From Gemmatimonadaceae bacterium (lineage in GTDB: Bacteria; Gemmatimonadota; Gemmatimonadetes; Gemmatimonadales; Gemmatimonadaceae), in the NCBI GenBank assembly GCA_030835125.1, contig JAUQWM010000063.1, positions 124,001 through 188,000 of the forward strand: a DNA stretch of 64,000 nucleotides. The letters are read 5' to 3'. How positions within the stretch are numbered: position 1 is the stretch's first letter; each line of letters begins with the position of its first letter. A model generated the notes under the pieces. That model was given only the letters and a program-made list of their open reading frames with translations. It searched no databases and was not told the DNA's origin. Position numbers and translations under genes: made by a program. Below, one piece after another: positions 1 to 64,000 of the stretch.

Positions 1-828
1 GACGTATACGGCATCCCGCTCGTCGCCGGCCGTGCCTTCACCGCCGCCGACGCCGATTCGAGCGGAACCGCCATCATCGTGAACCAGTCGTTCGTTGGGG
101 CACACTTCCCCGATGGCAACGCCCTCGGCCGCCGGCTACGCCATGTGGCGCCGCGCGAGGCGTGGGAGGATCCGGGGGACGTGCACCTGCAGCGCTGGTT
201 CGAGGTGGTCGGCGTCATCCCGGACTTCCCGAGCGCGATGATTCCGGAGCAGGTCGAGGCGAAGGCGTACCAGGCGGCGTTCCCCGGAACCATGTACCCG
301 GCGACACTTTCCGTTCGCCTGCGCGGGGCGAACCAGGGCGTCATCACCGCGCGGCTGCGTCAGGTTGCCGCCGCGCTCGACCCTGCCCTCCAGGTGCGCA
401 ACGTCCGCAGGCTCGACGCCCTGTACGAAGACGACCAGTCCGCCATCCGCCTCACGGGACTCGGCATCGCCATCGCGACGTTGAGCGTCCTGCTCCTCTC
501 GGCGGGCGGCATCTACGCGATGATGTCGCTCGCGGTGACCCGCCGCCGCCGCGAGATCGGGATCCGCGCCGCGCTCGGCGCCAACCCACGCCACATCCTG
601 GCAAGCGTCTTCGCGCGCGCGATCGCTCAACTCGGCGTGGGCATCGGCGTGGGGCTCACGATCATCCTCCTGGTGGACGCGTACGCGCTCCGCGGTGCGC
701 TCCGGCACAACGCCCTCCTGGTGACCGCCGTCTCAGCGATCATCCTGGCCGTGGGCGTCCTCGCCTCGCTCGGCCCTGCCCGGCGGGGACTGCGCATCCA
801 GCCGGCGGAGGTGCTGAAGCAGGAGTAG
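1..828 (+). CDS. ADOP/MacB-like ABC transporter permease, C-terminal part (5' end outside window)
   Basis: The reading frame is open from base 1, so this is the last 275 codons of a longer gene. The visible part has a MacB-type periplasmic segment, then a hydrophobic helix (about residues 155-175), the FtsX-family signature RRRREIGIRAALGA and two more hydrophobic helices, ending in the usual IQPAEVLK tail. Acidobacterial duplicated orphan permeases of about 800-900 residues end this way. The family moves substrates across the inner membrane with a separate ATPase; substrate unknown. The stop codon lies only 7 bp from that of the convergent paralogue at 836-3586, so the two transcripts run into each other. 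Family call is firm, substrate is not known. Confidence 0.9.
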   Translation, partial: DVYGIPLVAGRAFTAADADSSGTAIIVNQSFVGAHFPDGNALGRRLRHVAPREAWEDPGDVHLQRWFEVVGVIPDFPSAMIPEQVEAKAYQAAFPGTMYPATLSVRLRGANQGVITARLRQVAAALDPALQVRNVRRLDALYEDDQSAIRLTGLGIAIATLSVLLLSAGGIYAMMSLAVTRRRREIGIRAALGANPRHILASVFARAIAQLGVGIGVGLTIILLVDAYALRGALRHNALLVTAVSAIILAVGVLASLGPARRGLRIQPAEVLKQE

Positions 829-835
829 ACGCGTT

Positions 836-3586
836 CTACCCTTCCTTCAGCGCCTCGGTGGGCTGAATCCGGAGCGTGCGTCGGGTTGGTCCTATGGACG
901 CGAGCAGCCCGACGAGCAGCATGAGGACCGACACAACAACCGCGGTGACCATCTTCGCGGCCGTGAGCGGTCCCTCGAGCCGGAGGATCAGCGGAGCCAG
1001 CACGATGCCGACCCCCACGCCGATCGCGAGCTGGCCCAGCGCCCGCGCAAAGATGCCGCGCACCACGCGCGACCGGTCCGCGCCGAGTGCCATCCGGATG
1101 CCGATCTCCCGCCGCCGGCGTTCGACCGTGAACGACATCAGTGAGTAGATCCCGGCCGCCGATAACAGCAGGACACTCGCTGTGACGATCCCGATGCCGA
1201 GCGCCGTCATCCGCATCGCCTGGTGCTCCTCACGCAGCGCCACGTCGAACGGACGGATGTCATGGACGCGCAGACTGGGGTCAACCGTCGCGACGATCTC
1301 GCGCAGCCGATCGCCAAACGCCGATGGGGATGCGCCCCGCAGCCGGATCGCCATCATCTCGGTCAGTTCACCCTCGGCGAGCGGATGGTAGATCATTGAT
1401 CGCGGCCGGTCGGGATCCATCGGCTCCGACGGGTAGTCGTTCACGACGCCAACGATCTCGTACCACATCGTCGGCACCGCGCTTTGCCCTTCGCCCATGC
1501 GGTCCGGGTAGCGCAGCCGCCGTCCGAGCGCGTTGGCGCCGCCCAGTACGTCGCGAACGAAACTCCGGTTGACCATCACGGCCGTCGATGTCGCCACCGC
1601 ATCGCCGGCCCGGTACTCGGAGAATCCATCCCCATCGGCATCACGCCACTCGCCGCCAACGGCGACGCCGGCGTCGCCCGCGTTGAACATCCGGCCCGCA
1701 ACGATCGGCACATTGAGCGCATCGAAGAGCCCGACGTCCACCCGTTCCGTCCCAACGACCACAGGCGCCACCTCTTCGACTTCGACGTTCGCGCGCGGTG
1801 CAACGCCGGGAATGCCCGCCAGGTGGACCAGGCTGGCGATTTCCGGCTCCGATTCGAGGCGTCGCACGAGGTCCGCTTGCCTGGCCCGGTACCGCGCGGT
1901 GAACTCGCGATCATAGGTGGCGGCGCCCGCGCTCGCTGGCGCGTCACGATCCATCCTCAACCGGAACAGGAGGAAGTCGTTCGTCAGGTATCCGGGCTTC
2001 GCTGTTCCGTACCCGATGAAGACGCGCGCCGTGTGGACCGCGACGGGAAGCACGGCGACCGCAAATGCCGCCTGCGCCACGATGAGTGCCGTCCAGGTCC
2101 TGCCGAGCTGCATCCGGGTGGCGCCTGACGAGAGTCGCTGCAGGCTGGCGTTGACATAGGTGCCCGTGGCCTTGAGTGCAGGCACAACACCGACAATGAC
2201 CGCGGCCAGCGCCCCGAGGACGACCGCGTACACCACGGCTCCAGCAGAAAGGTGAATCGACATCCAGAACGCCAGTGGCGCGTCGAGACTGACGAGGATC
2301 GCGTTGATCCGGTCGAGCGCAATTTGTGTAATGGCGAGGCCGACTGCCGACGCAATGCCCGACAGGACCAGCCCCTCGGCGAAGAGGTGGCCGACGATCC
2401 TCGGCCGGCTGGCGCCGAGCGCGCTGCGGACCGCGATCTCGCTCTGTCGCGCCGCCGTGCGCGCGTAGACCAGGGTCGCCACGTTCGTACAGACGACTCC
2501 GACGAGCAGGACGATCAGGAGCTGCATGAGGCTGATCCCCCAGATCTCGTCGCTCCCATTGAACGCATCCTGGTACGGCATCACTACGGGGCGCAGCTCG
2601 GCGTGCGTGCGCGGCAAGTCCAGGGCCAGTCGCTGACCATAGACATCGAGTTCCGTCTGCGCACGCGCGAGGGTAGCGCCCGCTGCCAGCCGGCCGAAGA
2701 CCTGGATCGCCGGTCCCTTGCGACGCTCGTAATCGGACGCGTCGAGTCGCAGGGGTGTCCAGTACTGGTGAGCGAGCGGGAAGCCGAAGCCCTGCGGCAT
2801 GACGCCGACCACCGAGTGCGTCACGCCGCCGAGTCGCACGTCCCGGCCGACAATGGAAGAATCCGACCCGAAGCGCGCCCTCCAGGCGTCGAATCCAATG
2901 ACGACGGTGTGCGGCGCGCCGGCGATTTCATCGGATGGGAGCAGGTGCCTGCCGAGCATCGCCGGCACGCGCGCCACGCGGAATCCCGACGCCGTCATCT
3001 CGGCGACGCTCACCGGCTCGGCCCGCCCGTCGCCGGTGATGAGGTTTCGCTGGATCGTCCGCCGGGCACCGAGGTCGGTGACGGACTTCAGTTCGCTGCG
3101 CCATGCCTCGAAGTCGTGGATGATGCGTGGGTCCTCCTCGCGCCATCTCGCGTCGACGTATTCGATCGAGACGATGCGGTCGCCTTCGTCGAGCGGGAGT
3201 CCCGCATAGAGCATGCTCGCGAGGGCGAAGAAGGTCGTGCTTACCGCGATGACGACCGCCATCCCGAGCCCACCGACGATGGTGAGCCCTGGGTACTTGA
3301 CCAGCATTCTCGCACCGAGCTTGAGGTCGAGCCACGAGAAGCGCAGTCCATCGAGCGGGCCGAGTCCCCGAGCCCTGCGCCCGTCCTGCCGGCGGTGGTC
3401 GGTCTTGCCGAATTCGACCCGGGCGACGCGTGCCGCCTCGTCAGGCGCCAGGCCTTTGCGCATGAGGTCAGCCGTACGCAGGTCGACGTGGAGGCGGAAC
3501 TCCTCCTCCATCTCGGCGTCGATGCGTTTTGGGCTCGCGACGCCCTTCCAGAGAGAGCGAGCGCGCGCGATGAGACCGGAGAGCAT
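836..3586 (-). CDS. ADOP family (MacB-like) ABC permease, full length
   Basis: 916 residues. It begins with the short helical domain typical of ADOP proteins (a DAEMEEEFRLHVD-like stretch near residues 20-35), followed by two MacB periplasmic-core plus FtsX permease halves. The membrane segments cluster near residues 90-110, 360-460 and 780-900, and the second FtsX signature reads RRRREIGIRMALGA. I chose the ATG at 3586 because it overlaps the PadR stop as TGATG, which implies translational coupling; an in-frame ATG at 3646 would add 20 residues lying inside padR. The gene forms a two-gene operon with padR, a standard arrangement for this family. No ATPase gene is next to it, hence 'orphan'. 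Substrate unknown. Confidence 0.92.
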   Translation of the reverse strand: MLSGLIARARSLWKGVASPKRIDAEMEEEFRLHVDLRTADLMRKGLAPDEAARVARVEFGKTDHRRQDGRRARGLGPLDGLRFSWLDLKLGARMLVKYPGLTIVGGLGMAVVIAVSTTFFALASMLYAGLPLDEGDRIVSIEYVDARWREEDPRIIHDFEAWRSELKSVTDLGARRTIQRNLITGDGRAEPVSVAEMTASGFRVARVPAMLGRHLLPSDEIAGAPHTVVIGFDAWRARFGSDSSIVGRDVRLGGVTHSVVGVMPQGFGFPLAHQYWTPLRLDASDYERRKGPAIQVFGRLAAGATLARAQTELDVYGQRLALDLPRTHAELRPVVMPYQDAFNGSDEIWGISLMQLLIVLLVGVVCTNVATLVYARTAARQSEIAVRSALGASRPRIVGHLFAEGLVLSGIASAVGLAITQIALDRINAILVSLDAPLAFWMSIHLSAGAVVYAVVLGALAAVIVGVVPALKATGTYVNASLQRLSSGATRMQLGRTWTALIVAQAAFAVAVLPVAVHTARVFIGYGTAKPGYLTNDFLLFRLRMDRDAPASAGAATYDREFTARYRARQADLVRRLESEPEIASLVHLAGIPGVAPRANVEVEEVAPVVVGTERVDVGLFDALNVPIVAGRMFNAGDAGVAVGGEWRDADGDGFSEYRAGDAVATSTAVMVNRSFVRDVLGGANALGRRLRYPDRMGEGQSAVPTMWYEIVGVVNDYPSEPMDPDRPRSMIYHPLAEGELTEMMAIRLRGASPSAFGDRLREIVATVDPSLRVHDIRPFDVALREEHQAMRMTALGIGIVTASVLLLSAAGIYSLMSFTVERRRREIGIRMALGADRSRVVRGIFARALGQLAIGVGVGIVLAPLILRLEGPLTAAKMVTAVVVSVLMLLVGLLASIGPTRRTLRIQPTEALKEG

Positions 3587-3927
3587 CAGATCGACTGCGG
3601 TGTCGCGGCCAGGGAGCGGGCGATCGCCTGGACGAGTCGGTTCCAACTGGCCGTTTCCTCGCCCAGCCGTTTCCGGCCGGCGACGGTGAGGCGGTAGAAC
3701 TTGGCCTTCCTATTGTTGTCCGAGGTTCCCCACTCGCTGTCGATCAGGCCCTGGTGTTCGAGGCGGTAGAGCGCCGGGTAGAGTGCGCCCTGCTGGATCT
3801 GGAGGGCGCCGCCGGAGATCTGTTCGATGCGGAGCAGCACGCCGTAGCCGTGTAGCTTGCCGAGCGAGACGGCCTTGAGGATGAGGACGTCGAGGGTGCC
3901 GGGGAGGAGTTCTGCGGAGTCTGGCAA
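3586..3927 (-). CDS. PadR-family transcriptional regulator
   Basis: 113 residues: a single PadR winged-helix domain. Visible family hallmarks are LDVLILKAVSLGKLHGYGV at the N terminus, the GALYPALYRLEHQGLI recognition-helix region and the SDNNRKAKFYRLT wing. PadR proteins are dimeric repressors, often of neighbouring transporter genes. The start appears to be TTG at 3927, because the Shine-Dalgarno-like AGGAG lies 7 nt upstream on the coding strand. That ribosome site is inside a perfect palindrome (3930-3956), so binding there would block both transcription and ribosome access. Its closest paralogue in the window is the regulator at 18263-18604. Confidence 0.95.
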   Translation of the reverse strand: MPDSAELLPGTLDVLILKAVSLGKLHGYGVLLRIEQISGGALQIQQGALYPALYRLEHQGLIDSEWGTSDNNRKAKFYRLTVAGRKRLGEETASWNRLVQAIARSLAATPQSI

Positions 3928-3929
3928 TG

Positions 3930-3956
3930 GCTTCTCCTATGTTCCTTAGGAGAAGC
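3930..3956 (-). promoter_or_regulatory. Probable PadR operator (perfect inverted repeat)
   Basis: Ten-base arms, GCTTCTCCTA at 3930-3939 and TAGGAGAAGC at 3947-3956, are exact reverse complements around a 7-base spacer. The element sits between the padR start and its likely -10 box and contains the padR ribosome-binding site. PadR regulators commonly bind dyads at their own promoters. Assigning this one to the adjacent PadR is inference. Confidence 0.6.
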
Positions 3957-3982
3957 ATGCAGGGGTCATCCTTAGCTGTCAA
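3954..3982 (-). promoter_or_regulatory. Candidate sigma-70-type promoter for the padR-ADOP operon
   Basis: On the minus strand TTGACA (3977-3982) is followed after 17 bp by CATGCT (3954-3959), a perfect -35 with a weak -10. The -10 touches the upstream edge of the palindrome at 3930-3956, as expected for a repressed promoter. Confidence 0.5.
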
Positions 3983-4052
3983 GGAGAGCAGTAGCCACGC
4001 GATATGGGAAGCCGTCCCGCAATTGAGGATCGGAGCTTCAATCGTGTTGGTG

Positions 4053-5657
4053 CTAGAGAACTTGTCGGGGAACGTCGAACCTGTCCCGATTCCATTCGGC
4101 AGCATAAACGGCCCTCACCATCTCTCCTCGTACCTGGCAGAAGGTGCAGTCCCGACGCGGCGGTTCTCGCCAAACCACGTTCGAAGCTTGGCGTGCCAGA
4201 TCGGCCAACAGGTCAATCTGCAGCACGTTGTCGAGGTTGGCCGGGGGCTTCGCCGCCCAAGCACTATGCGCCTTAGTGAGTTCTGCGGCAGCGATCACGC
4301 CAGCCAGAATTGAGGCAAACCCGACTGATGCTGCCGGTGGTAGCGACGGGTTTGCGAAACGCACTCGCAAATCGCCAAGCACGCCGCAAAGGGCTTCGCC
4401 GATCGATGCGCGGCGTTGAAGATCCGCCGCTATGCTCGGCACTCGCTGTCCTAGGGTCAGCGCTAAGCTGGGGGTAAGCGAATGCTGCCCGTTCCATCGA
4501 CCAGTGTCCACCACTTCTGGAGCCAGCCCCAGTAACTGAGCAGCCTCTGCGACTCCGAGCATGCGTTGTTCCGTTCCCGGCGCTCGGTCAGGATGCCGGC
4601 AGATTAGGCAAGACCGGCCGTCCACACCGTTGTGACGCGAGACGACCAGGGAAGAGTCGTGGGTCGCTGCCTGATAGAGGACCTGCGGTAGTGCCTCCTG
4701 CATTATATGTCGAGAGTTGTTGTTGTCGACCGTCGAGACTAACACACGGGTAGGTGCGGACGTTGCACTCCAGCGGCGCAGTCGCGGTGTGATTGTCACT
4801 GCCGTTCCGACAAAGCTCCGCGCAATTAGCTCAACCTTCAACTCGTTGATGTCACGAGGCCGCGCTAGAAGACAACGATTCAGGCTCGTAGTGTCGATAC
4901 GATCGTCGTCCCACCAGGTTAGCGTGCCGGACACTCTAGGACAGTGCGCCAGCGCCCATGCGACTCCGTTGGCAACAGCGCCGCCTCCAACTACATCGAT
5001 CCCCTCAAATGGCGCGATCGCAACCGGCTCAGGGTATGTACGCGCGTTGGCAGGTTCCAAGGCGAGCGAGAGGTCCCAGAGGTCGAGAGTCACATCGGAT
5101 GGATCGCTTCCGAGGAGGGGAACAGGCGCGTCGGCAGCGGTTCTAATCAAGGCACGAAATACTCCAGCCGCGGCCAGGCAGGCGGCGCCCAACGCACCGA
5201 ACGGCCACGCGGAGACGGACACGGGCCGTGGCCCTGTCATTGAGAGCATACCCTGCCATGCAGTCGAACCGACAAACAGGTCGCCTTGTTGGGCGCGCTC
5301 GAACCCTTGGCCTATCACACAAACGACATCAGCATCCTTTGGGTCGTCAATCATCCACGATACGACTTGGCGGCAAGTAGCGGACTCCCACGTTAGTGAC
5401 GAGCACAGACGGTTGAGCCGCGCCTTCACATCACGTGACGGATCGGAGTCGACGCCAATGATCGTCTCGGCGACTGTGCGAGCGACGAGCTGCACCAATG
5501 TCTTGAGCAGGGTCCAGCCATTAGCCTGCCCAGCAACCGACGCACTGATGCGCACGACCACACGTGCACGAAAGAGGCGCGCCCGTGGCTTCTCGTCGGC
5601 CACAAGCGCCTGAATCGCCTCGAGCCTCGACGTCCGGTCATCCCGATCCGCGTTCAC
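4053..5657 (-). CDS. E1-like ubiquitin-activating enzyme (ThiF/MoeB fold), last gene of a Ubl operon
   Basis: 534 residues from a GTG at 5657 that overlaps the JAB stop as GTGA; a GTG at 5681 is the alternative. The adenylation domain starts near residue 220 with a Rossmann glycine motif (DVVGGGAVANGVAWAL), then WDDDRIDTTSLNRCLL, which matches the Asp and Asn-Arg signature of E1/ThiF/MoeB enzymes. Two CxxC pairs (CLIC mid-protein, CTFC near the C terminus) probably bind zinc. The first 200 residues contain a second, degenerate Rossmann-like segment (FGALGAACLAAAGVF), as in two-lobed E1 proteins of bacterial Ubl pathways. Predicted role: ATP-dependent adenylation of the Ubl C terminus and transfer to E2. 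Which cysteine forms the thioester is not clear from sequence. Confidence 0.85.
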   Translation of the reverse strand: MNADRDDRTSRLEAIQALVADEKPRARLFRARVVVRISASVAGQANGWTLLKTLVQLVARTVAETIIGVDSDPSRDVKARLNRLCSSLTWESATCRQVVSWMIDDPKDADVVCVIGQGFERAQQGDLFVGSTAWQGMLSMTGPRPVSVSAWPFGALGAACLAAAGVFRALIRTAADAPVPLLGSDPSDVTLDLWDLSLALEPANARTYPEPVAIAPFEGIDVVGGGAVANGVAWALAHCPRVSGTLTWWDDDRIDTTSLNRCLLARPRDINELKVELIARSFVGTAVTITPRLRRWSATSAPTRVLVSTVDNNNSRHIMQEALPQVLYQAATHDSSLVVSRHNGVDGRSCLICRHPDRAPGTEQRMLGVAEAAQLLGLAPEVVDTGRWNGQHSLTPSLALTLGQRVPSIAADLQRRASIGEALCGVLGDLRVRFANPSLPPAASVGFASILAGVIAAAELTKAHSAWAAKPPANLDNVLQIDLLADLARQASNVVWREPPRRDCTFCQVRGEMVRAVYAAEWNRDRFDVPRQVL

Positions 5658-6196
5658 CGCCCCTCCAGAGCGTCGGCCCACCGGTGTGATCCCATGATCA
5701 CGGCTTCGGACTCGATGATTCGCAGCCGTGCCTCAGTCTCCTTAGCGGTCCACCGCCGCCATCGACCGGCCTGGATTTCGTGAATGCCCCATTCCGTCGC
5801 TGGTGGAGGCGCACCTTGGCAGAAATGTGGCCACACGATCGAGAGAAACCCGTCGTCACATGCAATCGGCTCATCGTCATCGACGTGTGAGTGGTCCACC
5901 CAGGCGCCGGGATGCGAATGCACCTGGGCGAGCGCGATCTGTCCTTGGGCCCCACGAAGCCACTGCCCTAAAGCGGCAATGGTCATCGGTCCGACCGAAA
6001 TCCCCCCGGTGCGATGATACGCACCTTCGCCGACCGGCGAGACGATGCTGAAAACCACGCCCTCGTCGGCGAAGCAGCGTCCGCCCCAGACAACCTCGCT
6101 TTCAACCCGCGCTCGGCCTTCGGCCCGCAGCAGCTGCCAGCTACGCTCCAGCAACGTGCGAGGCAGCCACAACCTCGTGAGAGCGGCGGGAATCAT
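5654..6196 (-). CDS. JAB/MPN (JAMM) metallo-isopeptidase of the Ubl operon
   Basis: 180 residues. The complete JAMM zinc motif is visible: H93-S-H95, seven residues, S103, two residues, D106 (HSHPGAWVDHSHVD), with an upstream glutamate candidate at E34. These residues coordinate zinc and the catalytic water in Rpn11, AMSH and the prokaryotic JAB peptidases of Ubl systems. Predicted role is to trim the Ubl precursor or remove Ubl from targets. Its start overlaps the E2 stop (ATGA) and its end overlaps the E1 start (GTGA), so all three should be made together. The Ubl here already ends in glycine, so deconjugation seems more likely than maturation; that is inference. Confidence 0.88.
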   Translation of the reverse strand: MIPAALTRLWLPRTLLERSWQLLRAEGRARVESEVVWGGRCFADEGVVFSIVSPVGEGAYHRTGGISVGPMTIAALGQWLRGAQGQIALAQVHSHPGAWVDHSHVDDDEPIACDDGFLSIVWPHFCQGAPPPATEWGIHEIQAGRWRRWTAKETEARLRIIESEAVIMGSHRWADALEGR

Positions 6197-6660
6197 GACG
6201 CCGCCCGCATCTGAGTGCGCTGTGGAACGTCACGGCCGTTAAGGATCTCCAGCAGGCTCGCCACGACGCCAGCTAACGGGCGTATCGGATGCACCGGAGC
6301 GAGATCCCGCCATTCCGCGTGATGCTGCACCCCTTCGCGCGTCGCCGGCGTGCAGACCCAGCCCGTCGGACCGTTAGCCGGCGGGCGCTTGAAGAAACTC
6401 TCCGGGCCCGTTGGCCAATCCGCGAAGTCCCCCTCTGCCTTCGACACCACATTGCAGAACACCACGCTCGGTGGTCCCGCGGCGAGGGACTCTCCGTAGT
6501 CGTACCGAAGACAGTACGTATCTCCGGTCCGATGCTGTCGGGCCCAATGGTAAACACGAAGGGTGCCGTCAACATGCTCGAACAGCGACTCGTCGACGGC
6601 ATCAGAGGCAAGACGAGCGACGTCGGCGGCGAGTATCCTTAGATCCAGCGCGCTTGGCAT
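6193..6660 (-). CDS. E2-like ubiquitin-conjugating protein (diverged)
   Basis: 155 residues, no close family recognised by eye, but the layout matches the UBC fold. There is an N-terminal helical region, beta strands ending in GPPSVVFCNVV (about 62-72), a proline-rich loop, then GWVC103, a tryptophan at 117 (HHAEW) and a C-terminal helix PIRPLAGVVASLLEILN. Canonical E2s show G-x-I/V-C followed by a Trp and a helix of the same kind, so C103 is the likely thioester cysteine. The position between Ubl and JAB, before E1, supports the call: it starts 3 nt after the Ubl stop. The classical HPN tripeptide is absent. I infer function mainly from synteny plus the G-W-V-C motif. Confidence 0.7.
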   Translation of the reverse strand: MPSALDLRILAADVARLASDAVDESLFEHVDGTLRVYHWARQHRTGDTYCLRYDYGESLAAGPPSVVFCNVVSKAEGDFADWPTGPESFFKRPPANGPTGWVCTPATREGVQHHAEWRDLAPVHPIRPLAGVVASLLEILNGRDVPQRTQMRAAS

Positions 6661-6663
6661 AGT

Positions 6664-7008
6664 TTAGCCCGCGCGGTGCTCGACACTGAGGCGAAGCCGC
6701 GCCTCACGCGTGTACCCGAGCTGCCCGAGGGTATTCTTCTCGTCTTCGGGCCCGTACGGAGCATGTGTGCGCTCGTCGACAAGAAAGAAGCGCTGATCGG
6801 GTTGCGGATGGATACGGAACTCCCGCATGGCCCAGTCCTTGACGTCGCCGAGCTGCGTGCTCGACGGAAATCTCTTATCGATCGGCTTGTCGGTTCGGTG
6901 ATAGTCGACGCGGACATGGACGAGATGCGCGTCGTCCATATCGGGACGATCGGGATGCTTCGCCTCGTCGTTCGGGGCTTTGGGCGGCGACGTCTGCTGT
7001 GTGGTCAT
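6664..7008 (-). CDS. Ubiquitin-like modifier (beta-grasp protein ending in glycine)
   Basis: 114 residues. A disordered, proline- and charge-rich tail of about 25 residues precedes a beta-grasp-like core: VHVRVDYHRTDKPIDKRF (strand-turn-strand), a helix LGDVKDWAMREF, then strands RFFLVD and a final LRLSVEHRAG. The protein ends exactly on a glycine, as a mature conjugatable Ubl should. Ubiquitin ends RGG; here it is RAG. The gene opens the tight run Ubl-E2-JAB-E1, the order expected for a bacterial ubiquitination-like pathway. Predicted role: the protein tag that E1 activates. Fold assignment is by pattern and context, not by similarity search. No strong ribosome site is visible upstream. Confidence 0.72.
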   Translation of the reverse strand: MTTQQTSPPKAPNDEAKHPDRPDMDDAHLVHVRVDYHRTDKPIDKRFPSSTQLGDVKDWAMREFRIHPQPDQRFFLVDERTHAPYGPEDEKNTLGQLGYTREARLRLSVEHRAG

Positions 7009-7088
7009 GGCGATCGAGTCCGGGTGATGGATGCGAGAGGCTGTGCCTCTCCTTCACCAGAAGAACGCCGAACGCCCCCGTCCCCTCC

Positions 7089-7625
7089 TCAGGGCAGCAG
7101 CCGCAGATCCATGACACGCCACCACATCGCCTGCAACGACACGCGGAACTGGATTGCGAGCGCGTCGACGTCAAGGCGGCGCCCTTGTGCACGCACTGCC
7201 TCTCGAACCATAGCCGCTGGCATCAACAGCGCGGAGGCAAACGCGTTTGCCTCTTGCTCATGTGGTGGGAGCTTCAAGCTGTGCTGAGATGGATCCTCTT
7301 CCATCGTGTCGTCCAAGAACTCGATGATGTCACGTTCATGGTGCCGCAGGCACCAATGACCCACTTCATGCGCTACAGTAAAGCGCTCGCGGGTCGCTCG
7401 TCCGTCGCGTGTATTCACGACGATCAGCTGCTGTTCGGGGATCAGCTGACCTAGCGGCCCGTTGGCCTTCGTGATCCGCAGGACTTGTAGGCCGAGTCGC
7501 TCTGCAATTCCCTCGACATCCACGGGCGGCGTAGTAACTGCGTGAACTCGCAGGACTCGCTCCGCTTCCGCATGCGCGATTGTAAAGCTTGGGCCGGCTG
7601 ACGCCCCTTCGGCTCCGTGGCGCAT
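7089..7625 (-). CDS. ImmA/IrrE-family zinc metallopeptidase
   Basis: 178 residues. The zinc signature FTVAHEVGHWCLRHHE is at about 83-98 (H86, E87, H90), followed by HEQEANAFASALLMP, whose glutamate is the usual third ligand. This is the DUF955/ImmA fold. Known members (ImmA of ICEBs1, IrrE of Deinococcus) cut helix-turn-helix repressors and so switch on mobile-element or stress genes. It starts 6 nt after the stop of the HTH protein at 7632-8336, the standard repressor/peptidase pairing. It lies upstream of the Ubl operon and probably shares its transcript, so it may control induction of the pathway. That regulatory role is inference. Confidence 0.9.
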   Translation of the reverse strand: MRHGAEGASAGPSFTIAHAEAERVLRVHAVTTPPVDVEGIAERLGLQVLRITKANGPLGQLIPEQQLIVVNTRDGRATRERFTVAHEVGHWCLRHHERDIIEFLDDTMEEDPSQHSLKLPPHEQEANAFASALLMPAAMVREAVRAQGRRLDVDALAIQFRVSLQAMWWRVMDLRLLP

Positions 7626-7631
7626 TGCGCG

Positions 7632-8336
7632 TTAACAATCCCGCCGGGGCTGTGTTTCTGCTGGCCCTTCCAGGTCAGCAAACTGCTGAAAAAACGGCCT
7701 ATAAGCCGCGACTAGCTCGGCACGCACGGCATCCGCATCGAACGGCTCGCTCGCCACGTCACCGGCATCTCGAAACATCCCGCCCCCCGTTGACCCTGCG
7801 AGCCGTGGTGACCGCGCCGCGATCTCCACCTGACTCGCCATGCGCAGAAGTCGAACTAGCGCCTTGAGTGAGACCTCAACCATGACGGCAAATCGCTCCA
7901 CGTGCAGGCGCTTGAGACTGAACCACGGCTTACGGCCAGTCTCAAGTGCCGTGAGCTCAAGGTCGCTGACCTCAAGAGCGCGCGCGGCCGTCGATCGGTC
8001 CACGCGCGCCAGTGCACGCCCGGCACCAAGCACAGTGCCACCTGGCAGAAACCACGCGCCGATCATCGGCGTAGCACCCGCACTTTCAACGGCAATCTGT
8101 CGCTGGCGTTCGAACCGAGCGACTTCATCGGAAGTTACGGAGCCAGGCGGTATCACGTCCGCGAGTGCGGCCCAGCCGGTCTCCTCCACGGTCTCAAGCC
8201 AGAGCTCCGCAAACTCCGGATGCGCCGCAAACCAAGACTGAAGAGCGGCCGGATCCATTTGGAGGTCGGGAAGGTCGGCATCGAACTGCTCAAGCGCCTC
8301 GCGCAAGAGGCGACGGCTTTCCTCCGGGTTCGTCAT
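7632..8336 (-). CDS. Helix-turn-helix protein, probable repressor partner of ImmA
   Basis: 234 residues, no full-length family recognised. The middle (about 100-165) resembles an XRE-type helix-turn-helix: LGAGRALARVDRSTAARAL then VSDLELTALETGRKPW, followed by an amphipathic helix. The N terminus is acidic and helical (SRRLLREALEQFDADLPDL); the C terminus looks disordered. It begins 16 nt after the sigma-factor gene and ends 6 nt before immA. Such HTH/ImmA pairs work as a repressor and its protease. Because it follows a sigma factor directly, an alternative role is anti-sigma or co-regulator. DNA binding is inferred from the HTH pattern alone. Confidence 0.6.
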   Translation of the reverse strand: MTNPEESRRLLREALEQFDADLPDLQMDPAALQSWFAAHPEFAELWLETVEETGWAALADVIPPGSVTSDEVARFERQRQIAVESAGATPMIGAWFLPGGTVLGAGRALARVDRSTAARALEVSDLELTALETGRKPWFSLKRLHVERFAVMVEVSLKALVRLLRMASQVEIAARSPRLAGSTGGGMFRDAGDVASEPFDADAVRAELVAAYRPFFQQFADLEGPAETQPRRDC

Positions 8337-8352
8337 TCTAGAAATCCTCTCT

Positions 8353-9087
8353 CTATTGAAAGCTTACATCGCGTGTCGGGTGCGCCTTCCCGACTTCCCA
8401 CAGATCCGGCTGGAGGCGGGCGTGTCGGATGAGAAACTCCTCGGCCTTCTCCAAGCAACGGCGTACGATCAAGGTCGAGACTCCCAGGGCGGTTGCTATT
8501 TCCAGATTCGTCTTTCCCATGAACTTCAAGGCGAGAACGTCCCGTTGACGCGGGTTCCGCAACTGCAGGCTCATGAGCCACTGGAGCCGCTTGGCACGCA
8601 GGTGCTCCCTCGACGAGTCCTGCGTTTCCGCGTTAGCCGGCCCGTCGAGCATGTCCTCTGAAGTGGGCTCAGCGTCGGCGCTGCCGTGCACACTCACATC
8701 TCGTTCAAACTCTGCTTGCCTCGCTTCCAGGCAATCGAGTACGAAGTTTCTGAGCACTACCATCGTGTACCCAAACAGGGAGCCAGATCCGGACCCGGGT
8801 GTCCACCTAGCCAGCGCCGCAGGCAACTTGGTGACGAAGCATTCATGAATCCATTCCTCGTGCTCTGCCGAGTGCGAGGAAAACCGAGCGGCGAGAAGAC
8901 CCTTCAACTTCGGGACTACTCGCTCGTAGAACGCGCGCCACGCCCGCCCGCTGACACCGGGGTCCGTCGACAACATATCCCGCACCAACTCGACGTCGTC
9001 GAGTTGGTGCGTGGGTCCTTCGTAGGATGCCGGAACAGTCACACTCAGCTCCGATCGAACCAGATGGTGGCGCACTCGGACGTGCAC
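8353..9087 (-). CDS. ECF-like RNA polymerase sigma factor
   Basis: About 244 residues from GTG 9087; a TTG at 9117 preceded by AGGTGG is the alternative, and anything further upstream would run into the protease gene. Sigma region 2 is visible in EWIHECFVTKLPAALARWTP plus GSLFGYTMVVLRNFVLDCLE. Region 4 lies near the C terminus (LRNPRQRDVLALKFMGKTN then LEIATALGVSTLIVRRCLE), separated by an acidic linker. It would direct polymerase to a dedicated set of promoters, perhaps those of the surrounding island. The gene sits between the subtilisin-like protease and the HTH/ImmA/Ubl genes on the same strand. No recognisable anti-sigma gene is beside it unless the next HTH protein serves that role. Confidence 0.8.
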   Translation of the reverse strand: MHVRVRHHLVRSELSVTVPASYEGPTHQLDDVELVRDMLSTDPGVSGRAWRAFYERVVPKLKGLLAARFSSHSAEHEEWIHECFVTKLPAALARWTPGSGSGSLFGYTMVVLRNFVLDCLEARQAEFERDVSVHGSADAEPTSEDMLDGPANAETQDSSREHLRAKRLQWLMSLQLRNPRQRDVLALKFMGKTNLEIATALGVSTLIVRRCLEKAEEFLIRHARLQPDLWEVGKAHPTRDVSFQ

Positions 9088-9158
9088 CTCTGAAACAGGA
9101 ACGGTGCGCGCCCCCAACTGCCGGAGCCACCTGATGTAACCCCATAGCGTTCCATCGC

Positions 9159-11336
9159 TTACACGCGAATGCGAGCTGCCGCGCGCAACGGTCGCAGGGT
9201 CTGGCGAAAACGCCGCCGCACGCCAACCTGCCACTCGGTATCTCCAACGCGTGTTGTGGTAACTACGCACGCGTATGGAATGGGATCGTGCGATGACGTG
9301 TCAGCGCCGCGCTTTCGCCGGAGGGGATGAATCCAGACTTCGGGAAGCGATAAAGCCTTGCGAAATCGCTTTTCAGCGTGGACGACTGTTTCCCACTTCA
9401 TCAGGTGGCGTCGCGCGATCCGTTCGGGCACCATCTCATGTTGGTGCTTGGAAAAGAATGCCTGATGTTCGAACTCGGGACCTCGCCCAACCCGCTGTGT
9501 GACCATCTTGAAACTCACTTCGGCGCCGGCCTGAGTATAGTGCGCCGCATTTGACGGCTCGATCGGCGACGCAATGCAGAGAGTCACTCGGACGTGCACT
9601 CCGGTACGTGCGTCGGAAGGGGTTGGCACCTTGAGACGCGTCACGAGCTTGAGTGGAAGGTGCCCCGCGTAGACAACACGGGCGCCGTCGTCACCGGTGG
9701 TCAGGTAGTGATCGAGATCTTCCGGCAATCGGCCCCATCCAACGTGATCCCGCGGTCCTGCGTCGGAAACGGCACCGTGCAGCATGAGTGCGCGCGCCAG
9801 AAGCCACCGATTGGGAATCGCACCCAACGAGAGCCCCAGCGCTGCGCCAAGGCGCAGCGCAAATGGCGAAGCGTAGCTCGTTCCCTGACCCGGCCGAAGG
9901 GCAACCGCCGGCGCCGCATCAACCAATAGGAATGGCTCGTCAGCAGACCCTCCGAACGCTGCGACGTCAGGCTTCCGCCGTCCTGGGTACCGGCCAGGCC
10001 CCAGACACGAGTAGTCCGCACGGGCGAAGGGCGCTGCTCGAGTAGCGATGGCTCCCACCGCCATCGCGTTGACTGCGTCGCTCGGAGGCTGAATACGCGG
10101 AGCCGCCGACCTTCCGGCGTTACCGACCGCAATGGCGACCAGACGGTCCCCACGACTCGACGCCTCATCCACTGTGGCCGTCCACGGATCGACTATTTCG
10201 TCTACAACTGGGCTCGGGGCGCCGATGCTTAGGCAGACTAGCGGATGCTTCCATCTCTTCAGGATCGCCTGGAGTCGGGTCGCCGCCGTAACGGAGTCGA
10301 GGACCGCATGTTCCGTTATCCGGATCACATCAGCACCGACGGGAGGCGGTGCGACGGCGGCGCGTCCATCCAGCGGCCCGAATAGGAATGCGCTCGCGAC
10401 CCAGGTCCCGTGTCGCACGCCAAGCGGATCCAACGCCGGGCCAACACCCTCAGCGTCGTGAACAGCCACGTAGGGTCGCATTGGCTCGGGAGGAGCACAG
10501 CCACCGTCAATGATCAGAGCGCGCGCGTCACGATGCTGGACCGGCGCTGACGGCCAGTTCACTTCGTGAACAGATCGCGGACGTCCGGAGTAATCTGTAC
10601 GAACGTCGTCGTCAAATCGCACCGCGCGCAACGAGCGGAGTGCGCGTAGGAATGCGAAAGCAGCTAGCGAATGAAAGCGCGTGGGATCGCCCTCGAGAGC
10701 CAGGAACCGATAGGCACCAGTAGTAACGCGCGACATAACACGCCCGCCGACGGCCTCTACCAGCGCGATGAACTGAGCTTCGGCTAGTTGCCGAATCCTC
10801 TGGGTCACTTGAAGAACGGCTTCTGTTCGGTCAGGAAGCGCAGAAGGATCCAAGGGTCGAATCCGATCCATTGGCGACTCCAGCGCGAACGACTCGACGT
10901 GGAGTAGCTGCTGGCCAGCCTTCATCTCGTCGGTGAGTTCCCCGAGACGCCTCGGTGCGCTGTACCACGCGGCTCGGGTGCCTGACACGAATAGCGTGAC
11001 GGCGAATTCACCTCTGGTGGGATCGGCTTGGTCGTCCCGTGGCAGTCGATCAACACGACTGCCAATTGACTCCAGTTCCAGGTAGCGCAGCAAACTGCTG
11101 GGATAGTGAGACCGCGCGATGTATTCCGGCCGGAGAGTCAGAAGTCCGACAGCAGAGTCACCAGGCGTAAACGTCTGCGGCAGGCGGTCGATACCAGCAG
11201 CGACAGTTTGAATCTTCGCGACCAACGGTGGACGCCAGTCATCCAAGCGGTCCCGATAGACAATCGGGCGGCTCGAATTCGGAGGGCGCGCCTCGCGAAG
11301 CTCATCACCGTTGCCCAGAAGAAAGTGCTTTGCCAT
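9159..11336 (-). CDS. Subtilisin-like serine protease (peptidase S8), IetS-like
   Basis: 725 residues without a signal peptide, so probably cytoplasmic. The S8 catalytic residues are all present: D277 in ALIIDGGC, H309 in VRHGTWVAS, oxyanion N406 in AVGNAG and S487 in GQGTSYASP. About 270 residues of uncharacterised N-terminal sequence precede the protease and about 190 follow it. The gene lies downstream of an AAA+ ATPase on the same strand. An AAA+ ATPase plus S8 protease of these sizes is the IetAS pair, known as a plasmid-incompatibility locus in Agrobacterium and reported as anti-phage. Predicted role: ATPase-controlled proteolysis triggered by infection. The trigger and substrate are unknown. 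Confidence 0.9.
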   Translation of the reverse strand: MAKHFLLGNGDELREARPPNSSRPIVYRDRLDDWRPPLVAKIQTVAAGIDRLPQTFTPGDSAVGLLTLRPEYIARSHYPSSLLRYLELESIGSRVDRLPRDDQADPTRGEFAVTLFVSGTRAAWYSAPRRLGELTDEMKAGQQLLHVESFALESPMDRIRPLDPSALPDRTEAVLQVTQRIRQLAEAQFIALVEAVGGRVMSRVTTGAYRFLALEGDPTRFHSLAAFAFLRALRSLRAVRFDDDVRTDYSGRPRSVHEVNWPSAPVQHRDARALIIDGGCAPPEPMRPYVAVHDAEGVGPALDPLGVRHGTWVASAFLFGPLDGRAAVAPPPVGADVIRITEHAVLDSVTAATRLQAILKRWKHPLVCLSIGAPSPVVDEIVDPWTATVDEASSRGDRLVAIAVGNAGRSAAPRIQPPSDAVNAMAVGAIATRAAPFARADYSCLGPGRYPGRRKPDVAAFGGSADEPFLLVDAAPAVALRPGQGTSYASPFALRLGAALGLSLGAIPNRWLLARALMLHGAVSDAGPRDHVGWGRLPEDLDHYLTTGDDGARVVYAGHLPLKLVTRLKVPTPSDARTGVHVRVTLCIASPIEPSNAAHYTQAGAEVSFKMVTQRVGRGPEFEHQAFFSKHQHEMVPERIARRHLMKWETVVHAEKRFRKALSLPEVWIHPLRRKRGADTSSHDPIPYACVVTTTRVGDTEWQVGVRRRFRQTLRPLRAAARIRV

Positions 11337-11478
11337 TTGTGTATGCGATGCGGTCGCGTGGCCCGTTACTCAAAGAACGGAACCCGCCCCCGTTGCCAAT
11401 CGTACCGGCCCGCGCGCGCCGAATAGGGGGCTTTGCGCGAATCGCTGCAGCCAATGTCCGGCTGTGATAACAGTCGCC

Positions 11479-12624
11479 CTATAAAGCGCTCTCCGTTCCC
11501 CGCGGGCGACCAGGATGGTTTCGGAGAATGGCTGGCAAGTAGCCACGCACCGCACTCGCGCTCCACCCGGTCTGCGCGCATATCTCACGCTGAGTGAACC
11601 CTAGAATCGCCAGACTCCGAGCGACACCGGGTCGCTCGAGCCGACTAAGATCAGCCAGATGCGTCGCGAGCTGTTCGACTAGAACGCTCTCCAGCGGACG
11701 ACCATGAACAACCGCACGTCGACGTGCGCCGTCAATGAACCGCTCCAGGTCATGGAAGGAGGCACCGTTGAACGCCGCCGCAACAAGCGTTGCCGCTTCG
11801 CGAGCACACGAACCCGTTAGGAGCCGCACGGCAAGTGCTTCGCGTTGTATCACATCGGGCAGCGGAAACGCCACGTGGACCGCAAAGCGACGCCAGAGCG
11901 CTGGATCCAAGAGATCTGGATGATTTGTGGCAGCAATCAGGAGACTATCGGTCGGCCAACGGTCTAGTTGTTGCAAGAGTACGGTGACCAACCGCTTGAG
12001 CTCGCCCACTTCTTGTTCATCGCTGCGCCGCTTTGCTAGGGCATCGACCTCGTCGAGGAAGACGACACATGACGTTCCGCGCGCATACTCGAATGCCGCA
12101 CGAATGTTCGCACCAGTCTTGCCCAAATAAGAGTTCATGACCGCAGCAAGATCGAGCGTGAGAAGCGGTCGCCTCATGCGCGCCGCCAGCCACCGAGCCG
12201 CGAGCGTCTTCCCGACGCCTGGTGGACCTTGAAACAGAAGCGTGTTGGCTGGAGTGAGTCCGTTTCGGGCGAGAGTCTCGGAGGCCGCTTGCTCACGATA
12301 GACCTGATCCAACTCTGCCGCGATCTGAGGAGAGAGAATCGGATCCGACAATTCCCCAAAGGACAATTCCACATCGAATAACTGAAACTGCGAATCTCCA
12401 TCCGCCGGCACCGGTTGCCCACCTTGGTGCGTTAGGGGGAATGCCGGATTCGGAGACTGCGCGAGGAGGCTCGCCAAGGACTCGCGTAATTCCGGATTCA
12501 TCGCCGCATTCGCGCGTAGGACGCGCCGAAGTAGACGGTCAACTTTCTCCCGCGGACCACTCAAAGCTTCGCGCGCCAGATCGAGAAAGAGATGGTCACT
12601 TACAGTGCGCGTCGGAACTGGCAT
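11479..12624 (-). CDS. AAA+ ATPase, IetA-like partner of the S8 protease
   Basis: 381 residues from ATG 12624, which has AGGA 7 nt upstream; an ATG at 12630 is too close to that site. Walker A GPPGVGKT is at 133-140, Walker B VVFLDEVDAL at about 187-196, sensor-1 AATN and the arginine pair WRR at 244-246. This is a classic AAA ATPase core with a long N-terminal helical region. The C terminus carries a helix-turn-helix-like stretch (LGFTQREICAQTGWSASAV), unusual for a pure remodelling ATPase and suggestive of nucleic-acid sensing. It lies 142 bp upstream of the protease gene, with which it would form an IetAS-like defence pair. Confidence 0.9.
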   Translation of the reverse strand: MPVPTRTVSDHLFLDLAREALSGPREKVDRLLRRVLRANAAMNPELRESLASLLAQSPNPAFPLTHQGGQPVPADGDSQFQLFDVELSFGELSDPILSPQIAAELDQVYREQAASETLARNGLTPANTLLFQGPPGVGKTLAARWLAARMRRPLLTLDLAAVMNSYLGKTGANIRAAFEYARGTSCVVFLDEVDALAKRRSDEQEVGELKRLVTVLLQQLDRWPTDSLLIAATNHPDLLDPALWRRFAVHVAFPLPDVIQREALAVRLLTGSCAREAATLVAAAFNGASFHDLERFIDGARRRAVVHGRPLESVLVEQLATHLADLSRLERPGVARSLAILGFTQREICAQTGWSASAVRGYLPAILRNHPGRPRGTESAL

Positions 12625-12630
12625 ATTCAT

Positions 12631-12997
12631 ATCCTACTGTCCGTCAAGAGGTTACGCTGCCGGCAACGTAAGGCGAGTGCGCCACCGACGAATGTAGCGC
12701 AATTACTTGCGCCACGCGATGGTTGCTGGCCTCTCTAACGGGGCCTGCAGGGCGGCTTTCATTGAGCCGCGACTTCATGCTGCCACCGAGGTCTTCGAGC
12801 TCTCTTTCAACCACCCTCGACGGTGGTCGGCGACGTATCGCCCAAGTGCGCCGCAATTCTTGAGCGTCATCGCGCTGACGCTACGACTGCTGCTTGGAGC
12901 TGGTGGAAGGCGAAAAGCGCCGATCTGACTTCACTCTTGGCGCGAGACTAAGGCGGACGCAGTGTTGCTGTGGCTCGCTCAATGCCTCCGGTTGCGC
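12631..12997 (-). other. 367 bp intergenic region with a small dyad
   Basis: No convincing gene is seen between the NACHT gene and the AAA+ gene, both on the minus strand. A perfect dyad GCGCAA-ttac-TTGCGC occurs at 12697-12712, about 70 bp upstream of the AAA+ start, and could be an operator. The rest shows no terminator with a T-run and no RNA gene. Short open frames here have no recognisable features. Confidence 0.4.
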
Positions 12998-14812
12998 TCA
13001 CTGTGTCGCGTCATCCAACCACATGAGGACGGAGTCTGGCAACGGGACGGCTGGGCGGCGACCTGGTTGCTGGGAATAGTGTCGCGCCAAGAAGAACTCC
13101 TGAAATGCTCGATGCGCAAATCTTATCCGGAGGGGAGCGGGTGCACTTCGAGCGCCTACCGGGAGTAGAAGGCTATTCAAGAATAATCCCGTCGGATCAA
13201 CAATCGACGCGAGACGAGGGTCACAGCCGGTAATGTCCCCTAAGCTACAGCTAGCGAGCAGCGTAATCGTCCCGTCTTTGACATCAACCATTCCGGCGGC
13301 CGCACACTCCATCGCGACGAATGCCAACTCAATTGTGGCGTCCAAGCCCTCGACGCTACTGACGATCGGTGCGCGTCCCTTCGAAGACCATCGTAGCGGA
13401 TTCGTCAGATCCCGGGTGACCTTTAGGCGCGCCCATTCTTCAAACAGTTCAGCGCGACCAACCTTGTGAATGCCTTGATCCGCGACTGTATCTAGAATGA
13501 AGCGGAGGAAAAGTGGCCGTCGCGGAATGTCTCCGTAAACGGATGCGTAGTCGCCCGAAGAAAACAGCTGAAGGAGGTCTCCCAGTCGTTCCCGCGTCGG
13601 TTGATCGGCAATGGCGTCCATTCGCCGCCTCGTCAATTCTACGAGAAGCGCATCCTCCCACGGGAGAAGCTCAATGAGGCGCACGTCGCGACGAAACCAT
13701 CGTTCGCCACGTCCTGTTGCTCCGAACGAGCTCGCGAAATCAGACTGTTTTGATCGCCAAAGCTCGGTTCGCGCCGTTAGTACGACAGGAACCGCAACGT
13801 CGCGGAGCATGTTGAAGAGATGCTGAATTCCACCTCTCCGTGTGAAGAAGACTGATTCATCTATCCCGTCGATGACAAGCACCAGCGGTGTGTCCGTCTG
13901 TTTCAGAACGTTCTCAATCACCGGACGTGCGAATCGTCGAAGTAGCTTACGATCGCTGTCCTCAAACTGCGCCAATACATCGTCGGGATCGATGCACTGC
14001 TCCGCTAAGTCCTTAGCTGCGCGCGTCTCTTTGGAAATCCTAGCCGCGGGAACATACAGAACCTTGGCCGTACCGAACGCCCGGAAGCAAACTGTGGTCT
14101 TTCCAAAGCCAGCCTCACCTATGAGCACTCGCAATTGGCGCGCAGGTTCCCCTACAATGTGCTCCAGTGGGTCTTCAATCCCAGTTCCTATGTGTTCCTC
14201 CGCAATCAGTCTGTGCTGATCCAACTTCAGCACACTCGTTCGGAGCGGGACTTTGGTGAGCAGCTCGGCTTCGTCAAGTGTGTCAGCAGAGCCGTCTGAC
14301 CCCGTCGCAGCTCGCGACGCGACCCAACTGTCAACGAAATCGGCCATTGCATCAAACGTACGGTCGAGCAGAGTGTGGCGATCCCAAAGCTCTGCTCTAT
14401 TGACCACTCCCGCCGCGACCAGACCATCGAGCTCGCCCTGCACCGCACTTCGAAAGTCGGCGTTTCGGCCATCACGATTGTGGATCAACAGGTACGTGTC
14501 CGCGTTATAGCCACTCTCGCGAAACTTCTTGATTGAGTCGAAGCACTGAGCGATCTGACTCTTACCGAGTTCCAAGTCACCGGCTCTAAACCCTTTGCAC
14601 TGTACAACTAGGTCAAACGGGGGCGAGCCGGACCACGCAAAGTGGTCGATGCCCTTCGAATCGAACGACAGCCGCGCAGGGGAACCGACTGCGTTCGGCC
14701 AGGATAGCCTCAGCATTGGCAGGACCAAGCGTTCGAGGTCGCGCTCTTCAGCCGCGAAGACCTTCGCAGCTAAAGGGAAGTAATCGCTCTTGCGTCGCCA
14801 GCTACTCGCCAT
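12998..14812 (-). CDS. Nuclease-NACHT NTPase (bacterial NLR-like defence protein)
   Basis: 604 residues from ATG 14812 (GGAGAG about 12 nt upstream; an upstream ATG at 14890 is possible). The N-terminal 100 residues look like an Mrr-type restriction endonuclease: SKGIDHFAW with D56, then VVQCKGF giving a QxK active site at Q71/K73. The NACHT-type P-loop GEAGFGKTT is at about 232-240 and Walker B VLVIDGIDES at about 312-321. After that comes a helical region ending in RFAHRAFQEFFLARHY, the usual NACHT-associated C-terminal motif. Bacterial NACHT proteins with nuclease effectors act in anti-phage defence: sensing drives oligomerisation and DNA cleavage. Neither trigger nor nuclease activity can be read from sequence. 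Confidence 0.85.
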   Translation of the reverse strand: MASSWRRKSDYFPLAAKVFAAEERDLERLVLPMLRLSWPNAVGSPARLSFDSKGIDHFAWSGSPPFDLVVQCKGFRAGDLELGKSQIAQCFDSIKKFRESGYNADTYLLIHNRDGRNADFRSAVQGELDGLVAAGVVNRAELWDRHTLLDRTFDAMADFVDSWVASRAATGSDGSADTLDEAELLTKVPLRTSVLKLDQHRLIAEEHIGTGIEDPLEHIVGEPARQLRVLIGEAGFGKTTVCFRAFGTAKVLYVPAARISKETRAAKDLAEQCIDPDDVLAQFEDSDRKLLRRFARPVIENVLKQTDTPLVLVIDGIDESVFFTRRGGIQHLFNMLRDVAVPVVLTARTELWRSKQSDFASSFGATGRGERWFRRDVRLIELLPWEDALLVELTRRRMDAIADQPTRERLGDLLQLFSSGDYASVYGDIPRRPLFLRFILDTVADQGIHKVGRAELFEEWARLKVTRDLTNPLRWSSKGRAPIVSSVEGLDATIELAFVAMECAAAGMVDVKDGTITLLASCSLGDITGCDPRLASIVDPTGLFLNSLLLPVGARSAPAPLRIRFAHRAFQEFFLARHYSQQPGRRPAVPLPDSVLMWLDDATQ

Positions 14813-14935
14813 CGTCTCGGTAGACTCTCCAGTCCGCGGTTGCGCATTCGAACATGAGGCTCGTTCGCTACGTTGGAATCGTGTAGGCAAACGCGTCCGA
14901 GCGACGCGTGCGACGGAATCAACTAGCTACGCTAT

Positions 14936-15454
14936 TTAACTCTCATCGACTAGATCGCCCTCATCGGAATACAGCGATCTGGAACTATGCAGCCGAAAGT
15001 ACCGCTTGAAAGCTTCCGACATCGCCGCAGCGACATCCGGCGTGGTTTGAGGAGTATCCAGGAGGGCAAGGACGCGACCATCGTCGTGGTCCGAGCAATG
15101 TGCAACAGCGTTCCGAAATGGCTTTAGTAGATCGAGATACTCGCTAGTGAGGAGGGCACCTAGCTCCTCCGACTGGGGAATCGTGCCGCTGCTTACGAGC
15201 TGTTGGTATCGCTCAATAACCGTGGCCAGGCCCGCGAACCAAGAAAAGACGTAAGCAGCAAAGCGCACCTTCTTCGCCGTTGTGAAATGCTCCACGCCGC
15301 CGGCAGCCAGTACCTCCTGGATCAGAACATCATGGTGAAGCCGGTAGATATCGCAGCGGGCAAGACAGTGGGCAAGAGACACGATGGCCAGCTGACGCCG
15401 CTCGGCCTCAGCGCTCCCGGCGTTTTCAACGCGCGTGCGCTTTCTGTCAGTCAT
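14936..15454 (-). CDS. Small helical protein with HEPN-like RNxxxH motif
   Basis: 172 residues, not assignable to a named family by eye. It is predicted mostly helical and contains KPFRNAVAHCSDH (R114-N-x-x-x-H119), the R-x4-H signature of HEPN ribonucleases and ribose-transfer antitoxin targets. It sits 123 bp upstream of the nuclease-NACHT gene on the same strand, at the edge of the island. It could be a HEPN effector or sensor working with the NACHT protein, or an independent HEPN-type toxin. No MNT nucleotidyltransferase gene is adjacent. The motif could also occur by chance in a helical hypothetical protein. Confidence 0.5.
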   Translation of the reverse strand: MTDRKRTRVENAGSAEAERRQLAIVSLAHCLARCDIYRLHHDVLIQEVLAAGGVEHFTTAKKVRFAAYVFSWFAGLATVIERYQQLVSSGTIPQSEELGALLTSEYLDLLKPFRNAVAHCSDHDDGRVLALLDTPQTTPDVAAAMSEAFKRYFRLHSSRSLYSDEGDLVDES

Positions 15455-15806
15455 GGAGGTTGCGTCCTAGCGTCGCTGACCGGCTGGCCGATTTGCCGCG
15501 AGAATGGGGATTCACGTATCTGGTCCGCCCATCTGACGTGGTGGCTCGTTTCCTAGAAACAACATGACGAGGATCGAGCTCGCAGGGAAGAATTCTGCGG
15601 CTGCACCACTATGTGAGCAGACGCAACAATTGGTGAAGCGCCCGATCCTCATCGCGGGCTCTGCGCAACTGGCTCTGTCAAATGGACCAAATGCTCGATC
15701 CCGTCGCCGTATTTAGATTGATCCTGCTTGACAGTTGAGACGACGACAGTCAAGGTACCCGCGGAGCGGCGGCCCCGTGTCCACCACAGGGAGAAGGGGC
15801 TTGGCT
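15455..15806. other. Island boundary region, no gene seen
   Basis: This 352 bp gap separates the minus-strand island from a plus-strand HD-GYP gene. No tRNA, integrase remnant or obvious att direct repeat is visible. A TTGACA at 15728-15733 could serve as a -35 for the downstream gene, but no convincing -10 follows. Confidence 0.4.
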
Positions 15807-17374
15807 GTGGCAGCAATCCGACGCGCCGACTTCATGATCGCGCTGGCGTACGCCACCGACCTGGCCACCGGTCAGTCGCGCGAGTTCGCGCTCCGATCCT
15901 GCGTGCTCGCCATGCGCCTCGCGGACACCGCGGGCCTCGATGTCGAGCAGCGCCGCAACGTCTACCACCAAGCCCTGCTCCGCTACATCGGATGCAATGC
16001 GGACACCCACCTGCTGGCAGCCGCCTTTGGCGATGAGATCGCGCTCCGCCAGGACGTCGCCCGCATCGACCTCGGCTCGCACTCCGAACTCGGCGAGGTG
16101 TTCGTTCGCGCCTTCAGGCGGGTCTTCGCCGACCTGCCACCCGACCAGCTGGCGATGGCTGTACAGCAGGGCCTCACAGACGCGCTGCAGGTGACCGTCC
16201 CGATCCTGGCAGGCCATTGCGAGGTGGCGCAGCGGATCGGCATGCGCATCGGCCTCTCCGAAGAGATGCGCGAGAACCTCGGCCAGCTCTACGAACGCTG
16301 GGACGGGCATGGCCTGCCGCGGGGACTTAAAGGAGCAGAAGGCCGGTTCGCCGTGCGCATGGTGACGCTGGCGCAGGACGCGATCACCCTCGAGGAAGCG
16401 CATGGCTTCGAGGCGATGACCGCGATCATCACGAAGCGCCGCGGCGGCGCGTACGAGCCGGAACTCGCGGATCTCTTCCTGGCGAACGCGCAGCGCCTGC
16501 TCAAGGGACTCGACCAGCCAGTCGGCCGCGAGACCATCCTGGCAATCGAACCCGCACCGCACGCCGTACTCGACGAAGCGGCCTGCGAGGAAGCCTACCT
16601 GGCCATCGCCGACATGGTCAACATGCGCATGCCCTTCACCTTCGGCCATTCGCGCGCGGTGGCGCAGTTGGCCGATGCGGCGGGCAGGCACGTGGGGCTC
16701 CCCGCGTCGGAGGTCCGCGATCTCCGCTGGGCGGCATACACGCACGACATCGGCGAGCTGGCGGTGCCGGTGTCCACCTGGATGCAGCCGCGCGAGCTGA
16801 ACATTCGTGAGACCGACGCCGCTCGGCTCCATCCCTACCATGGTGAACGGGCGCTCGCGTCCTTGGGTGGAGACGGCAGCCCCGTCGCGCAACTGGTCAT
16901 GCGGCATCACGAGCGACTCGACGGCAGCGGCTATCATCGCTGCGTGCGGGCCCCTGACCTGTCCCCAGCTGCCCGCATTCTTGCCGCGGCCGAGGCCTTC
17001 CAGACCGCCAGGGAGAAGCGGCCCTACCGCCCTGCCCTGAGCGATGCGGCGGCAGCCATCAAGCTTCGGAACGAAGTCCGAGAAGGAAGCTGGACGCCGA
17101 GGCGGTGGAGGCTGTCCTGACCGCCGCCGGTCAGGCGTCACGCAGGACCGTCGAACGACCCACGGGACTCACCCCACGGGAAATGGACGTCCTGCGCCTG
17201 ATCGCGGCCGGGAGTACGGCGAAGGAAGCGGCCCGCCTGCTCGACATCGCCCCCAAGACGGCCGACCACCACATCCAGAACCTCTACTCCAAGATCGGCG
17301 TCACCACCCGCGCCGCCGCCGCGCTGTACGCGCTCGAGCGGGGCTTGATCCAGATGGGGACATCGGCCGCTTAG
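15807..17374 (+). pseudogene. HD-GYP phosphohydrolase / LuxR-type HTH fusion, broken by a frameshift
   Basis: The first part (GTG 15807, with GGGAGAAGG upstream, to a stop at 17120) encodes an HD-domain protein: YTHDIGELAVP, HPYHGERAL and HHERLDGSGYH, with LSPAARILAAAEAFQ after it. These match HD-GYP cyclic-di-GMP phosphodiesterases, with GYH in place of GYP. A LuxR-type HTH (LTPREMDVLRLIAAGSTAKE and following) then continues in another frame to 17374. The two frames join if one base is restored near 17088-17096: the read frame ends in a stray EGSWTPRRW run, whereas the shifted frame gives KLDAEAVEAVLTAAG leading straight into the HTH. So a single 1-nt deletion, or a sequencing error, splits an ordinary HD-GYP/LuxR fusion. 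If real, the HTH is lost. Confidence 0.75.
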
Positions 17375-17449
17375 TCCTGGCCCGGGTCTTCGGAGTTCAC
17401 AACAGCGAAGCCGCCGGCGTGGTCACACAGGACTCTGCGCTCGTCACAT

Positions 17450-18000
17450 CGGACTGTGCCGCCTTCAGGTCGCTTGACGTCGCGGTCAGATGAGACGTCG
17501 TCGCGGCCAGATGAGACGTCGGCGCGGTCAGGTGAGACGTCGTCGCGGTTAGATGCCATCGTCGGTCCGTCCACGTCATCGTGTCGACCCGTCAGGCTAT
17601 CGTGACGCCCCTTCACATCATCTCGAGTGGCTACCAGGTCGTCAGGTGCATGTCGAAGGGCTATCTGTCGCCCGGTCAGGTCATCGATTGGGCGTGTCAG
17701 ACGGATCCGTTGCGCCTGCCGCCTCATCGAGTGCCCCGTCAGGTGACCGATCGCTCCCGTCACATCGGACGGCGCGGCTGTCAGGTGACATGAATCGCCG
17801 GTCAGGACGAATGTCTCGCGTGCCACATCGTCGTGCGGTCCTGTCAGGGCGGATGTCGGCCCCGTCAGGTCGCAGCGCGTCGTTACCACATGAGGCGGAC
17901 TGCCAGTCAGGCGACCGTGTGCACGTCTCAGGTCGTTTGTCGTCCTCGTCAGGTCATCGTGACCGTCGGTCAGGAGGGATCGAGGCGTTGACCGCCGAGT
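17450..18000. repeat. Degenerate 21-bp tandem repeat tract (about 25 units)
   Basis: The unit begins GTCAGRTGAGACGTCGTC and recurs every 21 bp. Clear copies are at 17485-17505, 17506-17526, 17527-17547 and 17548-17568; degenerate copies keep the GTCAGG core on to about 18000. Read on the minus strand each unit is one heptapeptide of the type x-D-D-L-T-G-x, seen as LTGRHDD, DDLTGRQ and SHLTATT. The heptads stay in one frame for most of the tract and move to another frame near 17550, ending at a stop at 17397. This may be a decaying gene for a heptad-repeat protein or a minisatellite. Spacing is tandem without unique spacers, so it is not CRISPR. Confidence 0.75.
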
Positions 18001-18210
18001 GAGCGTCGTCGTCCTCGCACTCGTTGCCCGCTCACCGATCGCGGTCCACCCATCACCGTTCGCCCGCATAGGGCGAACTACCGATGTGGCGGAGCGACCG
18101 TCGGCGCAGTACCACGCGTAGCGACAGACTCGGTGACGCAGGTCAGTCGCGGCCCTCCCCGGCGAGGCTGGCCTGCGTTCTCTGGCAGCGAAACGGCTGG
18201 GGGACTTCTG

Positions 18211-18253
18211 TTGACAACTACAGGGCCGCGACCTATGGTCCTGTAGACAACTA
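18211..18253 (+). promoter_or_regulatory. Promoter and probable operator of the second padR-ADOP operon
   Basis: TTGACA (18211-18216), a 17-bp spacer and TATGGT (18234-18239) make a near-consensus promoter ending about 24 bp before padR. An inverted repeat CTACAGG (18218-18224) / CCTGTAG (18240-18246) brackets the -10. The octamer GACAACTA also occurs twice in direct orientation (18213-18220, 18246-18253). The layout fits autorepression by the encoded PadR. Confidence 0.65.
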
Positions 18254-18262
18254 AAGAACTCC

Positions 18263-18604
18263 ATGACACCGCGCGCCCAACCCGACACGCTCCGCGGGTC
18301 CCTCGACCTGCTGGTGCTCAAGACGCTCTCCCTCGAGGCCATGCATGGCTGGGGAATCAGCCGTCGCATCCAGCAACTCTCCGAGGGCGTGCTCGACGTC
18401 AACCAGGGGTCGCTTTACCCGGCCCTCCAGCGCCTCGAGAAGGACGGGTTGATCACCAGCGACTGGGGGACCACGGACAACAACCGCCAGGCACGCTACT
18501 ACCGCCTCACCGCCAGCGGCCGCCGATCGCTGAAGACGGAACTCGAGAGCTGGCGCCGCTTTGCCATCGGCCTCGAGGCGGTACTGCGGTCGGCCGAGTC
18601 ATGA
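18263..18604 (+). CDS. PadR-family transcriptional regulator
   Basis: 113 residues, one winged-helix PadR domain: SLDLLVLKTLSLEAMHGWGI, NQGSLYPALQRLEKDGLI and TDNNRQARYYRLT. The last block is nearly the same as in the PadR at 3586-3927, so the two regulator/permease modules are paralogous. The stop overlaps the permease ATG as ATGA. It is preceded by a strong promoter with a dyad across the -10 region, so negative autoregulation is likely. The inducer is unknown. Confidence 0.95.
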   Translation: MTPRAQPDTLRGSLDLLVLKTLSLEAMHGWGISRRIQQLSEGVLDVNQGSLYPALQRLEKDGLITSDWGTTDNNRQARYYRLTASGRRSLKTELESWRRFAIGLEAVLRSAES

Positions 18605-21369
18605 GCTGGCTGCACGGGACGGTCACGCGGCTGCGGTTGCTGTTCGGACGGTCGGCGTCCGAGGCGCGTATCGCGCGGGAGTTCCAGTTCCACATCGAAA
18701 TGGAAACGGAGCGTCTCGTTCGCGAACTCCGGCTCGATCCACCGGAAGCCCGGCGCCGCGCGCTGGCCGCGTTCGGCGGCGTCGAGCAGCACCGCGAGGC
18801 CCTCCGCGACGGCCGTGGCACGGCATGGTTCGGCGGCCTGTCGCTCGACTTCAGGCTCGGCCTGCGCATGCTCGCCAGGACCCCGGGCCTGACCGTGGTC
18901 GGCGTGCTCGGGATGTCGGTGGCCGTGACGATCGGGGCACTCGCCTTCGCCGCCGTGAATGCCATCACCAGCGACGCGCTGCCCGTCGACGAAGGCGACC
19001 GCGTGGTGACCGTTCGCAACATCGACATCGAGGACCGGGACGAGGCACCGGAGACGCACCTGCACGACCTCGAGGCGTGGCGCGAGGGCCTGCCCGCACT
19101 CGAGGACCTCAGCGCCTATCGCATCGTCAACCGGAACCTCGTTGCGGGCGATTTCGCCCCCGAGGCCATGCGCGTGGCGGAAATGAGCGCGTCCGCCTTC
19201 AAGGTCACGCGCGTCGCGCCAGTGCTCGGTCGATACCTCGCACCCGGCGACGAAGGCGCGGGCGCGCCGGCGGTCGTGGTCATCGGGTACGACGTCTGGC
19301 AGGACCGGTTCAACGGCCGCGGCGATGTCGTCGGCACCACCGTGCAGCTTGGCACCGTGCGACACACCGTGGTGGGCGTCATGCCGCGAGGCTTCGCCTT
19401 CCCGGTGAACAACAGGCTCTGGACGCCGCTGCGCATGAACGCATTGGCGTACGAGCGTGGCGCAGCACCGCCCGTCGACGTTTTCGGACGCCTCGCGCCG
19501 GGCGCCTCACTCGACGAGGCGCGCCTGCAGCTGGTCGCCATCGGGCAACGACTGTCGAGCGCCTTCCCGCAGACCCACGAGAACATCCGTCCGCAGGTCC
19601 TTCCGTACACGCGGGCGTTCCTCGACCTCGGCGACCGGTTGTTCCCGTCGAGTGGCCAGGTCGAGGGCTCGCAGGTCGCCTGGATACTCCACCTCGGCCA
19701 GGTCCTCGTCAGTCTGCTGCTCGTCGTCATCGGCACCAACGTCGCCGTCCTCGTCTACACGCGGACCGCCAGCCGCGCCGGGGAGATCGCGGTCCGCACG
19801 GCGCTCGGCGCCAGTCGACGACGTGTGGTCATGCAACTCTTCGCCGAAGCGCTGGTGCTGTCCGGCGTGGCCGCGGTGGTCGGCATCGTCGTCGCGCGTT
19901 TCGTCTTCCGGCAAGTCGAGGCGATGGTCAGGCAATCGGCGGATGACCAGATCCCCTACTGGATACGCCTCGAGATTACACCAACCGTCGTGCTCTACGC
20001 CGCAGGACTGGCCATTCTCGCGGCGGTGATCATCGGGATCATCCCCGGCCTCAAGGCCACGCGTCATCACGTGGCGGCAACCCTCAAGGCGCATTCCGGC
20101 CATGCGTCGGTGCGGCTCGGCCGCACCTGGACAGCCCTGCTCGTCACGCAGGTCGCCGTGTCCGTTGCCGCGTTGCCCTTCGCAGCCACCGGAAGCCATC
20201 TCTGGCTGCGCCTGGTGATGGTCGACCGGGACACGCCGGCCACGGAGTCCTTTGTCATCGCCACTCCTCAACTCGACGCCGAGACGGACGCGCGGGCCGA
20301 CCGCGGGGACGCGGCGAAGGCGCGCCGCGCTCGCTACACCGACCGGGTTGCGGAACTCGCGCGTCGACTCGAGGCGGAACCCGGCGGTTTCGATGTGGTG
20401 CTCTCGTCGCTCCCGCCGGGGAACGGGTCCTATCTCGAGGTGGACATCGCCGCGGAACCGGCCGCGTCGACATCCGACACTGCCCTCACCCGGGCGAACG
20501 GTCCCCTCACCTACCTGCGCGTGGACGCGGGCTTCCTCGCCCGCTTCGACGTTCGCCAGCTGAGCGGCCGCGGCCTGTCCGCCGGCGATTTCGTCCCCGG
20601 CACGCGGACCGTGGTCGTCAACCGCTCCTTCGTCAACTATTTCCTCGGGGGCGGCAATGCGTTAGGCAGGCGCGTGCGCCCCTCGGCGAAGCAGCCCGAT
20701 GTGCGCACGGCCGCGGCCGCCGGACCGGCACAATGGTGGGAGATCGTCGGGGTGGTGGAGGACTTCCCCGGCCTGGTGGCTCCGGACGCCCTGAGGCCCA
20801 GGCTGTACCTGCCGCTCGACCCCGCAGCGACTTATCCGGTGACCCTCGCCGTCCGTGGGAGGCGTCTCACGCCGGCGGCGACCGCCGACCGCGTGCGTGA
20901 GGTCGCGATGGAAGTCGATCCGGGGCTCCGTTTCACGAGCATCCGCAGGCTCGCGGACATCCTGGAGGACGACATGAAGAGCGACCGGCTGGCCATCTTC
21001 GGCCTCGTCATGGTGACGCTCAGCGTCGTCCTCCTGTCCGCGGCCGGGATCTACGCCCTGATGTCGTTCACGGTTGCCCGACGACGGCGCGAGATCGGGA
21101 TCCGCGCGGCGCTCGGCGCCAGGCCGATCCGCGTGGTCCTCGGCGTGCTCTCAGGGTCCATCCGGCAGATCGGCATCGGGATCGCCCTGGGCACTGCGGG
21201 CACCGGCGTCGTCTACCGTCTCGCGGGACAGAGCGGCTCGACCGGACACCTCGTGCTGTTCCTCCTGCTGATCGCGGCAATGATGGTGATTGTCGGCGGC
21301 CTCGCCACGATCGGCCCGGCGCGCCGCGCGTTGCGCGTGTCACCCGCGGAGGTGCTGAAGTCCGACTGA
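18601..21369 (+). CDS. ADOP family (MacB-like) ABC permease, full length
   Basis: 922 residues with the same architecture as the protein at 836-3586: N-terminal helical domain (REFQFHIEMETERLVRELRL), two MacB-core plus FtsX halves, and the second-half signature RRRREIGIRAALGA near residue 830. It ends VSPAEVLKSD. The start codon overlaps the padR stop, so it is translated as part of the regulator's operon. Together with the two other copies this makes three members of one permease family within 21 kb, flanking the conflict island. Transported substrate unknown. No ATPase gene is adjacent. Confidence 0.93.
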   Translation: MSWLHGTVTRLRLLFGRSASEARIAREFQFHIEMETERLVRELRLDPPEARRRALAAFGGVEQHREALRDGRGTAWFGGLSLDFRLGLRMLARTPGLTVVGVLGMSVAVTIGALAFAAVNAITSDALPVDEGDRVVTVRNIDIEDRDEAPETHLHDLEAWREGLPALEDLSAYRIVNRNLVAGDFAPEAMRVAEMSASAFKVTRVAPVLGRYLAPGDEGAGAPAVVVIGYDVWQDRFNGRGDVVGTTVQLGTVRHTVVGVMPRGFAFPVNNRLWTPLRMNALAYERGAAPPVDVFGRLAPGASLDEARLQLVAIGQRLSSAFPQTHENIRPQVLPYTRAFLDLGDRLFPSSGQVEGSQVAWILHLGQVLVSLLLVVIGTNVAVLVYTRTASRAGEIAVRTALGASRRRVVMQLFAEALVLSGVAAVVGIVVARFVFRQVEAMVRQSADDQIPYWIRLEITPTVVLYAAGLAILAAVIIGIIPGLKATRHHVAATLKAHSGHASVRLGRTWTALLVTQVAVSVAALPFAATGSHLWLRLVMVDRDTPATESFVIATPQLDAETDARADRGDAAKARRARYTDRVAELARRLEAEPGGFDVVLSSLPPGNGSYLEVDIAAEPAASTSDTALTRANGPLTYLRVDAGFLARFDVRQLSGRGLSAGDFVPGTRTVVVNRSFVNYFLGGGNALGRRVRPSAKQPDVRTAAAAGPAQWWEIVGVVEDFPGLVAPDALRPRLYLPLDPAATYPVTLAVRGRRLTPAATADRVREVAMEVDPGLRFTSIRRLADILEDDMKSDRLAIFGLVMVTLSVVLLSAAGIYALMSFTVARRRREIGIRAALGARPIRVVLGVLSGSIRQIGIGIALGTAGTGVVYRLAGQSGSTGHLVLFLLLIAAMMVIVGGLATIGPARRALRVSPAEVLKSD

Positions 21370-21447
21370 CCGGCCGCGCGCGATTCCGTCCGGGGCTCGG
21401 ACGGCCGAGCTCACGCGAAGACACAGTGGAGGCACGGTGCCGCGTGC

Positions 21448-22419
21448 TCAGCGATACAACATTCCCAGCGTCGCGGCGTCCGCGTTCCCCCCCGAGAGGA
21501 TGACGCACACCGTCTGGCCAGCCAGTTCCTCACGCAGCTGCAGGAGGCCGGCCAGCCCCACCGCTCCCGACGGCTCGGCGAGGTTGTGTGTCGTCTGGAT
21601 CAGCAACCGCGTCGCGTCGACGATGCCCTCGTCTTGCACCGTGAGGAAGCCGTGCAGCCCCGCGCATAACGCGGGAAGGGTCATGGGATAGCTGCTGGCC
21701 GTCGCCACGCCGTCGGCGACCGTGTTCGGGGCGATCGGTCCCACGGGGCGACCGGCCCGCCAGCTCTCGAACACCGCCGGAGCCCCGGCAGCCTGCACCC
21801 CGAACACCGGCAACGGCCGCTCCGACTGCAGCACCACCATGGCACCAACCGCCTGCGATCCACCGCCGATCGCGATCACCATCGCGTCGAGTCGCGGCGC
21901 GTCCTCGAGCACTTCGAGCGTGATCGTCCCCGCCCCCTCGATCACGTGCGGATTGTTGGTCGAGTGGATCACGGTCAGCCCATCCACGCCGGCAATCCGC
22001 TCCGACTCCGCGACCGCGTCGTCATAGGTCGTGCCATGCTCGATGACGCGTGCGCCCATCCCCCGCATGGCGGCGTTCTTCTCGGGGTTGTTGCCGTGAG
22101 GGACGACAATGGTGGCGGGCACACCGAGTTGCAGGCTCGCATAGGCAATCCCCTGGCCATGATTCCCACGCGATCCGCAGATCACGCCTTGCCGCCGTTC
22201 CGCGGTCGTGAGCGCGGTGACCGCCGCCAGCCCGTTCCGCACCTTGAACGAGTTCGTGGGCAGGTGGTTCTCGTGCTTCACGAGAACGCGAATGCCGTTC
22301 CCGACGGCAGCATCCAGCTCGGCGTACGAGCGCAGGGGCGTGCGCTGCAGGTACGGTGCGAGACGCTCCCGGGCCGCCCGGACCTGGGCGATGCTGACCG
22401 GATACGCAGACATGGTCAC
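21448..22419 (-). CDS. PLP-dependent threonine/serine dehydratase-like enzyme
   Basis: 323 residues of fold-type II PLP enzyme. The PLP lysine is in TNSFKVRNG (about residue 59), the phosphate-binding loop is IAIGGGSQAVGA, and CGSRGNHGQGIA matches the substrate-binding S/N-x-G-N-H-xQG block of threonine dehydratases. There is no C-terminal ACT domain, so it resembles catabolic or specialised dehydratases (threo-3-hydroxyaspartate or hydroxyectoine-type) rather than allosteric IlvA. The GTG at 22419 overlaps the kinase stop as GTGA; an ATG at 22413 is the alternative. Co-expression with a Ser/Thr kinase is odd, and the exact substrate cannot be told. Confidence 0.88.
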   Translation of the reverse strand: MTMSAYPVSIAQVRAARERLAPYLQRTPLRSYAELDAAVGNGIRVLVKHENHLPTNSFKVRNGLAAVTALTTAERRQGVICGSRGNHGQGIAYASLQLGVPATIVVPHGNNPEKNAAMRGMGARVIEHGTTYDDAVAESERIAGVDGLTVIHSTNNPHVIEGAGTITLEVLEDAPRLDAMVIAIGGGSQAVGAMVVLQSERPLPVFGVQAAGAPAVFESWRAGRPVGPIAPNTVADGVATASSYPMTLPALCAGLHGFLTVQDEGIVDATRLLIQTTHNLAEPSGAVGLAGLLQLREELAGQTVCVILSGGNADAATLGMLYR

Positions 22420-24665
22420 GAGGTCCTGTCCGGCCGGGCCAGCACCGTGTGGAAGCGCGCGTCCGCCCGCATGCCATCGAGAATCGGGTCGTTCGCGGCC
22501 CAGACCAGCCAGACCGAGCGCTCCTCCACCGCACGCTCCATCTGCTCGAGCGCCCGGTCGGTGCGGCCGAGCGCATGCTCCAGCAGCGCCAGGTCGAACG
22601 CGGACACATAACGAGTGGCTGCACGCGCTCGCAGCTCCTCGAGCAATTGTGCGGCATCCTCCGTGCGCCCGTCACGCGCCAGGGCGACGCCGCGAAACGC
22701 GTCCGTCGCCGACGCGGGGCCGGAGACGCGCCGCTCCTCGTCGAAGATGCGGACCGCTTCGGCGTACTCTCCGAGTGCGATGTGCGACAGCCCGAGCCAG
22801 ATCATGACCGGCCCGAAGGACTGGTCCATCGCCAGCGTGCGACGACACTCGGTCACCGCGGCGGCGAAGTCACGGTCGAAGTAGTGCGCCATCCCGCGCA
22901 CCGTGTTGATGATCAGGCCGAGCGGATCGAGTTCCTGCGCCTTGCGCGCCTCCGCCACCGCATCGTGCGTCCGGCCCCGCGACATGAGAAACTCGGAGTA
23001 CCAGTGGTGGGCCGTCGGGTACCCCGGGTTGAGGGCGAGCGCCTTCTCGAACGCCCGCTCGGCGCCTGCCCAATCCCAGTCGTAGTTCATCAGGACGAAG
23101 CCGAGCGAGGTGTGTGCCTCGGCAAGCGCGGGATCGATGGCGAGGGCGCTCAGCGCGGCAGCCTTCGCCCTGGGAAAGGCATCCGCAGGGCGCTCCATCC
23201 GGTACCAGCCGAGCAGGTTGTGGGTGTCGGCCAGTCCGGTGTGGGCCAGCGCGAAGTGCGGATCGAGCGCAACAGCCTGGGAGAAGCACCGTTCCGCGTG
23301 CCGCATCGATTCGCCGCGACGGTTCCAGTGGAAGCGACCCTCGAGGAAGAGATTGTACGCGGCCAGGTTCGACGTGGGTGCCTTCACCAACTTGGGGTCG
23401 GAGCGGCGCCCGAGCTTCACTTCGAGGTTTGCGGTGATCGCCTGCGCGATCTCGTCCTGGATCGCGAACACGTCGTCGAGTTCGCGATCGAAGCGTTCCG
23501 ACCACATGTGGTATCCATCGCGCACGTTGATCAGCTGCGCCGTGACACGGAGCCTGGTGCCGGCCTTGCGCACGCTCCCCTCGAGCACCGTCGCGACATT
23601 GAGCTGGTCGCCGATCTTCCGGATGTCGGAATCCTGGCCCTTGAACGCGAACGCCGACGTGCGCGATGCCACCCTGAGTCCATCGAGTTTCGCCAGGGCG
23701 TTGATGATCTCCTCGGTGATTCCGTCGGCGAAGTACTCGTTCTCCTTGTCGGCGCTCATGTTCGCGAAGGGGAGGACGGCGATCGAGGCCTGCACCGGTC
23801 CGCTGACGGCCTGGTGGCTGGCCGTGCGTGGTGCCGACGCCAGCGCCCGCAGCACGCCCGCCAGTTCGCTCGCCGTGGAGAAGCGGTCCGCCGGATCGAC
23901 CGCCAGCGTGCGCCCGATGATCTCGTCCACTTCCGGCGCGACGTTCTGCGTGACGTCCCGCAACCTCGGTGCCGGTGAGGTGAGCCTGGCCGAGAGGATC
24001 GCCATCGAGTTCGCGCCACGGAACGGCGGTGCTCCGGACAGCACCTCGAAGAGCACGCACCCCAGCGAGTAGATGTCGCTCCGCCCGTCGATGTGCTCTT
24101 CGCCCGTGGTCTGCTCGGGGCTCATGTACGCCGGCGTGCCCACGACGACGCCCGCCTGCGTGAGTCGATCGTCCCCTGCATCGCGCACCGCCCGGGCAAT
24201 CCCGAAGTCGGCGACGACCGCGTGTCCGTCCTCGAGCAGGATGTGGCCCGGCTTGATGTCGCGATGGACGACGCCCTGCCGATGTGCGTGATCCAGGGCC
24301 TCCGCGACTTCCGCACCGATCACCATGGCGTCACGCGGCGCGAGGGTTCGTTCCTGGTCCAGCCGATCCTGTAGCGAGAGACCCGGGACGTACGGCATGA
24401 CGTAGTAGAGGTACTCCCCGGCCGAGCCCGAATCGTGCACCGGCAGGATGTGCGGGTGCCGGAGTCCGGCGGCGACGCGGATCTCCCGAAGGAACCGGTC
24501 GGCGCCGATCCCGAGTTCGGGACGCAGGACCTTCAGGGCGACATCGCGATCGTGGCGGATGTCGCGGGCGAGGTACACGGTCGCCATCCCGCCCCGGCCG
24601 AGTTCACGGCGTACGTGGTAGCGATCACCGATGGTCTCGGCGAGGACTTCGGTCGGATCTCGCAT
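22416..24665 (-). CDS. Ser/Thr protein kinase with TolB-like and TPR domains
   Basis: 749 residues from ATG 24665. Kinase domain about 15-280: glycine loop LGRGGMATVYLARD, catalytic loop VVHRDIKPGHILL, and VADFGIARA as the DFG. Then SIAVLPFANMSADKENEYF opens a TolB/FlgO-like segment, followed by at least six TPR-like repeats. No transmembrane segment is obvious, so it may be cytoplasmic. The catalytic-loop Asn that normally follows HRDxKxx is His (PGHIL), which could weaken metal binding. Kinase-TolB-TPR fusions are common in Gemmatimonadota and Acidobacteriota; targets are unknown. It is translationally coupled to the PLP enzyme downstream. Confidence 0.9.
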   Translation of the reverse strand: MRDPTEVLAETIGDRYHVRRELGRGGMATVYLARDIRHDRDVALKVLRPELGIGADRFLREIRVAAGLRHPHILPVHDSGSAGEYLYYVMPYVPGLSLQDRLDQERTLAPRDAMVIGAEVAEALDHAHRQGVVHRDIKPGHILLEDGHAVVADFGIARAVRDAGDDRLTQAGVVVGTPAYMSPEQTTGEEHIDGRSDIYSLGCVLFEVLSGAPPFRGANSMAILSARLTSPAPRLRDVTQNVAPEVDEIIGRTLAVDPADRFSTASELAGVLRALASAPRTASHQAVSGPVQASIAVLPFANMSADKENEYFADGITEEIINALAKLDGLRVASRTSAFAFKGQDSDIRKIGDQLNVATVLEGSVRKAGTRLRVTAQLINVRDGYHMWSERFDRELDDVFAIQDEIAQAITANLEVKLGRRSDPKLVKAPTSNLAAYNLFLEGRFHWNRRGESMRHAERCFSQAVALDPHFALAHTGLADTHNLLGWYRMERPADAFPRAKAAALSALAIDPALAEAHTSLGFVLMNYDWDWAGAERAFEKALALNPGYPTAHHWYSEFLMSRGRTHDAVAEARKAQELDPLGLIINTVRGMAHYFDRDFAAAVTECRRTLAMDQSFGPVMIWLGLSHIALGEYAEAVRIFDEERRVSGPASATDAFRGVALARDGRTEDAAQLLEELRARAATRYVSAFDLALLEHALGRTDRALEQMERAVEERSVWLVWAANDPILDGMRADARFHTVLARPDRTS

Positions 24666-24733
24666 GGGCCGGGGGAAGCTACCGATGGGTGCGACAGACG
24701 GCCACAGCACCGCTTGCCGTTCTCACAACACCC

Positions 24734-24817
24734 GATGCCTGATGCCCGATGCCTGATGCCCGAAGCTGTCCGATGCCTGATGCCCGATGATGCCCGATGC
24801 CCGATGCCTGATGCCTA
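24734..24817. repeat. Tandem 7-bp repeat GATGCCY
   Basis: About eleven copies of GATGCCT or GATGCCC lie head to tail with two small interruptions, in the gap between a kinase start and the 3' end of a VOC gene. Most copies alternate T and C at the last base. No coding role is apparent. Confidence 0.85.
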
Positions 24818-24831
24818 TGTCTGCCGCCGGC

Positions 24832-25200
24832 CTACCTGAGCCGCTCCGCGAACATCATCCGGTGACCGTCGGGAGTGCGGACGACAAACTCCCTCAGTCC
24901 ATACGCCCTGTCTGCGGGCCTCGACAGGATCTCGGCACCCCGCGCCGAGACCTCGGCGAAGTATTCATCGAGCCCCTCGACCATCACGTGGGTGAACCAC
25001 GAGTGGTTCCCGGTCTCACCGGCGGCGACTTCATCGACGCATTCGCCGAGCATGATCCTGAACGCATCCTTCGACAGGAAACTCCAGCCCGGCGCCTCGA
25101 TCGGATCGCGCCGGAAGCCCAGCACCTCGGTATAGAACCGCGTGGACTTCCCCAGGTCCCGGACGGCTAGAACGGCACGGGAATTGACAAACGTCGCCAC
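24832..25200 (-). CDS. VOC superfamily (glyoxalase/bleomycin-resistance-like) protein
   Basis: 122 residues forming one vicinal-oxygen-chelate domain: AVRDLGKSTRFYTEVLGF at the start, FTHVMVEGLDEYFAEV mid-way and VRTPDGHRMMFAE at the end. VOC proteins bind a divalent metal through His/Glu residues and act as lyases, dioxygenases or drug-binding proteins. The substrate cannot be inferred. It is followed upstream by a methyltransferase gene on the same strand, 15 bp away, so the two are probably co-transcribed. Confidence 0.88.
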   Translation of the reverse strand: MATFVNSRAVLAVRDLGKSTRFYTEVLGFRRDPIEAPGWSFLSKDAFRIMLGECVDEVAAGETGNHSWFTHVMVEGLDEYFAEVSARGAEILSRPADRAYGLREFVVRTPDGHRMMFAERLR

Positions 25201-25215
25201 GATAGACCTCGCGTG

Positions 25216-25857
25216 TTATGCAGCGGTGCGCACGGCCTGGCCCGGACGGTACCGGCACGCACAGTACATGAACGCCTGGACCGCTCCCCACGGAGTCACA
25301 TGGTCCTCGCGCTGGCTGGCGACGACCTGGAAATCGGCCCCGAACTCGCCGTGCAATTCAGTGGCCGAGTAGCGTCGCACATCAAGCCCGCTGCAACGCG
25401 TGGGGCCGTCCTCGGCGAAGGTTGCGATCAGCACGAAGCCATCGGGATGCACGGCACGCCGCACCTGGTCGACATAACGAACCCGGTCGGCCGGGTCGGT
25501 CAGGAAATGGAAGACGGCGCGGTCGTGCCACACGTCGAAGGTCCCCTCGTCGAACGATGCCGACAGGACGTCCGCCTCGCGCCAGTCGACCGACCCCGCG
25601 GCCTGGCCAAGTCGTTGACGGGCCTGGCTGAGCGCGGCCGGCGAGAGATCGAGCACGGTGAGGTGCCGGTACCCGCTGGCCAGGAGTCCATCGACCAGCG
25701 TCGAGGACCCCGCGCCGACATCGAGGATGCGGGCATCCCGCTCGGGCGCCAGGCGCGCGATCAGGTCGCGCGAAACTCGCGCTTCAGCCTGGAACCAGCT
25801 CAACTGGTCCGGCCCCTTTGCCTGATACACCGCCTGCCAGTGCTCCTTTGCGTCCAT
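25216..25857 (-). CDS. Class I SAM-dependent methyltransferase
   Basis: 213 residues from ATG 25857, which has GGAGGGC just upstream; further in-frame starts up to 25908 are less well supported. Motif I is ARILDVGAGSSTLVDGLL (about 42-60), motif II VLDLSP, and FDVWHDRAVFHFLTDP corresponds to the post-II region. This matches small-molecule methyltransferases of the thiopurine/tellurite-resistance type (WHDRAVFHFL is typical). Substrate unknown. It lies directly upstream of the VOC gene on the same strand. Confidence 0.88.
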   Translation of the reverse strand: MDAKEHWQAVYQAKGPDQLSWFQAEARVSRDLIARLAPERDARILDVGAGSSTLVDGLLASGYRHLTVLDLSPAALSQARQRLGQAAGSVDWREADVLSASFDEGTFDVWHDRAVFHFLTDPADRVRYVDQVRRAVHPDGFVLIATFAEDGPTRCSGLDVRRYSATELHGEFGADFQVVASQREDHVTPWGAVQAFMYCACRYRPGQAVRTAA

Positions 25858-26010
25858 CTGCCCTCCGTCGAGGCGGCCTGTCAGCGTCGGACCGGCCGGA
25901 ATCCCCACACGGAATACTGGCCATCAGGGAGCGGGTAGCGGAAGCCCGGTTCGAGACCCGATCGGGCGGCTGGTCGCATCCCGTTAGGCGACGCCGACTG
26001 GGCCCGGCAA

Positions 26011-26742
26011 TCAGAACTGCACGCGGTACCCGGTCAGGTCACCCAGGACCCTTCCATTGGCCAGGCGCACGAGGGCATACAGGTCATACGCGCCCGGTGG
26101 GAGCAGTCGATCGCCCCGGAGGTCGCGCTCCCCAATGAACAGGGTGACCACCGTGAATCCGGCGCGCCCTCGCACATCGAGCGGTATCGTCCAGGACCGC
26201 AGTCCGAGGGCCGAGTCGGTCCTGCGGACCTGCAGCAGGACGCTCGGTGCGCCCTCCGTCACCGTGGTATTGCCCAGGACATAGTTGACGGTCACGGAGA
26301 TGCTGTCACGACCGGCCAGCCGGTATCGCGGGAGCAGTTCGCCGGTTCGGGCATCGCGAAACGCCGTGAGGAATGGCTGGCCTCCCGTGTCCGGATGGAC
26401 CACCCGGATCTCGGAGACTCCCAGCGCGGCGGTGTCTGCCAGCGGTCTCGCCACCACGATGCCCATCCCGACGGATCCCGCCACCACCAGGCCACCGCTG
26501 TCCACGGTCACGGCGTCCCCTGACGCCATCCATTGCACGCCGGCGTCGGTACCGTCGGCGGATCGCGCGTGGGCGCGAAGCCTCACGGTGTCGCCGGGCG
26601 TGAGGATCAGGTCCTCGAGGTCCACCTGCACCATGCTGACGCACCGGCCCACACACGGGACAGGCACGCCCACCGGGGCGTCGTCACCACAGCCGAGCGC
26701 GATCGTTGCCAGCAGGAGGCCGGCGAGCGGGTACCGGTGCAT
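26011..26742 (-). CDS. Putative lipoprotein with Ig-like (BIG2-like) domain
   Basis: 243 residues from ATG 26742. A lipoprotein signal peptide is visible: MHRYPLAGLLLATIALGC, with the lipobox cysteine at residue 18 followed by GDD. The region LEDLILTPGDTVRLRAHARS through GGLVVAGSVGMGIVVAR has the pattern of bacterial Ig-like group-2 domains. The C-terminal half is beta-rich with no family I recognise. Probably an outer-envelope protein of unknown function, standing alone with a divergent membrane-protein gene upstream. Confidence 0.7.
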   Translation of the reverse strand: MHRYPLAGLLLATIALGCGDDAPVGVPVPCVGRCVSMVQVDLEDLILTPGDTVRLRAHARSADGTDAGVQWMASGDAVTVDSGGLVVAGSVGMGIVVARPLADTAALGVSEIRVVHPDTGGQPFLTAFRDARTGELLPRYRLAGRDSISVTVNYVLGNTTVTEGAPSVLLQVRRTDSALGLRSWTIPLDVRGRAGFTVVTLFIGERDLRGDRLLPPGAYDLYALVRLANGRVLGDLTGYRVQF

Positions 26743-26905
26743 CTTCCTGGTAGACCCGTGCGGCGATGGTGCGGTCACGTTCACCGCCGGGGATGCAGTC
26801 TCGCGACGTCGTCCCCGACCGTTGCCGGTCCCGCATGATAAGAGTACTTTTCGCTACAAAGCGTGGTGCCTCCAGGCGCCGTGCGACGGACTTGTGGGGG
26901 TGGGA

Positions 26906-27511
26906 GTGAGAAAGGGGCTGCAGCGCATCCGCGGGGCGATCGGCATGGGGCTGACGTGGGCGTTTGGATGGGCGATCGCCGGCGTCTCGATCGGCGCCGC
27001 GAGCCTCCTCCTCCCGGGGCCGGCACTCGACTGGTTCTTCGAGATCTTCGATGCCCCGTTGCCGGCGCTGGCCGTGCCGGGATTTTTCGGCGGCATGTTC
27101 TTCTCCGCCGTGCTCGGAATCGCCGGTCGCCGTCGCCGTTTCGCCGAGCTGTCGCTCCCGCGGTTCGCCGCCTGGGGCGCGGTTGGCGGTATCCTGCTGA
27201 GCCTGTTTCCGGCCGCGCTCGTGGCCGTGGGGCTGGCGAGTGTCGAGGGATCCGACACGAGCCTGTGGCGAGCCACCGCCGTCATCAGTGGTCCCTTCAC
27301 CCTCTTGAGCGCCGCCTCAGCCTCGGCGACGCTGCTGCTCGCCAGGAGGGCCGAGGACCGCGCCTTGCTGGCACATCGCGAGGACAGGGCCGATGCGCGG
27401 ATCGGTGAGGGAAGGGCGGCCGGGCGCATCGATGCGGGGATGGGCCCGGCCGGGGGCCGTGCGGCCAGGGTCCCGGAAGCGGACCGCGTCCCTGCCCCGA
27501 AAGTCCCCTGA
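26906..27511 (+). CDS. Hypothetical membrane protein (four predicted helices)
   Basis: 201 residues from GTG 26906 (GTG 26900 also possible, both after a G-rich ribosome-site-like stretch). Hydrophobic segments: GLTWAFGWAIAGVSIGAASL, FFGGMFFSAVLGIAG, GAVGGILLSLFPAALVAVGL and a shorter one near 130-150. The last 60 residues are charged and alanine/arginine-rich (RRAEDRALLAHREDR). I recognise no family. The longer frame open upstream (from 26285) is antisense to the lipoprotein gene and is not taken as coding. Confidence 0.65.
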   Translation: MRKGLQRIRGAIGMGLTWAFGWAIAGVSIGAASLLLPGPALDWFFEIFDAPLPALAVPGFFGGMFFSAVLGIAGRRRRFAELSLPRFAAWGAVGGILLSLFPAALVAVGLASVEGSDTSLWRATAVISGPFTLLSAASASATLLLARRAEDRALLAHREDRADARIGEGRAAGRIDAGMGPAGGRAARVPEADRVPAPKVP

Positions 27512-27671
27512 CCTGTGACGCCAGGTCGTCCCGAGCGATCCCTTCACCGCACCGGCCGGCGGCGGTGCGCCACCCGATCGTTAGGTCGCGCCGCTCACCG
27601 CTCCACCCGGGGACGCGATCCGGTGCGGCCTTGCCGCGACGCGTCTCGCGGGCATTCGTAGTACTCACTCC

Positions 27672-29567
27672 ATGACGCAACCCCACGACGGGTTCCTCGA
27701 CCTCCAGGCCGCGCTCGCCGGTGAGTACTCGCTGCAGCGCGAGCTGGGTCGTGGCGGCATGGGCGTGGTGTACCTCGCGCGGGACGTCCAGCTGGATCGC
27801 GACGTCGCCATCAAGGTCCTGCCCGCGGACCTCGCCAGCGACCCGGCGGCGCGCGAACGCTTCCTGCGGGAAGCCCGCATGGCCGCGGGACTGTCGCACC
27901 CGCACATCGTCCCGATCCATCGCGTCAGCGAGGCAAACGGCTTCGTCTTCTTCGTCATGAGCTACGTGGAGGGGGAGTCGCTCGGCGAACGGCTCCGCAC
28001 CCGCGGGCCACTGCCACCCACGGACGCGATGCGCGTGCTGCGCGAGGTGGCGTGGGCGCTCGCGTACGCACATGGACGCGGCATCGTGCATCGCGACGTG
28101 AAGCCGGACAACATCCTGCTGGAGTCGGCCACCGGCCGCGCGCTGGTGACCGACTTCGGCATCGCGCAGGGGAGCGACACCGTCGCGACGGACCCGGGCA
28201 AGGTCATGGGAACGGCGCATTTCATGAGCCCGGAACAGGCCGCCGGCGAGCCGCTCGACGGACGCAGCGACATCTACGCGCTCGGCGTCGTGGGGTATGT
28301 CGCGGTGAGTGGTCGCCTGCCTTACGAGTCCTCGCCCCTCCCGGCCCTGCTCCTTCGACAGTCGACGGAGGAGCCACCGAGCGTGACGCGCGCGGCACCG
28401 GGCCTGCCTCCCGCGCTGGGCGCCGCCATCGACCAGTGCCTCAGGCGCAATCCCGCGGCGCGGTTCGCCGATGGAGAAGCCCTCGCCGCCGCTCTGGCAC
28501 CGGCTGACCCGCGGCCGGCCCTGCCCCCCGCCTTGCGCGCCTGGCTCCAGGCGCGGAATCCGCTCATCGTGCCGTACATGGCCTGGTCCGGGGTGTTCGG
28601 CACGCTAGGCCTCGCCAACCTCGTTGTCTGGCTGGCCGGCAAGCGGCCGGATGGGCCCGCAGACATCGTCCTCCTCGCCGCCATTGCTTCCCTGCCGATC
28701 CTCCCGATCGTCGGGTTCCACCTGAACCAGGCGGTCCGTCAGTTCCGGGCGGGACACACGCTGCCCGACCTGCGGACGGCGCTCGACATGGCGCGGCGCG
28801 AACGGGAGGAGAGCGAGGCCCTCGTCCGGAACGAGGTGGAACCTCCCGCCCACCGACTCCTGCGCATCGCGACGGTCGGCGCGGGCACCTGGCTGGCCGT
28901 CACGTTCGGCCTGCTGCTTCAGGGGGTCATCCATGAGAACCGGGACGGAATGCTTCTCGTCCTCGCGCCCGTGGGCACCACCATGCTGCTCGGGGCGGTG
29001 AGCAACGCGCTCGACGTGCAGTTCGTTCCGACGCGAGTGCGCAGGTGGTGGCAGACAGGAATCCGCGATCGCCTCTGGAACAGCCGGCTGGGATCCTGGC
29101 TCGCGCGACGACTCGGCGCACCGGAGCAAACGCGCGCCGTGGGCGGCGGCGTATTTCGCGCAACCGAGTCGGCACTGGGCATCGCTGCGGCCGAGCTCTT
29201 CGCGGCGTTGCCGAGCGCGTACCGCGAGCAACTGGACGACTTGCCAGCGCTCGTCGCCTCGCTGGAGGCGCAAGCAGCCGCGGCGCGCGCGGAGATGGAC
29301 GTGCTTGCCGCCATGGCCCCATCCAGTTCGGATGCCGAGGTCCTGGCTGTCCGTCGCACCGCGGCGAAGGAACAACTCGCCGAGAGCGTGTCCGCGCTCG
29401 AGAGCATCCGGCTGGACCTGTTGCGCCTGCACGCGGGGGCGAGCGACCTGGCCCCGCTCACCACGCTCATGGACGCCGCACGTCGCGTTGGCGAGGACCT
29501 GCACCGACTCGCGGAGGCGCAGGAGGAGGTCGAGGGCTCAACCAGGGACCCAGGCTCCCTGTCGTAG
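27672..29567 (+). CDS. Membrane-anchored Ser/Thr protein kinase
   Basis: 631 residues. Kinase domain about 15-275 with LGRGGMGVVYLARD, VAIKVLP (Lys for ATP), GIVHRDVKPDNILLE and VTDFGIAQG; all catalytic residues are present. After residue 290 come two hydrophobic pairs (GVFGTLGLANLVVWLAG; ADIVLLAAIASLPILPIVGF), then AGTWLAVTFGLLLQGV and MLLVLAPVGTTMLLGAV. The C-terminal 100 residues are alpha-helical and rich in E, A and R, probably coiled coil. This makes it a membrane-bound kinase with a cytoplasmic catalytic domain. The next gene starts 84 bp downstream on the same strand. Its targets are unknown. Confidence 0.92.
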   Translation: MTQPHDGFLDLQAALAGEYSLQRELGRGGMGVVYLARDVQLDRDVAIKVLPADLASDPAARERFLREARMAAGLSHPHIVPIHRVSEANGFVFFVMSYVEGESLGERLRTRGPLPPTDAMRVLREVAWALAYAHGRGIVHRDVKPDNILLESATGRALVTDFGIAQGSDTVATDPGKVMGTAHFMSPEQAAGEPLDGRSDIYALGVVGYVAVSGRLPYESSPLPALLLRQSTEEPPSVTRAAPGLPPALGAAIDQCLRRNPAARFADGEALAAALAPADPRPALPPALRAWLQARNPLIVPYMAWSGVFGTLGLANLVVWLAGKRPDGPADIVLLAAIASLPILPIVGFHLNQAVRQFRAGHTLPDLRTALDMARREREESEALVRNEVEPPAHRLLRIATVGAGTWLAVTFGLLLQGVIHENRDGMLLVLAPVGTTMLLGAVSNALDVQFVPTRVRRWWQTGIRDRLWNSRLGSWLARRLGAPEQTRAVGGGVFRATESALGIAAAELFAALPSAYREQLDDLPALVASLEAQAAAARAEMDVLAAMAPSSSDAEVLAVRRTAAKEQLAESVSALESIRLDLLRLHAGASDLAPLTTLMDAARRVGEDLHRLAEAQEEVEGSTRDPGSLS

Positions 29568-29650
29568 TGCATCGAGCAGTCCTCGGGGACCAGCTCGAGT
29601 CGCGACCGGCGCGGCGCAACCAATTCCCCGTCCCAGGCTGTCCACGGGAT

Positions 29651-30316
29651 ATGGCCAACGTCATGCGCCCTGCCCTGGTGGCACTGCTGCTCCCCCTCAC
29701 CGCCGCTCAGGACCTCTCGGTCGAGACCCGGACACTGGCCCCCGTGCTTCCCGCGGCGCCCGGGGTGAATCTGATGCTCAATCAGCGGATCGTCGCGGAT
29801 GGCCGGATCCTCCTGGTGAATCGCGCCGTGCAGCCCGACGGATCGGTGTTCTTCAGCCAGCGCGAGTACCAGTTGGACGGGACACCGGTGACCTTCGCGC
29901 AGGAAGGCTTCTGGGCCAATCGATGGAACCACTTCGAGACGCGCTTCCATGCCTCCGGCGCGGAGCAGCATATCAACGACGTCGTCAATCGAACTGACGC
30001 CCCTGCACGGGGCTTTCGCGACCCGACGGTACTGTGGTTCTGGCGTACCCAGCCCGCGGTTGGCGACACCGTGGTCGTGACCTACCTCGCACAGAACGTC
30101 ATCGCGACGTCCCGCATCCGATTCACGTACGAGGGTGTCGAGGAGCTCACACTGGCCGGACGGCGCGTCATGGCGCATCGCGTCCGCGAAGATCCGGTGG
30201 GGGGCAGCCCAGGCGTCCACACGCTCTGGTGGTACGACGAGAAGGGAATGGGCGTCAAGCGCTACCACAAGACCACCGAGCGAGAGTTTGCGGATCAACT
30301 GGTTGCCTGGCGGTAG
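29651..30316 (+). CDS. Secreted hypothetical protein
   Basis: 221 residues from ATG 29651. A short signal peptide (MANVMRPALVALLLPLTAAQ) is followed by a beta-rich domain with many aromatic residues (EGFWANRWNHFETRFHAS; VHTLWWYDEKGMGVKRYHK). No family was recognised; the last part resembles DUF-type outer-membrane lipoprotein-sorting or LolA-like folds only loosely. It may be co-transcribed with the membrane kinase upstream. It is convergent with the small membrane protein at 30421-30594. Confidence 0.65.
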   Translation: MANVMRPALVALLLPLTAAQDLSVETRTLAPVLPAAPGVNLMLNQRIVADGRILLVNRAVQPDGSVFFSQREYQLDGTPVTFAQEGFWANRWNHFETRFHASGAEQHINDVVNRTDAPARGFRDPTVLWFWRTQPAVGDTVVVTYLAQNVIATSRIRFTYEGVEELTLAGRRVMAHRVREDPVGGSPGVHTLWWYDEKGMGVKRYHKTTEREFADQLVAWR

Positions 30317-30420
30317 CCGGACGTCCGTCGAAGCGCCCTCGCTGCGCCTCGCTGGGCGAAGACGACGAGGATGGGTCGTCGCGGTCGGCCCCCGAGGTCG
30401 AACCCGGGACGAAGCGCGCT

Positions 30421-30594
30421 TCAGTCCAGGCGTTTTCCGCGGCCCCTGATCCAGTCCCACAACTCCCGCGCCGGACGAAGCAGCAGGAGTGAGACCATCG
30501 TCATCGTGCGCAGGAAGAAGAACAACACCCCCAACAGGAACAGCACGATCACGGTGTAGGCGAGGTAGGTCCCCAGCGTCGGAGCGTGTTCCAT
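30421..30594 (-). CDS. Small membrane protein, 57 aa
   Basis: A short frame with a single long hydrophobic helix pair, YLAYTVIVLFLLGVLFFFLR then MVSLLLLRP, and a basic C terminus (WIRGRGKRLD), which suggests N-out/C-in topology or a hairpin. It starts 8 bp after the stop of the Kef-type antiporter, so it is probably a co-transcribed accessory subunit or a small regulatory peptide for it. Codon use is that of the neighbours. No family recognised. Confidence 0.6.
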   Translation of the reverse strand: MEHAPTLGTYLAYTVIVLFLLGVLFFFLRTMTMVSLLLLRPARELWDWIRGRGKRLD

Positions 30595-30602
30595 CTTCGT
30601 CG

Positions 30603-31877
30603 TTACGCCTGTTCTGGGTGACCGGTAGAGGCCAGGCCTGGTGAATGTCGCAGCACCAGGGCGAGCAATGGGGACGTCATGGCGGTCGTGACCAGGGCCA
30701 TGAGCACCATCATCGCGAACAGCGTTGGAGAGATCACGCCGAGTTCGAGCCCGACGTTGAGGACGACCAGTTCCATGAGACCGCGGGTGTTGAGCAGGAG
30801 GCCCACGGCAATCGCCTCTGACCACGACGCGCCCGTCACGCGCGCGGCCAGTGCGGATCCTCCCAGCTTGCCCCCGACCGCCGCGGCGATCAGCACCGCG
30901 CAGACACCCCACAGAGCGGCCCCGCTCAAGAGCCCGATCTCTGTCCGCAGCCCCGTGAACGCGAAGAACACCGGAAGGAGCACCGTCGCCACGACGGCCT
31001 CGATCCGGTCCCCGAGTCCACTCGCCAGACCGGACGCGCGCGGGATGACCACGCCCGCGAGGAAGGCGCCGAAGAGCGCGTGGACACCGAGCAGCTCGGT
31101 CACCAGAGCGGACCCGAGGGCGAATAACACCGCGACGCCGACGGTCTCCGGCTCCACCCGTCCTCCGCGCGCGGTCCACCAGCGCTCCAGGGACACGAGT
31201 CCACGCCGTCCGACCGTGATGAGCAGCGTCGCCCAGGTCGCCGCGCCGAGCACGGCTATCGTCACCACTCCGAGCGCATCTTCCGCACGCGCGACCGCCA
31301 CGACCCCGGCCAGGATGCTCCAGGCGGTGACGTCGTCCACGGCCGCGCAGGCGATCGCGACCGACCCGAGGCGGGTGCCGATGAGTCCCCGCTCTGTGAG
31401 GATGCGCGCCAGCACCGGGAACGCCGTGACGCTCATCGCCGCCCCGATGAACAGCGAGAACGGCAGCAACGCGACCGCATTCCCGGCGCGGTCGATCCCG
31501 GCCAACGACGGATAGACTGATGACGCGATCATCGCGCCGAGGGCAAACGGCACCACGATGCTGGCGTGACTGATGGCGACCGCGGCTCGGGCGCGGCCGC
31601 GCAGCACAGAGGGATCGAACCGGAGGCCGACCACGAACATGAAGAGCAGCACGCCCAACTGACTCAGCGTCGCCAGCGGCAGCAGGCGGTCCGGCGGGAA
31701 GAGGGTCGTCGATGTGACCGGCGCGATGGTCCCCAGCAGGGACGGACCCAGCGCGATGCCGGCCACCATCTCGCCAATCACGCGCGGCTGCCCGAGAAAG
31801 CCAACGACACGCCCGGCCAGGCGCGTCGCCGCGAGGATCACGATGAGCTGAGCAAGGAGAAGGCCGAGGTTGAGCAT
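30603..31877 (-). CDS. Kef-type/CPA2 monovalent cation:proton antiporter
   Basis: 424 residues from ATG 31877 (a TTG at 31886 is the alternative). About twelve hydrophobic segments; FLGQPRVIGEMVAGIALGPS is the hallmark N-terminal block of the CPA2 family, and CAAVDDVTAWS contains the ion-binding Asp pair region. No C-terminal RCK/TrkA-N domain is present, so it is a short form like CvrA-less or GerN-type antiporters. It exchanges Na+ or K+ for H+ across the inner membrane. A 57-residue membrane protein follows closely in the same operon. Confidence 0.9.
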   Translation of the reverse strand: MLNLGLLLAQLIVILAATRLAGRVVGFLGQPRVIGEMVAGIALGPSLLGTIAPVTSTTLFPPDRLLPLATLSQLGVLLFMFVVGLRFDPSVLRGRARAAVAISHASIVVPFALGAMIASSVYPSLAGIDRAGNAVALLPFSLFIGAAMSVTAFPVLARILTERGLIGTRLGSVAIACAAVDDVTAWSILAGVVAVARAEDALGVVTIAVLGAATWATLLITVGRRGLVSLERWWTARGGRVEPETVGVAVLFALGSALVTELLGVHALFGAFLAGVVIPRASGLASGLGDRIEAVVATVLLPVFFAFTGLRTEIGLLSGAALWGVCAVLIAAAVGGKLGGSALAARVTGASWSEAIAVGLLLNTRGLMELVVLNVGLELGVISPTLFAMMVLMALVTTAMTSPLLALVLRHSPGLASTGHPEQA

Positions 31878-31982
31878 TCCCGGCAATCTACCGGACGGAG
31901 CACTTCAACCTTGTTGACCGCCGGTCTGGGCACGAGCGCAGCGTGCGCAACCCACGTGATCAGTTGCAGGTCGCTGCGCTCG

Positions 31983-34598
31983 TCAATCAACCCGGTCGGG
32001 CTCCCGGGACAGGATCTCGACGTACCCTTCCGTTCCATGCACCCGGATCCGCTGCCCATCCCGGATCCTCCGCGTGGCATGATCCACTCCCACGACGGCC
32101 GCCAGGCCGTACTCCCGGGCGATCACCGCGCCATGCGTCATCAGGCCCCCGACTTCCGTCACGAGGCCCGTGATCGCGACAAACAAGGGCGTCCAACTGG
32201 GGTCCGTGAACGTGGTGACCAGGATATCCCCCGCCTCGATATCCGCATCCGCCATGTCCAGGATGACGCGCGCCCGACCCTCGACAGTGCCGGCGGAAAC
32301 CGGTAAGCCGACCAGGGCGCCGGCCGGCAGGTCGTCGCGACGATACGATCCGGTCAGGCCCTCGCCCTCGGACGTGAGGACTCGGGGCGGTGTGAGCGCC
32401 TGAAACGACCTGAACGCGTCCTTGCGCTCGCGAATGAGCTGCTCATCCAGCCGCCTGGTGCGTACGACATCCTGCAGCTCCTCGAACCTGAGGAAGAAGA
32501 TGTCTTCCTCCTCCCGAAGGATGCGGTCCTGCACCAGGCGCCCTGCTTCTTCCATCAGGGCCTGCTTGTACACGAAGTACCGGCTGATCATGTGGTACTT
32601 CGGATACTCCCGGTACCCGGCAAACGTCCGGACCCGCTCGATCATCCGCCCGGTCTCTTCGGCCTTCCGCGCGCCGTCGGGCAGCCCGCGCAAGCGCTCC
32701 AGGATCTCCTGCTCCTTCTTCCACGCGAGCTGCCGCCCTTCCTCGAAGCGGCGCTTGCCGGCACCCGCAGCGAAGTTCCTGATGTTGCCGAGTATCAGCG
32801 GCACGAGCGAGGCGGGACGCTCGCTCCAACGCGGCCTCGTGATGTCGATCTCGCCGGCGCCACGCATGCCGTACCTGTCGAGCCAGGCCTGGATGGCGTC
32901 TCGCGCCTCTCGCCCCCCGGTGAGCCCGGGCAACTCGTCCAGGAATCCATCGTCCTCGACATCCTGCAGAAAGGCCACCATGTCCCGATGCGGACGGATC
33001 ACGTCCGCGACGTCGAGGAGGGCCAGCCCCATCTCGGACGTGACGTTGTTGGGAACGGATTGCGTCAGCGTGTCGGCGACATTCTTCTCGCCCAGCCAGG
33101 CGTGCAGCTGGTCGTTGAGCCACCAGTTGGCCTCGATGCCCGCCATGATCACCTGCATGCTTTGCGGATCGACCTGGATCCGGCGCATTTCCTGGATGTC
33201 CTCCAGAATGAAGTCGAGCAGCGCCGATCCTTGCCTGGCCTGGATGTCGCGCTTCACAGCGGCGATGGAGGCCTGGCTGCTGTCGATCAGCCTGGTGACG
33301 ATGGCCGGATCGGTTTCGAGCGCGGAGGACCCCGCACCAGGCGGCGCCCACGCGGGTCCTTCGTTCGGGAGCGACTGGATGAAGTCGCCGCGATCGAGAA
33401 CGCTCTGCAGCGCGTCCCTGATACGGGGATCGGACTTCTCGAGCACACCGAGCAGGCTTGCGCGGCTCGCGGCTGACGCCAGGCCCTGCGTAACGTCGAC
33501 GAACAACCGTCCGCCCGCCTCGGCCATGCGCCGCGGGGTCGTCAGTTGCCAGACGGAGAGCCCCAACGGTTTCATGGGGTCGGTCATCATCTGCTGATGG
33601 CCGACAGAGACGTAGACGTGGTTCTCCTGGTCGCCGATCTCGGGGATGGGGAACAGTGTGGTGACCGGTCGGCTCTGCACGATGTGGAAGTCATCGTCCA
33701 CCAGGCACCACTCAATGTCCTGCGGGCGGCCGAAGTGCGATTCGATCCGCCGGCCGAGAGCCGCGAGCCGCACGACCTGGCGCGCTGTCAGCGCGGGCTG
33801 CTCCTGCCGCTCCGGTGCGACGGTCGTTTCACGTGTTCCGCCTGACGATGCGGCCTGGATGGCAAGCTGCTTGGTGGCGATCGTCCGGGAAACGACCACG
33901 CCGTCCCGCACCTTGTAGACATCGGCGTTCACCATGCCGGACACCAGGGCCTCGCCGAGACCGAAACTGGCCTCCACCGTCGTGACCTTCCGGTTTCCGG
34001 TGACGGGATCGGCCGTGAAGAGAATGCCGGACGCCTCCGGAAAGACCATCTGCTGCACGACCACGGCCATGGAGACCTTCCGGTGGTCGAAGCCGTTCCG
34101 CAGGCGGTAGCTCACCGCGCGTTCCGTGAAGAGCGAGGCAAAGCACCGGCTGACGTGCTGGAGAATCGCCGTGGGTCCGATGATGTTCAGGTACGTGTCC
34201 TGTTGTCCCGCGAACGACGCCGTCGGCAAGTCCTCCGCCGTCGCGCTGGATCGCACGGCGTACGCAGCGTGGTCGTCGAGATGGGAAAGCGCGCCGGTGA
34301 TCACCACCGCGAGGTCGTCCGGGATGGGGATCCCTTCGATGGCCCGACGCACTCCCGAACTCAGCGTGTGGATCGCCGTTCGGTCGTCCGCAGTCACGCG
34401 CGAGAGACGATCGAGCAGGGCGTCCATGGACGGCACTTCCGTCATGACCCGCTGGAAGGCATCCGTCGTCACGCAGAAGCCAGCCGGTACGCGGATGCCG
34501 TCAATGCGCGACAACTCCCCGAGGTGCGCGCCCTTTCCACCAACGACTGCGACCTGCGTCCCGTCGATCTCCTGGAAATCCAACACGTAGCCGCCCAT
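31983..34598 (-). CDS. rph: Rifamycin-inactivating phosphotransferase
   Basis: 871 residues from ATG 34598, with GGAGAGG 6 nt upstream. The N-terminal ATP-grasp domain starts YVLDFQEIDGTQVAVVGGKG and GIRVPAGFCVTTDAFQ, both characteristic of rifampin phosphotransferases rather than PpsA. A central rifamycin-binding region is followed by the swivelling His domain, GGLMTHGAVIAREYGLAAVV, with the phospho-carrier His at residue 822. The enzyme uses ATP and water to phosphorylate rifamycins, giving AMP and phosphate, and so inactivates them. Length matches the family (about 860-870), against roughly 790 for PEP synthase. It stands alone between a cation antiporter and a VOC gene. No rifamycin-associated element (RAE) dyad was identified upstream. 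Confidence 0.9.
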   Translation of the reverse strand: MGGYVLDFQEIDGTQVAVVGGKGAHLGELSRIDGIRVPAGFCVTTDAFQRVMTEVPSMDALLDRLSRVTADDRTAIHTLSSGVRRAIEGIPIPDDLAVVITGALSHLDDHAAYAVRSSATAEDLPTASFAGQQDTYLNIIGPTAILQHVSRCFASLFTERAVSYRLRNGFDHRKVSMAVVVQQMVFPEASGILFTADPVTGNRKVTTVEASFGLGEALVSGMVNADVYKVRDGVVVSRTIATKQLAIQAASSGGTRETTVAPERQEQPALTARQVVRLAALGRRIESHFGRPQDIEWCLVDDDFHIVQSRPVTTLFPIPEIGDQENHVYVSVGHQQMMTDPMKPLGLSVWQLTTPRRMAEAGGRLFVDVTQGLASAASRASLLGVLEKSDPRIRDALQSVLDRGDFIQSLPNEGPAWAPPGAGSSALETDPAIVTRLIDSSQASIAAVKRDIQARQGSALLDFILEDIQEMRRIQVDPQSMQVIMAGIEANWWLNDQLHAWLGEKNVADTLTQSVPNNVTSEMGLALLDVADVIRPHRDMVAFLQDVEDDGFLDELPGLTGGREARDAIQAWLDRYGMRGAGEIDITRPRWSERPASLVPLILGNIRNFAAGAGKRRFEEGRQLAWKKEQEILERLRGLPDGARKAEETGRMIERVRTFAGYREYPKYHMISRYFVYKQALMEEAGRLVQDRILREEEDIFFLRFEELQDVVRTRRLDEQLIRERKDAFRSFQALTPPRVLTSEGEGLTGSYRRDDLPAGALVGLPVSAGTVEGRARVILDMADADIEAGDILVTTFTDPSWTPLFVAITGLVTEVGGLMTHGAVIAREYGLAAVVGVDHATRRIRDGQRIRVHGTEGYVEILSREPDRVD

Positions 34599-34874
34599 CC
34601 GCGACCTCTCCGTCCCTGATGAATGTCGCAGTGGCTCACCGACCCATTGCGGCACGCCACGTTCCCGCCTGCATGTTCTGGTTTGAGGCCGCGATTCTAC
34701 GCCACCCCCCGGGCCTTGTCGCAAGTCCCCTGGTTGGGTATATCCTCACAGCGGGAAGGAGCGTGTGCCTCCCCTTCGCGTGTCCGGCTTGACGGATGCG
34801 CCCGGCACCACCCACGGATCGCGTCCACGTTTCCGATCCCGCTGGCAACCGCAGGCTGCACCTGGCGCCGCAGT
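34599..34874. other. 276 bp upstream region of rph, no gene seen
   Basis: This gap holds the rph leader and the 3' flank of the neighbouring VOC gene. I see no RNA gene, repeat or convincing -35/-10 pair on the minus strand. Confidence 0.35.
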
Positions 34875-35249
34875 TCAGTCCGGCCGTGGGAAGAACAGCT
34901 CATTGCCGTCGGGGTCATCGACCTGGAGTGTCTCGTAGCCCCACCGCGTTTCCTTCGTGGGAGCGGCGCGCCTGACGAGATCCCGGCGAAGATCCGCCAG
35001 TCCTTCCGCCGTCAGTTCGATGAACAGGCGCCCCCTGTCCTGACGCGTGGCGTCCTCGCAGAGGATGATCTCGCACTCTCCATGGTTGACCTGGCAGACC
35101 TTCCCGGCACCGTCCGCCTCGTGCCAGCCCTTTTCGAAACCGAGCATCTCGACGTAGAACCGCGCCGCGCGATGCACGTCGGTCACGAAGAAGACCGGGC
35201 GTGTGTACCAGCGGTGCACCAACTGGCTTCCCGTACCCTTCTCCGTCAT
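34875..35249 (-). CDS. VOC superfamily protein
   Basis: 124 residues, one VOC domain: TRPVFFVTDVHRAARFYVEM at the start, CQVNHGECEIILCEDATRQD in the middle and LQVDDPDGNELFFPRPD at the end, giving the typical His/Glu metal positions. Similar proteins bind bleomycin-like drugs or act as dioxygenase-like enzymes. Substrate unknown. It is adjacent to, but 276 bp from, the rifamycin phosphotransferase, so a shared drug-response role is possible but unproven. Confidence 0.85.
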   Translation of the reverse strand: MTEKGTGSQLVHRWYTRPVFFVTDVHRAARFYVEMLGFEKGWHEADGAGKVCQVNHGECEIILCEDATRQDRGRLFIELTAEGLADLRRDLVRRAAPTKETRWGYETLQVDDPDGNELFFPRPD

Positions 35250-35297
35250 CGTCCCCCCTGCTGTTGTGGAGTAATCGACTTGCCTCCACGCCTCGTC

Positions 35298-35318
35298 GAT
35301 TCCCGATTCCCGATTCCC
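35298..35318. repeat. Three tandem copies of GATTCCC
   Basis: Three perfect 7-bp units lie in the gap between the DUF2938 gene and a VOC gene. The unit has the same length as, and differs by one or two bases from, the GATGCCY unit at 24734-24817, which also lies beside a VOC gene. Confidence 0.8.
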
Positions 35319-35340
35319 GAAGACTACGACGGGATGCCCC

Positions 35341-35826
35341 TCAACGCACCCGACTGAGCAGGAGAGCCGAGACCCAGAGACCGATACCGAAGACGCTGTG
35401 CGTCATCACACTCTTCAGCCTGGCCTTCCACGGGCTCGGCGTCTTCGAGCCGGCGATACCGAGACCAAACGCCGGCTGCATCGTGAGAAAGGGGACGACC
35501 ACCGTCGCCACACCGTAAGCGAGCGCCGGGAGAAGCACCGGACGCTCCAGCCAACCGTCCCGTGCCAGCATCACGAACGCCATCGCCAAGCCGATGCCGA
35601 TCGAGTAGTGCGCTGTCCAGCCAACCGGGCACTCGTACGGCTTCGGCGCGGACGCCGCGATGCTCGCGTGCACGACCCGGCCTTCCCGCATGTGCAGTAC
35701 CCAGCGGCCGAGCAGGCAGTAGTTCAGCGACCTGACCCCGAACACCCGCGCCAGGAACGACGCCCAGAGATCAATGCACAGCGTCGCTCCCATACCCACC
35801 AGTATGACTTCAGCTCCCGGCATCAT
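35341..35826 (-). CDS. DUF2938-family membrane protein
   Basis: 161 residues from ATG 35826, which overlaps the upstream stop as ATGA. The conserved layout of DUF2938 is visible: ATLCIDLWASFLARVFGVRS, LLGRWVLHMREGRVVHASI, VGWTAHYSIGIGLAMAFVML, MQPAFGLGIAGSKTPSPWKA and SVMTHSVFGIGLWVSALLL, with four to five membrane helices. The function of the family is unknown. It is co-translated with a DUF2306 membrane protein. Confidence 0.8.
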   Translation of the reverse strand: MMPGAEVILVGMGATLCIDLWASFLARVFGVRSLNYCLLGRWVLHMREGRVVHASIAASAPKPYECPVGWTAHYSIGIGLAMAFVMLARDGWLERPVLLPALAYGVATVVVPFLTMQPAFGLGIAGSKTPSPWKARLKSVMTHSVFGIGLWVSALLLSRVR

Positions 35827-36500
35827 GAAACAGTAACGTGCACCATCTTCGGGCGACGTGCCGGCCGTCGGATGATCCACTCCGCGATGGCGATGTTGAT
35901 CACCCAGCCGAGCCCCATCATGATCGCGCGCGGCAGGCCATCGGGCTTCAGGTCGACCAGCACGAACCACGGAAGGTGCGTGAACACCTGCGTTCCCGCG
36001 CCCATCCCGATCGCGTACGCGCGGGTCATCCACTCGCCGTGCTCGGTGAACGAGCGACGCCGGATCGCGTCCACGCCCAGTATGATCGACAGCAGCATTG
36101 CACTGCCGAAGACAAGTCGCTCGGCGTAGACGAGTTGTCCGTCACCCGGCGCAAAGGGATACGAAAGCGTCATCCACAGTCCCGTCAGCGCCACGATCAG
36201 CCCGGCCGGGACCAGGACCCTGCCGGCCGCGCGATGCCAACCGCGATGCCGGCGCCGGAATCCCGCTGAGAACTGGAACGCGCCCAGCATGCCGTAGAGA
36301 ATGGCCACCGGGATGTGCAGCACCACCGGGAGGGGCGCCTCGAAGAACCGTGCGTTCTCCGGTGTGATGGTCGCGTCGCCGGCGAGCTGCGCCAGCCGTG
36401 CCGCGCCGCCCAGCGCCGGCACAATGGTGAGCGCGACGAGGGCGGATGGAACCAGCCAGTCTTTCCTGAGCGTCTTCATGGACGGGTGCGATGGAGACAT
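35823..36500 (-). CDS. DUF2306-family membrane protein
   Basis: 225 residues with about six hydrophobic helices. The block RFFEAPLPVVLHIPVAILYG then GAFQFSAGFRRRHRGWHRAA is characteristic of DUF2306; conserved histidines in H-x-P and HRxWHR suggest a haem- or metal-related site, as in cytochrome-b-like fold proteins. Function unknown. It is translationally coupled to the DUF2938 gene and lies 36 bp downstream of the beta-barrel gene, so all three may share the promoter at 37228-37255. Confidence 0.8.
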   Translation of the reverse strand: MSPSHPSMKTLRKDWLVPSALVALTIVPALGGAARLAQLAGDATITPENARFFEAPLPVVLHIPVAILYGMLGAFQFSAGFRRRHRGWHRAAGRVLVPAGLIVALTGLWMTLSYPFAPGDGQLVYAERLVFGSAMLLSIILGVDAIRRRSFTEHGEWMTRAYAIGMGAGTQVFTHLPWFVLVDLKPDGLPRAIMMGLGWVINIAIAEWIIRRPARRPKMVHVTVS

Positions 36501-36536
36501 GTGGGTGTGAACCGTTCGACGATGGTGGGTCGTGCG

Positions 36537-37157
36537 TTACCGCGCGGTGGGGCGCCTGTTGAACCGCACCGAGGCCATCAGCATGTTGTCGTTGCGCACC
36601 TCGGACGTGCCGGTACCGGCGAGTGGCTTGAATCCCGCGGTGTAGTTCCGCGCCTCGAGACGCAGCGCGACGCGGCCCATGCCGATTTCCCCGCCGATGC
36701 TGCCGTAGCCGGCCAGGTTGTTCGTCGCCGCGACGTCGAGGTTCCGGTAGTCATAGCTCCGCGCACCGGCGCCGAGCCCGGCGAACGTGCTGAGCGAGAC
36801 GGGTCCGCGGGAGAACCACTCGGCGGAACGCAGCTCGGCACCGATGTCGGTGGTGAAGACGTCGAGCTTCGGGGTGCCGGTCGACAGCAGGTCACGACTG
36901 CGGGCCCAGGAGAAGGTGCCGGTGACCGCGAGCCGCGGATTGACGACCCACGCCAGCTGGGCGGCGGTGACGCTTGCGTCCTTCACTTGGAGACGGTGGT
37001 CGCCGGTGGCCCTGAAGGCGCCGCTGGAGACGCGGAGTTCCCAGGTGCTGGTGCGCGGGGCGGAGTCCTGGGCGATCGCCGGAGTCGTGGCGAGGGCCAG
37101 GGCGAGGGAGCCGGCGGCGATACGTGCGGCGCGGGTGACGTTGGTCGAGCGGGTCAT
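36537..37157 (-). CDS. Outer-membrane beta-barrel protein
   Basis: 206 residues. A signal peptide (ARIAAGSLALALATTPAIAQ, cut about residue 30) is followed by alternating amphipathic strands ending in SVRFNRRPTAR, with aromatic residues at expected strand ends. The size suggests an eight-stranded barrel of the OmpA/OmpX-like class. It has a near-consensus promoter overlapped by two perfect palindromes (37202-37238), so it is probably tightly regulated. No ligand can be inferred. Confidence 0.75.
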   Translation of the reverse strand: MTRSTNVTRAARIAAGSLALALATTPAIAQDSAPRTSTWELRVSSGAFRATGDHRLQVKDASVTAAQLAWVVNPRLAVTGTFSWARSRDLLSTGTPKLDVFTTDIGAELRSAEWFSRGPVSLSTFAGLGAGARSYDYRNLDVAATNNLAGYGSIGGEIGMGRVALRLEARNYTAGFKPLAGTGTSEVRNDNMLMASVRFNRRPTAR

Positions 37158-37201
37158 GGTGTCTCTCCGGGAAGGTCGGTTGAGATGGCGTCAGTGATTC
37201 C

Positions 37202-37238
37202 GTGTACTATGTACACAGTGTGAGTGTATCATATACAC
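37202..37238. promoter_or_regulatory. Two perfect 15-bp palindromic operators
   Basis: GTGTACTATGTACAC (37202-37216) and GTGTATCATATACAC (37224-37238) each have 6-bp arms around a 3-bp centre and are spaced 22 bp centre to centre, two helical turns. The second covers the -10 box of the minus-strand promoter. GntR/YtrA-, PadR- or TetR-type proteins bind sites like these. No regulator gene of such a family is adjacent, so it must act from elsewhere. Confidence 0.75.
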
Positions 37239-37255
37239 AGTTTACGGTTTGTCAA
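37228..37255 (-). promoter_or_regulatory. Strong promoter for the beta-barrel/DUF2306/DUF2938 genes
   Basis: On the minus strand TTGACA (37250-37255), a 16-bp spacer and TATGAT (37228-37233) give a near-consensus sigma-70-type promoter about 70 bp upstream of the barrel start. The AT-rich stretch stands out sharply from the GC-rich surroundings. Confidence 0.7.
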
Positions 37256-37390
37256 CAGCCCCCGACCCACTCGTTTCAGGGCGGGCCTCCCGGGGCCTTG
37301 TGCCGTTCCGGCCCGGGGAGGGCCTCCCGCACGAGACCGGCGGACACTGGCTGGCCGCGCCTTCGTTCCCGCCCTAAGCTTCCTGCGTCC

Positions 37391-40300
37391 ATGGAGATAC
37401 GCGAACAGCTCCAGCGCACCCTCGGCGACGCCTACACCCTCGAGCGGGAACTGGGTGGTGGCGGCATGTCGCAGGTCTTCCTCGCCGAGGAGACCGCGTT
37501 GGGTCGCAAGGTGGTCGTGAAGGTGCTGCCCCCGGGCCGCACCGGCGACGTCAACATCGAGCGGTTCAAGCGAGAGATCCAGGTCGCGGCGCGACTGCAG
37601 CACGCGCACATCGTGCCGGTACTGACCGCCGGTGAAACGAACGGGCTTCCCTTCTACACCATGCCGTTCGTCGATGGCGAGTCCCTGCGATCGCGGCTCG
37701 GCAGGGGCGCCCTCTCGACCGCAGAGACGGTCAACATCCTCCGGGACGTGGCACGGGCGCTGGCGTACGCGCATGAGCGGGGCGTGGTCCATCGCGACAT
37801 CAAGCCCGACAACGTCATGCTGTCCGGCGGGAGTGCAGTCGTGACGGACTTCGGGATCGCGAAGGCCATCAGCGCGTCGCGGACCGACGTGCCCGACGCC
37901 GCGCTGACACAGGTCGGGACGTCACTCGGGACACCGACATACATGGCCCCCGAGCAGGCGGCGGGAGACCCGGGCACCGATCATCGCGCCGATCTCTACG
38001 CCTTCGGCTGCATGGCATACGAGATGCTGGTCGGCGAGCCACCGTTTGTCGAAAAATCGCCGCAGCAGCTCCTGGCGGCGCACATGGCGAAGGACGCCGT
38101 GCCCGTCGGCAGCCGCCGTGCCGATGTGCCGACCTCCCTCGCGGCGATGATCACCCAGTGCCTGGCCAAGGACCCGGACGCGCGGCCTGCATCGGCCTCC
38201 GACGTGGCGCGCGTGCTCGACACGACCAGCGCGGACTCACAGGGTGCGCTGCCACCGCTCCTGCTGTCCGGCAAGGGCATGCTTGGCCGCATGCTCGCGA
38301 TGTATGCCATCGCGTGCCTTGCCGTCGCCATCGTCGCGAAATCCGCGGTGACCACGATCGGGCTGCCGAACTGGGTCTTCCCCGGCGCGATCATCGTGAT
38401 GGCGCTCGGGTTGCCGGCGATCCTCGCGACGGGATACGTCCAGCGGGTTGTGCGCCGGGCGGCGGGCGTCACGCCAACGACCGGGGGCCGATCCGTCACC
38501 CAGGGAACGCTCGCAACTCTGGCCCTCAAGGCGAGCCCGCACGTCACGTGGCGGCGCACGCAGATGGGCGGGGTCTATGCGGTCAGCGGGTTCGTCCTGC
38601 TGGTGGGGATCTTCATGCTGATGCGCGCGTCAGGCATCGGCCCCGCTGGATCGTTGCTCGCCGCGGGCGCGTTCGATGCGACGGAACCGGTCCTGGTGAC
38701 CGACTTCTCGGTGACGAACGCCGACACCGCGCTCGGTCGCGTCCTGGGCGACGCCACCAAGACGCAACTGGCGCAGTCGCGCGTCATCACGTTGCTCCCG
38801 CCAGAGGGCATCTCCGCGGCACTCGCGCGGATGGAGCGGCCACAAAACAGCGTGCTCGACCTGCCACTGGCGCGAGAGCTCGCGAGCCGCAATGCCATCC
38901 GGGTGATCGTCGACGGCAACCTTACCGGAGTCGCGGGCGGTGGGTACCTCGTCAGTCTCCGCCTGGTCACCGTCGATTCGCTGAAGGAGCTGGCGTCGTT
39001 CCTCGAACCCGCCGACGACACGCGCGGACTCATCGAGGCCGTGGACAAGCTCGCGCGGTCACTGCGCGGACGGATCGGCGAGTCCCTCAGGTCGGTGAAT
39101 GCTGCCCCATCCCTCGCGCGCGTCACCACCGCGTCGTTCGAGGCCCTCAGCAAGTACACGGCGGGAGATCGAGCCGAACAGGAGGGCGACCGGGCCCGCG
39201 CCATCGCGCTGCTCCGGGAGGCAGTGACGATCGATTCCACTTTCGCCGAGGCGTGGCGCCGGCTGGCCATCGTCCAGCAGAACGCGGGCCGCCCCAGGGA
39301 AGTCACCGACTCTGCCTACCTGGCGGCCTACCGGCATCGGCACCGCACGTCGGCGAAGGAACGCGCGGTCATCGAGGCCGCCTATTTTGCCTCGACGGGT
39401 CCCAACAGGGACCGCGCGAAAGGCATCGCCGCCTACGAAGAGATGCTGCGGCTCGGGGATTCGTCGCGCGCCGCGAACAACATGGCCATCCGCCTCGTGA
39501 GCCGGCGGGAGTTCGCGCGGGCCGAGTCACTGTACCGGACGAGCATCCGGTTGAATCCGGAGTTGCAGCGCATCTCACTTCCGAACCTGATCACGCCGCT
39601 GGTCTTCCAGCAGAAGTTCGCCCAGGTCGATTCCCTGCTGGCGGTGGGAAGGCCGCAGTTTCCCGCCAATGCCGCGGTCCGGCGCACGCACGTCACGCTC
39701 CTGTACGTGAAGGGTGACCTTCCCGGGTACCGGCGCGCCGTGGACAGCGCACTCACGCGTGGGGATTCGCTGGATCGCAACTGGGCGAAACTGAAGTCGT
39801 CCGAACTGGCACTGCTCGATGGTCGCGTCAAGGAGTTCGCGCGCCTCTTCCGTGAGGTGAATACCCGGAACCTCGACGATCCCGCGCAACGACTCCGGTT
39901 CGCGCTTGACCTTCCCGCCTTTGTCCGCCTCGACCTGCTCGACCAGCGCGACGAGGTACTGCGCGAGGTGGATGCCGCGGTACTGGCCGCCACGTCGGCG
40001 GCCACCGGGGACCGGGACTGGCCCTATTTCAACCTGAGCGATGTCTACGCGGTGGCGGGCCAGCCTCGACGCGCCCGTCAATGGCTCAACCGTTATGACA
40101 GTGAAGTCAGGGATACGTTTCGTCTGCGGGTGGAGGCGCCGGCTCGGCGGCGGGCGGAAGCTGAGGTGCTGATCGCGGAGGGGAAGCCGTTGGAGGCAGT
40201 CCGCGCGTTCCGTGAGTCGGAGCGGTTGCCAGATGGCCCGGTCGGCACGTGCCTGACGTGCCTGCCCCAGTACCTGGCGTTCGCGTTCGACGAGGCAAAC

Positions 40301-40573
40301 ATGCCGGATTCCACGATGCACTACATGGAGCTGGCGCTGAGCGTGTTCGATCCCAACCGGATGAACAACGTCGTCGATCCCTTCATCATTCCGCTCTTCA
40401 ACAAGCGGTTGGGCGAGCTTTACGAGACCAGGGGCGATCGCGGGAAGGCCGTCGACCACTATCGAAAGGTGATCGACCTGTGGAAGAATGCGGACCCGGA
40501 ACTGCAGGTGACCGTGAACGAGCTCAGGGCCCGCGTCCGTCGCCTGACCGACCTCGAAGGATCGCGGCGTTAG
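37391..40573 (+). CDS. Ser/Thr protein kinase with membrane segment and long TPR-type tail
   Basis: 1060 residues from ATG 37391. Kinase domain about 15-275: LGGGGMSQVFLAEE, VVVKVLPPG, VVHRDIKPDNVMLSGG and VTDFGIAKA, catalytically complete. Hydrophobic segments near 295-350 and about 395-410 (GGVYAVSGFVLLVGIFMLMR) anchor it in the membrane. Then TEPVLVTDFSVTNADTALGR opens a TolB/adenylate-cyclase-associated segment and a long alpha-helical TPR region with repeated leucine/alanine heptads. It belongs to the kinase class common in Gemmatimonadota. Stimulus and targets are unknown. It starts 136 bp from the operator pair, so it might share control by that site. Confidence 0.92.
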   Translation: MEIREQLQRTLGDAYTLERELGGGGMSQVFLAEETALGRKVVVKVLPPGRTGDVNIERFKREIQVAARLQHAHIVPVLTAGETNGLPFYTMPFVDGESLRSRLGRGALSTAETVNILRDVARALAYAHERGVVHRDIKPDNVMLSGGSAVVTDFGIAKAISASRTDVPDAALTQVGTSLGTPTYMAPEQAAGDPGTDHRADLYAFGCMAYEMLVGEPPFVEKSPQQLLAAHMAKDAVPVGSRRADVPTSLAAMITQCLAKDPDARPASASDVARVLDTTSADSQGALPPLLLSGKGMLGRMLAMYAIACLAVAIVAKSAVTTIGLPNWVFPGAIIVMALGLPAILATGYVQRVVRRAAGVTPTTGGRSVTQGTLATLALKASPHVTWRRTQMGGVYAVSGFVLLVGIFMLMRASGIGPAGSLLAAGAFDATEPVLVTDFSVTNADTALGRVLGDATKTQLAQSRVITLLPPEGISAALARMERPQNSVLDLPLARELASRNAIRVIVDGNLTGVAGGGYLVSLRLVTVDSLKELASFLEPADDTRGLIEAVDKLARSLRGRIGESLRSVNAAPSLARVTTASFEALSKYTAGDRAEQEGDRARAIALLREAVTIDSTFAEAWRRLAIVQQNAGRPREVTDSAYLAAYRHRHRTSAKERAVIEAAYFASTGPNRDRAKGIAAYEEMLRLGDSSRAANNMAIRLVSRREFARAESLYRTSIRLNPELQRISLPNLITPLVFQQKFAQVDSLLAVGRPQFPANAAVRRTHVTLLYVKGDLPGYRRAVDSALTRGDSLDRNWAKLKSSELALLDGRVKEFARLFREVNTRNLDDPAQRLRFALDLPAFVRLDLLDQRDEVLREVDAAVLAATSAATGDRDWPYFNLSDVYAVAGQPRRARQWLNRYDSEVRDTFRLRVEAPARRRAEAEVLIAEGKPLEAVRAFRESERLPDGPVGTCLTCLPQYLAFAFDEANMPDSTMHYMELALSVFDPNRMNNVVDPFIIPLFNKRLGELYETRGDRGKAVDHYRKVIDLWKNADPELQVTVNELRARVRRLTDLEGSRR

Positions 40574-40795
40574 CTCCCGGCAGCCCTTGCGAGGGCTCGG
40601 GATCTGGTTGGTCGGGTCGGGATGGGCCGATTCGCGATTCGCGGAGGAGCACCACGGCGGAATTCGTAGACGCCTTGTCCCACCAGCGGCGATCATGAGT
40701 CGACGCCGCGCCTTGTCGGCGACGGTCTCGGAGACCATCTTCGCCACAGCCATCCTCGAGAACAGATCTCGTTCCCATCCATCATCACCGGTTCC

Positions 40796-43312
40796 ATGCG
40801 ATCACTCTTGTCACTCGCCCTGCTCACCGCGTCCGCCCTGCCGGCGCTCGCCCAGGATCCCGACTCGACTCGCGCCCCGGGTGCCGGTGGCCCCGCTGGC
40901 CGCGCCGGGGGCCCTCGACCCTACGAACGGGTCGTCACGGCCGATGCCAAGACCAGGAAGGGCCTCTTCAACGTGCACCGCATCGGCGACCGCCTGCTCT
41001 TCGAGATCCCGCGCCGCGAGCTGAACCGGGACCAGCTGCTGATCGGTCGCTACGCGCGCGCCGCTGCGCCGGAGGGCGGACGTGGAGGCGGCACCTCGTA
41101 CGCCGGTGACCAGTTTGCGGAACGCACCCTGCGCTGGGAGGTGATGGGCAATCGCGTCATGCTGCGCGGCCCCTCCTACGCGATCACCTCGAGCGATACG
41201 ACCGCGTCGGTGCTCCGCGCGGTCGAGAATGCGAACTATGCCCCGGTCATCGCGGCATTCAACGTGGAGGCGTGGGGCCCCGACAGTGCGCCCGTCATCG
41301 ACGTGACGCGTCTCTTCACCACGGCGGTTCCGGAGATCCAGGCCATCCCGGGGACGATCGACGCCAGCCGGTCCTTCATCGACCGGCACCTGGCGTTCCC
41401 CGACAACATCGGCATCGAGGCAACGCAGACCGGCCTGATGCCGGCCCCGCAGGGCCGCGGTGCCGGGACCGGCGGCGCGCCGGCCGGCCCGCGGCCTCCG
41501 CAGAGCGTCATGGCGCACTACAGCATCGTGCGCCTTCCCGAGGTCCCGATGATGCCGCGCCGCTTCGACGAGCGCGTCGGCTTCTTCTCGCGGCAGACGG
41601 TCGACTTCGGCACCAACGAGCATCGCTCGGCGGCGCGCCGGTACATCACGAAGTACCGCCTCGAGTGCAGCGATCGACGGTCCGGAAACCTGTGCTATCC
41701 CAGGAAGCCGATCACGTACTACGTGGATCGCGACACGCCCGAGTGGCTGAAGAAGTACGTCCGGGCGGGGATCGTCGAATGGCAAACGGCCTTCGAGGCC
41801 GCGGGGTTCAAGGAGGGCATCGTCGCGGCAGATCCGCCGTCGCCGGAGCAGGACCCGGACTGGTCGCCGGAAGACGTGCGCCACACGATGATCCGCTGGC
41901 TGCCGTCCACGACCGAGAACGCCGTCGGCCCACACGTCGGCGATCCGCGCACCGGGGAGATCCTGAACGGCTCGGTGCGGATGTTCCACAACATCATGAA
42001 CCTGCAGCGGTCGTGGTACTTCACGCAGGTGTCGCCGCTCGACCCGCGCGCCCGCAAGCTGCCGATGCCCGACTCGCTCATGGGCCGGCTGGTGCAGTTC
42101 GTGGTCGCGCACGAGATCGGGCATACGTTAGGCCTCCAGCACGACCAGATCGGCAGCTCGACGTATCCCGTCGACAGCCTGCGCAGCCGGACCTGGCTCG
42201 CGAAGATGGGGCACAGTCCCAGCATCATGGACTACTCGCGCTTCAACTACGTGGCGCAGCCGGAGGACAGGATCCCGGTCAACCTGCTGATCCCCACCGT
42301 CGGGCCGTACGACAAGTACGCCATCATGTGGGGGTACAAGCCCATCCCCAACGCGAAGTCGCCGGATGCGGAACGGGTGACGCTCGACCAATGGTCGCGG
42401 ATGCAGGACTCGATTCCGTGGTACCGGTTCTCGGCCAACAACGCGTACGGCGCCACCGGCACGCAGAGCGAGGCCGTGGGGGATGCGGACCCGGTCAAGG
42501 CCACCACGCTCGGCTTCAAGAACATCGAGCGGGTCATGGGCTACCTGAAGGACGCGGCGACCAGCCCGCTCGACGACAACTCGGACCTCCTCGAACTCTA
42601 CAACCGCACCGTTGGCCAGTGGAGCAACGAGGCCAACCATGTCGCCACGCTGGTCGCGGGGGCGGCGGTGCAGTACAAGTCCGGCGGCCAGGCGGGCTCG
42701 GTGTACACGCCGGTCAGCCGCGAGCGACAGGCCGAGGCCGTGCGGTTCCTCAATGAGAACGTCTTCAAGGCGCCGGCCTATCTCATCCGGCCCGACATCG
42801 GCGAACGCGTCGAGGCGGGCGGCATGATCACGCGCCTGAACGGGCCGCAGCAGCGGGTGCTGGGCACCCTCATGCAGGACGCGCGCATGAATCGCCTGCT
42901 CGAGCTGGAAGGCACGACGCCGGACAAGGCGAAGGTCTACACGCTCAACACGATGCTCGATGACGTTCGCAAGGGCATCTGGGAAGAACTGGCGGCCGCG
43001 AACATCCTCATCAACGTCTTCCGTCGCGAGCTGCAGAACGATCACATCGCGCTGATCAACACCAAGATGAATCCGCCGGCACCGGCGGCAGGTGGCGGCG
43101 CGGCGGCGTTCGGCGGAACGCCACCGACTCCCTTGTCCGAGGATGCGAAGTCGCACCTGCGCGGCCAGCTCACGACCCTCCTCGACGAAATCCAGCGCGC
43201 GCTCTCGAAGGCGGGCGACAAGCCGACGGAACTGCACCTGCGCGCCGCGGCGCATCGCATCGAGACGATCCTGGATCCCAAGTCGACCCCGGCTCGGCCG
43301 ATCGTGCCCTAG
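40796..43312 (+). CDS. Secreted zinc-dependent metalloprotease (DUF5117/DUF5118 type)
   Basis: 838 residues. Signal peptide [20 protein letters not shown]. The metzincin-like zinc motif [16 protein letters not shown] lies near residue 440 (HExxHxxxxxH), with [16 protein letters not shown] downstream as the Met-turn. The N-terminal domains match the DUF5118/DUF5117 arrangement seen in large secreted peptidases of Bacteroidota and Gemmatimonadota. A 222-bp gap precedes it, with no recognised feature beyond a short GATTCGCG duplication. Predicted role: extracellular or periplasmic protein degradation. Confidence 0.9.
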
Positions 43313-43393
43313 CGGTTCACAGTCGTCGGTGGGAGCGCGGCGTCGGGGGAATCCCCGGCGCCGCGTTTTTCTCGTCAGGCAGTGCCGGCGGGA

Positions 43394-44092
43394 TTACCCG
43401 GCCTCGGTCCCCGGCTCGGCGAGCAGCGACATCGCGTATCGGCTGATGTGCTCCATGCGCTGCTCCTGCGTGCGGGCCCATCCGGGGAGCGTCATCGCGC
43501 TGAGCGCCATCAGGCCACCGCCGCCGGCAGACATGAACAGCGGGAAGAGCAATCGCGCCCCCGGATCCTCTCGCCCGAGCAGCACGAGGAGCACCAGGAT
43601 ACCGAGCGAAAGGAAGAAGCCTCCGAGGAGCGTCCCGACGCCCAGGAGCGCGGCGCGCGTATCGGTCAATCGCAGGCGGTAGCCCGTCTCCGCGGGTTCG
43701 ACAAACGCGTGCAGCGTTCCGTACGACCACTCTCGCAGACTTCCATGGGATGTCACTTCACCTTTCGCGCCGAACGTCGTCCGCAACTCGGCGATGAGTC
43801 GCTCCCATTCCAGGTCCGTCGGACTGCGGGGAAGCGCCACGACGCTCCCGATGGATACCGGCAAGCCCAGGGCCCTGGTGCGCGGGAGGGTGACCCCCCG
43901 TGTCTCGAACGCGGCGACAGCCTGGGAGACGCGGTTCGGGGACAACCCGACTTCCCGCCCAACCTCCTGCAACTGGCCAATCGTCAACCCGTCCGTCGCG
44001 GGAAGCTGCGGCGGCGGAGCCTCGTCTTGACCGATGGCCAGGTCGAGAATCTGCCGGACCTCGTCGTCCCGGTATTTGCGTTCCTTGCTCAT
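43394..44092 (-). CDS. Hypothetical membrane protein with N-terminal helix-turn-helix-like region
   Basis: 232 residues from ATG 44092. The N-terminal part (KYRDDEVRQILDLAIGQDE then LTIGQLQEVGREVGLSPNRV) looks like a small HTH/SHOCT-like region. The middle is a soluble beta domain, and two hydrophobic helices follow (LLGVGTLLGGFFLSLGILVL; LLFPLFMSAGGGGLMALSAM). Proteins starting with this YRDDEV...IL pattern are frequent in Gemmatimonadota, but I know no function. Convergent with the metalloprotease. Confidence 0.65.
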   Translation of the reverse strand: MSKERKYRDDEVRQILDLAIGQDEAPPPQLPATDGLTIGQLQEVGREVGLSPNRVSQAVAAFETRGVTLPRTRALGLPVSIGSVVALPRSPTDLEWERLIAELRTTFGAKGEVTSHGSLREWSYGTLHAFVEPAETGYRLRLTDTRAALLGVGTLLGGFFLSLGILVLLVLLGREDPGARLLFPLFMSAGGGGLMALSAMTLPGWARTQEQRMEHISRYAMSLLAEPGTEAG

Positions 44093-44198
44093 GACGAATG
44101 CCACGCTCCACGCGGGTCGGTGGTATCCGACGCGACCGTCGACCGCACGGAGCCCCGCGTCATCGGCTTCGGATCCGCTCCTGCGCGCGCCGCGTCAG

Positions 44199-44585
44199 TC
44201 ACTGGCCGGCAGGGGGTTGCCAGAGTTCCACCTTGTTGCCTTCCGGATCGATGACCCAGGCAAACTTGCCGTACTCGGAATCGTCGACCTTCTCGAGAAC
44301 GTTGCAGCCTTCCTCGCGCAGGACCTGGACGAGGGCGAGAAGGTCCTCGACCCGGTAGTTGACCATGAACGGTGCCGTGCCGGGAGCAAACTGGTCACTC
44401 TGGGCCGACCCGATGGACCAGATGGTTGTTCCGGCAACCGGCTTACCCTCACTGTCGGTCCAGGTGAACGCCGCGCCTCCCCACCCCTGGACATCGATCC
44501 CGAGGTGCCGCTTGTACCAGGCCTGCAGTGCCGGAGCGTCCTTGGCCTTGAAGAAGATGCCTCCGATGCCGGTAACGCGTTTCAT
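44199..44585 (-). CDS. VOC superfamily protein
   Basis: 128 residues, one VOC domain: IGGIFFKAKDAPALQAWYKR, the LGIDVQGWGGAAFTW block and FAWVIDPEGNKVELWQPP at the end. The last block holds the typical Glu metal ligand. Substrate unknown. The 277-bp region beyond its start (44586-44862) has no gene I can support; it contains a perfect 14-bp palindrome GCGCCGATCGGCGC shortly before the next plus-strand gene. Confidence 0.87.
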   Translation of the reverse strand: MKRVTGIGGIFFKAKDAPALQAWYKRHLGIDVQGWGGAAFTWTDSEGKPVAGTTIWSIGSAQSDQFAPGTAPFMVNYRVEDLLALVQVLREEGCNVLEKVDDSEYGKFAWVIDPEGNKVELWQPPAGQ

Positions 44586-44862
44586 GGACCCTCGCGAGAG
44601 GTGGTGGAGAAAGCAGGTGGTATTCGTCTGCTGAGGTCCGACAGCAGAAGGTCGTGCCCTCGTTGCTGTGTCACAAGCCTGCCGGGACCCGCAAGACCAC
44701 GCACCGCACCGCGCGCAGCCTGCACGACAGCGACCTGGACTTCCCCAGCGGTGCGGCGCTGCGCAGTTGCCATAGTCTCGTCAGCACCAGCCGCCCTTGT
44801 CCGGCGCGCCGATCGGCGCTATGACTCCCCGTCCCCGATGTTCCACCCGCGCAGGAGCAGCG

Positions 44863-45255
44863 ATGTCGCGTGTCCAGACCATTCAGGCGGCGTATGCCGC
44901 CTTCGCGAACAACGATCCCTCGGTGTTGTTCGGCGCCATGGCCCCCGACGCCCAGTGGCACCTGGCGCAGGGCAGTCCGCTGGCCGACGGCAATCCCTAC
45001 ATCGGGGCGCAGGCGGTTGGCGAACGCGTGTTCGGCCGGATGTTTGCCGCCTTTGATGGCTTCACCGCGACGCCCGATCGCTTCGTCGACGGCGGTGATG
45101 ACGTCATTGTGCTCGGCCGCTACAACGGCACGATGAAGCACAGCGGCGCCAGGCTCGACGCGCCGTTCTGCCATGTGTATCGGTTCAACGGCGACCGAAT
45201 CGCGTCGTTCCATCAGTTCACGGACTCGGAGCAGTGGGCGCGGCTGATGCCGTAG
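44863..45255 (+). CDS. SnoaL-like (NTF2-fold) protein
   Basis: 130 residues from ATG 44863, with GCAGGAG a few bases upstream. TIQAAYAAFANNDPSVLFGA, then MAPDAQWHLAQGSP and a long beta-sheet region ending DRIASFHQFTDSEQWARLM fit the SnoaL/ketosteroid-isomerase-like family. Such proteins are small enzymes or binding domains; catalytic residues vary widely and the substrate cannot be told. It stands alone. Confidence 0.88.
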   Translation: MSRVQTIQAAYAAFANNDPSVLFGAMAPDAQWHLAQGSPLADGNPYIGAQAVGERVFGRMFAAFDGFTATPDRFVDGGDDVIVLGRYNGTMKHSGARLDAPFCHVYRFNGDRIASFHQFTDSEQWARLMP

Positions 45256-45403
45256 CTACCCCCGGCCTCGAGCGGATCACACCAAACCGCTAGCCATCGT
45301 CGGTCGAAAACCGCCGGCAGGAGTTCAAGGCCGGCGATGCGCAGGAGCCGCGCTCAGGAACCCCGACTAAGGGTCGGCGCGCAGGAACGCGTCCACGCGA
45401 CCA

Positions 45404-46216
45404 TCAGTGGATGGCCACTCTGGCGCCAACCGGGACGACCTCGAACAGCCAGGCCATGTCATCCGCGCCGACCCGGATGCAGCCGTGGGTACTGGCTTCC
45501 CCGATGCTCGCCTCGTCCAGCGTGCCGTGGATCATGTACCCCTGCCCGAGATCGAACGCAAACCGGCCGAGATCTCCATCGAGCTGGCGGTTCCGGGTCC
45601 CGATCGGAGGAATGAACAGCCGTCCGTCGAACACAATGTGTTCATCGGGCGGCAAGGGGAGGAATCCCCCGTCAGGCCCGCGAACTCCCACGATGCTTTC
45701 ACGAATCTCCAGCCGCCGGTGCTGGCTGATGCTCACGCCGTCGGGCGGCAGCTCCTGAAGCTGCAGTCCATGGTCCTTCGCCGCCTCGGCGTAGTGCCAG
45801 TCCGGCGGGATCCAGACGGGATCCGTGATCTTTCGAAGGACGCGACGCTCGCCACGCGGCGTCCGGAATCGCCATGAACGATTGCCATAGACCAGTCTGC
45901 GCCCACTCTCCACCGCAACCGGTGTCTGAAAGACAGTATCGCTTCCGTCCATGAGCGACAGGATGCGATCGGCCAGGGACACCACCAGCCTGAGGCGGGA
46001 GGTGTCGGGCGGCCCGTCCGCGTTCACCCCTTGTCGATGCTCCCGTTGACTGACCGTGACCGCATGGAGCGGGGCGGCAACGAAGGCCTGCCTGGCCGTC
46101 CACAGGACGTCGGCCGGCGGGGGCCCGGCATGGTGGCAACCGCCGACGAGGATGCCACCCAGAACCGTCAGGGCGACGCGACCGGTGCAATCGCACCGTT
46201 TCGCGACGCGCTTCAT
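45404..46216 (-). CDS. L,D-transpeptidase (YkuD domain) lipoprotein
   Basis: 270 residues from ATG 46216. A lipoprotein-type signal (VALTVLGGILVGGC) puts the cysteine at about residue 26. The C-terminal YkuD domain has GYMIHGTLDEASIGEASTHG followed by CIRV: the catalytic His (MIHGT) and Cys (THGCIRV) motif. These enzymes form 3-3 cross-links in peptidoglycan or attach lipoproteins to it. IPPDWHYAEAAKDHG lies before the domain and resembles substrate-loop sequences of the ErfK/YbiS group. It would act in the periplasm, anchored by lipid. Confidence 0.9.
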   Translation of the reverse strand: MKRVAKRCDCTGRVALTVLGGILVGGCHHAGPPPADVLWTARQAFVAAPLHAVTVSQREHRQGVNADGPPDTSRLRLVVSLADRILSLMDGSDTVFQTPVAVESGRRLVYGNRSWRFRTPRGERRVLRKITDPVWIPPDWHYAEAAKDHGLQLQELPPDGVSISQHRRLEIRESIVGVRGPDGGFLPLPPDEHIVFDGRLFIPPIGTRNRQLDGDLGRFAFDLGQGYMIHGTLDEASIGEASTHGCIRVGADDMAWLFEVVPVGARVAIH

Positions 46217-46555
46217 GTCCGTGACATCGTGGCTGCGCGTGGTTGGCTTCAAGCGACCCTGCGGTGACTCAGGTGAAGCGCCCCGATTCCCGTTGCCGCG
46301 TACGAGTATGGCCGCAACCTGGGAAGCGCGAAGTCGGGGACTCTGCCTGCTCTCTGTCAGGCCAGTCCCATCAATGCGCGACGAGGATCGGGCTGGGTCT
46401 CTCGTTGCCCCGTTGGTCGCGGGTGCTCCCACTACCACCCGCCAGCACATCACCCGACATCGCGGCGACCCGGCCGATCTCATCGTCAGGATGTCCGACA
46501 GGTTGACGAATCACCTGACGGAAAGACGAACATCGGCACCCAGAAAGGAGGAAGT
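46217..46555. other. Divergent intergenic region, no further gene seen
   Basis: 339 bp separate the L,D-transpeptidase and the coiled-coil barrel genes, which point away from each other. A strong ribosome site AAAGGAGG lies 6 nt before the gene at 46556. I could not identify a full promoter pair; TTGACG near 46503 lacks a good -10. Confidence 0.4.
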
Positions 46556-47557
46556 ATGAGAGTCCTACGATACACGAGCCTCGTAGCCGGCATCGCCGTG
46601 GCGCTGGCCGCGACAACGAACGGCAGCGTGGCGGCGCAGGACACAACGCGCCGCGCCGTGTCCGATCAGCGCATCCCCCTCCGGAAGGATGGGCGGTACG
46701 TGCAGGAGTCGCGTGGTGACGTCGCGCTCGCGGTGGAAGTCGCGCGCATCAATGCGCTGGAGGAGTCGGCCGCCACGCTGCGGCAACGTCTGGAGGCCGC
46801 CGAAGCAGAGCTGGCGACGCTGACGGCACTGACGGGACGCGTCGAAGCGAATGAAGCGAGCATCCGGGCACTGGAAGGCACTCTTCGTACAACGCGCGAC
46901 GAACTCGCCGGCGTGCGCAGCGAGCTGGTCGCCGCCAACGCGCGCGCCAACGCGCTGGCCGAGCAGGTCGCCCAGTTTGACCGGAGGATGAACTCGTTGA
47001 CCAACGGTTCCCTGTTTGGTCACAGCGGCTTCTTCATCGGTGTGGGTACCGGCGTGAATTTCGTTACCGGCACGATCCACAACATCGGTTATCGGACGGG
47101 GCTCAACGTCGTGATGCCGTTCGGCTGGAGCAAGCCGAACAACCTCTTCGGGCTGCGCGGGGAACTCGGCGTGCAGACCTTTGACGGCCGCATCGTATCG
47201 GGCTTCACGAACGTCGATCCGAGAATCTACACAGCGACCGCGCAGGTCATGGTGAACCTGCCGTTCAACGAGGCCAGGACGAGCTTGCTGTACCTGATGG
47301 GTGGAGGCGGAGCGTACATGTTCGACCGTGTTGGGAAGACCTCCACGCTCGACCTTCGGATGGGCGAATCGGATGGCCGCGTCACGAAGTTCGGTGTGAC
47401 CGGTGGTGCGGGACTGGAGTTCCACATCCTCGGCGCAACGTCTCTCTTCGTGCAGTCGGCGTTCACGAACGTGTTCGCCGAGAAGCCGGTCAACACGCCG
47501 GGCAGCAGCGGCAACCTTCGCTGGGTTCCGCTCGTGGCGGGGATCACGCTCAGATAG
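46556..47557 (+). CDS. Outer-membrane beta-barrel protein with N-terminal coiled coil
   Basis: 333 residues. Signal peptide to about residue 28 (SLVAGIAVALAATTNGSVAA), then a clear coiled-coil stretch (about 60-150: EESAATLRQRLEAAEAELAT and onward). The remaining 180 residues alternate in beta-strand fashion with many Gly/aromatic residues (GHSGFFIGVGTGVNFVTGTI) and end in LVAGITLR. The coiled coil may span the periplasm towards peptidoglycan, as in other trimeric or OmpM-like proteins. It has one of the strongest ribosome-binding sites in the window and is followed by a clear terminator. Confidence 0.75.
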   Translation: MRVLRYTSLVAGIAVALAATTNGSVAAQDTTRRAVSDQRIPLRKDGRYVQESRGDVALAVEVARINALEESAATLRQRLEAAEAELATLTALTGRVEANEASIRALEGTLRTTRDELAGVRSELVAANARANALAEQVAQFDRRMNSLTNGSLFGHSGFFIGVGTGVNFVTGTIHNIGYRTGLNVVMPFGWSKPNNLFGLRGELGVQTFDGRIVSGFTNVDPRIYTATAQVMVNLPFNEARTSLLYLMGGGGAYMFDRVGKTSTLDLRMGESDGRVTKFGVTGGAGLEFHILGATSLFVQSAFTNVFAEKPVNTPGSSGNLRWVPLVAGITLR

Positions 47558-47580
47558 CAGCACGCACTCTTCACCTGGCA

Positions 47581-47636
47581 GGTCTTCCTCCCGTCGCGCA
47601 CGCCGGCCAACCGGTGACCGCGGCGGGAGGAAGACC
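47581..47636. terminator. Long hairpin between convergent genes
   Basis: GGTCTTCCTCCCG (47581-47593) pairs perfectly with CGGGAGGAAGACC (47624-47636), a 13-bp stem with a 30-base loop. It lies 23 bp after the barrel stop and 111 bp from the stop of the convergent MFS gene. A bidirectional terminator is likely; no T-run follows, as is common in GC-rich genomes. Confidence 0.6.
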
Positions 47637-47747
47637 GCATCCAGTCGGCCGCACTCGCTGGCGACTGGGTGCGGATCCACTTGGATCCTCCTGGTTCGAA
47701 CCGCGCCAGGAGGTCGCGCCGCACGCCACCTCCGCCGCTCTCAGTCC

Positions 47748-49010
47748 CTATACCGCGTCCACCAACGCCTTCCGGCTCGTGTCCGCAAAGAACAGGATGA
47801 GGACCGCGCCGGCCAGGAAGAACGCCGACGTCAGCCCCAGCGCAGACCCGATGCCCACATTGGGCAACGTGGCCACATAGCCGATCGTGTACGGCGCCAG
47901 GGCGCCCATGCCACGCCCCAGGTTGTAGGTCAGCCCCTGCCCCGTCGCCCGGACGTCCGTTGGGAACAGCTCCGCCAGGAACGACCCGAACAGGCTGAAG
48001 TAGCCATACCCCACGAAGCCGAGCAGCGGACCCAACGCCATCAGGATCCCCGGGCTGCGCCCCAGCTGGCCGTAGATCGGCACGAGCACCGCCGCCGTCA
48101 CCAGGTACGCGATGAACGTCCGCCGCCGGCCGAACTTGTCGGCGATGAACCCGAACGAGTTGTATCCGATGTACGCGCCGATCTGCACCGGGATGATCCA
48201 CCCGGCCGACCGCACGATCGACATTCCAGCCCCGCCCTGTTCCACCGGACGCGCCAGGAAGCCGGGCAGCCAGAAGAACAGACCCCAGTTGGCGAACTGC
48301 ACACACGCCGAGAGCAGTGTCGCCAGCAGCGTCCTGGCCCGGAACTCGGGGCCGAAAAGCACGGCGAACGCATTCCGCCGCTTTGCGCTCTGCGCCTTGC
48401 GCTTCACCCACGCCTCCGGCTCCTTCACGTTGCTGCGGATCCACAGGGTCAGCAGCGCCGGCAGCACCCCGACGGCGAACAGCCAGCGCCAGGCGTTCGG
48501 GCCCAGGTCGAGCACGTCGAGGAACAGCGCGCCTAACAACGCGGCCGCGATGTAGCCGAGCGCCCAGCCGGACTGCATGATGCCGATGGCGCGCACGCGA
48601 TGCTCGGCGGGCCAGGTCTCGCTCACCAGCACCGCCCCGGACGCCCACTCGCCGCCCATGCCGAAGCCCAGCAGGATCCGCCACGCCATGAGCTGCCACA
48701 ACGTCTGCGACGTGGCAGCGCCGAGCGAGCACACGGAGAAGATGAGGATGGTCGCCATGAGGGCGCGCGTGCGACCGGCGCGGTCGGCGACGATCCCGAA
48801 CACGATGCCACCCACGGCGGACGTCAGGAGCGTGACGGTGCCGAGCAACCCGGCCGTGCCGTCGTCGAAGCCGAAGTAGTCGCGCAGGTGACCGATGGCC
48901 ATGACGTACAGCAGGAAGTCCATGGCATCGAGCATCCAGCCGAGCTTCGCCGCCGCGAGCGCGCGCCACTGGTCCCTCGTGATGTCACGGTACCAGCGGC
49001 GCTCAGCCAT
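47748..49010 (-). CDS. Major facilitator superfamily transporter
   Basis: 420 residues, about twelve hydrophobic helices. KLGWMLDAMDFLLYVMAIGH at helix 1, the loop 2-3 motif GIVADRAGRTRALMAT and FGMGGEWASGAVLVSETWPA are typical of the sugar-phosphate/carboxylate (SHS or ACS-like) MFS branches. Probable substrate: an organic acid or aromatic acid. The central loop contains an odd basic stretch, WVKRKAQSAKRRN, encoded by a short repeat also found at 49539-49560. Its start overlaps the VOC gene upstream by 8 bp, so the two are in one operon. Confidence 0.9.
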   Translation of the reverse strand: MAERRWYRDITRDQWRALAAAKLGWMLDAMDFLLYVMAIGHLRDYFGFDDGTAGLLGTVTLLTSAVGGIVFGIVADRAGRTRALMATILIFSVCSLGAATSQTLWQLMAWRILLGFGMGGEWASGAVLVSETWPAEHRVRAIGIMQSGWALGYIAAALLGALFLDVLDLGPNAWRWLFAVGVLPALLTLWIRSNVKEPEAWVKRKAQSAKRRNAFAVLFGPEFRARTLLATLLSACVQFANWGLFFWLPGFLARPVEQGGAGMSIVRSAGWIIPVQIGAYIGYNSFGFIADKFGRRRTFIAYLVTAAVLVPIYGQLGRSPGILMALGPLLGFVGYGYFSLFGSFLAELFPTDVRATGQGLTYNLGRGMGALAPYTIGYVATLPNVGIGSALGLTSAFFLAGAVLILFFADTSRKALVDAV

Positions 49011-49518
49011 CGGCTTCCTTGAGCAACGCCTCGAGGTCGAGAGGCTCGATGGTCATATGGATGTCGCCCTCGGGCGTGAGCGGCCATTCCTCACGCGGCC
49101 GGTCGCGATAGAGCTCGATGCCGTTCTGATCGGGGTCGGCGAGGTAAATGGCCTCGCTCACGCCGTGATCGCTCGCACCCTGGAGCGGGATCCCGGCGTC
49201 GAGGACGCGCTGGACGGTCGTGGCGAGCGCCTTCCGCGACGGAAGACGGACAGCGACGTGATACAGGCCGGTGGCGCTCCGTGGCGGCGGACTGCCATTG
49301 CGGCTATGCCACGTATTCAAGCCGATGTGGTGGTGATAGCCGCCCGCTGAGACGAACGCGGCGGAATCACCGAGCATGGCGATCAACTCGAAGCCGAGGA
49401 CGCCGCAGTAGAAGTCGAGGGCACGGTGGATGTCGGCGACCTTGAGATGGACATGACCGATGTCGGCTCCACTTGCTATTGTGCCGGCGGTGGGCCACTT
49501 GGTGTTCACGGGGTGCAT
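49003..49518 (-). CDS. VOC protein, catechol-2,3-dioxygenase (CatE)-like
   Basis: 171 residues from ATG 49518; earlier in-frame starts reach back into a divergent gene. ADIGHVHLKVADIHRALDFY, YHHHIGLNTWHSRNG, GLYHVAVRLPSRKALATTVQ and AIYLADPDQNGIELYRDRPR correspond to the His/His/Glu iron site and layout of CatE-type extradiol dioxygenases, but it has only one such module pair. Coupled with an MFS transporter that may import an aromatic acid. The link to aromatic catabolism is inference. Confidence 0.85.
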   Translation of the reverse strand: MHPVNTKWPTAGTIASGADIGHVHLKVADIHRALDFYCGVLGFELIAMLGDSAAFVSAGGYHHHIGLNTWHSRNGSPPPRSATGLYHVAVRLPSRKALATTVQRVLDAGIPLQGASDHGVSEAIYLADPDQNGIELYRDRPREEWPLTPEGDIHMTIEPLDLEALLKEADG

Positions 49519-49538
49519 TTTGTCAGACGAAAGCGTTG

Positions 49539-49560
49539 AGCGCAAAGGCAGAGCGCAAGG
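49539..49560. repeat. GCGCAAAG-type short repeat
   Basis: AGCGCAAAGG and AGAGCGCAAGG occur back to back in the intergenic region upstream of the VOC gene. Very similar sequence is in the reverse complement at 48380-48404 inside the MFS gene, and a shorter version follows the barrel gene at 62410-62422. Confidence 0.6.
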
Positions 49561-49657
49561 ACTGTCACCTGCCTGGCGGAATCGAACTTGGGGCGGGACG
49601 TGGCACAAGAGCGGGAGAACCCCTGTAGCCTTGTCCTTCCGCGGACGTGGAGGTCCG

Positions 49658-50707
49658 ATGCGAGCGATGGCACTTCTGGCTGGAATCGTCTTCACAACCG
49701 CCCTTCAGGGTCAGGGGACTGCCGTTGTTTCTGGCGTGGTGCGCGACGAGGTGGGGAACGCGATCGGCGCGACGCTGGTGGTGATCGACCCGGATTCGCT
49801 CATGCTGCGCACGCGGACGGACGCTTCGGGTCGATTCCGAATCCCCGGCGTGCCGATCGGGCGGTTTGAGGTCCGGGTCGTGCGCATCGGCTTCCGCCCG
49901 CACTCGCGGATGATCGACGTCGCTGGCCGCGAACTCGACATCACGGTAGAACTGAGCAGCGTCCCGGTCCCGTTAGACACCGTGGCGGTCAGGGCGTCGC
50001 GGCCGGGGCTCTACGGCGTCGTTGTTACGCGAGGCATTGCCCTCCTCCCCCATGAGCCACGCCCGCTTCGCGGGGCACGCATCGAAGTTCTAAACGAGCC
50101 TCATAGCACGACTGCGGGAGTGGACGGCCGATTCGCCATGCCCCGACTGGGCGGGGGCGGGCACTCGGTCGTCGTCAGCATGGATGGCTATGGATCGAGA
50201 CTGCTGCCCGTCTTCGTGCCGCCTGACGCCGGCGTTGAGATCACGGTCGTCCTCGATTCGACCTATGCCGACTACCAGCGCGCCGACGACGACCAGGTTC
50301 GGGGAGTCAGCTGGCGGATGCGGCGGGCCACAAATCCGTCTGCCTTTGTACCACTGCAGGAAATCGACCAGGAGGCGAAGCATCTTCGCGATGCGCTCCG
50401 ATATTCGTATTCGTTGCTCTCGCGCGGGTTGATCATCACGGGTGGCTGCATTTACCTGAACGGCAAGCCGCGACCCGAGCTGGCGCTGACGGACATCCCG
50501 CCGGAAGGCATCATCGGCATCGAGGTCTACCCGCCCAACACGTTACTGGAGGGAGATCGCCTGGCGCCGGTCAATCCGGGCACACCGTGTGGCGGAGTCA
50601 CCGGCGGACCCTGGGGAACGATCGGAATCGGTCGCGGTCGTGCCGGCCGCATACCGATGCGCGAGCGGGGCAATCGGGGCAATGTCATTGTGATCTGGAC
50701 GAGGTAG
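49658..50707 (+). CDS. Secreted protein with carboxypeptidase-regulatory-like and TonB-plug-like domains
   Basis: 349 residues from ATG 49658. A signal peptide (MALLAGIVFTTALQGQGTAV) precedes a carboxypeptidase-D regulatory-like domain (VSGVVRDEVGNAIGATLVVI through VELSSVPVPLDTVAV). A second similar repeat follows (RGARIEVLNEPHSTTAGVDG). The C terminus, GCIYLNGKPRPELALTDI followed by IGIEVYP, resembles the plug domain of TonB receptors without a barrel. Such plug-only proteins are common in Gemmatimonadota and their role is unknown. Located in the outer envelope by inference. Confidence 0.75.
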   Translation: MRAMALLAGIVFTTALQGQGTAVVSGVVRDEVGNAIGATLVVIDPDSLMLRTRTDASGRFRIPGVPIGRFEVRVVRIGFRPHSRMIDVAGRELDITVELSSVPVPLDTVAVRASRPGLYGVVVTRGIALLPHEPRPLRGARIEVLNEPHSTTAGVDGRFAMPRLGGGGHSVVVSMDGYGSRLLPVFVPPDAGVEITVVLDSTYADYQRADDDQVRGVSWRMRRATNPSAFVPLQEIDQEAKHLRDALRYSYSLLSRGLIITGGCIYLNGKPRPELALTDIPPEGIIGIEVYPPNTLLEGDRLAPVNPGTPCGGVTGGPWGTIGIGRGRAGRIPMRERGNRGNVIVIWTR

Positions 50708-50780
50708 GGCGTTCGATCGCTCGCAAGTCTCGGCGGTCGAGGTAGATTCCGGGCAGGGATCACCCAAGCAGGAGTTGCAG

Positions 50781-51971
50781 ATGGCGTCCGACCCGATCGA
50801 CCGTCGCCACTTCGTTCGCAACGCGTCCGCCACGCTGGTCGCCGGCGTGGCCGCGCGCTCCACAGACCTGCTGGCCGCGCCTGTCGCCTTCCCCGCACCG
50901 GCGGTCCACGCGCGGGGTGCGGTCAAGCCGGTCGTCATCTCCGACCTGTCGGGGTTCACGTACCGCAACGGCGGACCGGAGAACGCGATCGAGCGGGCCT
51001 TCCGCCTCATGACCGAAGGCAAGGACGTCCTCGATGCGCTGGTCGAGGGCGTGAACATCCCCGAGCTCGACCCCGAGGAAACGGGCATCGGCTACGGGGC
51101 GCTGCCTAACGCCGACGGCGTCGTCCAGCTCGACGCGTCCTGCATGCATGGGCCGAAGAAGCGCGCCGGCGCGGTGGCGGCGATCGAGGGCGTGCGGACC
51201 CCATCCATCGTCGCGAGGGCCGTGGCCGACATGACCGACCACCACCTCCTGGCCGGCAAGGGCGCCCAGGACTTCGCGCGGGCCATCGGCATGAACGTCG
51301 AAGCCGACCTCAACACCGAGCGCTCCCGCCGGCTCTGGCTCGAGTGGCGTCGCCGCATGGACCCGGACCACTGGCTCGACCCGAACGGCGCCCCACGGAA
51401 GCCGCCCTCCCATGAGCGGGACCCCGGGTTCGGCGACCGGGCGCTCGAAGCCGGGAAGTCGATGGTCCGGGACGGACTCATCCCCGAGGGCAGCTTCTGG
51501 GGGACCATCAACTGCGACGGCATCAACGCCAACGGCGACATCTGCGGCGTGACCACGACCAGCGGCCTGGCCTGGAAGATCCCCGGGCGCGTCGGAGACT
51601 CGCCCATCCTCGGCGCCGGCCTCTACGTCGACAATGATGTCGGCGCCGCGGGGTCGACCGGACGCGGGGAGGCCAACCTGTACAACCTGTCGTCCTACCT
51701 CATTGTCGAATCGATGCGCCGGGGGATGTCCCCCAAGGACGCCGGTATGGAAGCCCTGAAGCGGATCAGGCAGAACACGATCGAGCGGCGGCTCCTGAAC
51801 GGCAAAGGCAACCCGAACTTCAACATCCGCTTCTTCGTGCTGAACAAGCGGGGAGAGACGGCGGGGGTGGCGATGTACCACGCGGGGGAGACCCGATATG
51901 GGCTCTGCAGCGAGAACGGGGCCTCGTCGCCGGAACTGGAGCCCCTGCTCCCCGGCAGCCCGGAGGGCTGA
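50781..51971 (+). CDS. N4-(beta-N-acetylglucosaminyl)-L-asparaginase (Ntn hydrolase), Tat-exported
   Basis: 396 residues from ATG 50781, which has GGAG 6 nt upstream; a TTG at 50775 is too close. A twin-arginine signal is visible (DRRHFVRNASATLVAGVAA). The Ntn-hydrolase features are FWGTINCDGI, whose Thr242 should become the N-terminal nucleophile after autocleavage, and the substrate/structural block GVTTTSGLAWKIPGRVGDSP, followed by DNDVGAAGSTGRGE. The enzyme splits the GlcNAc-Asn bond of glycoprotein fragments. Tat export implies a folded periplasmic enzyme. A strong hairpin begins at its stop codon. Confidence 0.9.
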   Translation: MASDPIDRRHFVRNASATLVAGVAARSTDLLAAPVAFPAPAVHARGAVKPVVISDLSGFTYRNGGPENAIERAFRLMTEGKDVLDALVEGVNIPELDPEETGIGYGALPNADGVVQLDASCMHGPKKRAGAVAAIEGVRTPSIVARAVADMTDHHLLAGKGAQDFARAIGMNVEADLNTERSRRLWLEWRRRMDPDHWLDPNGAPRKPPSHERDPGFGDRALEAGKSMVRDGLIPEGSFWGTINCDGINANGDICGVTTTSGLAWKIPGRVGDSPILGAGLYVDNDVGAAGSTGRGEANLYNLSSYLIVESMRRGMSPKDAGMEALKRIRQNTIERRLLNGKGNPNFNIRFFVLNKRGETAGVAMYHAGETRYGLCSENGASSPELEPLLPGSPEG

Positions 51972-52032
51972 GGCCAGAGGCCACAGGCCAGAGGGTTGCC
52001 CGCTGTGGCCCGTGGCCTGTGGCCTCTGGCCT
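51971..52032. terminator. Perfect 20-bp inverted repeat right after the asparaginase stop
   Basis: The arms at 51971-51990 and 52013-52032 are exact 20-bp reverse complements around a 22-base loop. Both arms are built of GGCC-rich short repeats (GGCCAGAGGCCACAGG). The left arm starts at the last base of the stop codon. This is a very stable stem without a U-tract; it may end transcription or protect the 3' end of the mRNA. Confidence 0.7.
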
Positions 52033-52077
52033 ATGTGTCGTGTAACTCCAACCCGGTTCCCTGCGTAGGATTCAGCC

Positions 52078-52743
52078 ATGCAGCAAGCCAGCAGCGCACC
52101 GACAGTCGTCCAGGTCACGCCGGGGGGCGGAATCCAGGTCCAGTCCCCCCTGCCGATGCGTCCCCTGACCGACCGCGAGATCGAGGCGATCCGCGAGCGG
52201 CGGAGCGACCACTCCACCCAGCTCAATTCGGCTGCGGACCGGAGGGATGAACTGGCGCAGTCGCTCAAGGACGCGCCGCCGGGCACCGAGAAGGGCATCC
52301 TCGAGCGCATCCAGTTGCTGGATTCGCGGATCCTCCAGATCGAGCGCGACCTCGAGGAGTCCGGCCGCCTTCTCCGCACCGGGATGACGGTCGACAACGG
52401 CGTGACGCTCGTCGCCCCGCCGGGCAGCATCAGGGAAATGGGGATGAGCGACGAGACCGCCGCCATCATTGGCGTTTCGTTCTCGTTCTTCTTCCTGCTG
52501 CCGATCGCGCTCGGCTTCATGCGGCTCATGTTCCGCCGGGCGCGCAAGCACCAGGTCACGGCACCGTCGCCCGAAACGGAGTCGCGCATGGAGCGCCTCG
52601 AACAGGCGGTCGACGCCATCGCCATCGAGGTCGAGCGCGTGGGGGAATCGCAGCGCTACCAGGCCAAGGTGCTGGCCGAAGCCAACCTGATGCCGGCGAT
52701 GGCGCTCTCAGCGCGGACCCCGGAACACCTGCGCGCGCCCTGA
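52078..52743 (+). CDS. Hypothetical membrane protein with coiled coils
   Basis: 221 residues. A cytoplasmic or periplasmic coiled-coil region (REIEAIRERRSDHSTQLNSA to LQIERDLEESGRLLRTGM), one membrane helix (AAIIGVSFSFFFLLPIALGF) and a second amphipathic stretch with heptads (ESRMERLEQAVDAIAIEVER). No family known to me. It is on the same strand as the electron-transfer operon downstream but separated from it by a hairpin-rich 408-bp gap, so it is probably not part of it. Confidence 0.65.
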   Translation: MQQASSAPTVVQVTPGGGIQVQSPLPMRPLTDREIEAIRERRSDHSTQLNSAADRRDELAQSLKDAPPGTEKGILERIQLLDSRILQIERDLEESGRLLRTGMTVDNGVTLVAPPGSIREMGMSDETAAIIGVSFSFFFLLPIALGFMRLMFRRARKHQVTAPSPETESRMERLEQAVDAIAIEVERVGESQRYQAKVLAEANLMPAMALSARTPEHLRAP

Positions 52744-52771
52744 CCGGGCGCGGAACTCGGCCGCTCCAATG

Positions 52772-52852
52772 GGCGGTTCAATGGCGGTTCAATGGCGGTT
52801 CAATGGGGTCAGACCCCATTGATGGGGATCATCAATGGGTCTGACCCCATTG
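52772..52852. repeat. 11-bp direct repeats running into a long palindrome
   Basis: GGCGGTTCAAT is repeated three times in tandem (52772-52804). It is directly followed by a dyad with arms of about 21 bp (52801-52822 and 52832-52852), each containing TGGGGTCAGACC or its complement, differing by a single base insertion. The flanking CCCCATTGAACCATTGCC (52853-52870) can extend the stem towards the 11-bp repeats. Confidence 0.75.
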
Positions 52853-52942
52853 CCCCATTGAACCATTGCCGCTGACGCTGGCGCGACCCTCGTGCTTCGT
52901 AACGCGCGTCACACCGTATTCCTGCACGCCATCCCGGTCATT

Positions 52943-53006
52943 TCGCGCCTGCGTTAGGCGCGACGTGACCCGGGATCCCCGGCGCGCGTCGTGAGTCACG
53001 CGCGCC
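52943..53006. promoter_or_regulatory. Two consecutive hairpins upstream of the cytochrome operon
   Basis: TCGCGCCT/AGGCGCGA (52943-52950, 52956-52963) and GGCGCGCGT/ACGCGCGCC (52981-52989, 52998-53006) form stems of 8 and 9 bp in the leader of the gene starting at 53152. Together with the preceding palindrome they make a structured 240-bp region that could hold a terminator of the upstream gene and a regulatory leader. No ligand class is recognised. Confidence 0.45.
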
Positions 53007-53151
53007 GTCAGGGCAACCCGGTCCTGCGGTGTTCCTCTCAGTGCGACCTGGCTCACAGAGCCCGGCGCGCCGAGGTCCCAGATTTGCGCCCCATGCGCTT
53101 CGTGCGTCGTGCGAAGCCTCATCGCGGGTCCCCCACCCCGCCACTTGTCGT

Positions 53152-54141
53152 ATGAGTTCCAGCCCAGCCAGAAAACTCGACCCCGCCCCGCCGGCGGCTG
53201 TCGTTGCGCGCCCGGCACCGCCCGCGGCGCGGAAACCCGCGCGCGCCCCGGCGGCGAAGCACGAAACCGCCGCCGCACCCGCACGGCACCTGCTGCTGGC
53301 GGTGATGATGGCGATCCTGATCGGGATCAACGCCATCGGCACCGGCTACTACGCGTCACCCATGGCCGTTCGCGTCAGGCACCCGATGCACGACTGGCTG
53401 CGGCCGTCGGGGTTCATTGGCCAGGGCGCCGGCCTCCTCGCCTTCGCGATCTTCGTCTTCCTCTGGCTCTACCCGCTCCGCAAGCGCGTCAAGGCGCTCG
53501 CCTGGACCGGGTCGGTCGGCCGCTGGCTCGACGTCCACGTCACCGCCGCGCTCACGCTTCCCCTGCTCCTGGCGATCCACGCTGCCTGGCGGTTCGATGG
53601 CGTCATCGGGCTCGGCTACACCGCGATCATGCTGGTCTGCGCGAGCGGCGTCGTGGGGCGCTATCTCTACACCCGCATCCCCCGCGCCCGCTCCGGCGTG
53701 GAGCTCACGCGCGACGAAGTCGGCGCCCAGCGGACCGCCCTCCTCGACCGCATCGCCGCCACCACGGGCCTCGACCGGCAGGTCGTGGACAGCACGCTCC
53801 ACTCGGTGGCGCTCCCCACGTTGCAGGGCGGGGTCGGCCGATCGATGATCGACCTGGTCGCGGGCGACCTGATCCGGTGGAGTCGCGTGCGCACGCTGCG
53901 CCGGCGCTGGGTGACGCTCGCCCCACCGGGACGCCGGCCCTCCAGGCACTCGCTCGACGAGGCGGTCCGGCTTGCGTCGCGCGAGATGGCGCTCGAGCAG
54001 CAGGTCCGGCTGCTCGATGCCACCCACCGCGTGTTCCGCTGGTGGCACGTCGCCCACCGTCCGGTCGCCATGACCGCGCTCATTGCCGTCCTGGTTCACG
54101 TCATCGTCGTGATCGCCGTCGGCGCCACCTGGCTGGGGTGA
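53152..54141 (+). CDS. Polytopic membrane protein with paired histidines (b-type-haem-like), first gene of the electron-transfer operon
   Basis: 329 residues from ATG 53152. A proline/alanine-rich N terminus (SPARKLDPAPPAAVVARPAP) is followed by five hydrophobic helices: 45-67, 85-105, about 120-145, about 150-170 and 305-328. Histidines are placed as for haem ligation: DVHVTAALTLPLLLAIHAAW (two in one helix), then WWHVAHRPVA and LIAVLVHVIVVI in the last. This resembles cytochrome-b561/ferric-reductase-like membrane subunits. It starts the operon whose next gene encodes an NAD(P)-dependent Fe-S flavoprotein 7 bp away, so it may pass electrons through the inner membrane. Haem binding is inference. 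Confidence 0.7.
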   Translation: MSSSPARKLDPAPPAAVVARPAPPAARKPARAPAAKHETAAAPARHLLLAVMMAILIGINAIGTGYYASPMAVRVRHPMHDWLRPSGFIGQGAGLLAFAIFVFLWLYPLRKRVKALAWTGSVGRWLDVHVTAALTLPLLLAIHAAWRFDGVIGLGYTAIMLVCASGVVGRYLYTRIPRARSGVELTRDEVGAQRTALLDRIAATTGLDRQVVDSTLHSVALPTLQGGVGRSMIDLVAGDLIRWSRVRTLRRRWVTLAPPGRRPSRHSLDEAVRLASREMALEQQVRLLDATHRVFRWWHVAHRPVAMTALIAVLVHVIVVIAVGATWLG

Positions 54142-54148
54142 TCGCACG

Positions 54149-55594
54149 ATGAGCATGCTGCTCACCACGGTCGGCTTCCTGCTGCTCACGGCGCTGTTCG
54201 TGATGCGCCACCTGAAGCAGTCCGCACCGACGGACGGCAGCGCACGCCCGGCCGCCGCCGTGAAGACCGCCCCCTGCCCCCGGTGTGCCGCCGCGGTGCC
54301 GCGGGGATCGGCATTCTGCCCGTCGTGCGGGATCCCGCAGCAGGTCTTCGAAGTCGTCGCCGCGAACGCGGTCCGCGACGACGACGCGGGGTCCACGGGA
54401 CGGGCGATGCATGCCGTCGTGCGCGGCGACCAGTGCGTCGGGTGCGGCACGTGCGCGGACGCCTGCCCCGAGCCGGGCGCGATGACGCTCGAGGGGAAGC
54501 TGGCGGTGGTGGACATCGCGTTATGCAAGGGACACGGCGATTGCGTGAGCGCCTGCCCCATCGGCGCCATCTCGCTGAGCACCGGCGCCTCGGTCACGCG
54601 GGTCACCGTGCCGGAGGTCGACGCCAACTTCGAGACCAATGTGCCGGGCCTCTACATCGTCGGCGAACTGGGGGGGCGCGGCCTCATCAAGAACGCCATC
54701 AATGAGGGGAAGATCGCCGTCGAACACGTGGCAAAGATGACGCCGGTGCCGGGCGAGCCCACCGACGAGACGGTCGACGTGATCATCGTCGGCTCCGGAC
54801 CGGCGGGCCTGAGCGCAGGGCTCGAGGCCCTCCGGCGCGGGCTCACCTATCGCGTGCTCGAACAGGGTTCGCTCTCGGACACGGTCCGGAAATACCCGCG
54901 CCGGAAGATCCTCCTGGCGGAGCCGGTGCGCGTGCCGCTGTACGGCGACCTGTGGATCGCCGACGCCTCGAAGGAGACGTTGCTGCAGGTGTGGGAAACG
55001 ATCGTGGCCAACACGGGCCTCGAGGTGCGCACGGGAGAGCGCGTCGAGGGCGTCGTGCGCGATGGCGATGCGTTCACCGTCGGGACCTCCGCGGGCTCGC
55101 ACCGGGCGCGCCGGGTGGTGCTGGCGACCGGGCGGCGGGGAACGCCCCGGAAGCTCGGCGTGCCTGGCGAGGAGGCCGACAAGGTCTTCTATGATATCGT
55201 CGAGATGGAGGCGTTTGCGGGTCGACGCGTCCTGGTGGTTGGCGGTGGGGACAGCGCCATCGAGTCCGCGGTCGGACTCGCCAACCAGGACGGCACCGAG
55301 GTCACCCTCTGTTATCGCGGTGACGCGTTCAGCCGGGTGAAGGAGCGCAACCAGGCCAAGATCGGGGACGCGATCGCCCAGGGCAGGGTCCGGGCGCACT
55401 TCCGCACCGTCGTTCGCGAGATCCGGCCGGACGTGGCGGTGCTGGATGTCGACGGTGAGACCACGATCCTCCCGAACGACGACGTGGTGATCCGCATCGG
55501 CGGCGATGCCCCGTTCGCCTTCCTCGAGCGCCTGGGGGTGCGGATCGTCCAGAAGGACATCCCCCTGGCCCCGGCCGAAGCGAAGGCGGGATGA
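54149..55594 (+). CDS. Flavoprotein oxidoreductase with zinc-ribbon and ferredoxin-like domains
   Basis: 481 residues. A membrane helix (LLTTVGFLLLTALFVM) is at the N terminus, then a zinc ribbon (CPRCAAAVPRGSAFCPSC), a two-cluster ferredoxin segment (CVGCGTCADACPEPGAM; CKGHGDCVSACPIGAI) and a thioredoxin-reductase/YpdA-type FAD/NAD(P) domain (VIIVGSGPAGLSAGLEA; VLVVGGGDSAIESAVGL). In the second ferredoxin motif the second cysteine is histidine (C-x2-H-x2-C-x3-C). It would oxidise NAD(P)H and pass electrons to Fe-S centres and on to the cytochromes. Its stop overlaps the start of the first multihaem gene (ATGA), so the operon is strictly coupled. Confidence 0.85.
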   Translation: MSMLLTTVGFLLLTALFVMRHLKQSAPTDGSARPAAAVKTAPCPRCAAAVPRGSAFCPSCGIPQQVFEVVAANAVRDDDAGSTGRAMHAVVRGDQCVGCGTCADACPEPGAMTLEGKLAVVDIALCKGHGDCVSACPIGAISLSTGASVTRVTVPEVDANFETNVPGLYIVGELGGRGLIKNAINEGKIAVEHVAKMTPVPGEPTDETVDVIIVGSGPAGLSAGLEALRRGLTYRVLEQGSLSDTVRKYPRRKILLAEPVRVPLYGDLWIADASKETLLQVWETIVANTGLEVRTGERVEGVVRDGDAFTVGTSAGSHRARRVVLATGRRGTPRKLGVPGEEADKVFYDIVEMEAFAGRRVLVVGGGDSAIESAVGLANQDGTEVTLCYRGDAFSRVKERNQAKIGDAIAQGRVRAHFRTVVREIRPDVAVLDVDGETTILPNDDVVIRIGGDAPFAFLERLGVRIVQKDIPLAPAEAKAG

Positions 55595-57609
55595 CGCTGG
55601 CGCGGGCGGCGCTCCTGGCCTTCTCGGTGGCCCTCGCGGCCAGCGCATCGCCGGCGGAGCTGCGCGCGCAGATCTCGCCCGGCCCGCTCGCCAGGGCGCA
55701 TGCCCAGCTGGAAGGGGCACTGAACTGCGCGAACTGCCACGGCCCGAAGAAGAGCGCCATGAGCGCGTCGTGCCAGTCGTGCCACCGCGAGATCGGCTGG
55801 CTGGTCGAGCGGAACCGTGGCTATCACGCCACTCGCGAAGCCCGCGCCAGGGACTGCGCCTCGTGCCATCCCGACCACGCGGGGGCCGACTTCGCGTTGA
55901 TCGCATGGCCCGGGGGATCGAAGGAGAAGTTCGACCACCGCAGCGCCGGGTGGGCGCTCGAAGGCGGGCATCGCGAGGTCGAGTGCGAGGAGTGCCACGC
56001 GGTCGAGTACCGCACGTCCGAGGCGGCGACGCTCTCGAAGCGCAAGGTCGGTGCCGGCTGGACCGGCCTGGAGACGACCTGCGCCTCCTGCCATCAGGAT
56101 GACGACGAGCATCGCGGGGCCATCAGGGAGAAGTGCGACGCCTGTCACGACAGCCGCGACTGGAAGCCGGCACCGAAGTTCTCGCACGACAGCACCGACT
56201 ACCCGCTCACCGGCAAGCACGCCGAGGTCGAGTGCAATGAGTGCCACCTGGCGAAGAAGCTCGGGATCCGGACCGACGCGAAGGGGAAGCCGGTGCCCGT
56301 GTACGCACCGGTCCCCTTCCAGACCTGCGCCAGCTGCCACGAAGATCCGCACCGCGGGCGCCTGTCCTCGCGGTGTGCCGACTGTCACAACACGAAGAGC
56401 TTCGAGTCGATCGAGGCGCGGACGTTCAATCACCGCCTGACGAAGTATCCGCTGACGGGACGGCACACACGCGTCTCGTGTGAAGCCTGTCACGGAAAGG
56501 ACCTGGCGAAGCCAAATCCTGCATTTGACAGCTGTGGGAGCTGTCACAGCGATCCGCACCAGGGGAAGGCGGTATTGGCCGGCAAACCTGTCGACTGCGC
56601 TTCCTGTCATCGCGTCGAGGGCTTCACCCCGAGCTCATTCACCGTTGCGCAGCACGCTTCGTCGCCCTACCCACTCGAGGGAAAGCACGCCCAGGTGGCG
56701 TGCGCGAAGTGTCACCCCGCCGTGCCGGCAGCACCCGGCGCGAACGTGGCGCGCGTGACGCGCATCCGCATGCCGTTCAACCGCTGCACGGACTGCCATG
56801 CCGACGAGCATGGCAGCCAGCTCGCGACGCGCGGTGACAAGGGCGCGTGCGAGTCCTGCCACGCCGTGGCCGGGTGGACCCCGAGCACCTTCACGGTCGC
56901 GCAGCACGCAACCCTGCGCCTCAGGCTCGACGGGCGGCACGCCGAGATCCCGTGCGGAGCGTGTCATGCCGCCGAGCGGCCAGGGCTTCCGGTCCCGGCC
57001 CCGGCCGCCTCGTTAGGGAAGGCGCGGGTCGCCGTGACGCTTCCGCGGGCGGCGTGCGCCGACTGCCACGTGGACCCTCACGCCGGGCGCTACGAGCGAC
57101 CGGGACCGACCCGGGTCGAGGGCGGGTGCGCCGCCTGCCACTCGGCGACCCGGTTCCGTCCGTCGCTCATCGATGCCGCGGGGCACGAGCGGTTCACCTT
57201 CAAGCTCCAGGGCGCCCATCGCGCGGTGGGATGCGTCTCGTGCCATGAGGAACTCGGCGCCGTCCCGGCGACGGTGACCCTGGTCCTGTCGGCGAAGGGA
57301 GTGACGCGCTTCCCGGTCGTGGCGCCGCAGGTTCGCACCTGCGCGACCTGCCACCAGAACCCGCACGGCGACCAGTTCGCCTCCCGGCGCGACCAGTCGT
57401 GCGAGTCGTGCCACGGGGAGGATGCGTTCGCCCCCGCACCGCGGTTCGACCACGAGCGGGGCGCGTCCTTCTCGCTGCGTGGCGCCCACGCGAAGGTGCC
57501 GTGTGCGAGCTGTCACGTGCCGAAGCAGGTCGGCGGCGCGCCGATGACCATCTACAAGCCGCTGTCGGGCAAATGCGAGAGCTGTCACGATCGACGGAGC
57601 GCGTCGTGA
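55591..57609 (+). CDS. 23-haem c-type cytochrome
   Basis: 672 residues with an N-terminal signal peptide (LLAFSVALAASASPAELRAQ). I count 23 CxxCH haem-binding motifs, spaced 15-50 residues apart. Repeated blocks of the type FxHxxxxYPLxGKHAEVECxxCH recur along the chain; the partner histidines upstream of each motif (FDHRSAG, FSHDSTD, FNHRLTK) give bis-His ligation. This is the cytochrome c3/c7-like repeat class, exported and matured by the c-type machinery in the periplasm. The first codon overlaps the flavoprotein stop and the last overlaps the start of the 43-haem gene. Role inferred: wire-like electron storage and conduction. Confidence 0.92.
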   Translation: MTLARAALLAFSVALAASASPAELRAQISPGPLARAHAQLEGALNCANCHGPKKSAMSASCQSCHREIGWLVERNRGYHATREARARDCASCHPDHAGADFALIAWPGGSKEKFDHRSAGWALEGGHREVECEECHAVEYRTSEAATLSKRKVGAGWTGLETTCASCHQDDDEHRGAIREKCDACHDSRDWKPAPKFSHDSTDYPLTGKHAEVECNECHLAKKLGIRTDAKGKPVPVYAPVPFQTCASCHEDPHRGRLSSRCADCHNTKSFESIEARTFNHRLTKYPLTGRHTRVSCEACHGKDLAKPNPAFDSCGSCHSDPHQGKAVLAGKPVDCASCHRVEGFTPSSFTVAQHASSPYPLEGKHAQVACAKCHPAVPAAPGANVARVTRIRMPFNRCTDCHADEHGSQLATRGDKGACESCHAVAGWTPSTFTVAQHATLRLRLDGRHAEIPCGACHAAERPGLPVPAPAASLGKARVAVTLPRAACADCHVDPHAGRYERPGPTRVEGGCAACHSATRFRPSLIDAAGHERFTFKLQGAHRAVGCVSCHEELGAVPATVTLVLSAKGVTRFPVVAPQVRTCATCHQNPHGDQFASRRDQSCESCHGEDAFAPAPRFDHERGASFSLRGAHAKVPCASCHVPKQVGGAPMTIYKPLSGKCESCHDRRSAS

Positions 57610-60600
57610 GGCGCGGCCTGGTCGCCCTGGGCCTCGTGGTGGGCGTGGCCAGCGCTGGCCGCGCCCAGCAGGTGACGAACCCGCACGGCCCGCTGGCCGT
57701 GACCTGCGCAACCTGCCATGCCCCCGATGCATGGAAGCCGGTACGCATCGCGACGACCTTCAAGCACGCGCCGGAGACGTTCCCGCTGGAAGGGGCGCAC
57801 GTGCGCACGACCTGCACCGGCTGCCACAAGCAGCTCGACTTCAAGGGCGTGTCGCCCAAGTGCGCCTCGTGCCATGAGGATGTCCACAAGGGGGAACTCG
57901 GCGCGGACTGCGCGCGTTGTCACACGCCGCGGAGCTTCGCCGAGGAGCCGGCGATGAAGCAGGCGCACGAGCTCACCCGTTTTCCCCTGCGCGGCGCGCA
58001 TGCCTCGGCGGACTGCTCGGCGTGCCACACCCCGTCGAGCTCCGGCCGGCTCCAGTTCGTCGCGAAGAGCACGACCTGCGCCGGCTGCCACGCGAGTGAC
58101 GCGAAGGCGGTGACGTTCCCGGATCACCAGGCCGCCGGCTTCTCGCGCGAGTGCACCGCGTGCCATTCCATCAACACCTGGAAGAACCCGCGCTTCGATC
58201 ACGGCCAGACGGCGTTCCCGCTGGTCGGTGCGCACCAGGCGGCGACCTGCGAAGGCTGCCACGCCGACAAGGTCTACAAGGGCAAGGACACCCGCTGCGT
58301 CTCGTGCCACCTGGCCGACTACAACCAGGCGGCCGCGCCGCGCCATGCCGACGGCTTCCCGACGACGTGCACGGATTGCCACGGCAGCACCGCATGGAAG
58401 GGCGCCAGCTTCGATCACGCCAGCAGCACGCGCTTCCCCCTGACCGGTGCGCACCAGGCAACCACATGCGCCGGGTGCCATGCCGACGGTGTCTTCAAGG
58501 GCAAGGCCCTCGAGTGCGCGAGCTGTCACCAGGCCGACTACCAGTCCACGACGCGGCCGGCGCACGGACCAGCGGGATTCGGCACCACGTGCACCGCCTG
58601 CCACACCACCACCGCCTGGCTCGGACAACCCTTCGACCACGGCATGACGCGGTTTGCGCTCACCGGCGCCCATCGTGCCGTCAGCTGCACCAGCTGCCAC
58701 GCCGACAATGTGTACCGGGGGCGCAGCATGGAATGCGCGTCGTGTCACCAGACGGACTTCCAGGCCACGACGAACCCGCCTCATGCCGCGGCCGGTTTCA
58801 CCGCCCCGTGCACCAGCTGCCACACCACCACCGCCTGGGCCGGCGCCACGTTCAACCATGATGCCACGCGCTTCGCGCTGACCGGAACGCACCGCACCAC
58901 CACCTGTGCGGGTTGCCACGCGGACAACGTGTATCGCGGCAAGCCGACCACGTGCGTCTCGTGCCACCGCCCCGACTACGACGCCAGCCAGGCGCCACCG
59001 CACGCGGGATTCCCGGTCGCGTGCGAGTCGTGCCACGCCACCACGACCTGGACCGGCGCGACCTTCGACCACGCACAGACCGACTTCCCTTTGACCGGAA
59101 CGCACCGCACCACCTCGTGCAGCGGCTGCCATTCGGATGGCGTATTCAACGGCAAGCCTGCCGACTGCGCGAGCTGTCATCGCGCCCGTTACGATGCGAC
59201 CACCAACCCTCCGCACGCAGCGGCAGGATATGGCACGAACTGCACGACCTGTCACAACACGACAGCGTGGCTGGGCACGCCGTTCAACCACGCGACCACG
59301 CGGTTCCCGCTGACCGGGGCGCACACCACCGCCACCTGCCAGTCCTGTCATGCCGACGGTGTCTACCGCGGCAAGCCGATGGACTGCTTCTCGTGCCACA
59401 AACCGTCGTACGACGCCACCCGGACACCACCGCACGGTCCGTCGTCGATCGGGACGACGTGCACGAGCTGTCACACCACGGCGACCTGGGTCGGTGGGAC
59501 CTATGATCACTCGGTGACGAGCTTCCCGCTCACCGGCGCGCATCGCGCGTCGACGTGCGCCGGTTGCCACGCGGACGGCGTTTACAACAACAAACCGACG
59601 GACTGCTTCGCCTGTCACCGTCCCGACTACGATGCGACGGCCAATCCGCCGCACGCATCGGCCGGGTACGGCACCACCTGCGCGACCTGCCACAACACCA
59701 ACGCGTGGCTGGGGACGCCGTTCAATCACTCTTCGACCCAGTTCCCGCTCACGGGCGCGCACACCACCGCCACCTGCCAATCCTGCCACGCCGACGGCAT
59801 CTACAAGGGGAAGCCCACCGACTGCGTGTCCTGCCATCGCACGTCATACGACGCCACGCTGCAGCCGCCACACGGCGGGTCGGGCATCGGGACCACCTGC
59901 ACGAACTGCCATACCACGGCGACCTGGGTCGGCGGGACCTACGACCACTCTGTGACGAGCTTCCCGCTCACCGGTGCGCACCGCGCCGCATCGTGCGCGG
60001 GTTGCCATGCGGACGGTGTCTATCGTGGCAAGCCGGCGAGTTGCGTCTCCTGTCACCGGACGGAGTACGACGGCACGACGAACCCGTCCCACGTGGCCAG
60101 CAGCTTCCCCACGACCTGCACCACATGCCACACCACGACGGCGTGGGCCGGCGCGGTGTTCGACCACGGCACCACCGCGTTCCCGCTGACGGGCGCGCAC
60201 CGTGCCGCCACCTGCTCCAACTGCCACGGCGACGGCGTCTACCAGGGCAAGTCCACCGCCTGCCAGAGCTGCCACCAGACGGAGTACGCCGCCACCACGC
60301 AGCCACCGCATGCCGCGTCAGGCATCGGGACGACGTGCACGAGCTGCCACACGACGACGGCGTGGGCGGGCGGCACCTATAACCACTCGACGACCGCCTT
60401 TCCGCTCACGGGTGCGCACACCGCCGTGACGTGCGCCGGCTGTCACTCCGATGGCGTCTATCGGGGCAAGAGCATGGCGTGCGCGTCATGCCACCAGACC
60501 GACTACAACCAGACCACCAACCCGAACCATGCGGCAGCGTCGTTCCCGACGACCTGCTCGAGCTGCCACAGCACCGCGACCTGGATCGGCGCCACCTTCA

Positions 60601-60821
60601 ATCACGACGCCCAGTGGTTCCCGATCTACTCCGGGAAGCACCGCGGCAAGTGGTCCACCTGCGCTACGTGCCACACGTCGCCGACGAACTTCCAGGTCTT
60701 CACCTGCCTGAGCTGCCACGAGCACCGACAGACCGAGATGGACGACAAGCACCGGGGACGGTCCGGGTACAAGTACGACAGCCAGTCCTGCTATGCCTGC
60801 CATCCGCGAGGCACCGACTGA
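57606..60821 (+). CDS. 43-haem giant c-type cytochrome built from three-haem repeats
   Basis: 1071 residues from GTG 57606, overlapping the previous stop as GTGA; in-frame upstream codons have no signal peptide. Signal: GLVALGLVVGVASAGRAQ. I count 43 CxxCH motifs, nearly one per 25 residues. From about residue 200 on, a unit of about 70 residues with three haem motifs repeats about eleven times: CxxCHTTTAWxGxxFxH, FPLTGAHxxxxCxxCHADGVY and CxxCHxxxYDATxxPPH. Conservation between units is very high, suggesting recent duplication. The last part (SGKHRGKWSTCATCHTSPTN onwards) is distinct and caps the repeats. Its stop overlaps the start of the barrel gene (TGATG). Confidence 0.92.
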   Translation: MRRGLVALGLVVGVASAGRAQQVTNPHGPLAVTCATCHAPDAWKPVRIATTFKHAPETFPLEGAHVRTTCTGCHKQLDFKGVSPKCASCHEDVHKGELGADCARCHTPRSFAEEPAMKQAHELTRFPLRGAHASADCSACHTPSSSGRLQFVAKSTTCAGCHASDAKAVTFPDHQAAGFSRECTACHSINTWKNPRFDHGQTAFPLVGAHQAATCEGCHADKVYKGKDTRCVSCHLADYNQAAAPRHADGFPTTCTDCHGSTAWKGASFDHASSTRFPLTGAHQATTCAGCHADGVFKGKALECASCHQADYQSTTRPAHGPAGFGTTCTACHTTTAWLGQPFDHGMTRFALTGAHRAVSCTSCHADNVYRGRSMECASCHQTDFQATTNPPHAAAGFTAPCTSCHTTTAWAGATFNHDATRFALTGTHRTTTCAGCHADNVYRGKPTTCVSCHRPDYDASQAPPHAGFPVACESCHATTTWTGATFDHAQTDFPLTGTHRTTSCSGCHSDGVFNGKPADCASCHRARYDATTNPPHAAAGYGTNCTTCHNTTAWLGTPFNHATTRFPLTGAHTTATCQSCHADGVYRGKPMDCFSCHKPSYDATRTPPHGPSSIGTTCTSCHTTATWVGGTYDHSVTSFPLTGAHRASTCAGCHADGVYNNKPTDCFACHRPDYDATANPPHASAGYGTTCATCHNTNAWLGTPFNHSSTQFPLTGAHTTATCQSCHADGIYKGKPTDCVSCHRTSYDATLQPPHGGSGIGTTCTNCHTTATWVGGTYDHSVTSFPLTGAHRAASCAGCHADGVYRGKPASCVSCHRTEYDGTTNPSHVASSFPTTCTTCHTTTAWAGAVFDHGTTAFPLTGAHRAATCSNCHGDGVYQGKSTACQSCHQTEYAATTQPPHAASGIGTTCTSCHTTTAWAGGTYNHSTTAFPLTGAHTAVTCAGCHSDGVYRGKSMACASCHQTDYNQTTNPNHAAASFPTTCSSCHSTATWIGATFNHDAQWFPIYSGKHRGKWSTCATCHTSPTNFQVFTCLSCHEHRQTEMDDKHRGRSGYKYDSQSCYACHPRGTD

Positions 60822-62407
60822 TGGCCCGGCGCTGGCGCTGGCTGGCGGTCGTGGGATTCCTGGCGCTCCCGGTGCCGGCGCGCGCCCAGGGAGGGAGGAC
60901 ACCGGCCGATACGTCGCGAACGGCATGGACGGTCGTCACCTACGTGACCGGAACCTCGGTGTACATCGACGGCGGCTCCAAGGCGGGCCTGACGGTCGGC
61001 GCGCGGGTCGACGTGGTGCGCCGGGGCACCGTGATCGCCGAGTTGGCGGTCGAGTTCATCTCGTCAACGCGGGCCTCGTCCCGGCTGGTTCGCTCCACCG
61101 AGCTGCCGGTCGTGGGCGACTCGGCGAGGTTCACGCCGGCGGTGGCGCCGAAGGCGCCCGTGGTGGCGGCCGGTGGCGCCGGCGCGATCACGCCATCACG
61201 GTCCCGGTCGACGGGCGCGCTGCGCGGTCGCTTCGGCCTGCGGCACTTCTCGACGAGCTTCTCGTCATCGCCGGGCGGCTCGATCTCCCAGCCAGCGCTC
61301 GATGCGCGGCTGGACGGCCAGATGCTGGGCGGCACGCCGCTGGGCCTCACGGTGGACGTCCGCGCCCACCGCACCCGCCGCGCCGGCGACCCCTCGAGCG
61401 GGAGCACCCGCGTCTACCAGGCGGCCGTCCACCTCGACGGCGCCGCCGGGCCCGGGCGCATAACGATGGGGCGCCAGTTCGCGACCGCGCTCTCCCCCGT
61501 CGGCCTCTTTGACGGGGTCTCGGCCGACTACACCTGGAAGCACACCGGCGCCGGGCTCTTCGCCGGGGCCCAGCCGGACGCAACAGACTTCGGACTCTCC
61601 GGCGACATCCGGGAGTATGGTGCCTGGTTCCGCCTGCACAGTACGCCGGCGGCCCGCGGCTCCTGGTCGCTCACCACCGGCGCGATCGGCTCGTACGCGA
61701 AGGGCGACGTGAACCGCGAGTTCGCCTACCTGCAGGGGCAGTACGTCAACCGCGCCTTCTCGCTCTTCGCCGCGCAGGAAGTGGACTACAACCGCGGATG
61801 GCGGGCGGAGGTCGAGTCGACGACGACGACCCCCACGTCGACCTTCGTGACCGCGCGACTGGCGTTAGGCCCGGCGGTGTCGGTCAATGCCGGCTACGAC
61901 AACCGCCGCAGCGTGCGGTTGTATCGCGACTTCATCAGCCCCGAGCTCGAGTTCGATGACAGCTTCCGCCAGGGCGCGTGGGCGGGGACCCAGGTGTCGC
62001 TCGGCGGCCACTTCCAGGCGGGTTTCGACGCGCGTTCGAGCCGCGGTGGCCCCGGTGGGTCGTCGGAGTCCTGGACCGCCTCGACTGGCCTCACGCGCCT
62101 GACACCGCTCGGACTCGGCGTCCGGGCCCGCGCCACGCGGTATGCGGGGACGATGCTCGAGGGCGAACTCCAGTCGGCGTCGGTGGAGATGCAGCCCGGC
62201 GGGCGGTTCCGGCTGGAGATGAGCGCGGGATCGCGGAAGGACATCCGGCCGCAGGACGGGATGGCCCCCGCAGCGCTACGCTGGCTGGGCGCCGATTTCG
62301 ACACGGGGATCGGGAGGTCGCTGTTCTTTACGCTCTCCACCTACCGGGAGATGGGTCCGGAGGGGCGGATGGTGCAGTACTTCGGGTCGCTGAGCTGGAG
62401 GTTTTGA
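60821..62407 (+). CDS. Outer-membrane beta-barrel protein of the cytochrome operon
   Basis: 528 residues from ATG 60821. Signal peptide MARRWRWLAVVGFLALPVPARA. Residues 30-100 form a small beta domain (TGTSVYIDGGSKAGLTVGAR); the rest is a long series of amphipathic strands with Gly/aromatic-rich turns, ending GRMVQYFGSLSWRF, with the terminal Phe expected for BAM-dependent outer-membrane proteins. A barrel of about 18-22 strands is plausible. In porin-cytochrome conduits (MtrAB-type, PCC) such a barrel sheathes a multihaem cytochrome. The operon position right after the 43-haem gene favours that role, but sequence similarity to MtrB/PioB was not checked. Confidence 0.8.
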   Translation: MARRWRWLAVVGFLALPVPARAQGGRTPADTSRTAWTVVTYVTGTSVYIDGGSKAGLTVGARVDVVRRGTVIAELAVEFISSTRASSRLVRSTELPVVGDSARFTPAVAPKAPVVAAGGAGAITPSRSRSTGALRGRFGLRHFSTSFSSSPGGSISQPALDARLDGQMLGGTPLGLTVDVRAHRTRRAGDPSSGSTRVYQAAVHLDGAAGPGRITMGRQFATALSPVGLFDGVSADYTWKHTGAGLFAGAQPDATDFGLSGDIREYGAWFRLHSTPAARGSWSLTTGAIGSYAKGDVNREFAYLQGQYVNRAFSLFAAQEVDYNRGWRAEVESTTTTPTSTFVTARLALGPAVSVNAGYDNRRSVRLYRDFISPELEFDDSFRQGAWAGTQVSLGGHFQAGFDARSSRGGPGGSSESWTASTGLTRLTPLGLGVRARATRYAGTMLEGELQSASVEMQPGGRFRLEMSAGSRKDIRPQDGMAPAALRWLGADFDTGIGRSLFFTLSTYREMGPEGRMVQYFGSLSWRF

Positions 62408-62535
62408 AGCGCAAAGCGCAAAGTTCTACGCCCTCTCACCTCCCAGCACCAGCCCAGCACCAGCCCCAGCGCACAGCAAGCAGGCCCAGTAGGCAGCAAT
62501 CAGCACGCAGCTCGCAGCAAGCAGCAGCAGCCCCC
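62408..62535. repeat. Degenerate CAGCA-type low-complexity tract
   Basis: After GCGCAAAGCGCAAAG (62410-62424) comes about 85 bp of imperfect CAGCACCAGCCCAGCA and CAGCAAGCAG units, between the convergent barrel and 2-oxoacid oxidoreductase genes. No hairpin with clear stem arms and no coding function are seen. Confidence 0.7.
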
Positions 62536-63594
62536 CTACCGATATTCCTCCATCAACTCCTGCAGCCTGAGATTCCCCGGGCACAGCGCCTCGTACGGCA
62601 CCGACGTCAAGGCCGGCTCGATGGTGTTGTTCAGGCCGTGCATGTCGGCGGCGCCCTCCTCCACGAACAGCAGCCCGGTCGCCACCTCGCCGCGGTCGTG
62701 GGCGGCGCGCACGTAGCGGTAGGCCGCCTCGCGATCGGTGGGATCATAGTCGTTCGCCAGGTGCCGGAAGTTGACCGTGCTCCCGTCGTGCATCGTCACC
62801 GACCGGACCACGCCCGGCCCCGCCTCGGGCGTCGCGATCTCGCGGCGCAGCGGGACAAAGTCCACCGGGGCGACCTCGCTGTAGTGCTGCCGCGTGTACA
62901 GGTAGCTCTTGGTGGAGGCCTCGTGGTCGTTGAACGTGACGCAGGGCGAGATCACGTCCACCATCGCGAATCCACCGTGCATCAGGCCGGCCTTCAGGAT
63001 CGGCACCAGTTGCGCCTTGTCACCCGAGAAGCTGCGCGCGACGAACGATGCGCCCAGCGTGAGGGCCAGCAGCACCGGGTCGATCGGCGGCTGCAGGTTC
63101 GCCTCGCCCTTCTTCGACTTCGATCCCACGTCGGCGGACGCCGAGAACTGGCCCTTGGTGAGGCCGTAGACGCCGTTGTTCTCCAGGACGTACAGCATGC
63201 TCACGTTCCGCCGCATGACGTGGCACATCTGGCCCAGCCCGATCGACAGCGAGTCGCCGTCGCCCGAGATGCCGACGTAATACAGCTCCCGGTTGGCGGC
63301 GTTGGCGCCGGTGGCCACCGCCGGCATCCGGCCGTGCACCGAGTTGAACCCGTGCGCCTGGTTGATGAAATACGCTGTCGTCTTCGACGAACAGCCGATG
63401 CCGCTCAGCTTGGCCACCCGGTGCGGTGGGATGTCCAGCTGCCAGAACGCATCGATCAGCGCGGCGGTCACCGAGTCATGGCCGCAACCGGCGCAGAGCG
63501 TCGACATCCCGCCTTCATAGTCGCGCCGGCTCAGTCCCAGCGCGTTCCGCGTGGACGAGGGATGCTGCACCCGGGGCTTCGCGATCGACGTCAT
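62536..63594 (-). CDS. 2-oxoacid:ferredoxin oxidoreductase, beta subunit
   Basis: 352 residues from ATG 63594, overlapping the alpha stop as ATGA. The thiamine-diphosphate motif GDGDSLSIGLGQMCHVMRRN followed by LENNGVYGLTKGQ is clear, and STLCAGCGHDSVTAAL near residue 35 carries the cysteines that help bind a [4Fe-4S] cluster. Together with alpha it oxidises 2-oxoglutarate (or another 2-oxoacid) to the acyl-CoA, reducing ferredoxin. The length of about 350 residues is typical for KorB. The reduced ferredoxin could feed the nearby flavoprotein/cytochrome operon, which is convergent with this gene; that link is speculation. Confidence 0.92.
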   Translation of the reverse strand: MTSIAKPRVQHPSSTRNALGLSRRDYEGGMSTLCAGCGHDSVTAALIDAFWQLDIPPHRVAKLSGIGCSSKTTAYFINQAHGFNSVHGRMPAVATGANAANRELYYVGISGDGDSLSIGLGQMCHVMRRNVSMLYVLENNGVYGLTKGQFSASADVGSKSKKGEANLQPPIDPVLLALTLGASFVARSFSGDKAQLVPILKAGLMHGGFAMVDVISPCVTFNDHEASTKSYLYTRQHYSEVAPVDFVPLRREIATPEAGPGVVRSVTMHDGSTVNFRHLANDYDPTDREAAYRYVRAAHDRGEVATGLLFVEEGAADMHGLNNTIEPALTSVPYEALCPGNLRLQELMEEYR

Positions 63595-64000
63595 GCGGGG
63601 ACTCCTTCCAGCAGGCCAAGGACGCCCGCGACGACCTGGTTGGTGCCTAACGGCAACCCGCCGTACTCCGTGAGCGACCGCAGTCGCGCCGGATCCGTCC
63701 CGGTCTCGAGGGTGAGCAACGACCGCAACTGCCCGTCGCGGTTCAGCTCGATGACGATGTGCTTCTCGTGCCGGGCCAGGAACTCGCGGACCGGCGCGCC
63801 GAACGGGAATCCGCGGACCCGCAGGTAATCGAGGACCACCCCCTGCTCGCGCAGGCGGTCCAGGCCCTCGAGGACCGCGCCGCGACACGAGCCGATCGTG
63901 ATGACGCCGGCGGTCGCCCCGTCGTGCAACAGCACCTCGGGTTCCGGGACCGCCTCGCCGGCCGCAGCCAGCTTCCGGACCAGCCGGTCCACCACTTCCC
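63591..64000 (-). CDS. 2-oxoacid:ferredoxin oxidoreductase, alpha subunit (C-terminal end only)
   Basis: The frame runs off the right-hand end of the window, so only the last 135 or so residues are seen. GVITIGSCRGAVLEGLDRLR and VLDYLRVRGFPFGAPVREFL are the transketolase C-terminal-like domain of KorA, followed by KHIVIELNRDGQLRSLLTLE. The stop overlaps the beta-subunit start. The N-terminal gamma and pyrimidine-binding domains lie outside. Family call firm, exact substrate not visible. Confidence 0.88.
   Translation of the reverse strand, partial: EVVDRLVRKLAAAGEAVPEPEVLLHDGATAGVITIGSCRGAVLEGLDRLREQGVVLDYLRVRGFPFGAPVREFLARHEKHIVIELNRDGQLRSLLTLETGTDPARLRSLTEYGGLPLGTNQVVAGVLGLLEGVPA

What the first reader, a model, noticed from the sequence alone, without database searches (positions are those of the whole stretch)
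4053..9117. Complete ubiquitin-like pathway with its own sigma factor and HTH/ImmA switch
Seen: on one strand, in order, sigma factor, HTH protein, ImmA-type peptidase, Ubl ending in Gly, G-x-x-C E2-like protein, JAMM peptidase and two-lobed E1, with 1-4 nt overlaps or tiny gaps from Ubl to E1. Known: bacterial Ubl pathways (Bil, Bub and type II CBASS) have Ubl/E2/E1/JAB sets, but I know of none that carries a sigma factor and an HTH/ImmA pair in the same run. Inference: an inducible conjugation pathway that is kept off by the HTH protein and released by ImmA under stress or infection.
Basis: partly seen in the sequence, partly recalled or inferred. Interest (0 to 1): 0.93.

Follow-up and report, generated by a model that had tools for sequence, protein, structure and literature searches.

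The report
Sigma-factor-switched bacterial ubiquitin-like defence operon
A soil bacterium carries a known kind of ubiquitin-like anti-phage operon (Bil) behind an unusual three-gene switch (sigma factor, regulator, protease); switches of the same layout sit beside several immune systems in other bacteria, which points to an undescribed way of turning bacterial immunity on.

Summary
The seven genes are real, in the order claimed, on the minus strand of a Gemmatimonadota genome. Ubl, E2-like, JAMM and E1 form a divergent type II Bil operon: the E1 alone matches the solved BilD (1.5e-24) and all catalytic residues are conserved. The conjugation pathway is therefore known. The HTH/ImmA pair resembles CapH+CapP, already reported beside CBASS and Bub operons, so it is not new as a class either. 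The sigma factor is the new element. It is a genuine ECF-type sigma, 16 nt before the HTH gene. Sigma-X-ImmA triads of the same layout occur beside Bil, Bub, CBASS and Pycsar operons in Proteobacteria, co-directionally upstream of a NurA/HerA operon in Chloroflexota and Cyanobacteria, and in a looser form before a Bil operon in another Gemmatimonadota genome. In the proteobacterial triads, 14 of 20 intergenic regions carry two facing promoter-like copies (TGTCCGA, 16-17 nt, GCATA) with equal spacers, so the sigma probably reads both its own genes and the immune operon. The window lacks this motif, and its ImmA falls outside that clade, so its control is inferred by analogy. No held paper describes such a switch. 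Verdict: new variant of a known kind, with an apparently undescribed controller.

The parts
8353..9042 (-). ECF-type sigma factor (ORF open to 9270; likely start GTG 9042 with GGAG upstream; alternatives 9075, 9117)
   Evidence: TIGR02937 2.9e-10 over the full model; hhalign to ECF sigma profile 98.6%, 6.9e-16; start judged from sequence
8981..9011 (.). Perfect 15-bp inverted repeat with 1-nt centre, inside the 5' end of the sigma gene; unique in the genome; possible operator or mRNA hairpin
   Evidence: RNA fold z = -3.0; 0.01 expected in the window
7632..8336 (-). Middle gene of the switch: 234-aa protein with a weak XRE-type HTH at residues about 98-160 and about 95 unclassified residues before it; no close relatives found
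   Evidence: Pfam HTH_31 E 0.22; hhalign register; no relatives; structure model useless, pLDDT 45
7089..7625 (-). ImmA/IrrE-type M78 metallopeptidase (HEVGH), CapP-like
   Evidence: PF06114 3.7e-16; PADLOC capP 1.2e-29; PDB 8slm, 3dte, 7t5t CapP
7009..7088 (-). 80-nt gap between switch and pathway, with a 7-bp perfect inverted repeat at 7035-7051 (GAGAGGC-ACA-GCCTCTC); candidate internal promoter/operator
6664..7008 (-). Ubiquitin-like protein (BilA-type), single Ubl domain, C-terminal glycine
   Evidence: PADLOC BilA 2.4e-7; alignment with BilA relatives; profile hits PDB BilA 6.2e-27
6193..6660 (-). E2-like protein (BilB-type, shortened), catalytic Cys103
   Evidence: PF24702 2.3e-5, below cut-off; profile hits PDB BilB 3.6e-38; Cys103 invariant in 16 sequences; low-confidence model whose nearest folds are mostly UBC E2s
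5654..6196 (-). JAMM/MPN deconjugase (BilC-type)
   Evidence: PADLOC BilC 7.3e-12; E32, HSH 93-95, S103, D106 invariant; profile hits PDB BilC 6.1e-49
4053..5657 (-). Two-lobed E1 (BilD-type): inactive adenylation domain, ThiF domain, invariant C350/C353, C424 and C507
   Evidence: PDB 8tyz BilD 1.5e-24 with this protein alone; PF14459 and PF00899; alignment
9159..11336 (-). IetS-like S8 subtilase upstream on the same strand (neighbour, possibly co-transcribed)
   Evidence: PADLOC IetS 5.9e-25
11479..12630 (-). IetA-like AAA ATPase (neighbour)
   Evidence: PADLOC IetA 1.6e-76
12998..14890 (-). NACHT/AAA-like NTPase (neighbour)
   Evidence: weak Pfam AAA_22 and NACHT hits, below cut-off

Best explanation
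This is a type II Bil (bacterial ISG15-like) anti-phage operon whose expression is set by a three-gene switch directly upstream. SHOWN from sequence: a BilA/B/C/D-type set with conserved catalytic residues; an ECF-type sigma, a middle protein and a CapP-like M78 peptidase in one tight cluster; the same sigma-X-ImmA layout beside immune and Ubl operons elsewhere, where promoter-like sites are shared between the triad and the immune operon. INFERRED: the middle protein holds the switch off, either as a CapH-like DNA-binding repressor or as an anti-sigma of this sigma. On a stress or infection signal (by analogy with CapP and IrrE, single-stranded DNA from damage) ImmA cleaves it. The sigma factor then directs RNA polymerase to its own promoter and to the Bil operon, giving a self-reinforcing burst of Ubl, E2, JAMM and E1, which conjugate Ubl to phage structural proteins as the characterised Bil does (the last point from general knowledge of Bil).
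For: Bil identity. CapP-like ImmA. Recurrence of sigma-X-ImmA beside immune/Ubl operons: Bil (L113, L115; L108 has sigma and X but no ImmA called), Bub/multiubiquitin (L195, L206; L209 with an unnamed third gene), CBASS (L193, L196, L207, L208), Pycsar cyclase with E2 (L188). Same co-directional layout as the window: L221 (Chloroflexota), whose ImmA is 35% identical to the window's, and L223. Looser form upstream of Bil in the same bacterial family: L031. Shared facing promoters: 18/20 sigma side, 15/20 neighbour side, 14 both, against shuffle means 0.17, 0.2 and 0.005; spacers equal in 14/14. Window cluster gaps of 16 and 6 nt.
Against: The window has no copy of the triad promoter motif. Its ImmA lies outside the proteobacterial triad clade (99/99) and is nearest an ordinary CapP-like one (L033). 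Its sigma and middle protein show no specific similarity to those of the other triads. The HTH assignment is weak. An IetAS pair lies just upstream on the same strand and could be the sigma's partner. Of about 28 other ImmA loci in the phylum none has an adjacent sigma. Most Bil operons found, the rhizobial ones including Ensifer aridi, have neither sigma nor ImmA. There is no transcript or phage data.
Confidence: 0.68

Rival explanations
1. Only HTH/ImmA (a CapH+CapP pair) controls Bil; the sigma belongs to the upstream IetAS operon or is an unrelated ECF gene that landed there.
For: CapH+CapP control is established for CBASS and reported for Bub (PMC13373217). The window ImmA is CapP-like and nearest the ImmA of L033, which has HTH+ImmA and no sigma. 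The window sigma has no specific kinship to other triad sigmas.
Against: Sigma sits 16 nt from the HTH gene but at least 83 nt from IetS (for the 9075 start). Sigma-X-ImmA is a recurrent layout in several phyla.
Confidence: 0.2
2. Variant of the best explanation: the middle protein is an anti-sigma rather than a DNA-binding repressor; ImmA frees the sigma by cutting it.
For: In the proteobacterial, Chloroflexota and cyanobacterial triads X has no recognisable HTH, and in L031 the middle gene starts with a zf-HC2 motif resembling ChrR-type anti-sigmas.
Against: The window's middle protein has a weak XRE-like HTH and no zf-HC2. No interaction data.
Confidence: 0.4
3. Sigma/HTH/ImmA and Bil are unrelated neighbours in a defence island, with no regulatory link.
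For: 80-nt gap before Ubl; IetAS and a NACHT-like gene adjoin; no shared promoter found in the window.
Against: Co-directional; HTH/ImmA or sigma-X-ImmA recurs beside Bil in Gemmatimonadota, Acidobacteriota, Bacteroidota and Proteobacteria, and triads found by sigma similarity alone lie beside known immune/Ubl systems in 8 of 17 plasmid loci.
Confidence: 0.1

Closest known systems
Type II Bil (BilABCD), Ensifer aridi; structures 8TYX-8TZ0
   Same: Gene order Ubl-E2-JAMM-E1; E1 lobes, catalytic Cys, JAMM triad and zinc cysteines conserved; the window E1 alone finds BilD
   Different: 25-30% identity; shortened E2; Ubl ends in a single Gly with no extension; upstream sigma/HTH/ImmA, which the rhizobial Bil operons examined lack
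CapH+CapP (immune-operon repressor plus M78 peptidase)
   Same: HTH-type gene followed by a CapP-like M78 peptidase directly before an immune operon
   Different: An ECF sigma precedes them; the HTH protein is longer (234 aa) with an unclassified N-terminal half and only a weak HTH
CapK+CapS (GHKL kinase plus STAS-wHTH), reported beside Bub, Bil and CBASS
   Same: Gene pair upstream of immune operons; built from parts of a sigma-regulation system
   Different: No sigma factor in that system; kinase instead of protease
IrrE/PprI-DdrO and ImmA-ImmR
   Same: M78 peptidase paired with an HTH protein, cleaved on DNA damage
   Different: Not tied to a sigma factor or a Ubl operon (from general knowledge)
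Sigma-X-ImmA triads next to CBASS/Bub/Pycsar
   Same: Three-gene layout and association with immune/Ubl operons
   Different: Proteobacterial triads are divergent, share the TGTCCGA/GCATA promoter and an X of about 130 aa; the window's triad is co-directional and not of that clade

Membership tests
Bil (type II BilABCD) | Ubl-E2-JAMM-E1 order in one operon | tested here: met
Bil (type II BilABCD) | E1 homologous to BilD, with two lobes and catalytic/zinc cysteines | tested here: met
   1.5e-24; C350, C353, C424, C507 invariant
Bil (type II BilABCD) | E2 homologous to BilB with catalytic Cys | tested here: met
   profile 3.6e-38 to BilB; Cys103 invariant. The protein alone finds no PDB hit and the model is low confidence
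Bil (type II BilABCD) | JAMM motif E...HxH...SxxD | tested here: met
Bil (type II BilABCD) | BilA-type beta-grasp Ubl with C-terminal Gly | tested here: met
   PADLOC BilA 2.4e-7; fold not predicted separately
Bil (type II BilABCD) | Conjugation to phage proteins, anti-phage activity | not testable with these tools
   needs experiment
CapH+CapP | M78 peptidase of CapP type | tested here: met
   PADLOC capP 1.2e-29; PDB CapP 6e-5
CapH+CapP | Partner with XRE-type HTH that is cleaved | tested here: inconclusive
   HTH_31 E 0.22; hhalign register only; cleavage not testable
CapH+CapP | Adjacent immune operon | tested here: met
   Bil 80 nt downstream
Sigma-X-ImmA triads (proteobacterial clade) | ImmA inside the triad clade | tested here: not met
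   triad clade 99/99 excludes the window ImmA
Sigma-X-ImmA triads (proteobacterial clade) | Facing TGTCCGA-16/17-GCATA promoters | tested here: not met
   none with up to 2 mismatches in window 4001-16000
Sigma-X-ImmA layout in general | Sigma, middle gene, M78 peptidase in tight order next to an immune-type operon | tested here: met
   parallels L221, L223
Bub (multiubiquitin/DUF6527) | Multiubiquitin fused to Prok-E2_E, DUF6527 | tested here: not met
   no such domains in the window proteins

The most novel reading that the evidence does not exclude
Sigma-X-ImmA is a general, so far undescribed class of immune-operon controller: an alternative sigma factor held by a protease-sensitive partner and released by an M78 peptidase, with the sigma transcribing both its own genes and the adjacent Bil, Bub, CBASS or Pycsar operon through matched divergent promoters. 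The window shows a co-directional form of it in front of a Bil operon.
Probability: 0.6. Interest if true: 0.87.

Novelty: new variant of a known kind. Interest (0 to 1): 0.77.

Why it matters
How bacteria keep costly immune operons silent and switch them on is an open question. The controllers described in the paper read here (CapW/BrxR, CapH+CapP, CapK+CapS) are repressors. A dedicated sigma factor would be positive control: a protease cut converts damage sensing into a burst of transcription from matched promoters, with built-in feedback. Because one triad sits beside a CBASS operon in the laboratory strain Cereibacter sphaeroides 2.4.1, the idea is directly testable. It would also give an immediate signature (sigma, small gene, ImmA, TGTCCGA/GCATA promoter pair) for finding further immune operons.

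Tried and rejected
Rfam and tRNA scans of the window: nothing. Window HTH and sigma: no relatives on plasmids or viral contigs (131, 132); in the phylum only general ECF sigmas and marginal HTH hits. Structure: E2 model pLDDT 56, best Foldseek E 0.33 but nearly all top hits are UBC-type E2s; HTH model pLDDT 45, unusable. The triad promoter was sought in the window and L031: nothing in the window, only scattered 2-mismatch hits in L031. A repeated sigma-type promoter pair inside the window was sought by pairwise dyad search: 49 loose pairs, none convincing and no control run. Sigma-70 promoter and terminator scan: chance level. Idea that the window triad is simply a member of the proteobacterial triad clade: rejected. 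L031 as a true sigma: only its region-4-like C-terminus is supported, so it is called sigma-like. Literature: CapH/CapP and CapK/CapS found; no paper describing sigma-X-ImmA in the held library; Chambers 2024, Lau 2022 and two Burroughs/Aravind papers are not held, so prior description there is not excluded.
Full report
WHAT IS THERE. The window (minus strand) holds, in transcription order, a NACHT-like gene, IetA, IetS, a sigma factor, an HTH-type gene, an ImmA-type peptidase, a Ubl, an E2-like protein, a JAMM peptidase and an E1. The host is in the same family as Gemmatimonadetes bacterium 2013_60CM_65_52 (L031 lies on the same 622,937-bp contig as L046), so it belongs to the Gemmatimonadota. 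Gaps: IetS 83 nt (to the 9075 start) sigma 16 nt HTH 6 nt ImmA 80 nt Ubl 3 nt E2, then 4-nt overlaps to JAMM and E1.

THE PATHWAY IS BIL. PADLOC gives BilC for the JAMM (7.3e-12) and BilA for the Ubl (2.4e-7). The E1 alone finds the solved BilD, PDB 8TYZ, at 1.5e-24 and nothing else. With Gemmatimonadota relatives added, the profiles find BilD (1.5e-139), BilB (3.6e-38), BilC (6.1e-49) and BilA (6.2e-27); these profile scores lean on the relatives, some of which are closer to Ensifer aridi Bil than the window is. Catalytic residues are invariant: E1 Gly-rich loop, Cys350/353/424/507; E2 Cys103; JAMM Glu32, His93/95, Ser103, Asp106. An AlphaFold model of the E2 is poor (pLDDT 56), yet the Foldseek list is headed by UBC E2s at non-significant E-values.

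THE HTH/ImmA PAIR IS OF THE CapH+CapP KIND. The peptidase scores 1.2e-29 against PADLOC CapP and finds IrrE and CapP structures. The partner's HTH is weak, but an XRE alignment falls on the right register. Of 80 genome-contig loci with type II-like E1, the many rhizobial ones have no regulator. Outside that group an ImmA gene, usually with an HTH gene or HTH domain, flanks Bil in Gemmatimonadota (L033, L034, L035), Blastocatellia (L047), a Meiothermus bin (L107) and Bacteroidota (L117, L120, L123). PMC13373217 reports that 219 of 544 Bub operons carry CapW or CapH+CapP, and that CapK+CapS flanks Bub, Bil and CBASS. So this half of the finding is a known theme.

THE SIGMA FACTOR IS THE NEW PART. 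It is a real ECF-type sigma. Next to Bil operons the same sigma, middle gene, ImmA order appears in Sphingomonas formosensis (L113) and Bradyrhizobium nanningense (L115); B. nitroreducens (L108) has sigma and X with no ImmA called. Searching plasmids with these sigma proteins alone returned 17 loci used in the promoter analysis (L188-L198, L200, L201, L206-L209). The gene next to the triad is CBASS CD-NTase in L193, L196, L207 and L208 (in some after a short gene), a Pycsar cyclase with an E2 protein in L188 (1e-232), multiubiquitin plus ThiF (Bub-type) in L195, L206 and L209, a PADLOC candidate subtilase in L189 and L194, a PADLOC 'beta' protein in L200, and a ThiF/patatin operon in L198. Thus 8 of 17 lie beside a known immune or Ubl system and 12 of 17 when candidates are counted; the rest have short unknown genes. 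L189 lacks a called ImmA and the third gene of L209 is unnamed. Two triads outside Proteobacteria, Ca. Chlorohelix (L221) and Aulosira (L223), are co-directional like the window's. All five of their genes are homologous pairwise (29-47% identity), and they precede a NurA/HerA-type pair. L221 was reached from the window's own ImmA, 35% identical with a shared C-terminal tail. In L031, in the window's own family, Bil is preceded by a sigma-region-4-like protein, a zf-HC2 protein and an ImmA.

SHARED PROMOTERS. The regions between triad and neighbour carry facing TGTCCGA words, each followed 16-17 nt outward by GCATA-like words. With up to 2 mismatches of 12, the pair occurs on the sigma side in 18/20, on the neighbour side in 15/20, and on both in 14/20; dinucleotide shuffles give 0.17, 0.2 and 0.005. 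The gap between facing words varies from 6 to 25 nt, but the spacer is identical on both sides in all 14 loci, which fits two promoters read by one sigma better than one palindromic operator. Matches with at most 1 mismatch: 25 in 231 kb of plasmid triad loci, nearly all in that intergenic region, against 22 in 1310 kb of other loci. Caveat: the words were chosen after looking at these sequences, and some loci are related.

WHAT IS NOT SHOWN FOR THE WINDOW. The motif is absent there, the triad ImmA clade excludes its ImmA, and its sigma and middle protein are not specifically similar to those of other triads. The window is therefore a parallel or strongly diverged instance. A perfect 31-nt inverted repeat (15-bp arms) within the sigma 5' end, unique in the genome, may be the operator or an mRNA hairpin.

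MECHANISM AND VERDICT. Most likely: the middle protein holds sigma activity or transcription off, ImmA removes it on infection or damage, and the sigma then amplifies itself and the Bil operon. Bil identity is close to certain; a regulatory link of the switch to Bil is probable; whether the middle protein is repressor or anti-sigma is open. Held papers describe no sigma-X-ImmA switch, but key papers are not held. Novelty: new variant of a known kind; the general triad, if confirmed, would be a new class of immune controller.

Noticed in passing
L188-L198, L200, L201, L206-L209; L108, L113, L115: Facing TGTCCGA-16/17-GCATA promoter-like pairs between sigma-X-ImmA triads and their neighbour operon, with equal spacers on both sides in 14 of 14 loci.
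   Followed up: yes
window 8981-9011: Perfect 15-bp inverted repeat with a 1-nt centre inside the 5' end of the sigma gene, with no other copy in the genome.
   Followed up: partly
window 9159-14890: IetA/IetS anti-phage pair and a NACHT-like gene directly upstream on the same strand: a defence island between two PadR/permease gene pairs.
   Followed up: partly
L032:7514-8377 (and E2-labelled ORFs of L117, L120, L122, L123): Ubl and E2 fused in one ORF (DUF2604 plus Metal_CEHH in L032), a natural BilA-BilB fusion.
   Followed up: no
L046:8576-8878: The Ubl has a C-terminal extension of about 15 residues after its Gly, suggesting processing by the JAMM peptidase, unlike the window Ubl.
   Followed up: no
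L034:8027-10321, L035:9131-11388, L163: Another regulator set beside Bil in Gemmatimonadota: RHH, a 210-aa unknown, HTH and ImmA; the same set occurs in L163, where no Bil gene was seen in the short locus.
   Followed up: no
L199, L204: A triad-type sigma directly followed by a helicase-related gene and a large unknown gene, without X or ImmA.
   Followed up: no
L142, L144: Further Gemmatimonadota HTH+ImmA pairs divergent from short genes that look like Ubl and E2-like proteins by eye.
   Followed up: no
L112:2407-3324, L114:7346-8356: Proteins of WYL/CapW appearance (by eye) divergent from Bil operons.
   Followed up: no

Follow-up and report, generated by a model that had tools for sequence, protein, structure and literature searches.

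How might a member of the Gemmatimonadota carry electrons from its cytoplasm to the outside of the cell, and what feeds them into the wire? The question was raised by five tightly packed open reading frames, A to E, which ORF inspection placed on a single strand (plus) at 53152-62407 of the window, the whole 64,000-nucleotide stretch of DNA analysed. A (53152..54141; ATG start, 329 aa) encoded a five-helix inner-membrane protein and predicted dihaem b cytochrome; B (54149..55594; 481 aa) a predicted membrane-anchored Fe-S flavoprotein; C (55591..57609; 672 aa) a 23-haem c-type cytochrome with a signal peptide, predicted to form a periplasmic wire; D (57606..60821; GTG start, 1071 aa) a 43-haem c-type cytochrome, predicted to be an extracellular or outer wire; and E (60821..62407; ATG start, 528 aa) a predicted outer-membrane beta-barrel. 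A 7-bp gap separated A from B, and overlaps joined the remaining genes (4 nt for B/C and for C/D, 1 nt for D/E). The 23 CXXCH motifs of C and 43 of D gave a total of 66; shuffled sequences of identical composition reached a maximum of 3 and 5, respectively, and C and D were the sole carriers, the motif being absent from all other picked ORFs of the window. ORFs and motif counts agreed with an earlier note on this DNA, which had described a five-gene, 66-haem operon with a 7-bp gap and overlaps of 1-4 nt. Chance proximity of the five genes was ruled out, since the gene set stays together across related genomes. The host was assigned to Gemmatimonadota because genome searches centred on the window and on a genome recorded under that phylum gave matches at identical places, one of them with an E value of 2.2e-145.

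Most of this arrangement pointed to PCC3, which He et al. (2017, PMC5566968) describe as a porin, a periplasmic multihaem cytochrome (MHC), an extracellular MHC and a five-helix inner-membrane protein (IMP) of around 300 aa, defined by five transmembrane helices, SGXXG on TM4 and WX3HX13H on TM3 and TM5. The published hosts there are Proteobacteria (Gallionellaceae, Leptothrix) with a set of four genes, and for iron-oxidizing bacteria PCC3 has figured as a putative iron oxidase since 2017. Protein A corresponds to the PCC3 IMP. Five TM helices were predicted, and every published PCC3-IMP motif was found (WX3HX13H twice, on TM3 and TM5, and SGXXG), with the set kept in 74 of 80 relatives of A. 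H129 and H143 on TM3 and H302 and H316 on TM5 were all invariant, and a basic loop of around 125 aa connected TM4 to TM5. As these ligands lie toward both faces of the membrane, one haem b is predicted near each face. Alignment of the A profile with proteobacterial PCC3 IMPs gave an hhalign E value of 2.4e-36, and no match was found in Pfam (which includes FRD, PF01794) or NCBIfam. The earlier note had called A a membrane His-rich protein; predicted dihaem b-type cytochrome is the better name.

Protein C carried 46 cysteines and 46 histidines, exactly two of each per haem with no others, and D carried 86 cysteines and 87 histidines, leaving 44 distal histidines for 43 haems; from these counts, nearly all haems in both can be bis-His. 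Both were economical in protein (29 aa per haem in C and 25 in D). The C profile matched proteobacterial PCC3 periplasmic MHCs over 533 columns (hhalign E value 4.2e-97), and the two shared the same N-cap spacing (15-16/26-31/40-43). An AlphaFold2 model of C (pLDDT 58.7) was set aside. D, which has a signal peptide, consisted of about 12 repeats of 73 aa, each with 3 haems at a spacing of 16-25-32, flanked by an N-cap and a C-cap that likewise framed its relatives. For E, AlphaFold2 predicted a 22-strand barrel (mean pLDDT 80.7) behind an N-terminal periplasmic all-beta domain of around 70 aa. E contained the motif GRQ...G.FDG common to PCC3 porins and matched the PCC3 porin profile weakly (E values 1.6e-5 to 1.9e-5; probability 79% at 1.6e-5). 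A structure search of E returned generic barrels of many families (FimD, OprD-type, TonB receptors); MtrB was absent among the structural matches listed, which proves nothing as to relationship. Searches of C, D and E against the PDB with phmmer gave no match.

Given the profile matches of A and C to PCC3 and the weaker one of E, the operon is, by sequence comparison, a PCC3-type system, in a variant whose barrel gene is shorter and in which D is built from another repeat. It shares with PCC3 the IMP motifs, a periplasmic MHC of around 21-27 haems, a second MHC of 10-85 haems, a barrel and a low number of residues per haem. It differs from PCC3 in E (around 530 aa, including a small beta domain, versus a porin of around 740 aa whose N-terminal part is TPR-like) and in the 3-haem modules of D (versus a roughly 23-24-residue spacing in proteobacterial extracellular MHCs). 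It also differs in having flavoprotein B inside the operon, whereas the published set comprises four genes; no flavoprotein is named in the passages on PCC3 found in the literature searched. The earlier note had taken the pathway to be undescribed in its phylum; as a kind of system this was dropped, since the architecture had already been described as PCC3 (He et al. 2017). For Gemmatimonadota itself, the literature searched gave no report of PCC3.

The flavoprotein is a component that the published gene set lacks. Protein B began with a helix followed by basic residues, ahead of its Fe-S domain, an order from which a cytoplasmic enzyme is predicted; the helix was detected in 91 of 102 relatives, the misses being mostly close relatives in which it lay beyond the stretch scanned. 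Behind it were a zinc-ribbon-like CPxC...CPxC (limited to close relatives), two Fe-S motifs, and FAD and NAD(P) domains like those of YpdA and thioredoxin reductase, with a single recognisable FAD site. Across 80 relatives, the FAD motif and the GGGDSAxE NAD(P) motif were invariant, the second Fe-S motif (CxxHxxCxxxCP) kept its histidine in 79, and the second ligand place of the first Fe-S motif was held by Cys in 33 and Ser in 34. The flavin domain lacked a CxxC and any redox-active cysteine, and 77 of the 80 had alanine at the position of the active cysteine of YpdA, which we take to be the one in the GxGPCG motif. Assignment of B as a YpdA-type bacillithiol disulfide reductase was rejected on this alanine and on a TIGR04018 score of 174 bits, below the cut-off of 340.

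We evaluated the distribution of B in 84,980 species, represented by one genome each. Relatives were found in Bacteroidota, Rhodothermia, Ignavibacteria, Acidobacteria, Calditrichota, Zixibacteria, Nitrospirota, Nitrospinota, Deltaproteobacteria and many Pseudomonadota, and in about ten phyla they adjoined PCC3 genes. Where a B locus had 5 kb on both sides (n=43), A was present in 39 and an MHC in 40. Sampled in 218 Bacteroidota genomes, A occurred in 19 and B in 18, every B genome being among the A genomes (p 2e-24 with the centre genome left out), and the nineteenth A, without B, was a pseudogene with two stop codons. Among 349 Pseudomonadota genomes, strong A matches occurred in 4 and B in the identical 4 (p 1.4e-7), on different contigs in one of them; one further weak A match lacked B. 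In the sample from the host's own phylum (249 genomes), 18 encoded E, 26 encoded B and 17 both (p 6e-18), and the E genome without B carried B-like fragments on short contigs. All three p values are nominal, because related genomes are not independent. Distances between A proteins correlated with those between B proteins (Mantel r 0.37; 0 of 2000 permutations), and the A and B trees both separated most Pseudomonadota from the remaining sequences and joined the group of the window to Acidobacteriota. Within the genomes sampled, B is a near-obligate partner of A.

Relatives of B within the phylum shared 39-71% identity, and 24 of the 26 B genomes there had system genes adjoining B; the two exceptions carried B-like genes with no MHC genes nearby. 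The order A-B-C-D-E was found in most of the closest family, with B divergent or after E in other families, and in one family member a distant homologue adjoined the operon in place of the usual B. The identical five-gene order occurred in Bacteroidota, including the cultured genus Emticicia: Emticicia aquatica encoded 23 and 43 haems, as in the window, and Emticicia oligotrophica DSM 17448 encoded 23 and 40 haems in an operon on plasmid pEMTOL02, with EMTOL_RS21090 as A, EMTOL_RS21095 as B and EMTOL_RS21105 as D. The earlier note had suggested a survey of other genomes and had counted a barrel or cytochromes confined to unrelated contexts as evidence against its reading; barrel and cytochromes were found together across phyla.

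Haem numbers in these loci followed a pattern. Of 50 C-type proteins, 44 had 17, 20 or 23 haems, and all 26 proteobacterial periplasmic MHCs had 18, 21, 24 or 27. Relatives of D ranged from 10 to 70 haems, mostly in steps of 3, and in 34 of the 42 loci with a C-type partner the haem number of D was 1 modulo 3 (p 3e-10). Gene ends for these counts were set by a simple script, which may itself have produced a few of the odd counts. It is new that these cytochromes are mostly built by 3-haem steps, nearly fixed in length inside and variable outside, which would fit a piece spanning the periplasm plus an outward extension.

From these components, we consider it probable that the locus encodes a PCC3-type conduit with its own electron-entry enzyme, in which B and A, acting in the manner of an NADPH oxidase, feed a wire that would lead electrons of NAD(P)H out of the cell. 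B, on the cytoplasmic side of the inner membrane, would pass electrons from NAD(P)H to its FAD and two Fe-S clusters and then to the haem b of A nearer the cytoplasm. They would next move through the membrane to the haem b on the periplasmic side, a route also taken in NADPH oxidases and ferric reductases. C would form the periplasmic leg, ending at the 22-strand barrel E, and D would continue the wire outward, where a mineral, a humic or dissolved compound, or oxygen would accept the electrons. In this scheme we infer that NAD(P)H is the donor, that flow is outward and that a complex forms, and likewise where D lies and what accepts the electrons at the end; B could also catalyse the reverse reaction, reducing NAD(P)+, or use ferredoxin. 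The proposal in the earlier note of a trans-envelope conduit with a likely electron-entry enzyme in one operon was supported. A broader form, in which PCC3 in all its hosts is a five-part, NAD(P)H-fed exporter with B and A joined to the wire and the quinone pool bypassed, is more tentative, and we place it a little short of an even chance. If it is true, the published four-gene, quinone-linked model of iron oxidation is wrong on both donor and direction.

Flow in the opposite direction is the foremost alternative, though we regard it as unlikely. D, E and C would import electrons, for example from Fe(II), and A would pass them to the quinone pool, with B as an accessory or as a maker of NAD(P)H by reverse flow. 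Uptake to the quinone pool is what He et al. proposed for PCC3 in iron oxidizers (PMC5566968), and PCC3 is carried by genomes of Gallionellaceae, Leptothrix-type bacteria and Thiobacillus. However, in published data on Sideroxydans lithotrophicus ES-1, both PCC3 clusters were lower on Fe(II), and one of the clusters had an extracellular cytochrome that went undetected on Fe(II)-citrate or magnetite; these transcript and proteome data do not support a role in the oxidation of Fe(II) or magnetite under the conditions tested. Direct transfer from Fe(II) to NAD(P)+ would also be strongly uphill, and a purely quinone-linked model leaves the near-obligate B unexplained. To our knowledge, iron oxidation is not known from most of the hosts found here outside the Proteobacteria, which likewise counts against uptake.

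Less probable still is a two-way or coupled system, in which B exchanges electrons with both ferredoxin and NAD(P)H, or bifurcates them, and the wire serves as a redox-balancing valve. The two Fe-S sites of B, one with His for Cys (CxxHxxC) and the other often with Ser for its second Cys, would suit such an enzyme, as would the gene for a 2-oxoacid:ferredoxin oxidoreductase beta subunit that adjoins the operon in the window; yet B shows one recognisable FAD site, and this neighbour, used as one of the BLAST references, gave no match beside the operon in relatives. It is very improbable that B is an assembly factor outside the wire that keeps apocytochrome thiols reduced, since, although the characterised proteins nearest to it are disulfide reductases (YpdA, TrxR) and ccsA adjoins the operon at Bacteroidota loci, the cysteines for a thiol-reductase role are absent (no CxxC in the flavin domain, Ala at the YpdA active Cys), B is predicted to face the cytoplasm, carries Fe-S clusters and is encoded after the dihaem b gene A, and separate cytochrome c maturation genes exist.

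We prefer export powered by NAD(P)H as the reading, and a near-obligate, predicted cytoplasmic NAD(P)H-type flavoprotein shifts the hypothesis for PCC3 toward such export, possibly without quinones. The flavoprotein as a partner of PCC3 is new, as is the five-gene order in Bacteroidota. Hosts for which the literature searched held no earlier description of PCC3 include Gemmatimonadota, Bacteroidota, Acidobacteriota and others, and with Emticicia oligotrophica DSM 17448 a cultured host is at hand. The haem steps add a structural clue, in that the inner wire is nearly constant in length and the outer one lengthens three haems at a time.

Other known systems share parts of this architecture. MtrCAB, MtoAB, PioAB and the OmbB-OmaB-OmcB system of Geobacter likewise combine a barrel with multihaem cytochromes across the outer membrane, but these known conduits receive their electrons from a quinol-linked partner in the inner membrane, and the operon here has far more haems. 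Membership in MtrCAB/MtoAB was rejected, as C has 23 haems and is not a decahaem cytochrome, and its score against the MtrA/DmsE family TIGR03508 (58 bits) was below the cut-off of 192. PCC group 1 of cave metagenome-assembled genomes (PMC13264449, 2026) also has a reductase gene beside the conduit, a ferredoxin-NADP+ reductase gene adjoining PCC genes in 7 of 11 cases, and a porin of around 20 strands; it differs in its large decahaem cytochromes, and its authors draw no link to PCC3. With NADPH oxidases and ferric reductases, the system shares two HX13H helices and, as predicted here, two haems b and a cytoplasmic feed from NAD(P)H through flavin. In those enzymes the feed is a fused FNR-type domain, whereas here a flavoprotein with Fe-S motifs and the YpdA/TrxR fold would provide it as a protein of its own, so that A and B together resemble, by analogy, an NADPH oxidase split into two proteins.

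The Fe-S flavoprotein B (window 54149-55594, forward strand) had two Fe-S motifs (residues 96-137 of the window protein). In the second motif, an invariant His stood in place of a Cys (79 of 80 relatives), and Ser occupied the second Cys position of the first motif in 34 of the 80. Judged from these residues, the predicted Fe-S ligation in B is unusual. In several Pseudomonadota, the B gene was followed by one for a ~670-aa protein (L122:11257-13266 and L111:7753-9747), and ankyrin repeats were found in both of the two such proteins tested. In several Bacteroidota, the operon's neighbour encoded a cytochrome c maturation protein of the ccsA/ResB type and large size (L146:16817-19942, L162:7899-10985). 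One Bacteroidota genome (G746) carried a decayed PCC3 membrane-protein gene with two stops (C56:46365-47135), and a strict match to B was not found in that genome, an apparent loss of the PCC3 system.

Upstream of the window operon, positions 52767-52860 held two kinds of repeat: direct and short (CAATGGCGGTT), and inverted, of GGGGTCAGACCCC type. Downstream, a 2-oxoacid:ferredoxin oxidoreductase beta-subunit gene (62536-63570, reverse strand) was convergent with the operon, ending ~130 bp from barrel gene E.

A second multihaem cluster was located elsewhere in the window's own genome (contig C41, ~10-22 kb; L076:7544-17404), encoding an 8-haem cytochrome, a 17-haem cytochrome with a NapC/NirT anchor, a 16-haem cytochrome and a probable barrel of 529 aa (motif GRQ...YDG), with CcmF/CcmG/CcmH-like genes also present. 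This cluster is probably a quinol-linked conduit, separate from the window operon. On contig C12 of the same genome (L075:8931-12654), the gene for a pentahaem cytochrome precedes one encoding 1039 aa, and the pair looks like alternative complex III.
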